64,000 nt of DNA, taken from assembly GCA_015039465.1 (NCBI GenBank), contig MU130621.1:284130-348129 (forward strand). The letters are read 5' to 3'. Both the position numbers and the translations under genes were made by a program. The stretch is from Phlegmacium glaucopus (lineage: Eukaryota > Basidiomycota > Agaricomycetes > Agaricales > Cortinariaceae). The notes below the pieces were generated by a model, which made no database searches, was not told where the DNA came from, and saw nothing but the letters and a program-made list of their open reading frames with translations. Within the stretch, counting starts at the first letter, position 1, and each line of letters opens with the position of its first letter. This document shows, in pieces, positions 1-64,000 of the stretch.

Positions 1-569
1 GTGACAATTGTAGAAGTATTCCAAATTCTCAGTATTGAGAACTTGGTCTTATACAACCTGGGCCTGGGGCCCCAAAAAAAAGGGGTTGGCATTTATTCGT
101 GCGGGTTTAGCCGGTCGGCTTCTGAACAGTCTTCGGATCTCGGACTTGGCACTGCGAAGGCAATTTTATTACCTTGCTGTAAAGCAAGGTTTCTCCGGGG
201 TCTAAACTACACATTCGTTTTGTAATGTAACGACCTCATGAAGTAACACAAATAAATACGATACGATTTCATTCATGGCTAAACCTCTTAAAACCCCCGA
301 AATGTTGAAACATTTTTTTGTACATGTTTGGTCTCCAGACCCAAAATAGTTACTACGCTTTCAAGCCCCTTCAACCCTTCGCGTACGATACAAAGCCATA
401 TGGGAAGGACCGCGGCCTGAACATTTCCTTGTGGTGGACGGAGAACAGATAGGCATGAAGTTTTCATGGCCTCTGTTTGAGAAGAGAGTGAATCCAAACT
501 TTCCATTGTTTTATCGGAATAACTGTTGACACCAATGATGTTAATTGAGGATTTCGAATACGACTGTGA
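1..569. other. no gene recognised
   Basis: Short open frames occur on both strands, but none has a recognisable motif or a coherent exon structure. The stretch could hold the 5' part of the doubtful gene that follows. Confidence 0.4.
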
Positions 570-1299
570 GTACTCGTTACTTTTTTACAAAAATACCACC
601 TTATAAACAAATACGCAGCTCAAGATAATGAAGACTGGACGAACGGGTACCCTATTTCAGATAATTACCAAACGGCGTTCGAATCCATCATCCACAAATG
701 GCGTGCAACACCATTACCAGCTTTCGACGAGGCCGGGAATTTTATCAAGGTTCGAGATCACGAATTTTCACTAAAGGGAGCGTTGGTACTGGTATATTTC
801 CAGTTGAAACACTACGCGATCAGAGACAAAAATTCAAACGGAATTGCAGGAAACACATTCACCGCCATCGCCACTCAACTAAAAATTCTCGAACGCGCAA
901 AGCGCAACACATCCCCTTACAAAAGTCAACTATTGAAGGGCCTGGTCAAGGTCACCCACAAAGCATAGGAACCAAGTAGAAGCTGTGAAGGGTTTTCATT
1001 CGGGCACAGCAGCAAAAGCAAAGGCATTCAAAGCCACTACTTCGGACGAGCCTGGAGGTAATGGCACGATGGCCACCAACATCCCGGAAGACACAGCCCA
1101 TTCGAGCCTTACAAGTTTGAATACTTCCGAGAACCTAGGAGAATCTGGCCGGCCTTCAATCTCCAAAGCAGAAGGAAAGAAAAGAGCGATAGAGGATGAC
1201 GAGGAAGCAACGGCGACCAAAGGCGAAGCAAGCTCTGTCAACTCCATCAAAAAAAAAGAAAGTCAACGAAATAAAATTGGTGAGTTAAACAGCAATTAG
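570..1299 (+). pseudogene. unrecognised gene fragment, probably frame-broken
   Basis: An open frame runs from about 570 to 968 and reads protein-like: aromatic and charged, with a segment around 745-800 translating to KVRDHEFSLKGALVLVYFQL. It stops at 966-968. A second frame, shifted by one base and open across the stop, continues to 1299 with a hydrophilic Ser/Thr/Lys/Glu-rich tail, as in nuclear or disordered proteins. No convincing intron joins the two frames, because the possible GT-AG pairs are under 35 nt. Either the gene carries a frameshift, or the tail belongs to another exon arrangement. The 5' end is not resolved, since the frame is closed by a stop at 567-569. No family was recognised. 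RNA evidence would decide whether this is a live gene. Confidence 0.3.
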
Positions 1300-2133
1300 G
1301 GCCTATATAAAACTTTTAAGCAATTATAGTCCCCAGACCAAGGTGACATGAATAATGTTATATGACTACCGACAAAATATTGAGAGGATTAAGCGCTGCG
1401 GATATGAAGAGTACATATATTCAATTGATTTTCTTTCTTAACTCTTAAATTTATTGCGAAAAGAAAAAAAAAAGATTACTCAGCAAGGTATTTTGTCGAC
1501 GAAGTCGACCGCTAGTTTTAAACTCAGCTGAAGTGCCGACATTTGTGGCTGCCAAAACTTGCAAGGTTTTTCATTCCACCAAATCTCTTGAATTTGACCG
1601 GTGTAATCTACAGAGCCCTATGAATTCAGTTAGAAAGCTTCCAGTCTACCGGAGGAGCACGAACAACCCCCATCCACCCACATCTGCATGTCCTAGATCA
1701 GTTTCAAAATAAGATATGTGGACAAGTGAGCTCCCCGTAAGATATCTGTTCAACACTTGATCTGACAGAACTCGGATCTGCCGTGCTGAAGGCAATGGCC
1801 CACTCAAACCAGTCTACATGCATAATTATCGAAACGATGTTGCATGTGTTTAACGCCAAGTTTCTGTACCCTAGAATGATCGGGAAACTTTCCAGCGGAA
1901 CAAAAGGTACAGCAATGACAAAAACTTCCAATTTTTCTTGGAGAGTCTTGTAAAGGTTGAGGTTCTCTATCTAATTCCACATTTTCAAGGGGAACGGGGA
2001 ACAATTTAGGACATTCAAGAAAGTTACTGATAGAATTTACGTACTGAAAAATTATTTGTTTGTCCAAGCCACCCTCTAGTGATCCATAAAATTTAAATTT
2101 AAATTGATAGTGACTACTATACAAATGAAATTT
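1300..2133. other. intergenic, 3' side of the polyketide synthase
   Basis: AT-rich, with poly-A runs near 1460-1475. Short minus-strand frames at 1704-2124 follow the polyketide synthase stop codon but show no domain and are taken as 3' flank. Confidence 0.4.
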
Positions 2134-5100
2134 TCAAGTTGTGTTGGATACTGCGAGCAAGTTATCGGTTTCTAAGGCCGTCACTGGGGTCAGTTCATCG
2201 GAGGGATTACTAGCAAATACGGAGAGATCGCATGTCTTCGAGTCCGGGGAACGGCATAGCCCTCCAACGAGAGCAATATATGTGTCAAGGAACTTTCTTG
2301 CCTTCTCCTCAGAGAATATATGGTTGTCGAATTGAAGAATGACACGACCAGTCTTGCCATATACATCGAGATGGAGCTCCTGAAGTTCGTCCTTGATATT
2401 CGACAGGGGGCGAAAGTTTTGCACCTGCATCCCCTCCATTCCAAGTTCCGAGATAGCGTCCAGGTTCATCCCATTGTAGGCAAACGAATGCCTAAAGTAC
2501 CTTGGGCATCCAGAAGGATCTTCAATCTCGGGGTTGATATCCTCATAAATTACGTCGCTATTTTCAAGACTCTTGGATATATCTGTCTTGAGACCAGTCA
2601 GGTACTCCTGGAATGTTTGATTGGGATCAACGGTTGTCTTGATTGGTAGGAATGTAGTGAGAGGCCCAATGACGTTGGCTAGTTGAGCTGTGTTGCGCTG
2701 TGTGACAGCGGTACCCACAACCATCGTCTCTTGAGACGAATAATGGCATAAGAGGGTGTTGTAAACGGCAAAGAATCCTTCAGATGGAGTTGCGCCAACC
2801 TCATTCATGAGGCTATGACATAGGGCCAGCGTGCTAGCATCCACAATCGCCTCGATTTGGGTGAGATCTGATAGTGGTTCCTCCGACGGTGTCAAGGACA
2901 AAAGGTATATTGGTTGAACATCTTTGAGGGTCTCGTTCCAGAATTCGCGCTGTTGCGTTTGTATCTCGGCACGGTGGTCGGAGGTTTGGAAAAGCCAGTC
3001 ACTGAAATCGGAAAAATGCATGTCTTGAGGATCGAGACTGTCGAGACCTTTGTAATACAACATGAACAATTCGTGGAATATTAAGCCAAGGGAAGCTTGG
3101 TCCATTACGCTGTGAATACTCTGTTAGACCGGAGAAATGTATGGGAAGGAACGACATACATCTGGTGGGAGATGAAACTGATGCTCCACGCATCATTGCC
3201 AAGATTGAAGACAGTCGCTCTGAAAAGGGGTAGTTTTTCAAGCTTGAGATCCAATTCTTCGCACACGTCTAATGATATCTCGTATGCCTTTCGTTCCGCA
3301 TTGGCCTCAGCCTTGAGGTCAACTACACTAATCTCGAAGTCCAGGAATGGATACACGCATTGCTCAAGCTTTCCTTGCCTGAAAAAGAAGGCAGTGCGGA
3401 GGGCGCCATGACGCTGAATGACTTCAGCGAATGCTTCGCGCATGCGAACGATATCTATATCAGTAGGAGAACTGATTGTCATCAGTAATCCATGAGTTCC
3501 GTGCTGACCAGCATTTCCTTTTAGCTTTTTATTCTGGAGCTACATTTAACCTCTTCAGAATTAATATTTAAAAGAGAGGAGATAATACAAACGTGAGAAA
3601 GCCAAATGCGTGATTGCAGACGTGATGCATTCGTTGTAAAGGTTTCACCAAATGCAATTTGTTTCACTAGGTTCGCTTGAGGAGCCGATATGTATTTGGC
3701 GTCAACGTCGTCTGGTCCTTCCAAAGCGGGGTGTCCAGCTTTTGAGCTAGCGGCGGCCATATCATCCAGGATTCCAATGTTCATAGATCCGAGAAGCTCC
3801 AGCTGGCCAACTTTGATACCAAAGTGGCCCGCCAGTTCCTTGCTGTAGCGGATAGCTTAAAGAAAGAATTGCAAGTGAGAAACGCAGCTTCCCACTGTAA
3901 GTAATCAACGAACCTCCAAGAGAATCCAATCCATAATCTTTCAAAGTAACGTCATTGGAAATTTGATCGATGCTCAAACCTAAAAGTTGTCCAAGTAAAC
4001 TTGCTGGGGTTTCAATGGTGCCGTGTTCGTTGTCTGACTGTTTAACCAAAAACCGTGTCGGGAGTAAATGGTTGTATAGGAGGGGTTCACAAGTGGAGAA
4101 CACCATAGGCACATGCTTCATAGCAATCGCTGGAACGTAATGCGAAATTTGCCGAATGATAGAGTCAGCGATGAAATCGCAGGCCTGCGCAGTAGTGACC
4201 CCAATCTTCATGGCCATTTTGGAGCTCGAACGCCCTTTCGAAGACTGGAGCAAACGTTTAAACATTCCGGAATCAGAAATCGGAGGGAGAGAAATTGAGA
4301 CCGTGTTTGGCAATGATTCAGCGATGCGATCCAGGTAGCTAAGTCGAAGAGAAATTGAGTACTTCTATCGGAAAAATAGCTGCGTATCACGTACAGTTGC
4401 GATGCACAATACGCTGATTGGCCTGCATTGCCAAAAACCGATCCAATAGTTGAGAAGAGGACGAGGAAGTCCAGCATAGCAGGATCGACAATGTTTAGAA
4501 GGGTTTCTAGTGCAATCACCTTAGAGAAGTAAACATCGTCGAAAGACTCCTGCTTCATGCCAGAGAACATTCCATCACGAGGGACAACCGTCATGAGGAA
4601 AACTCCGCCAATGGGAGCCGTATTATTTGCATGAACCATGACATCTGTCATATCCTCAGCACTGCGCGCATCTGCAGCAATAACGTCCACTGATACGTCC
4701 ATTACTTGAAGATGGCGGAGGTACACCTTGTCCATCTTGCCCAATGCCGCCGGACCACGCCTACTGGTCAAAATGATATGACGAGCACCACGAGTCGCCA
4801 TCCAAACCGAGATACGAACCCCGAGTTCACTTGAGCCGCCAACGAGAATATAACTTTTCCGTGGGTTGAATAATTGGCCAGATTTGATGTGAATAGACCT
4901 AGGGACATCGGGTGCAGCAATTAATACTTTGGATTTTGGTACGGCAGGGGGCGTTAAGCTGGATAGCTGTGAAACAGACGTAGATTGCGACTGGAGTTTG
5001 AAAGGAGTAGAGATATGGGCAGTCAATAGGTTTCCTAGACTCGATGCTATTTTGGAAGGGCAGCTCTTCACAAGCTTGGGGACGTCAATGACTCGAGTCA

Positions 5101-8100
5101 TTGGAGCACCCGAAGGGATCTCGACTTGATCGACAGTATTGGATTTGTTGTGAATGTATTGGCCCGTTGGCATCAGAAGGTCAAATATGGTCGCACTCAT
5201 CGAGCTACCTAGGAGATTGAAAACAATGTCGAAACCACACAATTTATTCTCCGACAACCAAGTTTGGAGAGCGGGGGTGGTGGCATTTACAGGCAATGAG
5301 GTGGCGATTGCTCGTTCATCCACATTGAGTTCATCGGAAAGTCGCTTTGCGTCGGCTGCTTTTGCTACGGTACAGAAGAATTTAGCGCCAAAGCGTTGAC
5401 AAAGTTGCACAGCGCCAAAGCCAACATCTGAAAATACAGTGAGCCACAGGCCAGGCGGGGTAATTAGCGATAAACAAACTTACGTGTACTTGCGTCGTGA
5501 AGAAGAACGACAGAGGAACTCGATATCGGAGCATATTCTGCAAGTGCCAACCACGGAACCAAAGCGATGACAGGCAGAGCGACAGCATCGCTGTCTGACA
5601 CATCGTTAGGAAGCACTGTAGTCGAATTCTCATCTAAAACAACAATATCCGTGATGGGATGCTTTGCGATTCCGACAACCTTGGGTAAATACAATCAGGT
5701 GCTTGAAGACAGCGTTGAAGGGTAAGAAGACTTAACGTACTTTACTCGTTGTGGAAAGACTTTTCACTTCCTCTCCGATATGAGAAACTTTCCCAATGAA
5801 AGCTACTAATGGCTTGTCCGCTGAGATGCTATCTATGCCGAAAACATCAACTGATACTTGAACATCCGTGGGTTTGGTACTTGGCGGGAAATATGCAGAG
5901 ATTTGACCTTTTTCGAAGGGAGACTCGATCGCGACACCAGGGGCGAGACTGGCCTGGGTGGCTGTAGGGTGATATACGAGTCTGCGTACAAAAATAGCTC
6001 CAGCGCGAGTGTATTTCAAGTGTTGTTCAAGAAGCGAAGGGATCTGACGAAGGGTTTCCACAATGTCTTCTCTATCCTCCAGGCTCAGCGACTTATCCTC
6101 AAATAACAGAGAGCGAACAGTGAAATTGGGTGATTCGGCGATGATGCAAGCTGCGATACCCAACGCGCCGATGCCTATAGCGTCATCATCTCCGAGAATC
6201 CAAATTTCTGAGTTTGCAACGGACTGATTGACGATTTCGACTAGCTCTGCTTCAGAGCCACGTGAGAAGTGATATATGACAACCTCGGGTACTGAATCCT
6301 CTTCCGATGGGACGACGCGAGGCGGACGGGAGCGAACTAGGATGAGAGCTTCGCCAGTAGCCAAGTTCGCGACTGAAATGTCAAGCTCAGGGATCTGCTG
6401 GAAAGCTGGGAGCGTCAGGGCTTGTTCGTCCTCAGGCTTCTCTGAGTCAGCCGAAGTTGATTCTAAATTACGCATTAACCAAATCAGACAACATTTGCTG
6501 ATCGCGAATATGAACAACTTACGATACAGCAAAACAAGAACTCCACAGGGAGCCAAATATTGAAGGAGTGTTTCAACATCTGAAGCCGAAATTGAGGCGT
6601 CGATCACTTGGAACAGGATATCGAAGCTATGATATTTGTTATTATCACCAATCAATAACGAGTATTGCATGAGTCACCTGCTAAAAATCATAGCATATTC
6701 ACCGAAATTGGGATCCAGTTCGGCTTGTCTAGCACGGGCTATGGCTCGTGCAATCGCTTCTTCGTCTTCGGGGGATACGCCAGAATTGGTCTGCGTGGAA
6801 TCCGGTCTAGCGCGGTTCATGGCTCGTGCCTTCGCTTCTGCGTCTTCAAGGGATATACCATCATTAGTATGCGTGGGGTCCAAAACGAAGGGTCTAGCGC
6901 GGGGATATGACATGGCCCGTGCCTTTTCATCTGCATCTTCGGGAGACACTCCGGTTAGGAAGTAATCTACGAGAAGCTTGTTGCTAGGTATAGCGACGAG
7001 AGATTCATTGACAGCGTTTGCAACTACCGAAGATATATCCAAATCAAGAACCCGAACAACATGCCGGCCAGCAGCCGTAGCATTGTCTATGAGGGCGTCA
7101 AAGACCTGACGAACATAGGAGGGTGTGGCAAGATCTTCAGTTGATGGGAGAGTAAGACCTGCAGAGGGAAACAATTTCGGTTGCCAAATCGTCGTAAAGC
7201 ACTCCTCCATATCGAATTGCTCCTGTGGGGCAACCGCACATTCCATTCCGTCGATAGTGAGGATAATCCGCGACTCTGAATTAGCAACGATGAGATTGGA
7301 TCTGCAAGGACCACTGGGGGTCCAAGTACTGATGGTAAGGTAGGTCCAAATGGTACCCTGCAAGTCAAAGTCAAGATCACTGTTGTCGCCTTTGTCCCAT
7401 CGAGTGATCTCATCAATCTTCACTGGTAAGAGTGTTTCAGTGAAGTCAAATGATTTAGTATCCATGTCGATGAACGCTGCCAAGGTCGAGTGCATGATGC
7501 TGTCTAGAATGCTTGGATGAATGACATAACCGTTGTCGTGTATGTTACTGTCATTTTCGGGGATTTCGAGCTTGATGAGGTATGCCAATCCACCCCAGCT
7601 GTTATCGTCAGGCAGTTCGTGGATCTGCTTAATATAACTAGAGAAATTGTCTTGGTATCCATATATCGATGGGATGGCTTGGTAAAACTCTTCCCCCGTG
7701 ATGGAGCACCGGGAGAGGGCAAGCTTCGAATCAACATCAAAGCTTATGGGCTCATCGGGATCGAATTGGGGATTATGGGTCAAGAAAGCGCCAGTGGCAT
7801 AGATCGTGTCGAGTTTGATATGTCCGTTGTCAAAAGCGAGCGACGTCGCGACTCGGAACTCCCATTCTTTGCCGTCGTTTAGGCAGCCAACATGACCAGG
7901 ATCGGTTCCGTGCGCACCGAGCATGAGCGGACGAAGGATCTTGGTGTCCTTCACAACCATAGCGCCATTCTCAAGAATGCTCTCGATATACCTGATGCAC
8001 ATTAAAATCAACGTTTCAAAATTGACGTGAACGAACTTACCCCGAGGCAGGGAATATCGGCCGATCGAATATGACATGTCCAGCCAGATCCGGATGAGTG

Positions 8101-11100
8101 TCAGAGTTCAAGCGGAACGCCGTGCTAGCTAGTGGTCTGCGTTTTTCTCGAAGACGCATCGAGCGATCGGCTGCCGATTCCGACCAGCATTTCGAGCGAT
8201 TATAAGGATACTCTGGTAATTCACATTGAATGAAATCTTGTCGTCCGTCCGAAGTAGCACAGAGCTTAGCAAGATTAATGGATTTGAAACCCGCACTCAA
8301 AAGGCTACCAATTCCCTCGAGGAATTGGTGATACTCCCCAGTGTTGTTCGCAGGTGTCTTTGGATTAGGTCGACGGACAAGACTGAAGGCTTTTCCACCA
8401 CAATGATTGATATAAGCCTGAAGGACAGGATGGGGTGAAATCTCAAGGAATACGACGCCTTCAGGCCCTCTTTCCTTTACGATATCGTCGACGGGTTTAC
8501 CGAACAACACCGGCTGACGGATGTTATCCCAGCAGTAGTCTTCATCCATTTCACGATGCAGCCAGCCTGCATCGACAGTAGACATGGTACGAACCACAGG
8601 TGTGCCCATGCCGTCCGTAAACGCAAGCTTTACCAGCGTCCTGAATTCTTGCTCGCACAAGTCCATTAAAGGTGTGTGGAAAGCGCAAGTCACCTTCAAC
8701 TTCGCTACGAAGGTCCCCCTTTCTTGAGCAAGCGAAACAAGCATGTCGATGAGCTTATTATCGCCAGCGACGGTGACATCCTGAGGTGAGTTGATGGCAG
8801 CGATCCAAAGGCCATCGTCGGCTTGTGCATCTGCCAAGACGTGTTTTATCATATACTTCGCCCTGTGGTAGCAAGCGCCGAGGGCTATCATGCTGCCGTT
8901 GCCACTGACTGTTGCCATTGCGGTCGCGCGTGCTGCAGCGATTCCTACTGCGGTCTTCTTACTGTAGTTGCCCGATGCATAGCCCATGGCAATTTCTCCG
9001 ATGCTTTTGAAAGTGGCAGATCATTATGTTATGGTCTCCGAGTTAGGGATGGATATACTCACCTATGGCCGATGGTGCAGGCGTATTCGATTCCAAGGCT
9101 CTTGATAAGGTCGACTAAAGCAAGCTGCATGAACACAATTGAATAGACGACATCTTCAATAGGCCAAACATCCTTTTCAGGAAGCTTTGCTTGCTCTCCA
9201 GGAACAAAAAGACCAGTCCGCTCCAAAAACGATTCTTTCCCGTAAGTTCCGACCAAAATCTCATCGCAGTCTTTCACAGACGATAGAAAGACGGGGTATG
9301 CCGCACAAAGCTCTCGTCCCATTGCAATGTGTTGCGGTCCCTGCCCAGAGAAAACAAGGCATAGGATGGGGTTTGCATCTGCGTTAACAACAGCTGGCTG
9401 AGAGAAGTTAAGGTCGGGTGATAGTGCAGGGCCCACTGCGAAGGAACGAGCAGGACACGAACGAGACTTGCGGGCAAGATCGTATGTCAGTGAACGCAGA
9501 ACTCGGTCGTCTGTAGTGTCTTGGTAAGATTTCGTGAGGGCATCCTTCCAGGGCAGAACGGTTGGTCCATTGAGGGCCGTGACGACGAAAAGGTATAATG
9601 GTTTATTAGAGATGGTCTGCGGGGACTCGATAATTGCTAACGTGGTGGTAGTGTTCACCGTTTCAAGGGCCTCAAGAACCACGTGCGAGTTTGATCCGCC
9701 AATTCCGGAAGAAGAAACGGAAGCAATCCATTTCCCGTCTGGAGCTGCCTGTTCTGGTGTGATTTGCTCCAACTGATTTTCAAAATATAAACCATGACAT
9801 TCAACAATAATGAAGGCGAATTACACACCTCGGTTTGAACCCTCATTAACCACTTCTTGAAGTCGATTTTCGGATTGGGGTTGTTGAAGCGGATATTCGG
9901 GATTATCTCTTTGTGCTTCAGCATGAGCGAAACTTTGATCAGACTCGCTAGAAAACTACATCCTTCAGTATGGCCAATGTTTGATTTTACACTGCCTATT
10001 CTGTAAAGATAGGTTTAGCGAGAAAACCGCTTGGTGGAGACTGATTCTCAGTATCTTACCTCAAAACTCTGTCTGACTCGCGTTCTTCTGAAAAGACCTG
10101 GCCAACAATGTTTGCTTCAATAGGATCACCAACAGGGGTGCCTGTAGCATGTAACTCGACAAAAAATGCTTCGCTTGGTTTCCTGTTGGCTTGGGCGTAT
10201 GCTTGTCTGATCGTCTCTGCTTGCATACTGGCCTTGGGCATAGTCAAACTAACTCCCTTTCCGTTGGAGTTGATCCCACTACCCGTAATGACGGAATAGA
10301 CAGTGTCACCATCTACAAGTGCTTTATCAAGTCGTTTGATCATGATTGCTCCAAATCCTTCAGCCCTTGGGATCAAGGTAAGAACTTGGAATGCGGTAGA
10401 TCGTGAACGAGAATGTATATGTACCTGGCATATCCATCTGCCGCTGCATCGAAAGATTTTGAGGAACCCGTAGGAGACAAAATTCCCGTTTTCGAAAACA
10501 TCACGTTGTGTACTGGTTGAGCTATGACATTCCCGCCTATCAAAATTAGGGAGTTAGCCACTCTATTATTCATACAACATTTAATCGCACTGCACCGATG
10601 ATTAGAGCCTGGTCAATCTCTCCAAGTTGAATAGCATTCATAGCCATGTGCATAGCTGTCGCGGAAGACGAGCAAGCTAATCATTTAATGAATTAATGTG
10701 AGGTCAAGTACTCGTTCTAACAGAATCTAAGTTCTAACTTTGATATTTTACTTACCAGTATCTACTATCAAAGAGGGCCCACGCAAGTCAAAAGTGAATG
10801 ACACCCGGTTGGATCGAAGCGAAATGCATTTTCCTAGTCCCTGGTAACTGCTAACTTCATAGCGATCGCCGTTTCCCAGCTCAGAGGCTGATATCAAAAG
10901 TTGTCCTATGTAGACACCGGTGTTAGAACCTCTGTAGTCGATTCCCGAGTCTAAAAGAGCCTATGGAGAGGGATGGGCAAGAAGACAATACGAAATAGGA
11001 CAGCACCAACCAGATGAGCGACTTCGAGAATAAGGCGCGAAGATGGATCTAGTTGTTGTGCTTCCTTCATCGATATTCCGAACTCGCGAGTGTCGAACTG

Positions 11101-11421
11101 ATCGATATCTTTGATAAACCCGCACATAGAGGTGTTATACTTTCCTGGTTCGTCCGGGCGGTCTACATCATATTTGAGTCAAAGTCGAGAAACGAGTGAA
11201 ACTTGGCGTACTACTTCCCCATTCCCTATGATCCCATCTATCAGGAGGAGGTTCAGACATTCCGTCGCCCTACAATCAGGTTAAAGATGAGCATTTGTGC
11301 CAAATAATACCTGGATGCTTGCTTTGTTGCGAAGAAATTCATAAAATAATTCCTTTGTATCGGAACCCCCAGGAAGCCTACATCCTATACCGACAATCGC
11401 GACAGGAAACTGGGCAGACAT
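2134..11421 (-). CDS. highly reducing polyketide synthase with terminal condensation domain
   Basis: Large iterative type I polyketide synthase. The start is the ATG at 11,421-11,419, directly before [12 protein letters not shown], the usual KS N-terminus; the stop is at 2136-2134. Domains in order: KS (active-site DTACSS, split by an intron near 10,680-10,757; [10 protein letters not shown] near 10,140; NIGHTEG); AT ([14 protein letters not shown] split by an intron at about 9003-9061); DH (His in [17 protein letters not shown]); a methyltransferase-like core lacking the glycine motif (VRVLDLDIS instead of a GxGxG); ER with a degraded nucleotide motif; KR (GGSSELG; Tyr in SAYCASQ); ACP (YGLDSLGG); and a C-terminal NRPS-like condensation domain. 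This is the LovB arrangement. Over ten short introns give a protein of roughly 2,800 residues. In the condensation domain the HHxxxDG motif reads HQIVMDQ. The product is not predictable; neighbouring hydrolases might act on it, but that is inference. Confidence 0.93.
6690..6960 (-). repeat. imperfect internal repeat inside the polyketide synthase gene
   Basis: Between the DH domain and the methyltransferase remnant the protein holds three imperfect copies of a unit of about 30 residues, each around G(V/I)S.EDA...ARA followed by RARP and D.T.TN. The charged, low-complexity stretch interrupts the MT-like core and is not a normal PKS element. Confidence 0.7.
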
Positions 11422-12960
11422 CGTTTCCAATAAGTTGCAGCGCAACCGGAGCAGATGCTCTAGATTATAAAAGGCAACAGAGCTGTCGATACGGCAAGTC
11501 CTATACGCCGAGGGACTCTGGATAAGATAAACGAATCACGAGGACCACTGACCAGGTACTTGGTAACTGGTTGACAGTGAACAGCGGAAGGGTTTGAAGA
11601 AAATGAACCACCAGGTGACACTGACGTCCAGGGTTTGACGCCATACTATTATTAACATATACAGATATTCACGCCGCCTCGTTTTCTCCTGGATATGGTG
11701 AGTCAGAGACAAAAGAATCATCGAAAATAAGTTGTGCGGTTGGAGAAAAAACAACCTTTGAATTTCAATCTGGAAAACATTCTCAATTCTCTTGTATCAA
11801 CTTGTTGTATGTTATAAATGCAACAGTTTTACCTCATTACGAAGTGCTCTCTATCCCAGCCAGGCCCTTCGTTTTCAATGGGATACCCCGGTCCCCGAGT
11901 TTCCCACTGCGATAGACGCAGGGTCGTGCTGAAACTTGCGATTGCGTAATTGATGGTCAGATGGCTGTCACTGCCACCTGCTAATATTAGTACTATATTG
12001 AGTTCTTTTTGTAATCTTATTTCCCACTTAATGTCGGACTGCACCGTGATGCTACTCTAGTTGTCTTTAAGTATGTATGTAAATCTATCCGTATGAACGA
12101 GGAACGGCCTTCTGAGGAGATGCACGAGAATATAACTTGTGGGTGAGGGCCATCGCTCCGCGTGGCATATACAAGTTCCTTCAAATGAAATTATACTGGT
12201 ATTTTTATAGCGTCTTCGTGAGCGTTGAGTTTCTTAAAGAGGCCAGGGATTGACATTGTTTTCGCGCGGCAAACAAGGCCATCACCATCAACACGTGCAA
12301 TCACGGAAGTTACCGGCAAGTCTTGCGTTACCCTTTGAAAGCCGCATCCGCTTATAAGAACGAGCCCTAGGCTAAAGAGTCGTAACTTAGTTCTTAGCGC
12401 CTGATTTTCATACCACTAGCAGGCACTTAGAAATGCAGCGCCAAGTTCCGTTCAAACTACGGATAATCCAATCAGAAGCTGGTATTTGAGAGCATAAATT
12501 TACCACCGCGAGTTTCTCTGCCAAAATCTATGTTCATCAGGATTCATATAGTGCGGCTGACCGTTCACGGCGAAATGTAGGTACTAATAATAGTATACGA
12601 TTAATTATTCAAGTCTTTATTCGTTCCTGGTATCAGACACTGCCATATTTATACACCATAATGCTTTCACCCCCGATGGCTATCCATGGCAGGTAATAAC
12701 AGTCAATTATCATTGTTTATGTTTGCCCCCGGCGAGTGTAAACTTCCGGTAGTACTAAAACAAGAGAATAATTCTTGACATGAGAACAGCTATTTGAAAT
12801 CCATGCGAGTTGTTCTGCCACTTCCATAGTCACCAGACAATCCGGATCACTGCTGACACTAGAGCATAATTGCAACTTATGGATTGCTTGTTATCAGCCA
12901 ATCAGAACGCTGGAATCCAGAATGAAATGTCAGTTGCATCAATACTTAGTATGATGTACT
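11422..12960. other. intergenic region between divergent genes
   Basis: The polyketide synthase reads left and the next gene reads right, so both promoters must lie here. The AT-rich stretches give no convincing ORF. Confidence 0.5.
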
Positions 12961-12962
12961 GG

Positions 12963-12970
12963 CATAAATA
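12963..12970 (+). promoter_or_regulatory. TATA-like box
   Basis: The sequence cataaata lies about 50 bases before the proposed ATG at 13,017. It is placed by position and composition only. Confidence 0.3.
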
Positions 12971-13016
12971 CTGCAGGATAGCCAACTGTAACTGCCAGTG
13001 TAAGACTCATAACACC

Positions 13017-14551
13017 ATGAGCTCCCAACTTGCTACCATTGTTCCCCACGCCCCTCTTACTGATGAAGTCTTCCCATTCAACCAGGCGCACTTCCTGGAC
13101 ATTCGCGAACATCAGGAAAAGTTAGTATCTTCTTTCCAGTTAGAAACTGAGGCATTTATGGACTCTTAAAATATCGTGGACTCGTTCTTCCAGGGATTTA
13201 TCATATTTGTCGTCAGAGGTGATTAAGGTTTACACTCTGACACCCACTCCACACTGATGTCCTCCACTTTTACAGCCTGTGAGGGCAGCGGTCAAGGTGA
13301 CCGGTGCAGTCGGCGGTAAGGTAACACACTGAACTCTTGTTCAACGAATTCTGGATCTCATTCATGATTTCTACAGGCCACAGAACTAACATCGGGAGTG
13401 AGCAATATTGTAGGTTCTCATACCACGACTGCGCTCTGTAGGCGTTGACGGTTATCTACAAACTTATAGTTTAAGAGCGGGACATCGAAAATACTCGGTG
13501 GGGTAATATATATTCTATAATCATACTTGGTAGGTACTGGATATTATCCACAATATTCACAGGTTAGCCACCACACACAAGGGATTCCGGGATCGGGCCT
13601 CATTAGCAAGGTAATATCTCCCCATTTGTGCTCAACAGGCGCTGACTGCCATCTAGCTTGAACACGGCGTGTTGAGAGGGATTGACAAGGTAAAATACTA
13701 GGGATTGTTTTAGGTAACTGGAGGGATCTAATATCTACACATTGACAGACCGAGCATGTGGCAGAGCATCTTGTTGACCCGGTAAATTCTCTCGATTGTT
13801 ATAAATTGCAATGACTTATATATATTCTGGATTATTTTCAGACACGAGTAGTGCGCCAGCACGTTAGCTATTCAAACGAGGTCAAGGACAACATGCCTGG
13901 TGCAATAAAGGTGCTCGATGAGAGTGTCCACGGTTTTTCAATAGAAATAGGGGTGCGGACTTTTCAATTCTAAAAAATAAAGTTTCATGACATCAGCCTT
14001 AGAGTCGAGTTCAAGAACTTTATGAAAACATCCCTACCAAGGGTGTAGAGATCATAACAAGTCTGGAAAGTCGCTTAGTGTCAATATGCAATGCGATTTC
14101 GACGATGCATGAGATCTTGACGAAGAATAACCTCGAGGAGAACCTCAAGATTGGCAAAGAAAAGTATTTCGGTGTCCGTCTTCGAGGCAACATGAAGGTC
14201 AGTAGCAGTATTAAGTATTACTGCTTTGACGTTGAATTCTAAACATGGCGAATCTAGAACTCTTTGGCAGACATCGGCGAGGAGCTCCCGAAAGTTATAA
14301 AAACTATTCAGGATGTGAAAGGTAATGTTTATCCGCGCCAAATCCATGTATGGACCCCCTTATTGAGTTCTCGATTTGTAGCTGCATTTGAGGCTATACA
14401 AGCGAACTTGAAACTGGCGAAGGAAAAGATCAACAGCGGTATAACCGATCCAAGCCAAATCTTTGTCGAGAAGCACGAAGCCGTGGTTGATGCTTGGAAG
14501 GCTTTTGAAGCGAAAAGGAGAACCATGACATACATCCCGTACATATATTAA
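13017..14551 (+). CDS. unrecognised multi-exon coiled-coil-like protein
   Basis: The start is the ATG in caccATGAGC at 13,017. The first exon is followed by several short exons whose GT-AG junctions keep one frame in the 3' half: introns end near 13,667, 13,750, 13,841, 13,991, 14,258 and 14,381, and the stop is at 14,549-14,551. The exon order between about 13,130 and 13,600 is uncertain. The 3' exons encode an alpha-helical, charged protein with heptad-like stretches (for example VQELYENIPTKGVEIITSLE and AFEAIQANLKLAKEKI). No signal peptide, membrane segment or known domain is visible. A decayed copy of the last two exons follows directly, so the locus has been tandemly duplicated. Function unknown; the gene reads away from the polyketide synthase. 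Confidence 0.55.
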
Positions 14552-14629
14552 ACGTTGATCATATCATCATTGTGTGGTAGATTTTTTGATGCGAAATACT
14601 TATGCTTCATTGAATTGTTACAGTCACGA

Positions 14630-14945
14630 TGTTCCGGAAGGGGTTGCAATGGTTGGTGTCCATCTTCGGGGAAACAGAAGGTACTACTGCTTTAATGTTG
14701 AATTCTGGTAGGTCTAGAGTTCTTTGGTATAGATCAGCGAGGTGTTCCCAAAAGTTATAGGAACTATTCACGATGTGAAAGGTAAGGTTATTTGCAAAAT
14801 CCACGCGTGGACGCCTTGTTGAGTTCTCGATTATGTAGGTGGATTTGAGGCTATACATGCGAATTTTCAAATGGCGAAGGAAGAGGTCAACAGCGATATA
14901 ATCCAAACCAAATGTTTGCTGAGAAACACGAAGGCAATGATAGAC
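14630..14945 (+). pseudogene. degenerate tandem copy of the preceding gene's 3' exons
   Basis: This stretch resembles 14,160-14,490 across both exons and introns. Shared landmarks, in the same order, are the tactgctttga/tactgctttaa intron block, ctctttggcagacatc/gttctttggtatagatc, the gatgtgaaaggtaa exon end and ggctatacaagcgaac/ggctatacatgcgaat. Small deletions and stops break the frame. The introns are still present, so this is a DNA-level duplication rather than a retrocopy. Confidence 0.75.
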
Positions 14946-15269
14946 TGTATACGCCAGTGTCACATGCCGGAGCTCGGCATTTAAATTAAATTTGACACTC
15001 CGAAGCATTTGTCAGTTGTTGTTTAAACTGAACCTGCCGGGAGGGCAGCCGAGAGACCTTGCGTTATATCCCTTACGAGTGTCGCAACTCATGCCTATGT
15101 CGTGGTCCTCATCTCTGTGTGTACGCCATCTCTTACATATCCCTACTTTGTGCACTCGGCCGCACTTGCTAAAACACCGAAGATAACAAGTTGACCTGTG
15201 TTGGATCTCGTGTTACTATTAACACATCCGTTCATTTGTGAATATTCCAACCCAAAACCAAAAAAAAAA

Positions 15270-17859
15270 TCATTTTCTTCGGAACCCAGCATCAGCCAAC
15301 CACTCTTTAGTCACCTCAAAATTCACCTTGGCTACCTCAACCCCATCCAAAGGATGGCTCTCCCCTTCAAAAACCAACATCTCAACCTTTCTTCCATCAT
15401 ACTTGTCATGATTAGCAGCAGACTGAGAGGCGTATCGAGCTTTCAACGCATGATAAAACTCAATACCCTGCGAAGGTGCTACACGCCTATCTGCCGCACC
15501 CATGAGGAGCAACACCGGGACCTTGATGGAATCAACATGGAATATGGGCGATGCCGCAAGGAGACGTGTATATCTCTCAGAGGAGATCAAAGGTGGTATC
15601 CGAAGTATTGAGGTAAGGTCGATCTCAGCTGTTGTTGTTGTTGGGGATTCTGATGCTATAGGGTATTCGATCCCGAATTCGGAAAAGTACCAATCTGGAA
15701 TATCGCTTGAGGAGATAGCTCCAGCTGAGATGACAGGATTTCGTAGTACCGCTGCAGAGAACATATCTGGAAATTGACCTATGACTAAGAAAAAAACGAC
15801 ATATATTCAATATTAATAAAAATTGGGTAGAAGGGCAGAAGACGTACGATGGGCAACGAGGAATCCTCCATGACTACCACCTATCACGAACTGCTTTCCA
15901 GGACCTTCTTCTGCGATACCACTTTCAATAAGATGAAGTACGGATGCGTAACAATCTTCTACATCAAGTTTGCCGCAGTTTCCTGGGATTACCAAACGGT
16001 GGACAAATCCATCTCCATAACCCAGTGAGCCAGTATAATTGGGCAGCGAAATAGTGTCTAGGAGAATACTTTGATTATCAATAAGGGGTTTTTTTTTTTC
16101 AGTAGACTCACATCCTTCAAGGACCAATGCCGTCGTCATCGCTGAAAACGATGTAGAAGTTGTCCCGTGCGGTCCTCCATGCGGGTATGTTATCAGAGGC
16201 GGGATCGTCGTTGTATTTTTACCATTATTTGGTTGGATCAAAATCGTTTCGAATGGGAATCGATTTGGGATCGGGACGATAGAAGTGCGGATATTCGATA
16301 ACGCCTTTTTGACTTTAAAGTGTTAGCGTTGGGTACGGGTCCATAAAATGGAGAATTAGCTTACTGTACTCTGGTAAATCCGGCTTATCAATCAAATGCC
16401 AGGAAACGCGGCCAGAATCGTCAAAATGACCCAAGAAAATCTCATACGGCACCGAAGATGAGCTGCGTTGACAAATGACACGCGATCGACCATCCGTGGC
16501 TAGGACCGTCCAACTATACAACTCATCCTCTTCGCTACTTGGAGTTAGATCGGTGACTTTACCATCTTGTGTTGATATAAGAAGAACAGTAGTACGAGAT
16601 CCCCATTGTGAATGAATAACGATAGAAGGCCCAGATGTCAGTTCCACGACCGGTGGCGATGATGGAAGATTATAAGGTGGGTAAAGACTGGGAAACACGT
16701 GAGGAGAAGAAGGTATTTCATCCTTCAAGATAGGAACCAAGCATTTATCGGTATATTTCAAGGGACGAGAAGTATCCGAGTCTGAAGAGACATCGAGAGA
16801 ATAAAGTGCCGATGCCGCGACGTGTGCACCACCGGTTGTACAAGCCAGCCAGAGTAGAGTAGAGCTTCCATTGTGCGAAAAAATGCGAGGAGATCGGCAG
16901 GACAGAGACGCAGGAGTCAATTTCTCTGATGTCACTGCGACGACTGCGGGATTCAGCTTATCGGACCACTCAGGCAATTGCTCGGGAAGAAGGAGTTGCC
17001 AGATACCATTAGGCCTATTGTAGCATCCCTTGAGGCCTAACATCCGACCGTCCACGGTGGATTCATATCCGGTTGCATAGATAATCCTCTCAGAGTTCGG
17101 AGAGAACGACGCTTGACCGAAACGTACGTCTCCACTTTTCAATTCCACTAGCGTGTGTTTCGGTTTGCCAGAGTTGTTTGTTGTAGATTGGTAAGAGGAG
17201 TCCCAACGAAGAATGAAAGTGACAGGACGTTTCTTGCCAACTAAACCTTCACCAAAGTCAGGATTGAACCGGAATTTTTCGAAAGGATCCTTGGCCTCCG
17301 GAATTTTTCCTTCAGCTGTGTAGAGAATGGCCGATTCCGAGGGAGCGAACGAAAGAGAGGCTAGATATTCTAAGTAGACAAAAAATTTCAACTTGTATTT
17401 TTGATCAACTTCCAGAACGTTTATGTACTAACCATCTGCATAGAAATCCCCATGACATTCCGTCACATTGGCAGAAACCTCTAACAAATCCTTATTCCAG
17501 ATTTCCACCAAACGGGTGGGTGATGAATCCCCAGATTTCGAAATGCGAAGTACCGCACGTAGTTTTCGAGATGGAGAAGTCACTTGAGCGACGATATCAA
17601 GATCTTGCAATGGTATCGCAGCGACCACGGATCCTTCGGATGAGATCGCAAGGGACTTGGTCACCGTCCGTTTAACATTTTGTTGATGGTCTCGAATAGT
17701 GTATGCAACTTGTATAACTGATGATCCATGCTGATCTAGTGAACGATCGGGAGGTCAGAATTAGCATTTTACGGAGAACTAGGAACCCGAACCAGAGCTA
17801 GCAGTGTTCACGAAATGTGCTGCAGTTGGCACGGGTATCTCGGCGAGTTGAGTATACAT
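15270..17859 (-). CDS. acylaminoacyl-peptidase-like serine peptidase (S9 family)
   Basis: Prolyl-oligopeptidase family enzyme that would release N-acyl amino acids from blocked peptides, probably in the cytosol (no signal peptide). The start is the ATG at 17,859-17,857, giving an N-terminus MYTQLAEIPVPTAA; the stop is at 15,272-15,270. The first two thirds read as a beta-propeller-like domain. The C-terminal alpha/beta-hydrolase part has YPHGGPHG (oxyanion loop), the nucleophile in GGSHGGF near 15,860, the acid in GAADRRVAP and the histidine in ESHPLDG, so the catalytic triad is complete. Introns fall near 17,395-17,430, 16,245-16,365 and 15,770-15,850. Length and order fit the family. It is a minus-strand neighbour of another alpha/beta hydrolase; no link to the polyketide synthase is shown. 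Confidence 0.9.
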
Positions 17860-18136
17860 TTAGGTTATTCTTCAGCCTTGCTACACGTGTTGAGGTTCAT
17901 GTTATGTACTTGGAAAAGAGGGTCTTGATTCTCACGAGTATAAATCAAAAAACAAAAAGAGTTGTCGATACAAAAATTCGATACTCGGCGGTAAGGAGTC
18001 GGAGTCGGACAGATTCAGGTCAGCAAATCTACGCAAGTCTGGTCCCGGCATGAGTTGCCGACGGCCCCCCACACAAGGCCAAATAACTTTCCTCGGCTTA
18101 TGTAATGTAAAAATATGAACAAACATAGACAACTGG

Positions 18137-19421
18137 TCAATTCGTCTTTGTGAAATTCTCATCCAACCAATCCAGAATTCGAGGCGTCAGCTCGCCTAAA
18201 TCTTCCTCTTGTGTCACGAAATCCCAAAAGGGATCGTCGTGGACGCCATTCGCTTGAAGGATGAATGTCACGTCCTTATGATGCTCCTTGAATGTATCTT
18301 GGTACTTGATGATTTCATCTCGCATGCACTCCACATCACCAGCACTGATCAAGACGCGTTTAACGCATCGATCAATCCCACTCAACCACATCTGCGGGGC
18401 GCTGTTGGGCTCGAGATATGGTATGGCCTCTTTCGGTGCATCTCGAAGAACTATCGATCCCCAATAATTTCTCACCTTTCCGGTCAACAGATCGCCTTTA
18501 CCATCGTTGCTGTACAGACTCTGCTTGTCTTTGTCGACCAGCAGTGTCCAGGGTGACATCATGTAGACTCCTCCAAGAGGGGCTGCGAGCGAAAGCTCTG
18601 GAACTCCTGCCACGGGGTGAAGGAAATGCGAAAGCGTTTCGTGAATCAATGTTGCACCAGCTGAATCCGCCACAATTTGTATGTTTCCTGGCTCAACGCC
18701 CATTTTCACGAGATGTTGAATTGCCAACACACCCTGCTTCAACTGGGTTGGGAAAACGCGATCCGGAACAAGAGCTACACGTCCGCGAATCAGTTCTGCT
18801 AAGTTGATTTAAATTATCCAGGTTACACACTATAGTTCAGCATGGCAAAGCCGACATTCTTCTCTCTTTTTTCCAAATTTTCCTGTATATATCTCCAAAA
18901 ACAAATCGCTGCCGGTGTCACTCCAAAAAGGAATGCACCACCTACGTATTGCAGCCCATCAAACTCTTTGCCAAGTTCATCGGGGTCAAAATTACACACC
19001 ATGAAAATACAATATAACATTGTCTGTTCTCTTTGGACCGATCCAAAGTAACCTTGCATCATCGCCAATCTCCTCTACCAATGGAGTCAACTTGGCTTTA
19101 CACACAAAATGATCATAGGTTTCCCGGGTGTCATGGAAAAAAGCTCGCGCCTGCCTCCTATTCAACCCGGAGACAGTCAAGCGGACCAGACGGTCAGAAA
19201 GTACACGCTTCCAACTCTTGGCTCTTCCGTAGGGCGTAAACGGTGCTTTCAACAAGGCCCAGCCCAGAACGACAGCTAAAATTCAATTGTTATGATTGGT
19301 ATAGAGGACCTCTATAAAACTACTCACGTGTGGGGAGCAGAGTGAGATAAATCTTTGCTCGTTCCCAGGGGGTGATTTCGTTTATTGACAATATTTCTAG
19401 TAGGCTTTCTACGGATGACAT
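18137..19421 (-). CDS. membrane-anchored alpha/beta hydrolase (hormone-sensitive-lipase/steryl deacetylase type)
   Basis: An esterase/lipase of the alpha/beta-hydrolase-3 group, which in fungi includes steryl-acetate deacetylases. The chosen start at 19,421 (MSSVESLLEIL) puts a hydrophobic segment soon after the N-terminus (YLTLLP, intron, VVLGWALL), consistent with an ER anchor. An in-frame upstream ATG at 19,553 is possible. Seen in the sequence: HGGAFLFG across an intron (oxyanion hole), ADSAGATL as the nucleophile elbow (GxSxG with A for the first G) and a C-terminal histidine region NGVHDDPFWDF. Three short introns lie near 19,260-19,325, 18,960-19,010 and 18,740-18,840. The substrate is unknown. 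The steryl-deacetylase suggestion rests on the architecture only. Confidence 0.85.
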
Positions 19422-19553
19422 GGTTAACGTAGTGGGCGGGGTATGCAGTACTACTGCAGGGGTGCCAGAGACCTCTGTGAATAAAAGGATGTCAACTCTC
19501 CTCAATTCTCGGAAAGAAGCGAATCCAAATATATTTGACAGCTGTGGGAGCAA

Positions 19554-20525
19554 AGCAAAATGGCCTTTGAGTTTCAGTGGCGTTGTGAAATGAAGTCACT
19601 CGAACCTTGGCATAAGAGAAGGCTTCAAAGTCGCAAGTCATTAATTCATTCTCTACTCAGGCTCTTAAGCAGTATAGTGCGGTACTATAGAGCCTAAGGG
19701 CTACCTACTAATTTGATGGTATTCCCAACATGAGAAAAGAAGACTCAAGAGACCGGGAAATAAATAGATTACATACCATGTGCCAGACAATCTCTCCGCA
19801 CTGTTCCCACAACCATTACTTATCATTCACATGAATATATATAGGCTAATCATATCCATCATCAGCAGGGACGACCCATATTTATATCATTTGACCAAGA
19901 GTAACTGAGAACTCGGAATTTCTCTCATAGTAAAGAAGTCAATGATCTCAATATTATAACCTCGTAGCCACGTGCAGGCCTAGGGTGGCCGCGGGGAAGA
20001 GAGACACTAGGGCCCAGGGGTCGGCTTTAGTAGTATAGTTCGTAAACAAAGTTTGCGAGACTTGTTCCAAAGACCTAGATTGACAAAACAAAAACCTCGT
20101 AACCAGATAAATAAATCAGGAACAAGTCATTTCAATACTGGTTGGCATATGCCCTTATATTTGAGTCGACTCAAAATGCCAGTTCAATCAGACCATAGGC
20201 GGAACGCTGCATCAAATATCTACATCTTAAGACCTAATGTACTGTATAGGATCAACGCCGCGGTGAAGAATAGATAAATCAAATATGCGCCACTGTCCAC
20301 TCACACTGATACGTACGATGAAGACAGGCCTATGCAACCACGACCGCCACAAAAACCCATTGTTCCATTGTATTCCAGTCTGAAGAATTCATCACTCGAA
20401 TTTAAGATAATTGTTATTTAATCAAGATAGCCCTTGTTCACAACTAACTTGGAGTTGAAGTTGATTTCCCAGATCAGAATATCGCACCAGTGCACTGAAA
20501 AAAAAAACATCGGAACTAACTAGAC
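19554..20525. other. intergenic, nothing recognised
   Basis: AT-rich, with only short frames on both strands and no motif or repeat. Confidence 0.5.
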
Positions 20526-23072
20526 TTATAGTACTCTGGTTCGCCTGTTATTCAATGCTTGAGATGCTACATTCAAATCTTCTTTGACCACGCTATTGCT
20601 TCCATCGATAGTCGATGTGACAGACGAATCAGTGGATGACAGCCTGGAAATTTGAGAGGGCTCGATGACGATGGAATCCAAAGTGTCGTCATAGTAAGGG
20701 TTGGCACTTGGTAAAGGTATCCTAGACGCGATTGGGGGAATTTGAAAAGCAAGATTTTTCGCCGGAGTCCCGACGTGCATCGACGCCGTAGAGTATACGC
20801 TTCCTGCACGCGAAAAAGAGGGATTGACTGTTTTTCTGGTACTGCGCCTTCTGTGATAAGGGTCTGGTCGCATAACTGCAGGCGGAGGTTTCTCGGAAGC
20901 AATGAGAGGTACTTGCGGACGTTCAACTAGGCGCTTGCTACTATCATAGCCATCAGAGATAACATCGTCTCCATCGCTAAAAGAAAGTGTTGGTCCGGAC
21001 AAATGAGGTCTTTGAATAGCTGTCTCATCACCACAGCCTTGGAGGCCTGGAATGAACAAACGAACGACCCCCGCACCTTCTCTAGTCTCTTCCAAAGTCC
21101 ATGCTGTAGAAGTTACCGTCGAAACCGAGGTTTCTCTGGAGACTTCTTTGGCCTTGAGCACGTCATCGTCCCAAAACGTGTCTCTCACTGATTTGCGCAC
21201 TGTTCGTTTTGGAGGGACCGCAGTAAATCCATCATCATTCATATGAGGAGCTCTTGCAGCCAAGGGCAAGTTGGCAGCGACAGCATTGAAGGCGCTCACA
21301 AGACTATTTCTGAAAGAAGTCGACCACGGTTCTGCCTCTCCACTCTTCTTATCGATCTCGCCCGAATTCTGACGAGGCAAAATTTGTTCCCAAGGTGGTT
21401 CCGTAGGTAATGGTTTACCATGATTCCGTAATCGCTCGACCATCGAACGAGGAGACCTTTCAGAATTCTGATGCCAAGGAACGTTCAGGCCGTCTCCTCT
21501 GAGACTAAGGAATCGAGGGTTGTTCATCGTCTCCCTGGGTGTTCCACAGCCTCCGTTGGTACGAGCTGAGAAATCTGTTCGATCAATGTTGTCGTTAGAG
21601 CGCAACGATGCATGTTCCAAGCTAACTCGAGCTGCAAGCTCCTGGTCAATGAGATGAGAAGGTAATTGACGAAGATTGTGATGGGGTAGAAGCGAAGTAG
21701 TAGAGTAGCCTTCGGAGGACGTAAATGCCCTTACCGAATCATCACTGAACAAGCAATGTTCTGGTATAGGATGATTTTGTAAGCTATAAGTTGACCCCTT
21801 CATGGAGCTCTCCGCACGCCTTGGCTCGCCAACGTCGCGATCCCCACGAGGAGACCAAGCTTGGACATTAGCCAGATCCTCCCGACTGCCAAGATTCATA
21901 GCACCTATGGCTGCAATATTTGCATCGGAACCTAGGCCGTGCCCTGACTCCAAACCCCAAGTGTCGCTATCATCAGATTTAGCCCAGGGTAATTTCAAGG
22001 ATTCCGCTGCTCGCCGGCGCCTTGCGTGGCTCCGAAGACGAATAAGCCATGCAATCAGAGCACAGAGACAAGCAATGGCAGCAAGTGTTCCAAGGACTAT
22101 TCCGATATATAAAGAGGGATTGTGGGCATTTAGGCTCACCGGCTTAACTGAAATAGGAGAAGTCGTGGCAGTATTCACAGCGGGAGCGGTGTCGTTCGTG
22201 GTACTAGAGGTGATGACCGGAGAACTAGAGGTGATGGCCAGAGAACTAGAATCAGTGAATGTTGAAAGAGTAGGAGATGGAGTAGGGGTAAAGGATTCAG
22301 ATAAAGGGTTGTCAGTCTCCGTGCTTTGAATGGAGGTATACGATGTAGTCGTGACTGTTGAATCGGACGACTGCGGAATGACTGGTATAATAGTCGTTGT
22401 CGAAACCAAGCTTGAAGTTGTATCGTACGTGGAGGACACACTCCATGAGATAGAGGCCACCATCGAAGAGCTGTCCGCAGAGCCTGATGACGGCAGGACT
22501 GTCGACAGGGCTGTCGACAAGACTGTCTGAGATGACGCCAAATTCGGGGTAAAAGACAAAGGCAGAGTCGCTACAGACAAAGGCGAACTTGGGATATAAG
22601 TAGAACTTGTGATATGGACGGTCGACATGGACGAAACTACAGAAAGTGCTTGGATTCCTTGACTAGATAAGCCTGGAATCGAGACAGAAACGCTAGGAGA
22701 TAATACGGTGGAAGGCGGAGTGTTGACTGGAGTATAGCTTAAAGTCAGCGACGCCTCAACTTTTGGAGCTGTATTCTGAGGGATATCCTGAGGAATAGGC
22801 GGAAGAATTGTGTTCTGCCTAGACTCAATAGCTGGAGCTCGACGAGCGGAGAATACCAGAGAATGAGGATTATTGGTGAAGCTGCTACGCCACGGGTGAA
22901 CACCAAGAGGAATAGGAGCACACATTGAGCAAGGGAGGAGTAAAGAGCGCAACTGAAGAGTTTTTCGGAGTAGAATGAGAAAATGCAAAAAGTAAACGCT
23001 CGACCTGCGAGAGAGCAGAAGGAAAAAAGGAGACGGAAAAGGAGATATGATACCTTGAAATTCCAATGACAT
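20526..23072 (-). CDS. Ser/Thr-rich single-pass membrane protein
   Basis: An uninterrupted 848-codon frame. Residues about 1-50 are hydrophobic (start-proximal LLLSRRSSVYFLHFLILL) and could act as a signal. Residues about 90-310 are very rich in Ser, Thr, Pro and Val, a mucin-like region expected to be O-mannosylated. Residues about 317-344 form one transmembrane helix (IGIVLGTLAAIACLCALIAW) followed by a basic stop-transfer run (RLRSHARRRR). The cytosolic tail of about 500 residues is hydrophilic, with many Ser/Pro and Arg/Lys motifs. This layout resembles fungal wall-stress or osmosensor-type proteins (Mid2/Wsc/Msb2-like, or the SKG6 TM group), but no sensor domain is seen. The lack of introns is unusual here. 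An inner ATG at residue 50 is an alternative start but would lose the signal. Confidence 0.75.
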   Translation of the reverse strand: MSLEFQGIISPFPSPFFLLLSRRSSVYFLHFLILLRKTLQLRSLLLPCSMCAPIPLGVHPWRSSFTNNPHSLVFSARRAPAIESRQNTILPPIPQDIPQNTAPKVEASLTLSYTPVNTPPSTVLSPSVSVSIPGLSSQGIQALSVVSSMSTVHITSSTYIPSSPLSVATLPLSFTPNLASSQTVLSTALSTVLPSSGSADSSSMVASISWSVSSTYDTTSSLVSTTTIIPVIPQSSDSTVTTTSYTSIQSTETDNPLSESFTPTPSPTLSTFTDSSSLAITSSSPVITSSTTNDTAPAVNTATTSPISVKPVSLNAHNPSLYIGIVLGTLAAIACLCALIAWLIRLRSHARRRRAAESLKLPWAKSDDSDTWGLESGHGLGSDANIAAIGAMNLGSREDLANVQAWSPRGDRDVGEPRRAESSMKGSTYSLQNHPIPEHCLFSDDSVRAFTSSEGYSTTSLLPHHNLRQLPSHLIDQELAARVSLEHASLRSNDNIDRTDFSARTNGGCGTPRETMNNPRFLSLRGDGLNVPWHQNSERSPRSMVERLRNHGKPLPTEPPWEQILPRQNSGEIDKKSGEAEPWSTSFRNSLVSAFNAVAANLPLAARAPHMNDDGFTAVPPKRTVRKSVRDTFWDDDVLKAKEVSRETSVSTVTSTAWTLEETREGAGVVRLFIPGLQGCGDETAIQRPHLSGPTLSFSDGDDVISDGYDSSKRLVERPQVPLIASEKPPPAVMRPDPYHRRRSTRKTVNPSFSRAGSVYSTASMHVGTPAKNLAFQIPPIASRIPLPSANPYYDDTLDSIVIEPSQISRLSSTDSSVTSTIDGSNSVVKEDLNVASQALNNRRTRVL

Positions 23073-25106
23073 TCAAAATGAGACTAGACTGGGATATGGC
23101 GTCCCCCACAAGGAGAAGGACATCCCGGAAGAGGTAAAGCCGATATCGTGTCGGCTAAGAGACGGGTAGGTGCCGATTCAGAGCCAGGTAAGCGCTCATG
23201 CAATGCGCATGATCAAAGCTATCCTACTAGCAGTATACACGCGGTCTCCGACTTTCTTTAATATTATTGCTGGCCATGACTGTCACAGCCACAATTGCAA
23301 TTGTTGTCTGGCAGTCCCGAACATGATTAATGTAAGATCCAAGGATATGGTTCTGTAGGATTTCGGTATGGTATACTTGCATTCCAAGATTTCCAGTGGA
23401 ATCCTTTGGCTATGCTCTAGCATTTAATGCCGAAGTACCGATGTCCGAGTCGACCCTCACGATGTCGGACACATTTATTTGGTCGAGGTCTCTTTGGGCA
23501 TTAGAGACAAACAACATTCACTCGTCGATCACCGTAACGAGCCTGGACTTCTCAATTGAGTTACCTAAGAGTTACCAATCGTCTTGTAACAAAAGTTTCA
23601 GGCGAATTATCAATCTGATGAAGCTTGTCGCAATAAGTATCAATCTTTGCCGCCTTTCGCTGGCAATCTTGATCAAGAGATGTAAGTACTCAGGCTACAT
23701 CTATGATCTAGATCATGATGCATGCAACAAATAAACTCTCCCGCAATTCTACTTAAGGAATCTCGCTATAGGTTGAAAAATCATCCAGATGAATGACTAT
23801 GGGGACAGGTTGTCGCGGGACCGCAGCCAACAAGAATAGACAGCTGCCAGTGGGCTGAACACAACGACGTGGGATGGGCGGTGCTTCAAGTCGAGTCACA
23901 ATCAACGTGCTTACAGATGCAATCCATATGGTATGACGCAGCACGCCAAAAATCCTGTATCTTTCATTTGATTTTACATCGAGTCATACTTGAGTAAAAT
24001 TTCCACTTTTATGAATTTTATGGGTGTTATGTACTCAAAACCGAAGATGCTGATTTCTTTTTTATTAATTGTGGCGGGCCGTGTTTCGAGCCTGTTTTAT
24101 ATTATAAGAATACCAGGCCGGTATATTTAAAGATGTAAACGTTGAGCGCATCGGAGGATAATCTTGTCCGAGAGGTCTTGACTCTTGAAGAACGTAACTG
24201 CTGATTCCAGCCTGAGGTAAGAACGGCCGTCGACGGCAGGATCCGCTGGGTGGCTTTCCGAAAATCGGGATTAGATTTGGAATGAAGGCAAGGTTACCGT
24301 TGAGCGCAAGGCTTGTCAGATTTGGAATGAGCTCCAGGCTTTAAAATATTAATGATGGTGCCGCAATGCAAACCTGAACAAAGGTCGTAACACATGCATG
24401 TGTTGAATACATCCGTAATACCGTCGGTCGACCCCAGCTTGGCACTGGTAACAAACATTAACATAACAGTCGAATCTTGGTGTATTGCTACCCAAGCCAT
24501 CACTCCGTTCTCGTCTGGGACACGTGGCCAGCTTATGTTCAAGTTTCCGGCAGTTCGCCGGAAAAATGCCCAAAATAGCAAATCTGATAGATGGGAAGAC
24601 GGGAGGCTGTGACAGACCGGGTTTGCGTTTCTTGTCAGTCTTTGCACCTGTGTTTCTAAGATTCCGAGCTTAGTGGCTATTAAACAGACTAGCCCTATGT
24701 CCCTTGGTTTCATTGTTCTTTTCTTGGGATCTCAACTCCAATTGGTGCGCACTAGAACCACAATAACCTGAGAAGTTTCTGACATAAAGTTAGTTATGAC
24801 ATGGCTCATCGACTTACAAATTTTGGTATCCGTCAATGATTCCGTAGACCGATAAAAGTGATCCACGGGCGCGTGCCTAGATACCCATCATGGACATGTT
24901 TCATCAAGGTATCAGAGGCTATTCAACCAATTTTGACAAGATTTCGGGTTGCTGGGATCTACCTCCACTCACTTCGTGTTTTAGTCTGACTCACCTTTCG
25001 AATCCTAGGATGGGGGGAACTTGCTTAAATATCAGTTGGCTGCGCGGACTGCATCGCATATCATTCAATCACCCTGACTCCTCCTCCTCCTCATCATCAT
25101 CTGGTC
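23073..25106. other. long divergent intergenic region
   Basis: Separates two genes that read away from each other. Near the right end, ccctgactcctcctcctcct is a pyrimidine tract just before the ATG at 25,107. One minus-strand frame is listed separately; otherwise nothing is recognised. Confidence 0.4.
24294..24713 (-). CDS. doubtful small protein with Cys-rich C-terminus
   Basis: A 139-codon frame with a mildly hydrophobic start and six cysteines, five of them clustered near the end (CMCYDLCSGLHC). Hydrophobin spacing was looked for and is not met. No promoter or intron evidence. It may be chance or a decayed secreted protein. Confidence 0.2.
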   Translation of the reverse strand: MKPRDIGLVCLIATKLGILETQVQRLTRNANPVCHSLPSSHLSDLLFWAFFRRTAGNLNISWPRVPDENGVMAWVAIHQDSTVMLMFVTSAKLGSTDGITDVFNTCMCYDLCSGLHCGTIINILKPGAHSKSDKPCAQR

Positions 25107-26922
25107 ATGCTTAACTCCCATTTGACTGTTTTAGAGTCCAGTTCTTCAGCTTACGCATCAGCCACACTCTTCCGCACACCTCAGCTCGAGTCTACCTCCG
25201 GCCAGGTTAAAGACTGGCGTTCAATAACATATCAACAATTCCATCACGACGTCGAACTCTTTGCCCAGCATTGGACAAATGTTTTCACCAACACTCGGAT
25301 ACCAAGGCGGTCCATTATCGGTCTCTGGTGAGTTCTCATGATCGCTCTCACAATGCTATAGGCTAACATTTGCCAAGGTTGAGTGGTTTTACATACACTG
25401 ATGTACTCCACATCTATGGTATCTCGCGAGCAGGGTATATCCCACAAATGTTCAGCCTTAGACTCCCCAATCCTACGGTCGTTCACGAGCTTCTGCAACG
25501 AGCTGGCGCTCAAGCCCTAATTTATGACGCATCTTTCGAATCGATATTAAACAACTTCCCGCTACCCATATATCGTGCCCTTACATCACTACCATCAGAA
25601 CCTACCCCAGTGTCACTGCCAACCATCTGGGACTCAAAAGAGGATGATGTTGCCTTTATCTTCCATACCAGTGGTTCGACGTCTGGTAGCCCCAAACTTG
25701 TGCCGATGACTTATCGCTGGTTGAGCAATATGGTGCTGAAATCGCATCATATCAGTAAACCTCGCGATGCTCATCGCCAGGATGTGACAGTTTGCATGTA
25801 AATATTTTTTAACGCATTTTTTTTGGGCTTCTGGCTGAAGTATGTTTAACAGGGGTAGTATGTGCCACATCGCTCAGACATTCAGTGAGTATCAACGTTC
25901 TGATTGCCGCTCCGCAATATTAACTTTCATTTTCCAGTGTTCGTCGGTTCCCTCCAACATGGGTCTTGTGTGATCCAACCAACTTCCATCGGGTTCTCCT
26001 CCGAGGAGCTGATAGATATGATTAGACGATGTGGCCTCAACCGTCTTAACCAATTTGGGTCGTTTTTGTCTGGACACTTCCGAAACGCACGTCAAGATGC
26101 CAAGTTGCTTTCGATGTTACTAAGCTTAGACGATGTTCTCTATTCGGGGCTGGCTCTGTCTCAAGAAGAAGAGCAATGGGCGTTAAAGAGTGGGATGAAA
26201 CTAAGGGTGAGTCCTCCTTCAATAATTACACTCGATTTTTCTAAATGACGATTTCGTTCCCTTAGAATTTGTTTGGTAGCACAGAAATCGGAGTAATGCT
26301 CCTCTCCGGTGGGCACGACAGGAACCCTGCCCTACTCCAAGCTCTTCCTGGCACCTCGTATCGCTTCGTTCCGATTGACTCGGCTCAAGAGGAAGGTGTT
26401 TACCAATCTAACGCTGCCCTATATGAACTCGTTATTCTTGCCGATTCACCGGACTGCCCCAGCGCCGCCCTTCGACACGCAGATGGCAACTTTCATACCG
26501 GAGACCTCTTCCAACAAGTGTTCCCAGGATGGTACATATCCCGTGGCCGAGACGATGACTGGATTAAATCAGAGACAAGTCTGCGATGCGATACCAAGGC
26601 CATCGAGGACAACGCTCGCGCTATGTGCAGTAGCTTGATCGCCGAGTGTATTGTAGTCGGCTCGGGCCGACCCTCACCTATCATGTTCATCGAGCCAGCT
26701 GTCGACATGGATCACAATAAACTCAAGAAAGAGATCATTAGAAAAACACGCCACTTCCATTCCAGACGCTATCTCCACGAGCGCATAATTTCCTCTGACA
26801 TGATTGTAATCGTTCCGCGGCAAAGCCTGCCCAGAACTGCGACCAAGGGTAACATCCGACGGAAAGCTGTTGAAGAGGCATTCAAGACTGAAATTGACAA
26901 AATCTTCAACTGCGGGCAGTAA
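25107..26922 (+). CDS. stand-alone adenylate-forming enzyme (AMP-binding)
   Basis: An ANL-superfamily adenylation enzyme, activating a carboxylic or amino acid with ATP. The start is the ATG at 25,107. Four short introns lie at about 25,329-25,378, 25,799-25,853, 25,885-25,937 and 26,205-26,266. Core motifs are in order: FHTSGSTSGSPK (phosphate loop), NLFGSTEIGV (A5), HTGDLF (A7), GWYISRGRDDDWIK (A8) and LPRTATKGNIRRK with the A10 lysine. The protein is about 540 residues and ends at A10, with no carrier, reductase or condensation domain. Many basidiomycete relatives are alpha-aminoadipate-reductase-like A-T-R proteins; here only the A part exists. It could be a CoA ligase or act in trans on a carrier. 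The substrate is not predictable. No targeting signal is seen. Confidence 0.88.
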
Positions 26923-27686
26923 CTTATTATTTGTGACCCTTTCTCAAGAACAATTTTTTATCTTACTATTAATCAATACTTAGTTTTATTATTAACCTTT
27001 TATAATCAACCCGTCGTGTAATCTTATCTGCTTGTATTCATTCCCCCCCCCACCCCATCATTCGACATACCTGTATCCTTATTACTTTGTTATGTTTCGC
27101 TTTCAATTTGTAATGGACTCCCTCATCCGCAGGTCAGATAATGATACACTCAAAAATAGTTATTTGTTGTTTGAGCCACAAGTTGCCAGTCAGGACTCAG
27201 CGGGTTACCACTCCATCAAGTTTAATATAAATCACTTCTAACGCTGAAAACTGCACTGTCACCAACGTTTCAAACACTGGGGTGTTTCAGCGCGAAGCCA
27301 AGGCCCAATTGAGGCTGTACCTTATTCTTAATGAAGTGCCACCGTAACGCTGCTCCGTAACGCTGCTCCGTAACGATTATGCAGACTAATCACTGATCCG
27401 AGTCTGATCGGATCTAATCATCTATGACCATCACTACTTTTGCACCTTGAGTTATTGTTGAGTTACATACTTGCCGGTATAAGCTTCTCATCTCGAAAAA
27501 ATTCAAACATTGGTTACAAACCAAGTACACTCAAAGGAATGGTTCCTGAATTCATAATATTAAAAAGCGATGACAGGGAGATATAGGCCATAAATTTCAT
27601 TGGCCGCTCACTGGCGGAAATTCCCGAGGTCAATGACAACTGACGGCAGTTCGAGGGTTTGCCATATATATATAGTTTTGAAATTT
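26923..27686. other. intergenic, small repeat only
   Basis: AT-rich 3' flank. At 27,343-27,376 a 13-base unit (gtaacgctgctcc) occurs twice, followed by a partial third copy. Nothing else is recognised. Confidence 0.5.
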
Positions 27687-27996
27687 TGAAACAACTAGTT
27701 TAAATCTAAAAAAGGGTGAGTGAGACATTGAACTTTCAAGCTTTCGAATAGCTTCAATAGGGGCCTTGATACCGGTGATTTTCCCTCGAGCGACACTCCG
27801 TGACATCGTATCACATTATATATATATATATATATTGCCTGGTCTGAAACAACTAGTTTAAATCTAAATAAAGGGTGAATGAGGTATTGAACTTCAAGCT
27901 TTCGAATAGCTTCAATAGTGACCTTGATACTGGTGATTTTCCCTTGAACGACAACTCCGTGACATCGTATCGCATTATATATATATTTTGCCTGCT
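27687..27996. repeat. two-copy tandem repeat, unit about 158 bp
   Basis: Unit A (27,687-27,844) and unit B (27,845-27,996) both begin tgaaacaactagtttaaatc. They share the blocks caagctttcgaatagcttca and ctccgtgacatcgtatc, and both end in a TA microsatellite followed by ttgcctg. They differ by scattered substitutions and by the TA length. The frames across them are a consequence of the repeat, not a gene. Confidence 0.9.
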
Positions 27997-28172
27997 CTCG
28001 GGAGCCGGCCGACGGTACGGTACCGCCAGGGTTGACAGGAGACAATAACGTAGCTATGATGTTATTTCTATGTGTCTACCGATTGTGGATTGAAATGGCC
28101 GGTATGTAGAAGCAAAAAAAAGTTTGTTACAATACCCCGATTATCTTTACGTTACAGTGAACCGAATAGCGC

Positions 28173-30786
28173 CTATTGAGCCTCTTGATGATAGAGGGAC
28201 TCTTCCTGTATCTATGTAGAAGAAAACCCACGTCAGACGACGACCCTCGGCCCTCAATGCGGTGATTTGATTACTCACCCAAGGTTCGTCCTTTGATGTA
28301 TACTTTTTGGGCGGCCGTTGGAAACACGCAACACGATCCGCGTCTTTCCCATCTTTCAACGAAAATACCACTCCGACCTCATAATTAGAGATCTATTACG
28401 TATAGGAATTATGAAACGATGCATTGGAAAGGAGCAAAGGAGGCGTACGTTCAAAATGGGGTTAAATGACGACCCAGACAATGTCCCCCAAGCCGACGGT
28501 GTAAAATTATGAGATCCCACGTATGCCCACCCGGCGGCAGGTTCGACCACCTGAATCTCGTCATCGGTATCATCTTCAGTATCCGAGGATTCCTCTTGTG
28601 GTTTCTTAGACGAGAAGGGGTTATCTTGCAACATAGCAATTATCATCTTTTGTACATTTTAAATCAGGAGGGATAGCACGGCCTTTATGAGCAGATCCCA
28701 CCTTCGAATGCATCAATACATCGCCGCCTTTACTTTTGGAATCATAAAATTGGTCTCGGGGAAAATTCTTGGCGCTCCACTGCTTTCTCCGACAAAACAA
28801 TGTCCCACCTCCCTTGAAACACGTGGATCAATCAGTAAAGGATTATCTTTTAAAATGAAGCTAAATTATACCCTTTCGCCCATGGCGCTATCTTGGACAG
28901 TTGTTTTTGTTGGGTAAATCAATTTAACGGGTGGGTACGGGAGTTTTTCTCGAGATTTCTTTGTGCGGTCTAGCCAATCTTCAGCGCTCTCGCCCCTCGC
29001 AGACAAATGAAATTCATTAATCCACTGGGTTGTGTATATGCCGAGACTAGAACCCTGTAAACAGGAGATCGATCATGTCAACCTCTCAATGAGAACGACC
29101 CATCCTTGATTAATGATTGCTTACTTGACATTCAAGTAAAAGGGGTTTCGCCTGTTTTGATGTGCCGGTACGCATTCCTAGTTTTCGCACAGCTGCCATT
29201 AGGCGCGGATGTCCAGTTCTATCAGGGATCAGAATCAAGGATCATTGTAAGGGAAAAAAGATAGATTGACGAACTGAATTACACTTGGCCATCCTTCGTG
29301 TCTTCCAGCAATGGAAGGAACAAGCTGAGCTTTGACATTTGACCAATCCCAACGCTGACGCAACTCGTTAATAGACTTAATGGGAAGGTTTGGATGCTAA
29401 TTGAAGGTCTTGATTAGCAGGCCTTGTAGCCAAATAAAAATGCCACAAACATTGTCACTGATCATTGCCAAGAGCGCGGGTTTCACATTGACGGCGTGAA
29501 GCATTCGTTGCAATACAGCGGCGAAGTCATCAGATGCCTTTGGATCATGAGGTATAGGCTTCGAACGTAGTGGAATGTCCTGTAACCAGACTGACTGTTG
29601 GAAGCCTTTAGTAGATTATCAAGCTCTGGGCTGGGAAGTTTACGTTTTCCATGTCCCTCCAGTCGTATGCTATAAGATTCGCTGTAGAAATTACAACGCG
29701 CAATCTGCCTGTCTTATAAAACAGCTATTCAACATCAAAACGGTTAAGAAGAGTCAATAGTGATTGAAGGGTAAGTAGGCTTTACCAGCATAAACTGCGG
29801 AACAAGTCATTCAAAGGTCGTCTAAAAGGTGACAGAGATCGAAAACTTACCTTCATATGTTGACAGCCGTGGCCGGCACGCAGAAACGGGGTAGTTCTGA
29901 TCCAGTTTGGGAGAACGTTTTTGATGCTTGTTTCGCCCGAAGCATCTGGTTGTGCTACCATGATTACAGGAACAGAACGATCGAAAAATTCGTAAATCCA
30001 TGACCAATCCAATGAATACGATGATAGGATAGCAAAATCGAGTTCCGCTTTCTTTCGATAAGTCAAAGTTGAAAACTGGGAGGAAGAGGTAAGGATCAAG
30101 TAAACAAAACTTTACCTTTCCCAATACATCGGTCAACCGAATCGTTGCTTGACCATCTTTCCGCGGTTCGGCATATTGAGTGGCGGTTTGCCGTAATTCC
30201 CCATTCCAAAAGACTTGCTCTATCGTGGGTAACTCATGGAAGTTTTTAGAGCTGCTATCATGCGATATGTTAGATCGCTTGGAAGATGTATTTGAACAGG
30301 AAACCTGATGCCTCTTGGCAGGTGGCTCCTCTAAATCATCGTCGTCGTCGTCTGGTGCTGGAATAGAGTTAAAGCTTGCTTGAGGTCGGAGTCGTTTTTG
30401 ACGTTCGCGCCGTTCCTTCTCTAGCTGGGCTCTCTCCGATAAAAATGAAGACACCACTGATTGACTCGGCAGTTGATTGATGATTAGAGAATTAGCAATG
30501 CTGGTTTGAGAGGTACTGGTGGGAGTGGGCAATGATTCTGATTTTGAAGCCTTGAGCACATGCTTGAGTTCCTGTTGAAAGCGCGATTCCTCAATATCCT
30601 CATCGTCATCATCATTGTCAACGTTGATCACAGTGGGGCTTTTCGACGCCTCCTGAAGACTGAGAGCAATGGCTCTGCGTTGAAGTCAGCTTTGCTTTTG
30701 TATATGCAGTGTGGTGTAAACCTATCCAAGTCATGATCTTCGTTGACCATTTCGCCGTTAAGGGCCAGAAGTTGATCAAAGTTCAT
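28173..30786 (-). CDS. TDP1: tyrosyl-DNA phosphodiesterase 1 with N-terminal UIM
   Basis: A nuclear repair enzyme that removes tyrosyl peptides (stalled topoisomerase I) and other 3' adducts from DNA. The start is the ATG at 30,786-30,784 and the stop is at 28,175-28,173. Intron 1 ends just before DRAIALSLQEA, so exons 1-2 make a ubiquitin-interacting motif (acidic DHDLDR, then AIALSLQ). An acidic disordered region follows, then the catalytic fold: ELDFAILSSY, VAQPDASG, IKNVLPNW, first HxK (HMK near 29,863) with its Asn in STANLI, second HSK near 28,705 with its Asn in GSHNFTPSAWG. Both HKN motifs are therefore complete. The first HMK sits at an exon end and is followed by a 9-nt exon. About ten short introns. 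The UIM suggests recruitment to ubiquitinated chromatin or trapped Top1 (inference). Confidence 0.93.
29786..29794 (-). other. TDP1: 9-nt microexon of the TDP1 gene
   Basis: On the coding strand ccgcag/TTTATGCTG/gtaaag is flanked by normal acceptor and donor sites. Including it gives HMK-FML-LFYK, which has the length and hydrophobic pattern expected after the catalytic HxK of TDP1. Skipping it removes three residues in frame. Confidence 0.8.
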
Positions 30787-31510
30787 AGTTGTGACAGTTA
30801 TTACACAAACCATCCACGAGAATCACATGATGTGATGCGACGTAACGTGTGACCGAGGTTCGACGAACGTCACGTGCAATTCCGTGACAACACCAAAAAT
30901 GGAAGGTACGCGGTTAATTAAGACAAAAAACGCGCGTTTTGAGTAAAAGTTTGAGAAAAACTCGCCCATAAGTTGTAGGTTAGATTGAGACACACGCAAA
31001 AATGAAAAGAATTGCGACAGTCTTATTTCCAAAACAAAATTAACTGCTCCCTCAAACACATCTGGTCCTCTATAACAGTCCTTCGGACTCCTTCCACATT
31101 TTACCTTGCACCATGGGGCATAGGATTGTTTAGAGGTACCTATATTTGAAATTTTACAGTCATGCCGGGCAGTGTGAGTATTAATCGGAAGGCATCAATT
31201 GATCAAGCAGACAAGACATCTTGTAACTTGTTTGAGAAATAAGTCGTCACACGGTTCCCAGATTTCCATGAAATTTTGAGATGATTCTAAATGACGCCTG
31301 GGCCATTTTGTCGGAAGCATATTTTCCAATCCCTTTCTTAAAGCCTCAAAAAGGGCCATCCACTGCTTTTCCGAGCCATACCTTCTATATAAGGAAGTCA
31401 CAGGATGTCACGTCAGGTGACATTAGTCGGTTATGGATGATGTGACAATCAAAGAAATTTGATTGTGGTCTATGTTAGGTACAGGCCATCTCTAGTTAGT
31501 TTTCCGTTTA
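30787..31510. other. upstream region of TDP1 and left flank of the retroelement
   Basis: Contains several gtgac/gtcac-type words (30,825-30,890) and no convincing gene. The short minus-strand frame at 31,195-31,401 has no recognisable domain. Confidence 0.4.
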
Positions 31511-31791
31511 CACATCACATGACTCGCGTCGCGCCACCCTTTCTCTGTTTGCTCGTGTAGATACCTTAGATTTACTATATGAAGTCCGTTCTCTCTCATA
31601 TCTTATCCTCAGTTGTTCTCCGTCTCCTTGACGTTAACACTGAGGTAAGATCTTTGTTCCAACTGTAATATATACTATGACTCACTTCTTGTCATTATTA
31701 CCTAGACTCAATCTTCTAGGTACATAATAATATTAGTTGTTCTCCGTCTCCTTGACGTTAACACTGAGACTCAATCTTCTAGACTCGAACA
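31511..31791 (+). mobile_element. copia LTR, 5'-truncated, forward orientation
   Basis: Corresponds over 281 bases, at constant spacing, to the LTR written in mirrored form at 32,966-33,246, which shows the complete LTR as TGTTC...GAACA (300 bp). The first 19 bases are missing here. It ends cgaaca at 31,791. Inside it, 31,611-31,644 plus 31,706-31,719 recur as one uninterrupted block at 31,735-31,782, lacking a 61-nt GT...AG segment. Confidence 0.85.
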
Positions 31792-31930
31792 GTGAATGTT
31801 GGCGATGCTTACTGCCGCACAGCTGCCTCTCACATACTGCGGTGAGAGCTGCTTCACCCCAGTATGTGAGAGGCAGCTGTGCGGCAGTAAGCATCGCCAA
31901 CATTCTCCCCTGTATGGTTCGAAACACACG
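31792..31930 (-). mobile_element. integrase fragment with near-perfect fold-back
   Basis: Directly after the LTR end, about 42 bases of integrase sequence (tgttggcgatgcttactgcc at 31,798) are followed by a 22-nt spacer and then their inverted copy. The right arm continues collinear with 37,160-37,235 until the gap. In an intact element an LTR is followed by a primer-binding site and gag, not by inverted integrase. Confidence 0.85.
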
Positions 31931-32680
31931 NNNNNNNNNNNNNNNNNNNNNNNNNNNNNNNNNNNNNNNNNNNNNNNNNNNNNNNNNNNNNNNNNNNNNN
32001 NNNNNNNNNNNNNNNNNNNNNNNNNNNNNNNNNNNNNNNNNNNNNNNNNNNNNNNNNNNNNNNNNNNNNNNNNNNNNNNNNNNNNNNNNNNNNNNNNNNN
32101 NNNNNNNNNNNNNNNNNNNNNNNNNNNNNNNNNNNNNNNNNNNNNNNNNNNNNNNNNNNNNNNNNNNNNNNNNNNNNNNNNNNNNNNNNNNNNNNNNNNN
32201 NNNNNNNNNNNNNNNNNNNNNNNNNNNNNNNNNNNNNNNNNNNNNNNNNNNNNNNNNNNNNNNNNNNNNNNNNNNNNNNNNNNNNNNNNNNNNNNNNNNN
32301 NNNNNNNNNNNNNNNNNNNNNNNNNNNNNNNNNNNNNNNNNNNNNNNNNNNNNNNNNNNNNNNNNNNNNNNNNNNNNNNNNNNNNNNNNNNNNNNNNNNN
32401 NNNNNNNNNNNNNNNNNNNNNNNNNNNNNNNNNNNNNNNNNNNNNNNNNNNNNNNNNNNNNNNNNNNNNNNNNNNNNNNNNNNNNNNNNNNNNNNNNNNN
32501 NNNNNNNNNNNNNNNNNNNNNNNNNNNNNNNNNNNNNNNNNNNNNNNNNNNNNNNNNNNNNNNNNNNNNNNNNNNNNNNNNNNNNNNNNNNNNNNNNNNN
32601 NNNNNNNNNNNNNNNNNNNNNNNNNNNNNNNNNNNNNNNNNNNNNNNNNNNNNNNNNNNNNNNNNNNNNNNNNNNNNNNN
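31931..32680. other. assembly gap, 750 N
   Basis: Exactly 750 unresolved bases. The six-frame ORFs that span it are artefacts of translating N. Confidence 0.99.
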
Positions 32681-32944
32681 AGTTCAACTAACAGGGTCAG
32701 GAGAGCAATAGACATGTCTGTTGTTACCACGGTTCACGGATAGGCAATTGCTAAGGTTAGTGCCTTTCCGGTTCGTGTAGCTGTAAGCGATGGTGAAGTA
32801 AGCGAGGGTGTAACTTAGGTTCAGAAAGCAACAGTTAGTGTAAGGGCCATGGCTTTTGTGACGGCTGTAGAAGTGGTTTGGAGAGCGAGCATAATGTAAA
32901 GTTAGAGTGCAGCGGGCGGAGCCCGAGAGTCGAGCAACTCCCCC
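32681..32944. mobile_element. mirrored RNase H tail and polypurine tract
   Basis: The plain complement read left to right encodes the end of copia RNase H: DNNGAKCLS, then KHIDIRYHFIRSHIE, then the classic NTADIFTKPLS. A purine tract gaggggg follows at 32,938-32,944, just before the LTR. This is the missing C-terminus of the pol ORF at 34,926-37,391. Confidence 0.9.
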
Positions 32945-32946
32945 GG

Positions 32947-33246
32947 ACAAGTGTAAGCGAAAATAGTGTAGTGTACTGAGCGCAGCGCGGTGGGAAAGAG
33001 ACAAACGAGCACATCTATGGAATCTAAATGATATACTTCAGGCAAGAGAGAGTATAGAATAGGAGTCAACAAGAGGCAGAGGAACTGCAATTGTGACTCC
33101 ATTCTAGAAACAAGGTTGACATTATATATGATACTGAGTGAAGAACAGTAATAATGGATCTGAGTTAGAAGATCCATGTATTATTATAATCAACAAGAGG
33201 CAGAGGAACTGCAATTGTGACTCTGAGTTAGAAGATCTGAGCTTGT
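32947..33246. mobile_element. complete copia LTR, mirrored
   Basis: In plain complement it begins tgttcacatt and ends cgaaca, so the 5-bp terminal inverted repeats TGTTC/GAACA are perfect and the LTR is 300 bp. It is followed by ggttatgggcc (33,247-33,257), which has the position and look of a primer-binding site. Confidence 0.85.
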
Positions 33247-33299
33247 CCAATACCCGGTGCGACTGTTACGTGCGTGTCGACGGAGAGTGTATGACGCCA

Positions 33300-34925
33300 C
33301 TCTCGACGAAGTGGGGTCATACACTCTCCGTCGACACGCCGTCATTCGTAGCGGTTGTAAGAGGGGACATACCAAGCTTTGTGTGCGAGGTAAAAGGGTA
33401 AAAAGGTTACGAGCATTGCACCGTGTTGCAGTGCGAGTTAGGGCATAGAGAGAGGTCTCGGACTTATTTAAGTAACGAGGGCTCAAGTGGAGGAGGTAGG
33501 TAGGAGTCGAAATAGTGAAAGAGGGGTCAGAAAGCGAGGGTCGACCGAAAGCAATACGTGGTCCGAGCCATTCGAACTAGAAAAGAGCTCTCCGTTACTT
33601 AAAAATCCCGCAGCCTCTTTAGCAGTTCCTTTGGCTATTTCATGTCAAAGGGTACTCCGTATCGTTGACCCTTCCCTGGTGTCTCTAGCGTCTTCTGTTC
33701 AAGTTCGTCAAAGCAACTGAAACTGCACCTCCTACTTCCTAAGCCTCGTGCTCTCACAAATGGCTACTACGTCCCGAGCGTGAACCTCTCGAACAGTGGT
33801 CCTCCTTTACACTGCGGAAAATGTCTCACTTCATTCAAGGAGCACCGCAGAAGTGGCTACACAGGGTATGCTACTACGGTGTCTAGGTAGCTAAGTGACT
33901 GAAACGACTTCTTTCGCCAGAGCTGTCCCACTTAAGGACCACGACCTTGTTTGAGCTGCAAGTGTTTCTTCTCGAATAAGACAACTCATGGGAGTATCTA
34001 CAGGAGGGAACTTGGCAGAAAATCAAAAGATCACTAGTGCTTGAAGGGTAGGAGCTTATATGTGGGGTGGAACGATGGCGAACGTCAGTAAGCAGGTTGG
34101 CTATTGTCCAACTGCGTGCGTAACCCTCGTACTTCTGTCAGTGCTTCGAACTGCTGGCAACAAAAGGGAGACTTTCACTTTACGCGTTCTGTTAGCGGTG
34201 AACGGTACCAAGCGTCATAAGGTACCAACCGCCATCAGTACAGAGCCCGAACTCAGTGAAGCATTCAGGTCTTTTGCAAAGCCAGAAACTCATTCACTCT
34301 ACTTCAGGGACTCAGATCCTCTAAACGCTCTAACGAAAACCTTTTCTTAGGACGTTTTAGCCGTCGCCATCCTAGTATTAGCTAACTTCGTAAGCTGTAA
34401 AGTAACTGCGTACATGAGTATTGCAGGTAACGTCAGCATCATACCGTTCCTAGTTTGTCGTGCGTTCTATCTAGTGGCTACATACACAATAGTCGTGACC
34501 TGTTTCGGAACTGTCCTAATCTCCACCTCCTTCTACGTTGCACTACTCCTCTCTACTTACCGCAGCTCCGCCGTCGGTCAAGTCCACTACGGAAACGAAA
34601 AGGAAAGCTAAAGTTGCGAACTGGGAAGGGAAGGTAAGGAGGTGGAAACCGCTTCGTTACCAGAAATAGCACGCTAAAAGGAGGCGTTAACCTCGTGTCC
34701 TGCGGGTTTCCTAAAAACAGTACGAAAACTTAACATAGTGGACGCACTAACGTCATAAGTCTAGGTCCTGGCCTGAATCACCCAGAACTTCTGAGTTAAG
34801 AGACCGTAAGCTGTTGATTAGCCGACTAATATGTTAAATCGTCCCACAGTCCTCCTCGTCCCTGATGTCGTCACCTAACCGACAGTCGCTTTAGAACTAA
34901 CTAAACGCACTCCTCGTAAACCTTT
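33300..34925. mobile_element. mirrored gag-protease-integrase coding region
   Basis: Read from 34,925 to about 33,445 on the printed strand, 3'->5' and uncomplemented, there is one frame with no stop codon. Landmarks: gag zinc knuckle CSNCGGKSHDKDHC (34,696-34,655, CX2CX4HX4C); aspartic protease LDSGTSSHLL (34,315-34,307 for DSG); NLLSVGRM; integrase zinc-binding LWHHRMGHI...CEPC (33,877-33,770); and the first acidic residue in CDLCGP followed by YFIGFLDDFSDA. Near 33,445 an extra base relative to the copy at 37,300 shifts the frame inside the integrase core. The gag start is lost, so the left end is incomplete. In both normal directions the same bases are full of stops. Confidence 0.93.
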
Positions 34926-37391
34926 AACTGGGTGAGCGATTGACGTAGCCATACGCCTTCTTGAATGGCTCGAGTGAGAGCAATGTATTCGGCCTCCGTG
35001 GTGGATAAAGCAATGCAGTTTTGCTTTTTAGCGGACCAACTAATGGGTCCGCCACCCATTGACCAAAGGAAGCCTGATACAGAGGCGTGATCCTTCTTGT
35101 CGCCAGCCCAATCTGCATCCGATAGGCCAGAGAGTGCGAGGCTGAGATTGTCTCCACCGTAGTGAAGACGATACGTCCGCGTTCCTTTGAGGTAGCGAAG
35201 GACTCGTTTGGCAGTAGCAAAATGTCGGGGTTCAGGAGAGGAGCAGTGTTGAGAGAGCAGAAGCACGGCGAAGGAAATGTCAGGACGAGAACACATCTGG
35301 AGGAACAAGAGGGAGCCGACCAAGCGCTGAAAGGATTTCGTGAGATTCGCTGTAGACGGGTACACGTCGTCAGGAGACCCAAAAGGATGATCTCGATCGA
35401 GAGGTGTTTTGACGGGGTTGCAGTTTGTGAGATCGTATTCGGCAAGGAGGGTGTCAATGAACATCTCCTGATGTATCCAGAGTTCCTTAGTTTCTAATTG
35501 ACGCTCGAATTGAACGCCAAGGAAGCAACGAAGAGGGCCGAGATCTTTAATTCCGAAGGCCTTCTTGATTTCACCTTTGATGAAGTCGAGAAAAGACATC
35601 GAAGTGCACCCTGACAGACCGTCGTCGACATGCATTGCTAGAAGGCAATGTACATCCTCTCCTCCCCATGATCGCTTGTAGACAAAGACAGCGTGATCAA
35701 ATTCGGATCGAAGGAATCCGAGAGTTTCAAGAACCTTACGGAGAAGATTGTACCAGATCAGGCTAGCCTGCTTCAAGCCGTAGAGGGATTTGAGCAGGCG
35801 CCATACGCCCTGGAGTCCAGATGGAGAGGTGTAGCCAGGAGGATAACGCATGTAGATGGTTCGAGTGAGGTCCCCCCAGAGGAAAGCGCGCGTCGCATCA
35901 AAACACTCTAGATGCCAGCCGTTGAGAGCAGCATGAACTGCAATGAAACGAATGCTCGCGGACTTCGCAACGGGAGCGAAGGTTGCGTCGTAATCGACAA
36001 AAGGTACTTGGGAGAACCCTTGCGCGACTAACCGTGCTTTGTGAATGGGTGGTCCACCATCGGGATCGAGTTTGAACTCGAATACCCATCGGTTCCCGAT
36101 GGCTCTCCTCCCCTCTGGCAAGACTTCCTCCACATACACCCCCATGGACTTCAACATCCCCAACTCTTTCTCTTCCACTTTCCTCCAATCCTCTGCGTCT
36201 GATCGTGCCATAGCTTCACGGTGATTTGCAGGAGGAGTTGACATGTCGTACCCGGGATTGTGGGGGTTACGAGGAATATCACTACGCAAGGAAAGGAGTG
36301 CGAGCTCGAAACTCGCATCCATGTCACGCTGAAGATAGTTCTGAACATCGAGTGACGCTGCGAGGGATGTGAAGTCGTCGGTTTCTTCAAACAAGTCGGG
36401 CAATTCACAGCAGAGGTAGGAATAGTCCGCTGCTTCAGCGTGATCATCCATTGCCAGTGTATCGTTCTTCTCAGCTATCATAGACGCTCTCTCCATCGCA
36501 AGTCGCTCCACTGCAGCCCTCCTCTCCTCACGCTTCTCCTTATTGATCCTGATTCTCTCCAGATGCTCTTTTGCTGATCGGATGGAATCAGCGTAATCTC
36601 GTCCCCTGGTGGTGAGCAAACGATTGCTGCGAAGGGTGAGAGCAGACTTAGTCGAGTGTTCGGTCGTGATGGGAGGATGTTGCGAGGTGATGTTGGGTGC
36701 GAGAACATCGGGCGAAGATACATCGTTGCTGGGAGGTGTAGATGAAGGGGAAGATTCCGATGGAAGTGTTTCCGGGGATGAAGAAGGTGCAAGAATGGAG
36801 GGAGGGAACGGCAGTGAGGAGTAGTCGACAGGAGTAGAAGAGACCTCATGAATTGCATGGTATGGGATGTTTTCGTCAAAAATAACAGATCCCGAGTCGA
36901 AGAATAAATGTGTCGCGAGTGAGCGCACGCGATATCCTCTACCTGACGGTGGATACCCCATGAAAAGACATTCCACAGACTTTACTCCCAACTTGGATTG
37001 TAATTCGACAGGAACATGTGCGAAGCATCGAACACCCCAGACTCGCAAGTGGGAGACATCAGGCTTATGATTTTGAAAGACTTCAAATGGGGTTGTGTTT
37101 TTCGGAAGTGAGGAAGTGATTGTGAGATTATAGAGATACGCTGCGGTGAGAGCTGCTTCACCCCAGTATGTGAGAGGCAGCTGTGCGGCAGTAAGCATCG
37201 CCAACATTCTCCCCTGTATGGTTCGAAACACACGCTCCATTTTCCCATTTTTCCAATGCTCGTAACGTGGCACAACGTCACGCTCAATCCCGTCTTTCTC
37301 CAGAGCCTGAATGAATTCGTTGCTCCCGAGTTCACCTCCTCCATCCATCCTCAGCTTTATCACTTTCTCCCCAGTCTTTCGCTCCCAGCTG
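34926..37391 (-). CDS. copia pol: integrase C-half, reverse transcriptase, RNase H
   Basis: A long uninterrupted frame. It opens inside the integrase core (WERKTGEKVIKLRMDGGGE, carrying the second catalytic Asp) and continues with KMERVFRTIQGRMLAM and the WGEAALTAAYLYN region, then a Pro/Ser-rich linker. The reverse transcriptase follows: FAPVAKSASIRFIA, DATRAFLWGDL, GLKQASLIWY, and the catalytic pair in MHVDDGL. RNase H comes last (DADWAGD, STTEAEY). The annotated frame stops after a false tail (YEECV) because it runs into the mirrored block at 34,925. With that block reversed it continues to the normal RNase H end. The frame is intact, which suggests recent activity. The N-terminal residues of the printed ORF (37,392-37,504) belong to a different fragment read out of frame. 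Confidence 0.93.
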
Positions 37392-37511
37392 GAGAGGACT
37401 GGGACAATCAACTTGAAACTGGGTGAGCGATTGACGTAGCCATACGCCTTCTTGAATGGCTCGAGTGAGAGCAATGTATTCGGCCTCCGTGGTGGATAAA
37501 GCAATGCAGTT
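37392..37511 (-). mobile_element. second RNase H fragment fused to the integrase
   Basis: Bases 37,417-37,511 repeat 34,926-35,020 with no difference seen by eye over 95 bp. The next 25 bases continue RNase H (QVDCPSPL) and then jump into the integrase at cctctc. It is out of frame with the integrase and ends abruptly at host sequence after 37,511, with no LTR. Confidence 0.85.
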
Positions 37512-37845
37512 AAGTCTATTGGCCACTATAGGCCACTTTTCCTTCTTTCTAAATGTTTTCCCTTGCTTCATCCATTGTCGTGTTTTAGTATATATAGCGG
37601 ACATGATTCCTGAAATTTTCCTTGTGTTCTCAATTTTTATCTCACACATAGCTCGTTAGGCTCCTGCCTCGAGCTCTATATCTTTTCCAACGAATATTCT
37701 TTGATCCCAATAATCACCGCGCGATTAGTAAGATATACTTTCCATTATTTCGGTTTTTCTTTTTCCATTTCTTCTCTTCCACCAAACCGAAACATAGACA
37801 TTGACATCTACCTTAAATATGAGACAGGTATGATGTCACTCGCTC
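37512..37845. other. right flank of the retroelement
   Basis: AT- and pyrimidine-rich, no gene. No target-site duplication can be assigned because neither end of the element is intact. Confidence 0.5.
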
Positions 37846-38787
37846 ATGGACGCCTTTCCACTTCCCCTCCCTTCCAAGTTCCCGCCTGAAGGCTTTGCTT
37901 ATCCAGACCGAGCTATATCGGAAATATCTACCGAAACTGCCTTCAAGACGGGTGTCAAGCAAAGAGATACATTCAACGGGCAGAGATGTTGCGTGGTGTG
38001 CGGTGTGAGGCCGACATCGATTTGTTACATTATTCCACAACACGAGGATGAGACAGTGCGTCTGACCATTAAATATTGACGTCTCTAATATATAGTCTAG
38101 TGGGCAGGTCTTAAAAAGAAGGGATACGTCCCACGCGCAGCCAAATCTGTTGAACATGAGCCTCGAAATGGCCTATCGATGTGTGCCCTACATCGCTCGT
38201 ATTTTGACCGGTTCTTTTACATACGATATATTCCTAATGTAAGTCTGACTTTTATCCTTTCCTTCCACATCGCTTATCGTTTGTTAACTTAGACACGACA
38301 ATTCTTGTTCGTTAACCAATCTGGCACAGAGGAACTTGTACAGTACCATGGAAAAGCCATACTCCTGGACATGAATCACTCCCATGCCCCTTTCCCAGCC
38401 GCTTTTCTCATTCATGAGCAGCGAATACGCAGCTTTTGGCCTTTTGCCCGGCCATCCATCATTCCGGCATCAGCTCCATTCCCAGAACAAGACTGGATTG
38501 TTTCTTATGCCCAAGATATATCTTCCGGTGGCGAGATTGCCCCGAGTGATGCAGGACCATCTTCTGCCACCCTGAAGAATGAAAGTTCCGGCCAAACAGC
38601 ATCCGACATGGGCGGCCAACCACCCCTCAATATGATAGATCTTATGCTGGGTGAAGACACAGTTTCAAAAATACTTTCTGCTACCCGTAACTCGGCGTCT
38701 TGGAAGGCTTGTGTCCAAGAGGGGACAAGCTGGGAGGGTACCGCCGAGGAAAATATCGCAAAGTACAAAGAGAACATTGAGCTTTAA
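37846..38787 (+). CDS. HNH-endonuclease-like domain protein
   Basis: A fungal protein of the HNH_2-like group, common in mushrooms and of unknown cellular role. The start is the ATG at 37,846. Introns at 38,056-38,100 and 38,239-38,293 keep the frame, and the stop ends at 38,787. The N-terminal third has the domain: RDTFNGQRCCVVCGVRP (paired cysteines), then the ICYIIPQHED beta-turn, and after intron 1 the block GLSMCALHRSYFDRFFY with a further His. The C-terminal half is Ser/Pro-rich and low complexity. No signal or membrane segment. Such proteins may derive from homing or restriction nucleases; whether this one cuts DNA is unknown, because the canonical histidine pattern is only partly visible. 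It sits 335 bp from the end of the retroelement. Confidence 0.72.
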
Positions 38788-39002
38788 GGAGAAGACTTGG
38801 CACGGGAAGGGCGTGGACAGTTTTCATAGATTCCGATGGACCACAATAATTATAGTATACTGTATAGCGATATAAATGACTTTTCTACTTGCGCTTATTC
38901 CCTCCTGCGGCGCTGAATGAAAAAAAAGGGGTCGTGTGCTGCTGACGTAACACGATTATTGGTTGTCACTGCCACAGCAACTGTGCTCTGACACTGACCA
39001 CC

Positions 39003-41658
39003 ATGGAAGATTCGCTTTTGAGCATAAAGTCTGCTCCTTCGACATTGTTCGTGTCGACGGAGTCAGCAACGGCGACGAATCTTTCATTCTCTCAAGCCTT
39101 AGCGGAAACAGCTAATGAAGAAGTGAGTCAAATTTATTTTTTTCATCAAACTATGATCTCGGCGGTCTCACGAAACATCCTATACAGCCCTCGATATTTG
39201 TAGCCGCACAACGTGGAGACATTCAGTTATTAAGAGAACTGATTGAATCCGGGAAAGCCACTGCCACAGACCGTGATCCTCAAAATATCACCCCGCTTCA
39301 TTGGGCGGCCATCAACGCCCATGTACCAGCCTGTCGCTATCTACTCGAACAGGGCGCTGAAATCGATGCTCTGGGCGGAGACCTCGTTGCCACTCCAATG
39401 CAATGGGCTGCTCGCAATGGCTACCTCTACGTCATCCAGCTCCTCATCTCCCATAATGCAGATCCAACCATTACCGATTCTCAAGGTTACAATTCGCTCC
39501 ATCTCGTCACACATTCGTCTTCTATTATGCCACTCTTGTACCTCCTTCATCAACCTATCAATGTCGACTCTCGTGATTCTCAAGGACATACTTCTTTGAT
39601 GTGGGCTGCGTACCAAGGAGATGCTCTTTCCGTTGATCTTCTCCTCAGACACGGCGCAAATCCAAATCTCAAAGACGATGCGGGTCTCACCTCTCTTCAT
39701 TGGGCTGTTGTCAGAGGCAACCGAATTGCTATCCGAAGACTCATTGAAAAAGGCGCTGACTTGACTGCCAAGGATGGTGAAGATAGGACTCCACGCGATA
39801 TGGCTGCAGAGCTTAAAAGTTTAGGAGCCTGGAAACGTGCCCTCGAAGAAGGCGGCATGGATGAGCATGGTGTTAAGCGAGGAAAACCATTAAGTGATGT
39901 TCGTCTTTTATCAACAAGCGCTGTCTGTGCATATATTAACATATTACTCCAGAGAAACACCAAAATTGCGATATTTATGATGCCCACCATCTTCTTTTAT
40001 CTGATGTTCATGACCTTGACCATATTACCATGGTACACTGGCATTCTACTGGCATTAGCCGAGTTTTTCGGGATGCATCATGTACATCATCTTTCCATGC
40101 CAATCCACTTTGACGTCATTGACTTTTATCAAAATAGATTGTAACACGTGTTTTATTGAACAAAGCCACCTACACCGATAGCGTCAGCCAAACACCTTAT
40201 TTCGCAGGCATCATATGCGGCTCTCTTCTCTGGGTTCTTTTCTGCTGGCTCACACGACTCGTCCAACGTATGTTCCCTTTTTTTTGTGGTTGGTTTATCC
40301 ACTCAATCCTCAAGAAGAAGCACAATCTCACGCTATCTCACATCTCATGTTTGCGTTGATTGTTGGCTTATGCGCCTACAATTTCTTCCGTGCTGTGACA
40401 CTTGATCCTGGTACATGTCCCAAACCGACTAGCGACGACGAATTGAAATCGGTAATTTCATCCTTCTTCCTTTGGAATAGATTAACTGAGATAAGACTTA
40501 GATTATTGAGGAACTTGCGTCCGAAGGAAGACTAAATGGACAAACCTTCTGTATTCAATGTATGGCTCGCAAACCCCTCCGATCTAAACATTGTCGTGTA
40601 TGCGACAAATGTATTGCAAGGAGCGACCAGTAGGTTGCTCTCCCTGTCTGAAAGATGAATCCTTTAAAGTATTTTTTCTCCCTAGTCATTGTCCCTGGGT
40701 GTGGAATTGCGGCAAGTTTTCTTTTTCTTCCGAATTGCCCGGGCAAGTTAACTGATCTAGACAACCATTAGTTGGTATGGGCAACCACCGTCAATTCTTG
40801 ATATTCGTTAGCACGCTTGTCATCGGCGTCTGTCTCTTCGACTATCTCACCTACGCATGTCAGTGATTCCGTTTCCAACACTGGAAATAGAATAATAACC
40901 ATCTTTCTTCAGACTTTTCATCAAATGTTACATCAATACCTCCAAGCGATATCTCACCTTCCTGTCCTCTCCCAGGCGAACTTTGCGCCATCACAACATA
41001 TGATCCTTTCCTAGTATCCGTTGCTACCTGGGCTACTCTCCAGCTCTTATGGACAGTTATCCTTCTCGCCTCTCAACTATGGCAAGTCGCCCGTCAGATG
41101 ACAACTTTGGAAGTATCTAATCTCGGTCGATACGGATTCATGGGTGGTCGTGGAGGTGCCAGTTTATCTGGACAAATGAGTCATCGTCATGGGCGTCGTC
41201 ATGAAAGTGGTTTATCTGGAGTTGATACCGAAGATTCTTCTCTCGTTGGAAACGACGCTAGCAGCGACGCTTCCGCTGGAACCGTACACCGCCATTCTGG
41301 TATCTGTGCCGGCTGTGGCAGTGGATTCTTGATGAATTTGCTTGGGTTTGATCGATTTACGAAAGGGAAAGCTGTGGATGGTTTAGCGAGGGCAGGTAAA
41401 GCGAGTAATCCATTCGATCTCGGGATTGTAGGAAATTGCAAGGACTTTTGGACTGCTGGAAAGGAATTAGGGGTTCAATATGAGATGTTGTATGATGTAC
41501 CATTGGAAGGGTTCCGAGAAGCGAAGCGGAGGAGGGACAGGGAGGTTGAGGAGATTGGGGTTAGGAAACCTCCAAGTCGGAAAGGGTTATTCATGGGCTT
41601 TGGATTGGGAAGAGCTAGTGGAAGTCGGGGAGGATATGAACCTGTTAGTCAGGCCTGA
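39003..41658 (+). CDS. AKR1: ankyrin-repeat palmitoyltransferase
   Basis: A Golgi/endosomal protein S-acyltransferase. The start is the ATG at 39,003 and the stop at 41,656-41,658. After intron 1 there are about six ankyrin repeats ([57 protein letters not shown]). Hydrophobic segments follow ([39 protein letters not shown]). The cysteine-rich domain is [21 protein letters not shown], then [19 protein letters not shown], with two more membrane helices and a long Gly/Ser/Arg-rich tail containing a CAGCGSGF motif. The DHHC tetrad is split by the intron at 40,630-40,685. The next intron (40,712-40,771) has a GC donor. The catalytic Cys is present. Order and length fit Akr1 with eight or nine introns. 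Confidence 0.93.
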
Positions 41659-41869
41659 ATCGTCTCATACCTGTGTATTTAATATATAGCTAATCTATAT
41701 GCTGATGATGCCCAGTGGAATTCAATGTGGGTATCAAAACACATTATAACCCCAAGTCATTTTTTTTTTCACTTCAGTCATCTACCACTTTTACACTCTG
41801 TTGTCAGAAGTTATGGAAACAGCACCAAACTACCGCGAATGGAAGATTGTTCAAATGGGATAAAGGTTC

Positions 41870-42703
41870 CTAAATGGCTACTGTGCATCCAACCACTCTT
41901 CCGATTGCAACTCGTCTTGCAGGGGCTGGCCCGATGTTTCCGAGTTCATAACCAACAGCATACAAAGTACTCTCACCCGCAGTCAGTTGTCTGATTGCAG
42001 CGGCATTGACAAGGGGTGGAAGATTGTGCTGAGTGTCACCGATTCATGAGCAATTCTGAGAATCAAATGAGGGGGAACTCACAGGATTCTGCGTAGGCAT
42101 GGTGCCATCATTGAATGGGACTATCGTAAAGGGAGTGAAGCTGCCATCATGAAGTTGGTGGTTTCGAGTCTGAGGTTCATTAGTCTCATATAAAGCCACA
42201 AGATCCAGCAATACCTGGGCAAGTGTTATTCGAATTGGAGCTAGAATAGTGGTCATAGCCGGGTGGAACCAGGCAGGTGCCGCAGCTTTGCGTAATCAGC
42301 ATTTTGCAAGAAAAAGGCACTCATAACTCACCTGCCGCAGAGTGAGCCATGATAATACCTGTCTTATACACATCTGCCATGGCTGCATCCTGTGTGGTGG
42401 GAGCGTTAGGTGCCTGGGATGCTGCATAGATTGGTTAAGTTTGACGAATGAATGAGGAGTGGAAATGGCTGACCGGCTGCCACATCAACTCGTGCTTGGT
42501 AGGATTTTGCGGCGACAACGTCGGCTAGCGTAGGAGGATCGTGAGGCTGAGGTGGAAGATTGACGCCTGCTGGCTGCAGAGGAAGTTGAACAGGCATATG
42601 GGGGTTTGTTATGCAAAGATGGGCAGTCAAACCTCTGTGACACAGATCGTTCAAGTTTCAATTGTGACACGCTATGACTGACTCACGCTTTTGCGTCGAC
42701 CAT
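41870..42703 (-). CDS. Mug135-like C-terminal domain protein
   Basis: The start is the ATG at 42,703-42,701 and the stop at 41,872-41,870. Exons joined at GT-AG sites (about 42,636-42,690, 42,424-42,474, 42,284-42,330 and two more) give a small Pro/Ala-rich N-terminal half (VNLPPQPHDPPTLADVVAAK, AMADVYKTGIIMAHSAA) and a C-terminal part with SFTPFTIVPFNDGTMPT, LPPLVNAAAIRQLTAGE and a Gly-rich end. This matches my memory of the fungal family named after S. pombe Mug135 (meiotically up-regulated); the biochemical function is unknown. No signal peptide. It is divergent from the cytolysin gene with only about 180 bp between start codons, so the two may share a promoter. Confidence 0.65.
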
Positions 42704-42794
42704 CTTCTGTCTCTTTCCTAACTATACATGCATCGATACCGAACTCGAAAGGCGTTCCATCCATTCATCATGTAATCAACCTACCTGGCAGAGA

Positions 42795-42801
42795 TATAAA
42801 A
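42795..42801 (+). promoter_or_regulatory. TATA box of the cytolysin-like gene
   Basis: The sequence tataaaa (within gatataaaagg) lies 89 bases before the ATG at 42,884. It is in the short divergent promoter region shared with the minus-strand gene. Confidence 0.6.
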
Positions 42802-42883
42802 GGTCAGCTCACTCACTGTCCCCAGCATCTCAGAACTTGAGTAGCAAACTTTCATTCAATTTTTGCAAACCAACCACATCATC

Positions 42884-43588
42884 ATGTCGTATGCCAACTC
42901 CGTTCAAGTTAACAGTCCAAATGACGGTGGGTCATTGACGCTAGTTGTCCGCTGACTGTTCACTCACTCAGTTTTCATGTCTGTAGCCGGGCCTTTTCAA
43001 CCGCTCAACAAACTCCCTGCTGACCTCATTCATACATCCATCCAAGTCTCGCAGTTTGTTGGCCCTTTTGTCATCATCAAGGATGACGTGAAGTACTTTG
43101 ATTGGCCCGGATTCAAGAAGCGGATCGATGACTACAGCGGCGACGACCTGAGCTTCGACGCTTTCAAGGACACGAACATTTCCCGCACAGAATCGACGGT
43201 GTCTACCATGGTCGATAAGATAGTCGCTTTCTTGCAGGATGCACTCAGCGTTGCACTGGACGAGAAAGCTCTCAAGCAGTTGACTGCAACTATCACGGCC
43301 ACGTTCACCAACCTCAAGGAGTCGAAGAGTGAGGGCTGGGCTTCCTTCAACCGTGAAAGTTCTTCGAATAACAGTTCTTGGGAGTATCGACTCCTTTTCG
43401 CTATTCCCATGGAAGATGTCCCCACCTTCTTCTACTCGCTCGTGACCACGATCAAGTTGATCGCGGACATTCATGAGGAGTCCTCTTGGTGGGGACTCAA
43501 GAGTAGTTCCTCCAAGAACTTTTCCGCAGAGATCATGGCGATGGAGCTGGTCGTTGAGAAGGACTTCAAGAACCCCCGTGGCGCTTAG
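42884..43588 (+). CDS. Cyt-like (CytB/volvatoxin-type) pore-forming protein
   Basis: A small single-domain protein of about 220 residues resembling the Cyt delta-endotoxin fold, which in mushrooms includes volvatoxin-type cytolysins. The start is the ATG at 42,884, one intron runs from 42,927 to 42,971 and the stop is at 43,586-43,588. Seen in the sequence: no cleavable signal peptide, a helical middle region with heptads (VDKIVAFLQDALSVAL, LKQLTATITATF), then alternating strands around WEYRLLFAIPME and a second hydrophobic strand FFYSLVTTIKLIADI, and a conserved-looking end MAMELVVEKDF. Family members bind membranes and insert as beta-structured pores; activity here is unproven. The frame is intact. 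A TATA box and a short divergent promoter support expression. Horizontal origin of this family in fungi is possible but cannot be judged here. Confidence 0.72.
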
Positions 43589-45051
43589 AAAGAGGTAAAT
43601 TCCTCAATTGCGTTGGTAAAGATGTGCTCATTGGTCTCGTTAGAATGACGCACAGCGCAGGCTGTCCTGCTGGGTTTATTTGGGATTTGCATTAGCTTTG
43701 GTGAACGGGTCTTATGCTTTACTTGTACTATCTCCGTGATTTTTTTTCTCTTCGTGTATGCTTCTCTTTTTTTCACCGTCTTGTGTATTACTACCTGTGA
43801 TCGTATTCTGTGATATATTGACTGTTTTCTGTTACCGCACGTTCGTGCCGCCGGGCCGTACCGGGTGCGCCTGTTCTACTCCCCAGGCCTATACTCTGCA
43901 TTTTGTCACATGTCTAGAGTCTACCTAAAAGCCCGTCTCGTATACTCTCGCGACGAGCTTAGATGTCCTCCAGCTCGACACGATGGCAGCTCCACTCAGC
44001 TACACGATATGGTGGATAGGCGAGTGACGTGGGATGTTATCGTGAGCTCCCATGTCAATCGCTCTGAACTGTACACATCAAAGGATGACTATTGGATTAT
44101 CGATGCAAATATATGTTCTAGGAGGTTAATCGTGATGGAACTGGGATATGGACAGTGATGCCCGATCCTCACCCAGCTCAATTGCCACGTCTCTCTCAGG
44201 CTCGTGTTGAACGGGCCTGAAGCTGATGAGGGCCTGGTCATATCGCACGCCGTAGAGGTAACCGTTTTCCATAGACCTCGATCTTTTCAAAATATATTCG
44301 TCTCCCTATCGATCTTGGGTAGTATATACCTCAATACCTTGACTCTCTGGTAAAGCCTACATGAGAAATTACATCATCTAGGTTATGATAGCATACAAAC
44401 TGTAGAGAAGTAGTCAAATATCACCCTCCCTAAGCATCATATCCTCCTGGTAGCGTGAAGAAATCCGATTTCGCGAAGATGAGTTCAATTACCCATTAGC
44501 AGAATGTCGGAATAATAAGGAAAACGATGTGAGACTTGGTCCCAAGCATTCGCAAGCATAGATCCAGACATTCGTTCAAGGAAGATCGCTCGTATACGAT
44601 TGTTTGCTGGCTCTAAAAAAAGTGTTGGTAATGAATGGCATCAGATGTGTAGATCGAGATCGACAACCTTCTGCAGGTGATGTAATCATTGAGGGCGGTA
44701 CTTTCCGGATTCTCCCGCGATCCTTTTCCCATGTACCTGCCAACGCTTTCCGACAGCGCTGTAAATAACTCAGGTGATTAGGCTCTTGTGATTGCCTTGC
44801 TAGCTAGTAGAGAAAGGTGGAGAGACAGAGAGAAGAACCATCAAGTGAATGTAAGAGGAAATGATGGATAGGAGTGTGTAGAGGAAAGCCCTCGGTCAAC
44901 TTGATGTTATAAGTTTGAGTCATGGGATCATCATAATTTCAACGGCTCCGAAACGATTGACAATGACAGCACTCATTGAACTCAACTTCGAATGACACAA
45001 TCCTACGCCTTCTGACCTCATAAACATCAAGATTCAAGACCCCACACAACC
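43589..45051. other. intergenic, nothing recognised
   Basis: Pyrimidine-rich 3' flank of the cytolysin gene, then AT-rich sequence. The plus-strand frame at 43,865-44,158 has no motif. Confidence 0.5.
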
Positions 45052-46064
45052 ATGCATCAAGGACACAACATCCCATGGGGCTTATTCGCCTCAAATTTCG
45101 AATTCGTTCGTAACGATAAACGCTTTACTCCAAACATAACATCCTTGAGAACTAAAGGAAAACCCAACGCCTCTCAAGAACTTAAACATTTCATCAGAAA
45201 ATTTACTCAAACGATCATCACTTTCTCTGAAACAGAACGGAAGAAATATCCTCCTAGGTTCGAATGCCCGACCACGGGAAACTTATTTTCGGATGAGTTA
45301 CGAGACCGATATCCTGATTATCTGAATGATCGTAATCAACGGATTGAACACTGGATTGCGAGAGCACATCGTGATCCCGTTACCGGACAAAGGAGCTATG
45401 GCACACAAGACGGTCGACTCGCCGATGTCGTCAAAGTCCTTCTACATGAAAACCAACTCCCCACCCTCCTCATGCTCGCACATCACCCCGACATCCCTAT
45501 CGCTCATCTCGATTCTCTAAGCTGGGGACACCACTTTGGTTTTTCACGCGTCAAAGAATCCGCTATCCGCGCATATATGTTTTTCAACGGCGCGTATGCG
45601 ACGGGGATATTGGAAAATGGGAGTTATAAAGAATTGAACGAGTATAAATATCTTCTTATGGAGGTTGCGGTCAGTATGGATTTCCCAGCACAACAGATCC
45701 CCCATGTTCAGTTTTTGACCAAGTGCGGGATAAGGATTACAGATATAAATATATATAAAGGTTAACCTGCTATTTTTTGGTTGTTGGAATTCTTCTAATT
45801 TTCGTTCCCCAATGCCCAGATAACCTGAAAGAGGTGTCTGTACATAAAGACATGGAAGCAATGAGAGAATATTTGAAGACTTTGTTTGGGCTGATGTATC
45901 GGTACGATGTTCTCATACGAGAATGTGGTGGGGAACCACAGTGGGAGGCAGAACTTGCCTCGTGTGTGCCCCTATGCCAAGTTGTTAAAATGAACATCAG
46001 GAAAATCGGGAAAGTCTATGTAGACTTTACAGACAAAAGTAGCTACTATAGGCTTCTGGATTAA
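45052..46064 (+). CDS. unrecognised protein, one intron
   Basis: The start is the ATG at 45,052, the intron is 45,761-45,819 (frame kept across KG/DN) and the stop is at 46,062-46,064, giving about 317 residues. The protein is soluble-looking, basic at the N-terminus and rich in His, Tyr and Arg (for example HWIARAHRDPVTGQRSYGTQ, MLAHHPDIPIAHLDSLSWGH). There is no signal peptide, membrane helix or catalytic motif I can name. The composition and clean splice site support a real gene; no family is proposed. Confidence 0.6.
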
Positions 46065-47649
46065 CCCTCGGTATATAGCAGTCAGTAGCAAACTGGGTTT
46101 TAATGATATCCTTTCGTAGGTTTTCATTAGGGCTGCGCACCGTACCCGTAACGACGGGTACGACGGCCGGTTCTATTGACGGTTTTTTTTTCTTCCTTTG
46201 TTCTTATTCATTGTTAAACCCCAATCGCAATTTACAGGCCATCGTTAATCTGATAGTGCAAAGGCTTTACGACACATTACAAACTACCTCAACAGTACTA
46301 GCTCCCCCCTTTTCTCCCGTTTCTTCTCATTCTTTCCTTGGCTCCCAGAAGAAGCCCACATTGCAACCATACTGGCTTAGCTGGCGTCACGAAAGAACTT
46401 ACGAGAACGGTTGAAAGATTGATAACACTCGAAGATGAGTCAGACCTGGATGTTGGGGGCAGACCAAGGGCGGAAAAGCTGTGCGAAATCTTTTTTGTCC
46501 CAAAAAAGGGGGGGGTGGAATAACCACGACAAAGGTCGAAAGAAAAGACAGGTAAACACCAACGTCCACCAAATGATACTCGATAACGGTCGATAACGGA
46601 CGAGATATGAGACCCTATCAAAGCGATAAAAACCAATAACATCCATATCATCGGATAGTAGCTTCCCACCAGCCCACTCCTCGATCCCGTATCACTGGCC
46701 GTGCAACGCTCGATGACGCCATCCTCTATTCACAATTGAGTCCTGTGATGTGCTCGTTGAATTATAGGATTGGAGCTTGGAGAAGCGGTTGTGCAGAGGT
46801 TGTTCCCATCCTTTTACAGGTTGCATTAACACTGTTGAGCGTTGAAAGTTCGATGGAGAGCGTAAGTTACTGGCCTTCCTTGTACGAATGATTTTGATAC
46901 TCTGCTTAGCGTCTGGGTACGTCCAAAAGTTCTTTACATGTTTTTAGAGCGTACGTGCCTTTTCTTTTTCTCCTCAAATTCTATTGTTCAAACTTTTCTG
47001 TTTGTTTTAGTTGACTCATGAATTGACCAACCCCTTCTTCATGTTTGAAGTTCTCATACAATATGCGATAAAGGTGTTCTCTCTGCCTGAAAGATACACG
47101 TTAGATTTTAATTTACATAGAAATACTACGTGTTTTGTCTGCCTCTCTGAGGCCCGTTACGAGTCCTATTTATAGGACTCGTTCTTTTATGGAGCGGTCT
47201 CCACCAGGATTTTGTTGACGCTTAATGCGCCGGCAAACGCCGTGTTCTATTTTTAGTAACGCCGCGGTCATAGGCATTCCTTCCCTCATCTTTTTCCGAA
47301 CTTCAACAACCATTACGCTAACCGCTGCCGGTTATAATTTATCGAGAATAAAATATAATAGGAATTCTTCAATTCGTCATTACATCTTCTTATTACTTCT
47401 TTACCTAGCTTCGTACTCTAGGTATGTAGTGAATAAATACTCAGTCGTTTGCGCAGCAAACAACTGAGCTTCGTACTCTAGGAATCCAACAGGTTTTATT
47501 ATGAATAAAGTTTGAGCTACATTTCGACAACATTTCGAACGCCTGAGTAGGGATTGTGACAAATATTGCCAAATAGATGACGGTGATTTCGGTTTTAGAC
47601 ATTTACAGACATTTCCAGCGACCACCACTACTTTGACGTTAAAACACAT
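46065..47649. other. intergenic with small repeats
   Basis: No gene seen. It holds a perfect short palindrome (listed separately) and a 16-base direct repeat agcttcgtactctagg at 47,407 and 47,467, exactly 60 bases apart. It could include remnants of a small mobile element. Confidence 0.4.
47159..47182. repeat. perfect 11-bp inverted repeat, 2-nt loop
   Basis: The arm acgagtcctat at 47,159 is followed by tt and its exact reverse complement ataggactcgt. It would form a tight hairpin. Function unknown. Confidence 0.85.
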
Positions 47650-48381
47650 ATGGGTGACCCATCTAAGCTCCGCTTCGTTCCTAAGTCTTCAGCAGCTGTA
47701 CCTATTGACTGGAGTAAAATCCCGGAAAAATCTAAACAGTATTTCATCAAATACTGGACTTTCGATTGGGAAACGAAAACAAAGCGTCCCCTTCCAGAGA
47801 CTATTGGTGATCTAGCGAATTTTTTCAATGGAGGAAAGTTCTTTGGTTATATGACACCCGAGCTCTGTCAGCTCCTCCTCGACATCAGCGAGTTTGGCCT
47901 CAAAGAAGAAAAATCAGATGGTCATCGTTCTCCAGTTGGTCCTCGATTTTATATGAAGTACTTGTCGGAAGTGTGGTTCGTGCTATTTACACCAGGAGAA
48001 AAAGGAGGAGTTTGTGGGTATAGCGACAAATTGCCATTCCCTGATTTTGAAGACGAAGAGGAAGGTGAAGATGAAGACCACGATGAAGACCAAGACCGAG
48101 ATGAAGAAGAAGATGAAGGTGAAGGCCGGGAGGCAATAGTAGAAGCCAAGACAGACAGGGAGTTGGCAGAAATTTTTGACGAGAAGCTTGTGGATGAGTT
48201 TAGTCGTTGGGGCATAATCCGTGCATTGGCATCGAAAAGACTGGCCGGTTGGGAGGCAGAGACACTGGAAAGCAATCTGGAGACAGCTCAGTTCTCAAGC
48301 GCCATTCTGTCTCTCCCTTTACATCATCCAGCCAGGGAGTCATTCATGCGAGACTTTTTTGCCTCTTTGGCTCGTCGTTGA
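47650..48381 (+). CDS. unrecognised acidic protein
   Basis: A single exon of 243 codons with the start at 47,650. The first 130 residues look globular (WSKIPEKSKQYFIKYWTFDW, FFGYMTPELCQLLLDI). Residues about 136-160 are almost only Asp and Glu. The last 80 are helical (DRELAEIFDEKLVDEFSRWG, LASKRLAGWEAETLE). No signal or membrane helix. The acidic run recalls nuclear or chaperone-like proteins, but no family is recognised. In-frame codons for the acidic stretch are mixed GAA/GAG/GAT/GAC, so it is not a simple triplet expansion. Confidence 0.6.
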   Translation: MGDPSKLRFVPKSSAAVPIDWSKIPEKSKQYFIKYWTFDWETKTKRPLPETIGDLANFFNGGKFFGYMTPELCQLLLDISEFGLKEEKSDGHRSPVGPRFYMKYLSEVWFVLFTPGEKGGVCGYSDKLPFPDFEDEEEGEDEDHDEDQDRDEEEDEGEGREAIVEAKTDRELAEIFDEKLVDEFSRWGIIRALASKRLAGWEAETLESNLETAQFSSAILSLPLHHPARESFMRDFFASLARR

Positions 48382-49759
48382 GCAAGAGCTTTTGGTTAGT
48401 AGTAGATTTTTATACATTAACTTAAGTGTACAACTTGTGTCTTGAATCTGTAATTTTTAACATTGTGACTTCCGTTATGCGTACGCATTATCTATATTGA
48501 TAACTCAGCGAAAGGGCCACTTGAATTTCTATGTTACACTAATGATTTTAGTTGTAGACTATGTACCCCTTTTGCAAATTCACCAACAACCCTTCTCTTT
48601 CATTAGAGAGTAGTTGTCATTCATTAGACGACACTACAAAAACAAAAGTGTCTCTGCACTCTTTCGTACACTTGGACGCTGCATAGATTACAATCGTTTT
48701 TTATGTGCGCAAATGACAAGCATTATAAGTATATATAGATCATTTAAGTATGTTAGAATGTTTTAGAGCGAGAGAAACTATACATATATAGAGAGACTGG
48801 GAAACCCCATGCGAACTGTTTATATATAAACAAGAGATGCTACATGTTGTGAGATACGAAAATCGATAGTGAGATAGAAAAACAAAAGAACATATTTCAG
48901 AAATCAGTTAGGACTTTCCTTGCATCGCTCTTTCGTCGAGGAGTGACGCTTTTGTTGACCAACTAGACAGACGGAACTGCCAATGGGGCGGAACGCTGCC
49001 TACACTAAGAATCCAACGGTGGGTTTCATCGGTCCCCAGCCAAGCTGGAACACCATTACTTGAAGAACGAGAATGTCCAAGCTATTCTCCATGTGTAGCT
49101 GTATCGTCGTCGCTATTCCTCAGGTTGTTGGATGACTTACTATTAGCTGCTCAATATGTCTAGCGCGTCTCATGTACTACACTTGAGTTTAAGATTATGC
49201 TAACCTTGCCACTAGAAGCCGTTTCAAGCTCCGCTGGACGCCTTGATGCCGAATGTCAACCATTCAAACTGTAATCATCATGTGAACCCATTCGCGTTAT
49301 TAACGTAGTTTTTGCTTATCTTAGAACAACTTTGAGGGTACTCCAGAGAAATACTATGTAAATCGAGCTGGGCGGATGTAGAGGAGGTACTTATAGGAGT
49401 GGTGTCCAGTAGCATTTATGTTTTTTGGAACTCGACGCTCCGAGTGTCTTCAACCATCGCTAGTCACTGGAAAAGAGAGAAGCAAATACGTGCACGGAAC
49501 ATGGTTCATCCTATAGTTGAAAGGACAATGGGAGAGAGGATATATCCCTTGATAGCGCCATAAAGTTGCAAGTAACTGGGTTCTTCACATGTTCATGGTT
49601 TTACAGGAATATACATGGGGTGGCAAGTACCAAGAGGGGGAAAAAAAACAAAACGCAAATCCAAGACGAACTGTGGGGGGAAAGAGTAATCCGATGGGTC
49701 CGCACGACCAATCCCACGAAAAAAAGAATACAAACTTGCGCAACCACCCTTATCATCCA
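48382..49759. other. intergenic, nothing recognised
   Basis: A 1.4 kb gap between genes facing each other. AT-rich with TA microsatellite-like stretches near 48,725-48,830; no ORF with motifs. Confidence 0.5.
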
Positions 49760-51909
49760 TCATTCCAAAAGCCTCAAACCTGGCATCTCATAATCCATGG
49801 GAACATCTTTCCTCTCCAGCCAAGCCGCATCTTCACCACCCAGGTCCACACCTTTCCCACAATCCAAACGACGTCTAGTAGGTAATTCTTTAAGTTCGAG
49901 ACTCCCATACTTGTCATTGGTTTGTTGTTGTTGTTCACTTTGGACGACAACGTAGTGCTCTCCATGCCATCCTAAAAAGTCGAGAGATGGGATGGCGGCG
50001 ACAACGCTTCTAGCACTGGATATCCACATGTTGGTTTGCACTTGGAATTCTTTTTCGGACATGAGGTTGGGTTTAGGCCGTATTTTGTTGGCACTTTGGA
50101 GGTGCAGAAATGAAAGAGCTGGGAATCCTGAAAATGAGCTGGCGTATTCGTTCTGATATTGTTTGTATTAGTAAAATGACGATGATACAGAGAAATAGAA
50201 CATACGAGAGGTTTCTCTGAAATGACAGTTGAAAGATTAATGGCTAGCATTTGCTCAGGTATCGCGTCTACCAACGCGTCCAGTGCAGTTTGACCCAAAT
50301 TCGCAATCCTGACGCCTAATACCCGCAAGCAGCTAAGCTCCGGGAGAAGACCCAACACTAATTCCCAAGGACAACTGCCCAGATCGAGCCTACGAAGTTT
50401 CTTGCGCTGGCGCAAGAATTGGGTCACAGAATGGTACAGGGCATATTCATCATCGTGCCCTACTAGGACAAAACGAAAGGCGACGAGATCTGGCAGAAAA
50501 GTGTGCACACCATCAATAACATGGTCACTGGCGAATACCACTGCTGCTGAGCTGGGTTCCTCGAAGACGCCATGTAAAGTAAGACTTTGGAGATTGTGCG
50601 CGTGAGCAATCCTTGCGAGAACGATGTGTGATATACGAGTATCCACGAGATCGAGGTGTGTGAGATTCTTGATGGTAACTGATTGGAAGGCAGAATCCCA
50701 CGAGTGGTGTCGTGCTAGATAAGCACCGAGGATCAAATGCCTCAGAGTATGCTCGTTCTTATCGAGCACTGTTCGGACTTCGCCCATATCGGCGAACCCA
50801 TCGTCATCTTCTGCACGCAAAGTAAATTTTCGCAGGTTTCGGAAAGCAGACACTCCGACGGCATCAAAGTGCCAACCACTACGGAGGTTAAGTGAAAGGA
50901 CGTAGTAGTAAGGGTATGATTACATACATGAGTCCGAGTCCATGGAGATGCTTATGGCTCGCAAGGACAGTTTGGACCGTATCCACACGCATCTCTGGGT
51001 AACCAATCCATTCAAAGTCTCGTAAAGCCTTGAACTCAGGTAAAGCGGTTTTAAAAATCCCTTGATGTTGCTTTAAGTTTATAACCTAAATCCATCAAAA
51101 GTAAACTCACGAGCCATCAAATCAAGCATATCACCCTCTTCGTATGCCCAATGTAAGCGCAAAGACTTGACACGACAGGCAAACACGGGATCACTTTTTG
51201 CGCGATCGAAGATATCCAGTCCCCTGTTTAGATTTTCTTGATCCTCACCAAAGTAGATATCAACAGTGTGGAAAATGTGTCGGACAGCGATGTCGCGATG
51301 AAATGAGGAGACGAAGAGCCAAGTTCGTAGGTGATAACGGGCCATGTGAGAGGCGATTCGTTCCCAAATCTCCAGTGGAGCCCGTTGAGATGCAGGCTCA
51401 TTTAAGAAATGTATCTGCTGCCATCGGTTCAAGCATGCCAAACTGTTTTAAGAGACAAAACCTACTGTTCGGCGTCTCAGACGATGCTGTAGTTCTTTAT
51501 TGAGAGGGTCAAGTCTCAAGACAGTTTGGAAATCTGTAGAATATTGTAAAAATGATGCTAGACAAACGAAACGATAAAATACCTTGATCAGCTTTGGAAA
51601 GCAACCTTTCTCCTCCTTGTTTTCTGGCGCTGCCTCGAGCCAGCAAAGCTCTAGCCACATCTGACTTTGAGAGTCCTGGTGTCCTCAGATACACTTCCAG
51701 GTAGTTCTCCACCTCCGCACCATATCTGATAAAAACGATGTAAATTTGGTTCCAAAACAGGGCCGCAATGAGACAGGTACTCACTGGCCAGCTTCAATCA
51801 AAGCAAGTGCAGTATCCAATAGAAAGTTTGCCTTTCGGTGTTGGTTTAATTGCTGTATGGCACCGCAGACCGTTGACGTGAGCTCGTCGTGGTGCAGTAG
51901 GGAAGACAT
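49760..51909 (-). CDS. F-box protein with TPR-like N-terminus
   Basis: A probable SCF ubiquitin-ligase substrate adaptor. The start is the ATG at 51,909-51,907 and the stop at 49,762-49,760. Exons 1-3 encode helical repeats like TPRs (ANFLLDTALALIEAGQ, VARALLARGSARKQGG, FQTVLRLDPLNKELQ). The F-box follows in the fourth exon: APLEIWERIASHMARYHLRTWLFVSS. Then come irregular leucine-rich segments (FRNLRKFTLRA, LTHLDLVDTRISHIVLARIA, LRRLDLGSCPWE) and an acidic/aromatic C-terminus (CGKGVDLGGEDAAWLERKDV). Six or more short introns. The intron before the F-box is placed at about 51,429-51,476; a shorter alternative of 23 nt seems too small. Large families of this kind are common in mushrooms. The substrate is unknown. 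Confidence 0.82.
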
Positions 51910-52697
51910 AAGGTAGAAGAGAAAGAGAAGACCAACATGAAGGCGGAGCCTGGTTCAAAACCCGAAGTACTGGTGGTTACTGCTTGGCTTGTTCTTACCG
52001 TTTTCTTGGTTCTTCCTTAAACGGACCCAGACTTCCGTATTTCGGATCCACTCAAATACAGCTCCGATCGAACGGCCGGCCACTTCAACGACCAGGTTCC
52101 TGGCGCGGCAATATAATGACTTTTAGGGGGTTGCGTTCATTATTTGCACAATGCTGTGTATAATACAAAGGATGTTATGTTTTCGCGAACGCTCTCACGA
52201 CTTGAACGTTAACGTTACTATCGAGAGAAATAAAGACAACGAATAGGAATCCTAGACGCCGCACAGTCAGCCCACTCTACGGTGCCGGCGGCATCAAGGA
52301 CTGCCGAGGGTATGCCGCGTGTTAGATTCAAACTCAAGTGTTTCTCAGCTGCATTCTTTTTCCTTTGGTGGCCTTCAGCAATGTGCTGGTATCTGAATTA
52401 ACAAATGTTCATGGACCTACATCATGAGCTACATCATTGTGCGTGAACAGGCACTGATGGGCACGAAAATGAGTGTATGAGAAGAGGATGGTTGACATAC
52501 AAGGGCACCTATGGTAAATGTCGGATGAATCAGAATGAGCCTAGCGGCCATCAGATGATTGGGATTTTAACAAGAGAAATAAGCCTGAGGTGACGAATAC
52601 AGAAAATGAGGAATGCCTTGATGTAGCCTGGCAATGGAAAAAAATAAATGTAGACGGGTCGTCATAACATCATGGCATAAGTAATTGTAATCAAACT
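51910..52697. other. intergenic, nothing recognised
   Basis: Lies between the F-box gene's start and the next gene's 3' end. Only short frames. Confidence 0.5.
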
Positions 52698-53575
52698 TCA
52701 GATTGAGTGTCCAACGGGACTCGCATCGTACTTCCACGCGACCCATGTAACGATGCTGGCAGGGAGCGAAAATACAAGGCTAAACCAAGGGGCAGCCGCC
52801 AAGCATCGTACTTGAAAAGTTATCGATCGTTATGTGGCCATTAATATTTTTGGTATCAGCTTAGAGGTACTACACTCACAAAAGCCATAGTCCCAGTACA
52901 TCGTGTCAATGTTGAAGGACAAATGGCGCGCATGATGATCTAACCTTTGGATCGTTAGATGTGCTGAACGTGTTCGTGCGAACAGCGTCGATGGAATAAG
53001 GACAGCGAATATCCAAACACTGAGGAAGGAGAGGATAAGCGCTTGAAAGCCCAGTGTTCTTGTCGAGAAAGGTGATCGTCGGATAGGTAGTTGGTCGAAG
53101 GAGTCCATCTTTTCTTGGCTCCTTGTCGACTTTGGACGCAAAAGATGGCGGATCCAATCGTACGACAATGAAAAGGAGAAGACGAGAGACGTTAAAGCGA
53201 GCAAGGAAGCTACAGTCGTCAGAACAATCGTTGTATTTTTGATGTCTGCGGGTACCAATTCAGGATATGTAAATAATGTAAGGAGGATAGACTGACCGTT
53301 CATGTCAAATATGATCATTGTCCTGGTGCGCTGCGCCTCTGCATTGAGAGCCATTTCCAACTTACTACTCCTAATGAAGCAAGTCAGAATTTTAACTTAC
53401 TATATTCAGGTAATTAGCGTATCGATAAATCATACCTGTCCAAGGCCTGGGCACCAACAGCTATGCAAACACAAGACAGCCCGAGGGTCGCAAGCAACAG
53501 CGGAAGACGTAGCCATCTTAGAGGAAGTAGAGGTCCAGAAGGGAATAGTACATGGGCAGGAAAGGCGCTTCTCAT
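52698..53575 (-). CDS. four-helix membrane protein
   Basis: The start is the ATG at 53,575-53,573 and the stop at 52,700-52,698. Three GT-AG introns (about 53,370-53,437, 53,242-53,291 and 52,813-52,879) keep one frame. The protein of about 210 residues has four hydrophobic segments: RLPLLLATLGLSCVCIAVGA, IVLTTVASLLALTSLVFSFS, FQALILSFLSVWIFAVLIP and, after the last intron, CLAAAPWFSLVFSLPASIVT. Loops are short and charged. This is a tetraspan layout such as MARVEL-type proteins show, but no signature residue is identifiable. Without the last intron the frame ends early and loses the fourth helix, which supports the spliced model. Confidence 0.65.
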
Positions 53576-54023
53576 TGTTGTTGTGAGTCGTAAATGGCTG
53601 TGGGATGATAGCCTAGATTTCCAGGATTCAGCAGTAGGCCAATATCTTTATTCTGAGGCAATAGCTTTCTCCCACGCAGAAACTGCGGAATGCGGCGTGT
53701 GAGCCGGCGATCACTGTACCAGACTGTCCCCCAAAGCTATTATTAAAGACGGATCCTATTGCGATCGATATCCAGTTGAAGTTGATGAGCCCGCAAAAAG
53801 CCATACTGCGGGAGATTGGGAATTCGTAAGAATAGATGGTCGTACGACTTGCATGTCGCATTGTTGAAAGGTAAAGAGCAAATGTATTTGCAGCAGGGGA
53901 GCGAATATAAGGTACAATCGAGCATGAATAATGAAAAGAAAGACGAATCGAAACCATTTTTGAATGGGCTCCCAAAATCAAAGTAGTTGACCTTGGTCTA
54001 CGGTTACCCAGCTCGATCGCTTT
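53576..54023. other. intergenic, nothing recognised
   Basis: Separates the membrane-protein gene from the 3' end of the mannosidase gene. One minus-strand frame without motifs. Confidence 0.45.
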
Positions 54024-57000
54024 TCACTGCGAAGACAGGGATGTGTAAGCTGAACAGGTTAGATCAGCATTTCGTGAATCATGGACTGACGCTTTTTTGT
54101 CTGATGGGTTGGGAGGCAGCGTACCGAGTACAAGCTTGACCGTTTTGACCTCAAACCCTCGGAAACTGAGTGACAAGGCGCTGCCAGAATCATCACTTGG
54201 ATCTGAAGAACGCAAAATGTAGAGTTCCTCATCTTCGTCTTCCAAAAGGTTGGTAGTGAATGCTCTGAGAACGGGCAAATGACTAGAAACCAAAAGCCTG
54301 GCTTGTGCATGTCCGCCGAAAGCTTCGTACAGTCTGAGGATCACAGTCGTTGTGACAGATTTATCGTCCAGGTTGACGGTCTCTTCAAAGGAATCGTATT
54401 CTCCCCGTTTAACTGTCTCAAGGAAGACATTGCGAGCACCTTCCACAACAAATGGAGAGTGGATCGATGAAAGCATATCTGGCGTACCAGCGGGTAGGCA
54501 TCGGACTACAAGCGCAATCAGCCACTTCCACCAATGGGGTTAAGGCTGGACTACTTACCTCTCAGGGGAGAATTATAAAGGTAGCCAGCAATTGGGACGT
54601 CAGATTCCAAGAAATGGCCTTCATGTGGCATCACACCCCACGAGAAACGGTGTTCACCTGGAAAACCAAGAGTTTAGGGAACGTAACAGGACTTGATCCC
54701 CGTGCGATCGACTCACCTTGATCTTGTTCGGCATCTGGAGCAGTTGCTGAACGAAGAAGAGAAATACGCAGAACATTTCCATGGCATGAGAATCCGTACT
54801 TGGATTCAGATAGGAATGCCACGCCATAACCAAACTCGCTAAGGTCAGCGTACTACCCAATCTCCGTCAGTCAGCTAGTATTGGAGAGTGGAATAATAGC
54901 ATACCTTGTGACCACAAACTTCAAACTGAGCAAAGGAGAAGATTAACGGCTGCAACATCCCACTTACGCCCTTGACAACTTACCTTGGCTATATCCCAAG
55001 TAGTGTTTTTATGTGTCGGCCTCTGAACGTAACCAAATTGTGTCTCATAAGTCGCGTAGTCACTGTGGATATTCAAGGGAAGCTCGACTTGAAAATTGTA
55101 GGGATCAGTGCTCCTCTTACTGGGGTTCGACACAATAGCTTACATTTGAGGAACTCATGACGTTGATGCCAGTCAACGAGAGCTTCAAAATTAAAGAGGG
55201 ATCGAGAGTTCTCCTTGACAGTAGCTATAACAAAGAGTTAAATAAACTTGTTATCAACTATGTTAAGGAGACTTACCAGTTGTAGCATCCAGGGAAATCT
55301 TCCAAGCATCCCTATTAGATAAAGCGAATCCAATACACACTAGCCTGAAGCACGTACCGTTACATTGATGGTGCTTTGACCATATTTCACTTCAGCACGC
55401 ACAGCAGCCCGTAAAGGACCTTGCGAAACAACAGATACATTGGAGAACTCGAGAGGTTGAGCAGTTTCCAAATGATAGATTTCGACATCTGACCAATTCA
55501 AAGAAATATGAATATATCCTCACGAAAATGTTGGTAAATAACTCACCCCATGCATCCCAGTAGTTTGGTCTATCTTGGAAGATGACTAAACCGCCAGTCA
55601 GTCCTGCCGGAATGAGCTCTCGGCTAAACGACAACAAGGTCAGCTTTTCCTTGAGAAACGAAGTAATGGAAGGAATGATCTACTTGAGCTTAACATCAAC
55701 TAAACTGGTAATGCGCCCTTTAGAAATTGTAAGCTGGACACCTGCATTTCTGAGGACGAAATGATCAGATCCGTTGGTGTATACTGTTTGAAAGTAAATT
55801 AAATTATTAGAATAACTGATGAAGAAAGAACCTTACCGGAGACAGGTTTGAGATGGGCATGAAGGGCATTGGACGGGTTTTTGAGTTCTCCAGGACCAGC
55901 TCCCTTAGCACAATGCATGATTGCATAACCTTCACGACCGTCATCCGATGCTTGAAGAATCTGAGACTTCAATGAAGTTCCCGCTTTTGCCAGAGGCACC
56001 TTGATAATTTCCCAACGAGGGAAGAAGGTCGTGTTGTAAGCGACAATTTTGCACGACCCTGCTAATGACTTTGATCTAGTTGCTGGAGTAAGAGGTACAG
56101 AGTTCGGGAACAAAACGGAGAAGGCTTCTTCGATCAGAGCTTCTCCGTCACGCTTAACCTCGGCGTAGAGGACTTCAGCGTCCTCATACACCATACCACT
56201 GATAAAAATAATTAGCCTTGAATAGATCCAGAGACGAGCAACATACATTGCGGATCCAGGAAGGACTGGGCGGGAGTAATTAGTTAAGATATACCCAAGC
56301 TATGAGATTGAAATTACCATCGTGGACTGTAGAATAAAATTAGCTTGAAGAACTCAGCAAACTCTTGGCAGAACTTACATTGGTTCAGTAAGACTTTTTC
56401 CCACGATTCGTCAATTTTTCCTTTCGGGTATACATATTCGTTGTTGTGGCAGTTATAAAGGGACGCCAAAGTCGCAATTTGCTGCAAAATGGAGGGTGTT
56501 AAATGGAAGCTGTGCGGCACCCCATAACTCAATCATACCTCTAAGTCACGAAGGAGGATTTCAGAATGTCGGTTTCCCTTTTTGATGGAACCATGAGACG
56601 TGTATGTTCCACGGTGGAACTGTGAAAGAGATGTTACAAAAAAGGAGCCGAAGGATGGATGGAGACTAACCTCGAGGTAAAGTTCTCCTCTCCTACAATT
56701 AAACATGGCCCATCAGCGATGTTAGAGATGCATGGATCGCGTAACGCACCAATTAGGTAATTTTTTGCCTTCTGCAGTGTTTTTCTCGACTGTCACGAAA
56801 AACTCGTCAACAGAATGACCCATACTGATGGGAGGCAGCTCCCGATGAGTATTCGTCACAGCTTTGATACGACGAAGCTGAACGAAGAAGACAAAGAAGT
56901 TGATGTCAAAAATGGTTCATTACGTCAGAGAAAGGGAAGTTACATTCTCAAGCATTTTAGACAAAGGCCCTCCTCCACCATCGCCATTTCCGAAAACAAG

Positions 57001-59387
57001 TAAGGAAATATCGGAAGATTCGAGATTCTAAAAGCACACATTTCATTAGTGTCGGTATAAAGACCGAGGCAACCCTAGTCACTTTGTGATTAGTGAGGCC
57101 TTTGTTTACGTCTCCAACGGTTGCTTGGGCAGTGTACGTGTCCACTACGAAAGTCAGTTAGCCTGAGGTTATCTCATAATTTAATTTAGCGGCTCGTACC
57201 GGGGGTCATGTGGCAAAGAACTTGAGTCCCATCAATGCCTACCCAATTGAAAGTAGAATGAGGAAAGACATTGCTATACGTATGAACGGTAAATGAGAGG
57301 TATCAAATGAACTTGACTGAACAAACATGTTATTCCTGAGGGAGACATTCAAAATGGATCGGACACAGGGAAGAACTCAGCAACGTACCATGATAATTTT
57401 TGCGTAAAGAAGTAATTCATTCCTGAGAAGCATATTAGAAGGTAGCGCCAAAAGTTCAAGGTTGCTACTTACCTGCACCCCGGATCAACTGGGGCAAAGC
57501 ACCTGTCAAACCGAAAGAGTCCGGTAGCCATGCAGTTTCACATCTCTTTCCAAATCTTGTCTCGAAGAATCGCTGACCAAACAAGAATTGACGAACAAGG
57601 GCTTCCCCCGAAGGCATATTGGAATCGTTCTCTACCCATGAGCCTCCAACAGGCTGAAACCGGCCATCAAGGACTTTTTCCTTTACACGTTCGAAAAGAG
57701 GTGGGTACAGCTACCAACTTCCAGTCAGGCTAATGTTTGAGAGTTTCGGCCACAAAATACCTGCTCAAGCCACTTGTATTGCTGCGCGGAACTGCATGAG
57801 AATCTGTGCTCTGGATATCGATCCATGAGGTCAACTTGTGTTGACCATGAACGAGCGACCTTCTGCTGCGTGACGCGGTATGGCCAGAGCCACGCAGTGT
57901 CAATATGACAACTGGGTAATTCAAACATCAGAAAAGCATCGACGAGTGCCGACAACAACTCACTGTCCTATGGATATAATCAGAAAACGATGAGAGCGAA
58001 TATTGAACCTACTTACCGATGCCCCAAATATTCACCTTCTCCGAGCCTTCATCGTATATTGAAGCTCCTTTCCCTTCCCAGCCTTCTCCGAATACTTCTT
58101 CCGCGAGCTTTCTGGCATTTCCAATACTAGAGGGATCATTTTTATTGAAAACATTCATGATTTGGTTTGCGACTGATAGAGCTTTGTTTTGTAGCCTGGA
58201 ACATCCCTCTTGTTAGACTCTTCTCGAAGTTTCGAGAAAGTAAACGCACGGCGTATTTCCAGGGAGTGTATCAACGAGTTCCCGCAAAGTCTGGAAATCC
58301 CACAAGAGGCCCCATGCCTCCATATTAGGGACTACAAGATCGGCAGAGGCGAGCGAAAAATAGCGGTTCATGTCGGGAGGGTCGATTGTATTGCCAGTAA
58401 GGGGAACACCAAACATGCCGTTGCAGCTGGACTCAATCACGAACTCATGGACACCTTGGTCGCGAGCTTCTTGGGGAACAATATACTCGACTCTGCGATC
58501 ACCTCCATATCCACCAGTGATACCTGGCAAGTTCATTTGAGGGAATCCATAGACATGGAAGAAAAGGGTATGTGTACCTTGCAGTGGGGTTCCTTCTATG
58601 TCGTAAATCATAGCTTCGCATCCAGGATCAAATTCAACTTATGACATGTAGGTTAACCCACTTGCAGAGAGTAGAAGGGGTATTTTAACGTACATTGGAC
58701 GCGTTCATATTGCTGCCAGTATTCAGGAATCGTCACTGTAACTTTCCACCAATGGTTCGTCTGTTAACATGTAATAGTCAGGGCTTCAAGTAAGTCACAG
58801 GGTCGCGAAGACTGAATGAACAGAAAGACGTTGGTGCCAATTCGATTTTTGGTGCCAAGATATTAGCAGCATAGAAACCAGCAGGCGAATGTATTTTGGG
58901 TCGAAACTCCCTCCGGTTTGTGGAAAGACAGGACTTGATAACTCACCCCTTTAAGCAGAGGACCGTCAGAAATGTTAATGTATGCGTTGATTGGTCACTT
59001 ACAAGATGGACCAAACGAGTCGCCCTTCACCAAACTAATTGAATTATAGTAACTTGAGATAGATAGGAGCTACACACCTTCCTGGCTGTCTTAAATTTCT
59101 GTTGCATAGCTTCCTCGAATGTCGGTTTTGTCAGATTTGGTGCGCTCCATCTGTCAAACCAGTTACTAATAGATATAGACGCTACTTCCATGCGACTCTT
59201 ACACCTTCAGCTTGACATGCTCGGGATTGTCGAGACGGTGCGTGAACAGCACTGAAGCCAGGTTGAGATCAGCATAATGGCCACCGTTGAAGCCTCCTAG
59301 TCTATCCTCAGTCAAGTTCTTGATCCATTTAGCACCAGAACCGTGGTTGAGCTCTGGGTACGACCCATGTCCATGATTACAAGCCAT
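54024..59387 (-). CDS. AMS1: vacuolar-type alpha-mannosidase (GH38)
   Basis: A class II alpha-mannosidase that trims alpha-mannose from free oligosaccharides, in yeast delivered to the vacuole by the Cvt pathway without a signal peptide. The start is the ATG at 59,387-59,385; the N-terminus [20 protein letters not shown] and the lack of a signal fit Ams1. Later exons give [65 protein letters not shown] and the zinc/catalytic start [17 protein letters not shown] near 57,850. The C-terminal beta domains run to the stop at 54,026-54,024 ([13 protein letters not shown] near the end). About 20 short introns. The exon map around 56,500-57,700 was not resolved codon by codon. It is divergent from the transporter gene, with 570 bp between starts. 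Confidence 0.92.
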
Positions 59388-59954
59388 TCTTTCGAGGAAG
59401 GACGGTGTGGAGACAGCTCTGAAAGCCTGGGAAAGTTGCTAGAGAGAAGAATTAGATATTTTAAAATAATTTTTAATTTTTAATTTTTAATGTTGCAGAG
59501 ACTGAGTTTGAACTTTGAAAACAAATGCCGCTCTTCGCGCTTATATAATTATACCTAAAATCATATTCCAACATTGACACAATGCCGGCTGCACTCACTA
59601 AATCACCATACGGACCCAGGTCAAGGGATTTAAATGCTCTAAACTATCAAGTGAGTCTCTCATCCTTATCTATTTAATGCCTTAAGTGGATAAAATATTC
59701 TCAAGTTCGACTGCTGACCCTGGCAGGTGTTTATTTACGATATTCCAAAGGCGGATAGAAGAGGGAGTTAACCATGCATACCCTATCACGCTTGGCTAAC
59801 TTCTTCAAATTCAAACGGACGCTATTCGGGTTCCCCACATGGAGACGGGACGCTGGTACATGTATTTATACTTTTAGTTACATAGACCCAGACGTTCTTA
59901 TCTCTTCTGACTACTCGTAAAGCCGCCCATAATCAATACGTTCCCCTCAGTACT
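59388..59954. other. divergent promoter region
   Basis: 567 bp between the mannosidase start (minus strand) and the transporter start (plus strand). AT-rich runs at 59,455-59,490; no defined element. Confidence 0.5.
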
Positions 59955-62408
59955 ATGGGCCGGGCATCAGAAACTAGCGACGAGAAACCTACGACTAGCC
60001 CTCAGGCTCATGTTTTCATAGCATTGAAGGATGTTGATACAGCCGCTGTAGTTGCATCGGGCGACCAGGGAGTGCTTGATCCTAGCGAGGCTTTGCGTGT
60101 TCGGTTCGTCGTTCATAAGCCTTCTTTTCGGGCCGTGACATATGCCTATGTAGACGCAAGATCGACAAGCATATCCTCCCGTTGATGTTCAGTGCGTCAA
60201 TCATTAACTTCGATTATGGTTTATATTAAACATAATTTCTAGCTCTTTACTGGTATGACAACGGAACTATACCTGCTGCACGGTCTTATAGTCTCCACTA
60301 GGATACAATTTATGGACAAAACAACCTTGGGCAGTGCCGCAATCCTAGGAATCCGGTCAGTTTCTACCTTTTGAAAGTTGACCCTCCTGACATCACCCCA
60401 CCTTAGAGAATCAGCTCATCTGACCACTAACCAGTGAGACACATTGATTCCTACCAGTTGTCCTGTATACTTACTCCTTATAGGTATAACTGGTGCGCGA
60501 ACTTTCACTACTACTTTTGTAAAACTTGTTCAAGGTGACGCCCCGAAGGCTTGGCACAATCTTCTACTTGAGTTACTTGCTTTTCGAGTTTCCCCAGAAT
60601 CTCTGTCTCCAGCGTTTTCCAGTGGGAAAATGGATAAGGTACGAACAATTTCTATCAATTCTAAGATATCCAACGACATTTCCCGGTGTTGGGTTTATCC
60701 AGTTTTAATATTTCAATATGGGCAATCGCCATCTGCGCACACGCTGCCTGCAAGAATTTCGCAGGCCTTTTCGTTGTCCGATTGATCCTCGGCATGTGTG
60801 AAGGTTCAGTTACAGCTGGTTTTTTGATTGTTAGCTCGATGTTTTACACTCGAAACGAGCAAACCCTCAGGGTTGGATACTGGTGTAAGTTTTTATGTCT
60901 TTCCAGGAATGTTTCATTCAGACTTCGTTGGTTTGATAGTTTTGATGAATGGTACTGGTACGGACGTCGATACTTATCACTGCATTCTTCTTGCCCTTAT
61001 CGCTCTCATATATATGCAGCTCAGATTATATCCGGGTTTATCAGCTTTGGGTCTCTCCACATCAAAACAAGGGCATTTGAGCCTTGGCAATGGTAAATAG
61101 GAGTGCTCGCTTATTATCAGGGTTTGCAATCATAATCTTTACCTAGGTTAATGATTATTACTGGCGTTCTCACTCTTATCACTGCTCTCTTATTCTGGTA
61201 AGTTATATCCCCCCTCTTCCGCCACGATTGTGATTGACGCCTGATCTTAGGTTTCTATTTCCGGACTCACCTACAAATGCTTGGTTCCTTACTCCAGCCG
61301 AAAGAGCGATAGCTGTACGCCGATTAAAGGTATTGTTGCATTATTGACCTCTCCTTGAATTGCTTCATATGCAATATTTGCTAGGGTAACCAAACGGGAG
61401 TCGAAAACAAGCATTTTAAAAAGGAACAGTGCGTATTTGTCCACCCGCCGTACTCGCCGGGTAGAAGAAAGTGGCTGACATTGCAATTCATATGCAGAAT
61501 GATAGAAGCACTCACTGATCCCAAGACGTGGCTCTTTGCACTCTTTTCTGCGCTTGACAATATCCCGAACTCCTTGACAAATCAAAGGCAGATCATCGTG
61601 TCTTCCTTTGGTTTTACCCCTCTCCAGACAACACTTTTGGGTTGCGTTGATGGTGTAGTTGAAATCGTGACCATCTGGACCGGCGTTACTCTGGCTGCCC
61701 GAATTCCGGATAGTCGTGCATACGTTGGGTTTCTATACTTCATCCCTAACATTATCGGGGTATTCTTGATAAATTTCCTGCCATGGAGCAATAAAGTAGG
61801 ACTTCTATTTGCACAATGGACCACAGGTTTGTTCATTCATCAAGTGTCTACGTTACCGATTTTTAATTATGCTCAGGTGTTGGTACCACTGGATTCGTCT
61901 TATCATTATCCTGGTTGTCGACTGTGACAGCAGGCCACACCAAGCGAGTCACAGTTAACGCAATCATGCTCTCAGCGTACTGTATTGGCAACGCTGCTGG
62001 TCCGTTTATGTGGCAAGAAAGATACAAGCCCCGGTAAGTCATACTTCTGGCATGACTTCCTGGATGAAAATTGACGTAGTGCATTCAGCAACCACATCCC
62101 CTGGATAATCATTGGAATTTGTTACGCATGCTGCATGGCACTATTGCTTATCATTCGGTTCGTTCTCTCTACGGAAAATAAGCGTCGTGATATGGAACAG
62201 GTGGATCATGATGATAGTTACGATGATGTCTATATTGAGCGGATGGGGGAAGACGGAGAAGTCGAGAAGGTCAAAGTAGACAAGGTAAATCTTTTTATGT
62301 TCGTGACATTGATGCGAAAATCCTTGCTCACTCATTTTGTGTGATGTGTTTCAGGAATTTTTGGATCTCACAGATATCCAGAATCGTGATTTCAGATATG
62401 TTCTGTAG
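59955..62408 (+). CDS. MFS transporter, Dal5/allantoate-permease type (anion:cation symporter)
   Basis: A plasma-membrane carrier for an organic anion such as allantoate, vitamin or carboxylate; the substrate is not predictable. The start is the ATG at 59,955 and the stop at 62,406-62,408. Many introns, whose splicing restores the family pattern: IDKHILPLMF, then LYWIQFMDKTTLGSAAILGI (TM1, with the family's Asp), then FYLSYLLFEFPQNL, CHAACKNF-like CAHAACKNFAGLFVVRLILG, GYWFLMNGTAQIISGFISFG, WLMIITGVLTLITALLFWF, FPDSPTNAWFLTPAERAIAV and the second half with IIVSSFGFTPLQTTLLG. Twelve helices are expected. The N-terminus is cytosolic and hydrophilic. The first intron has a weak donor (gttcgg) and needs confirmation. 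The C-terminus is short and acidic. Confidence 0.9.
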
Positions 62409-62940
62409 TATGACTAGTTGCGAGGCGAGATACAATTTCATTTGTATGTAACCATTTCTGTATGGTGTGGCGGTAAATGATATGAGATGAGACTCTGGTA
62501 TTGGCATTAGGAGGTCATGCATCACGGATTATGAAAATGTAGTATCAAAAATCATGTAATAACGCCTCCCAATTGAGCTGAAACCCTAAGAAAAAATACT
62601 GAATGCCAAGGGATTGAACCCAGATTCAGAGCCAGGCAAAATTACACTGTGGAGGACAGGTCAGTCTATCGTCCGGGGTGCCAAATGAATGCTACTTAAG
62701 TTGTAGTACAGTAGCGTCGATTGAAGAATCCGCTCTCCTTCGGAGTCTGGATGTCCCGGGCCATAGCGTCTTCGCTGTCTGAGGGCGTTGACAGTGGGAG
62801 GGACGCTGCATTGTTTCCCAGCAGGAACCTCGTATCCCCAGTCACTGTGAGACCAGGGGGGTTGTAAAAAACAACCCCAGATTCCATCAAAAAGAATCAT
62901 AATTTCCAGCAATTTTTGGTGAATTTCCACCAATTTGTGG
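62409..62940. other. intergenic
   Basis: Contains a tRNA-like T-arm (gggattgaaccc at 62,610) that does not fold into a full tRNA. Nothing else recognised. Confidence 0.45.
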
Positions 62941-63780
62941 TGGAACCCCCAACTTTCGTCTTATTTCTTTATATTGAGGATTCTTTACAACTCTTATATA
63001 TCATCTCATATAAAACAGTGATACTATCCGACTTCTTGGGTCAAAGACTTCTCAAGATATCCGACCTTCAGAATTTTTAACTTTAAATCGTCCCTAAACC
63101 CACCCCAAACGAATTAACATACTAAGATTCACACTTTATTTTATTATTTTGAGGACTCCTTATAAAAATTGTGTGGTATCTGTTAAAAACCGTGTCCTTA
63201 TCGATGTTTTCAAATCAAATACTTGTCAAGATATCCAACCTTCAAAGTTTAAACCTAACCTTAACGGTGATCGAGTGAGTAAAAATTCCCGAACTCACAC
63301 TTTATTTTTTTATATTGAGGACTCTCTACAAGTATTATGTATCATATCATACAATACAGTCATTATACTCAATGTATTTGATCAAAATCTTCACAAGATA
63401 TCCGGTCTTCAATGGTTATAACGTAAAATCGTCCTTAAACACACCTTTGACGAGTAAATATTCACAGACCCACACTTTATTTTGTTATATTGACGACTCT
63501 TTATAAATTTTATATATAATCTAGTAAAGTGTCGTGGTTCTGTTCAATGTATTTGGGTAAAGACTTCACAAGATAACCGACCTTCAAAGTTTTTACCGTA
63601 AAACCGTCCCTGAACCCATCTTTAACGAGTAAACATCCCAGGACACACATGTTATTTTATTTTATTGACGACTCTTTATAAATGTTATGTACCATCTCTT
63701 AAAATGTAGTGGTTTTATACAACGCCTTTAGTTATTAACTTCACAATATGACGAATCTTCAAAATCAGGTGGTCTGTTTT
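62940..63780. repeat. tandem repeat, period about 175 bp, nearly five units
   Basis: The landmark ttttatattgaggactcttta recurs with gagga/gacga centred at 62,976, 63,151, 63,317, 63,492 and 63,667, so spacings are 175, 166, 175 and 175. Each unit also carries a tcaagatatccgaccttcaa block and an aaatcgtcc block. Units differ by about 10-25% by eye. AT-rich; open frames across it are accidental. Confidence 0.92.
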
Positions 63781-64000
63781 TTTCGTATCGGTGGGGTTTT
63801 TTGGTGTGTTAGTGGTAAAGATAGTATTTTTAAGTAAGTTATATACAAGTGTACTACGATATTATGTAAATACTATGGTTTTTTTAGTAGGTTTTACTAC
63901 GTCTTGACTCACTCATTCGCACAAAGTGTGAAACAGTGCGTAAACCGTTACACTGCACTGTATTGTGACGGTTTAGGTATTGTCCGTAACGGGTGGTGGT
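63781..64000. other. sequence beyond the tandem repeat
   Basis: Unrelated to the repeat. It contains gttaccactgcac/gtgtaac-like short inverted words (accgttacac...gtgacggt, 63,946-63,973). No gene. Confidence 0.4.

What the first reader, a model, noticed from the sequence alone, without database searches (positions are those of the whole stretch)
32681..34925. A 2.2 kb block is written backwards: reversed but not complemented
Seen directly: 32,966-33,246 is the base-by-base complement of 31,511-31,791 in the same direction, 281 nt at a fixed offset of 1,455. Normal duplicates are identical or reverse-complementary; parallel complements do not arise from any known polymerase or recombination. 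Read 3'->5' uncomplemented, the block encodes an open copia gag (CSNCGGKSHDKDHC), protease (LDSGTSS) and integrase (WHHRMGHI...CEPC) frame of about 490 codons. Reversing it in place restores the RNase H frame exactly at 34,926. The most likely cause is a gap-filling or scaffolding bug next to the 750-N gap. If real, it would be unprecedented.
Basis: partly seen in the sequence, partly recalled or inferred. Interest (0 to 1): 0.93.

Follow-up and report, generated by a model that had tools for sequence, protein, structure and literature searches.

The report
Backwards gap-fill error in fungal assembly

Summary
32,681-34,925 is printed reversed without complementing: 32,966-33,247 is an exact 282-nt parallel complement of 31,511-31,792. 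Reversed, all 2,245 nt align at 99.07% to C9:463462-465703 of the same assembly, contiguous there with what starts at 34,926. As printed, the block matches only itself, plus a short self-mirror, in 60.5 Mb.

It is an assembly artefact. It is flush with a 750-N gap. Both neighbouring contig edges lie 95 nt into exact repeats, as expected of a 96-mer graph assembler. The fault recurs: C147:50080-50703, flush with N, is the exact reverse of C50:14872-15495 (624 of 624). C181:534064-536264, ending at N, fits the natural repeat only when reversed (578 of 600 positions tested, against 148 as printed). Backwards copies of that second repeat occur at 39 other scored places.

Most likely a gap filler that extends contigs into gaps wrote its extensions reversed. 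ALLPATHS-LG plus PBJelly is a candidate, not shown. No raw reads were available.

The parts
32681..34925 (.). Block printed in plain reverse (not complemented): partial copia element (gag, protease, start of integrase, then an inverted LTR and the element's 3' end)
   Evidence: Reversed it aligns 99.07% over 1-2245 to C9:463462-465703; printed it matches only itself and a short self-mirror in the assembly; per-base 5-mer log-odds -0.0286 against mean +0.0170, SD 0.0075, in 61 outside 1-kb chunks
31931..32680 (.). Run of 750 N (remaining assembly gap), flush with the reversed block
32966..33247 (.). Exact parallel complement (282 nt) of 31511-31792, part of the reversed block
31511..31792 (+). 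LTR sequence in natural form near the end of the left contig
   Evidence: matches C9 copies at 99.65-100%
31836..31930 (+). Last 95 nt before the gap: exact match to the copia copy at L023 7379-7473 that ends exactly at the gap
   Evidence: 95 nt against L023/L002, 94 nt against 37141-37234 of the window, 420 nt against L024
34926..35020 (+). First 95 nt right of the block: exact repeat of 37417-37511; taken as the original contig start
   Evidence: 95 nt against the window's own copy, 162 nt against the C9 copies
34655..34696 (.). gag zinc-knuckle motif CSNCGGKSHDKDHC, readable only in plain reverse
   Evidence: reversed frame +1, residue index 76; printed coordinates worked out by hand; motif name from the finding
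34298..34318 (.). protease motif LDSGTSS, readable only in plain reverse
   Evidence: residue index 202; coordinates by hand
33770..33880 (.). integrase motifs WHHRMGHI ... CEPC, readable only in plain reverse
   Evidence: residue indices 348 and 381; coordinates by hand
34926..37392 (-). Correctly printed copia integrase-RT-RNase H region of the right contig
   Evidence: 99.68% to L023 5165-7631; Pfam RVT_2 E 7.9e-55

Best explanation
An assembly artefact. A short-read assembly with 96-mers broke inside a copia retrotransposon, leaving a gap between contigs that ended at 31,930 and began at 34,926. A later gap-filling step extended the right contig 2,245 nt leftwards into the gap, did not close it, left 750 N, and wrote the extension reversed without complementing it. 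The same step did this at many other gaps. Shown: the plain reversal, its flush fit with the gap, exact continuity at 34,926 after reversal, 95-nt exact repeats at the contig edges, and recurrence beside other N runs. Inferred: that the edges are those of a 96-mer graph, and that the program was a flank-extending long-read gap filler such as PBJelly on an ALLPATHS-LG assembly.
For: Plain reversal: 282-nt exact parallel complement; reversed block 99.07% over its full length to C9 and contiguous there with 34926; printed block has 2 matches in the assembly, itself and a self-mirror, whereas the natural counterpart has 55, itself included. Direction test trained on the window: block -0.0286 per base against +0.0170, SD 0.0075. 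Contig-edge marks: an exact 95-nt match to one partner at each of three edges, 34926, 31930 and L026 1705. Second case: L026 1081-1704, flush against N, is the exact reverse of L027 873-1496, 624 of 624, and L026 1705 onward equals L027 1497 onward for 1,049 nt. Third case: L028 6065-8265 ends at N; read back from the N its first 600 nt match the natural continuation of an LTR repeat at 578 of 600, in printed order 148 of 600. Backwards copies of that LTR: the 40 candidates scored out of 664 all matched, that is the query's own place and 39 others, some within 2 kb of each other. Of 20 such loci fetched (own place included), 13 hold N in the fetched flanks and in 11 of these 13 the backwards segment lies within 50 nt of the N run; 0 of 14 other loci hold N. 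PBJelly is described as splicing in flank extensions where it cannot close a gap and leaving N (passages, PMC3504050); ALLPATHS-LG followed by PBJelly is described for JGI hybrid fungal assemblies (passage, PMC7550596).
Against: 7 of the 20 backwards-LTR loci hold no N in the fetched flanks, and in L038 and L041 the backwards segment has normal sequence on both sides, so a merely 'reduced' gap cannot be the whole story; closed gaps may be affected too. Some gap edges look normal: window 31930, L027, L030, L015. The 95-nt marks are not seen with every partner: other partners share 94, 420, 162, 63, 73 or 1,049 nt at these edges. The direction test is weak for the second case (L026, -9.4), which rests on the exact match and the N run. 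No paper reporting this bug was found. Species and assembly report were not identified. That 96 is the usual K of ALLPATHS-LG is recalled (one search found nothing).
Confidence: 0.97

Rival explanations
1. The deposited assembly is right and the reversal arose later, in the conversion or local copy of the sequence held for this scan.
Against: Three backwards blocks respect contig edges and N runs to the base; a later file conversion would not know old contig edges inside a scaffold.
Confidence: 0.02
2. The cell really holds parallel-complement DNA, made by an unknown 3'-to-5' or systematically exchanging polymerisation, as claimed for RNA in the 'swinger' and 'invertase' literature.
For: The letters are there and dozens of backwards places exist. 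A literature claims such polymerisation (search listing; passages and a reference title in PMC7027195). Backwards segments without N in reach (L038, L041) are not yet explained in detail.
Against: The three blocks examined to the base start at contig edges and run to N; no cell process knows where an assembler broke. For the copia family the backwards form was found once only: the printed block matched only itself and a reversed RT query matched nothing, against 55 and 17 matches for natural forms.
Confidence: 0.005
3. A chance or low-complexity mirror repeat.
For: The block holds a 69-nt hairpin that gives short self-mirror matches.
Against: 282-, 153-, 115- and 73-nt exact matches, and 99.07% over 2,245 nt after reversal.
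Confidence: 0

Closest known systems
Flank extension of unclosed gaps by PBJelly-type long-read gap filling
   Same: New sequence spliced between a contig edge and a remaining run of N, the gap reduced and not closed (passages, PMC3504050)
   Different: Proper output would be in the right orientation; here it is reversed without complement. No report of that fault was found
Ty1/copia LTR retrotransposon (content of the block)
   Same: gag, protease and integrase motifs, RVT_2 reverse transcriptase next door, LTR; other copies on C9, C50, C147, C181, C210
   Different: Printed backwards, so the printed block found no relative in the assembly
'Swinger' and 3'-to-5' 'invertase' claims (Seligmann and co-workers)
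   Same: Letters related by reversal or by systematic exchange (passages, PMC7027195)
   Different: Here tied to contig edges and N runs; a software cause suffices

Membership tests
Assembly artefact: plain-reversed gap-fill extension | Block matches other sequence only after reversal without complement | tested here: met
Assembly artefact: plain-reversed gap-fill extension | One end flush with an N run, the other at an original contig edge | tested here: met
   N 31931-32680; 95-nt exact repeats at 31930, 34926 and L026 1705 with one partner each; that these are original contig edges is inferred
Assembly artefact: plain-reversed gap-fill extension | After reversal the block is contiguous with its neighbour as in another copy | tested here: met
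   C9 L024 5462|5461 and L023 5164|5165; C147 against C50, 624 of 624
Assembly artefact: plain-reversed gap-fill extension | Recurs at other gaps of the same assembly | tested here: met
   but 7 of 20 loci hold no N in the fetched flanks
Assembly artefact: plain-reversed gap-fill extension | Raw reads lack the printed junction | not testable with these tools
   no reads held
Output of ALLPATHS-LG followed by PBJelly | Documented use of these programs for this assembly | not tested
   organism and assembly report not identified; only general descriptions seen
Ty1/copia element (content) | RVT_2 reverse transcriptase | tested here: met
   window 34904-37504 minus, RVT_2 E 7.9e-55
Ty1/copia element (content) | gag, protease and integrase upstream of RT in one orientation | tested here: met
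   Order seen in the C9 copy L023 by alignment; motifs in the reversed block; in the C9 counterpart gag_pre-integrs E 1.5e-11 and Pol_BBD E 1.8e-11, above cut-off; rve E 3.2e-5, 24.6 bits, below its cut-off of 32.6. Protease rests on a motif word only; a single polyprotein frame was not tested
Real parallel-complement (3'-to-5' polymerised) DNA | Junctions independent of assembly structure | tested here: not met
   In the three blocks examined to the base the junctions lie at contig edges and N runs

The most novel reading that the evidence does not exclude
Some of the backwards blocks are real DNA made by an unknown reversing polymerisation, and assembly gaps lie beside them because such DNA breaks assemblers.
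Probability: 0.005. Interest if true: 0.97.

Novelty: not a real feature. Interest (0 to 1): 0.12.

Why it matters
As biology it does not. As a quality warning it does: the file holds false sequence that a normal homology search does not recognise, at dozens of places at least. Such blocks could yield false repeat families, false unique sequence, broken gene models and false 'mirror DNA' claims. A simple screen (search each gap flank after plain reversal, or a k-mer direction test) could find them in this and other assemblies.

Tried and rejected
Rejected: chance, low complexity and ordinary inverted duplication. Rejected as sole cause: a one-off slip, since the fault recurs.

Paper searches for a report of this bug: 1 unrelated paper; 2 papers, listing only; 11 papers, 10 listed; passages of one, PMC6733440, nothing on this; 0; 2 unrelated. 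One search found no paper tying ALLPATHS to 96-mers. A reversed copia RT query (window 35553-36500 reversed) found no backwards copy; it has no positive control of its own.

Weak points of the tests. The segmentation was trained on sequence that includes natural copia copies and a natural copy of the second LTR, so it is not free of homology; it also marked low-scoring segments in L056, L058, L062, L063, L066 (-10 to -14), L028 103-595 (-9.1) and window 63413-64000 (-13.8, a tandem repeat), so I lean only on scores below about -20; the 20 loci L033-L052 all pass that (-22 to -69), L026 does not (-9.4). A window-only test in 500-nt pieces gave mixed signs in these loci. The 14 comparison loci (L054-L060, L062-L068) are not random: they came from other queries; L053 and L061 were left out as the queries' own places; L060 is itself called backwards (-47.7) with no N in reach. 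L029 was noted as flush with its gap; its backwards segment (233-1599) ends about 400 nt short of the N run, so it is not used as a base-exact case.

Full report
What was claimed and what is there. That is correct. The two 281-nt stretches agree as parallel complements at 281 of 281 positions, and the maximal exact run is 282 nt. A scan of the whole window against its own parallel complement gave 12 exact runs of 18 nt or more, that is 6 pairs each listed twice, and every pair has one side inside the block.

The block read in reverse. Reversed but not complemented, the block aligns over its full 2,245 nt at 99.07% to C9:463462-465703 of the same assembly, minus strand. There are 14 mismatches and 4 gaps: 6 mismatches and 3 gaps lie in a hairpin junction near reversed positions 1654-1678; the other 8 mismatches are transitions and the fourth gap is a 2-nt insertion. 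As printed, the block has two matches in the 60.5 Mb assembly, itself and a short self-mirror, while its natural counterpart in C9 has 55, itself included. Up to residue 491 the frame agrees with the C9 copy but for two residues; the 2-nt insertion then shifts it. The C9 counterpart has Pfam gag_pre-integrs and Pol_BBD above cut-off and a sub-threshold integrase core; the correctly printed right flank has RVT_2. So the content is an ordinary Ty1/copia element.

Where the block ends. Its left end is the base after the 750-N run. Its right end is fixed to the base: the reversed block runs into 34,926 exactly as C9 does, and 6 of 6 fetched stretches with this part of the element (L023-L028) are contiguous at the same point, the last base of the block being outside the local alignment in four. 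A 5-mer direction test gives -0.0286 per base for the block against a mean of +0.0170 (SD 0.0075, lowest -0.0081) in 61 one-kilobase chunks outside. A segmentation places the change at 34,926, but its training data held natural copia copies.

Assembler fingerprints. The right contig begins with 95 nt that recur exactly at 37417-37511 and then diverge. The left contig ends 95 nt into an exact match with the copia copy L023 on C9. An edge of a 96-mer graph begins and ends with 95 shared bases, so 31,930 and 34,926 look like original contig ends. Against this, other partners share other lengths at the same points: 162 nt at 34,926, 94 or 420 nt at 31,930. That 96 is the usual K of ALLPATHS-LG is recalled. 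The block lies wholly between these two ends, in what was the gap.

The fault recurs. Comparing the fetched loci with each other after plain reversal brought up further cases. In C147, the 624 nt right of an N run (L026 1081-1704) are the exact reverse, 624 of 624, of C50:14872-15495; the next base, L026 1705, continues as C50 does for 1,049 identical nt, and 1705 again starts a 95-nt exact match, to L056, while L058 and L059 share 63 and 73 nt there. In C181, natural sequence of a second LTR repeat stops at about L028 6064; 6065-8265 then runs to an N run, and only when read back from that N does it continue the LTR (578 of the 600 positions tested, against 148 of 600 as printed). A search with the printed, backwards stretch gave 58 matches from 40 scored candidates out of 664: the query's own place, 39 others with backwards LTR, and short extra pieces, 12 of them to the natural first 64 nt of the query (recounted from the list). 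The natural form gave 61 matches from 40 scored of 841. These are lower bounds. Of the 20 backwards-LTR loci fetched, own place included, 13 hold N in the fetched flanks, against 0 of 14 other, non-random loci; in 11 of the 13 the backwards segment lies within 50 nt of the N run, in L037 185 nt and in L050 557 nt away. All 20 contain a segment called backwards.

Results that do not fit neatly. Seven of those 20 loci show no N in the fetched flanks, and L038 and L041 have normal sequence on both sides of the backwards segment. Either closed gaps were also filled backwards, or something else is at work there. Some gap edges look normal: the window's left edge, L027, L030 and L015. So not every gap was extended, or not every extension was reversed. 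The direction test is weak for the C147 case (-9.4) and has unclear calls at low scores elsewhere.

Mechanism. The simplest account is a gap filler that extends contigs into gaps, leaves N where it cannot close them, and here wrote the extensions reversed without complementing. PBJelly is described as doing the first two things (passages of PMC3504050), and ALLPATHS-LG followed by PBJelly is described for JGI hybrid fungal assemblies (passage of PMC7550596). That this assembly came from that pipeline is inferred.

Biological rival. A literature claims systematic nucleotide exchange and 3'-to-5' polymerisation (search listing; passages and a reference title in PMC7027195). Nothing in the three blocks examined to the base needs it: no cell process knows where an assembler broke its contigs. 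I put it at 0.005.

Verdict. Its use is as a warning about this assembly and as a screen for others.

Noticed in passing
C147:50080-50703 (L026 1081-1704): Second plain-reversed block, flush with an N run, exact reverse of C50:14872-15495.
   Followed up: yes
C181:534064-536264 (L028 6065-8265) and 39 other scored places: An abundant LTR repeat occurs both in natural form and printed backwards across the assembly.
   Followed up: partly
L029 629-889 (C147:46628-46888) and window 12133-12386: A stretch some way left of an N run matches the window at 88% after plain reversal.
   Followed up: partly
L060 (C147:65707-65929 and flanks): Called backwards at 50-3013 (-47.7) with no N in reach; found by the printed backwards part of L026.
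   Followed up: no
window 31507-31930 and C9:463742-464166: An LTR followed by a 70-nt inverted piece of integrase (hairpin) is shared at 99.8-100% by the window's left contig and C9; the reversed block has a variant of the same junction that differs over about 25 nt. Real rearranged element or shared assembly error.
   Followed up: no
window 62961-64000: Diverged tandem repeat, offset 175 nt, in which the direction test is weakly negative (-13.8); unclear.
   Followed up: no
window 37392-37511: A 120-nt piece of the element's 3' region follows directly after the integrase region, a jump back within the element; real breakpoint or graph leftover.
   Followed up: no
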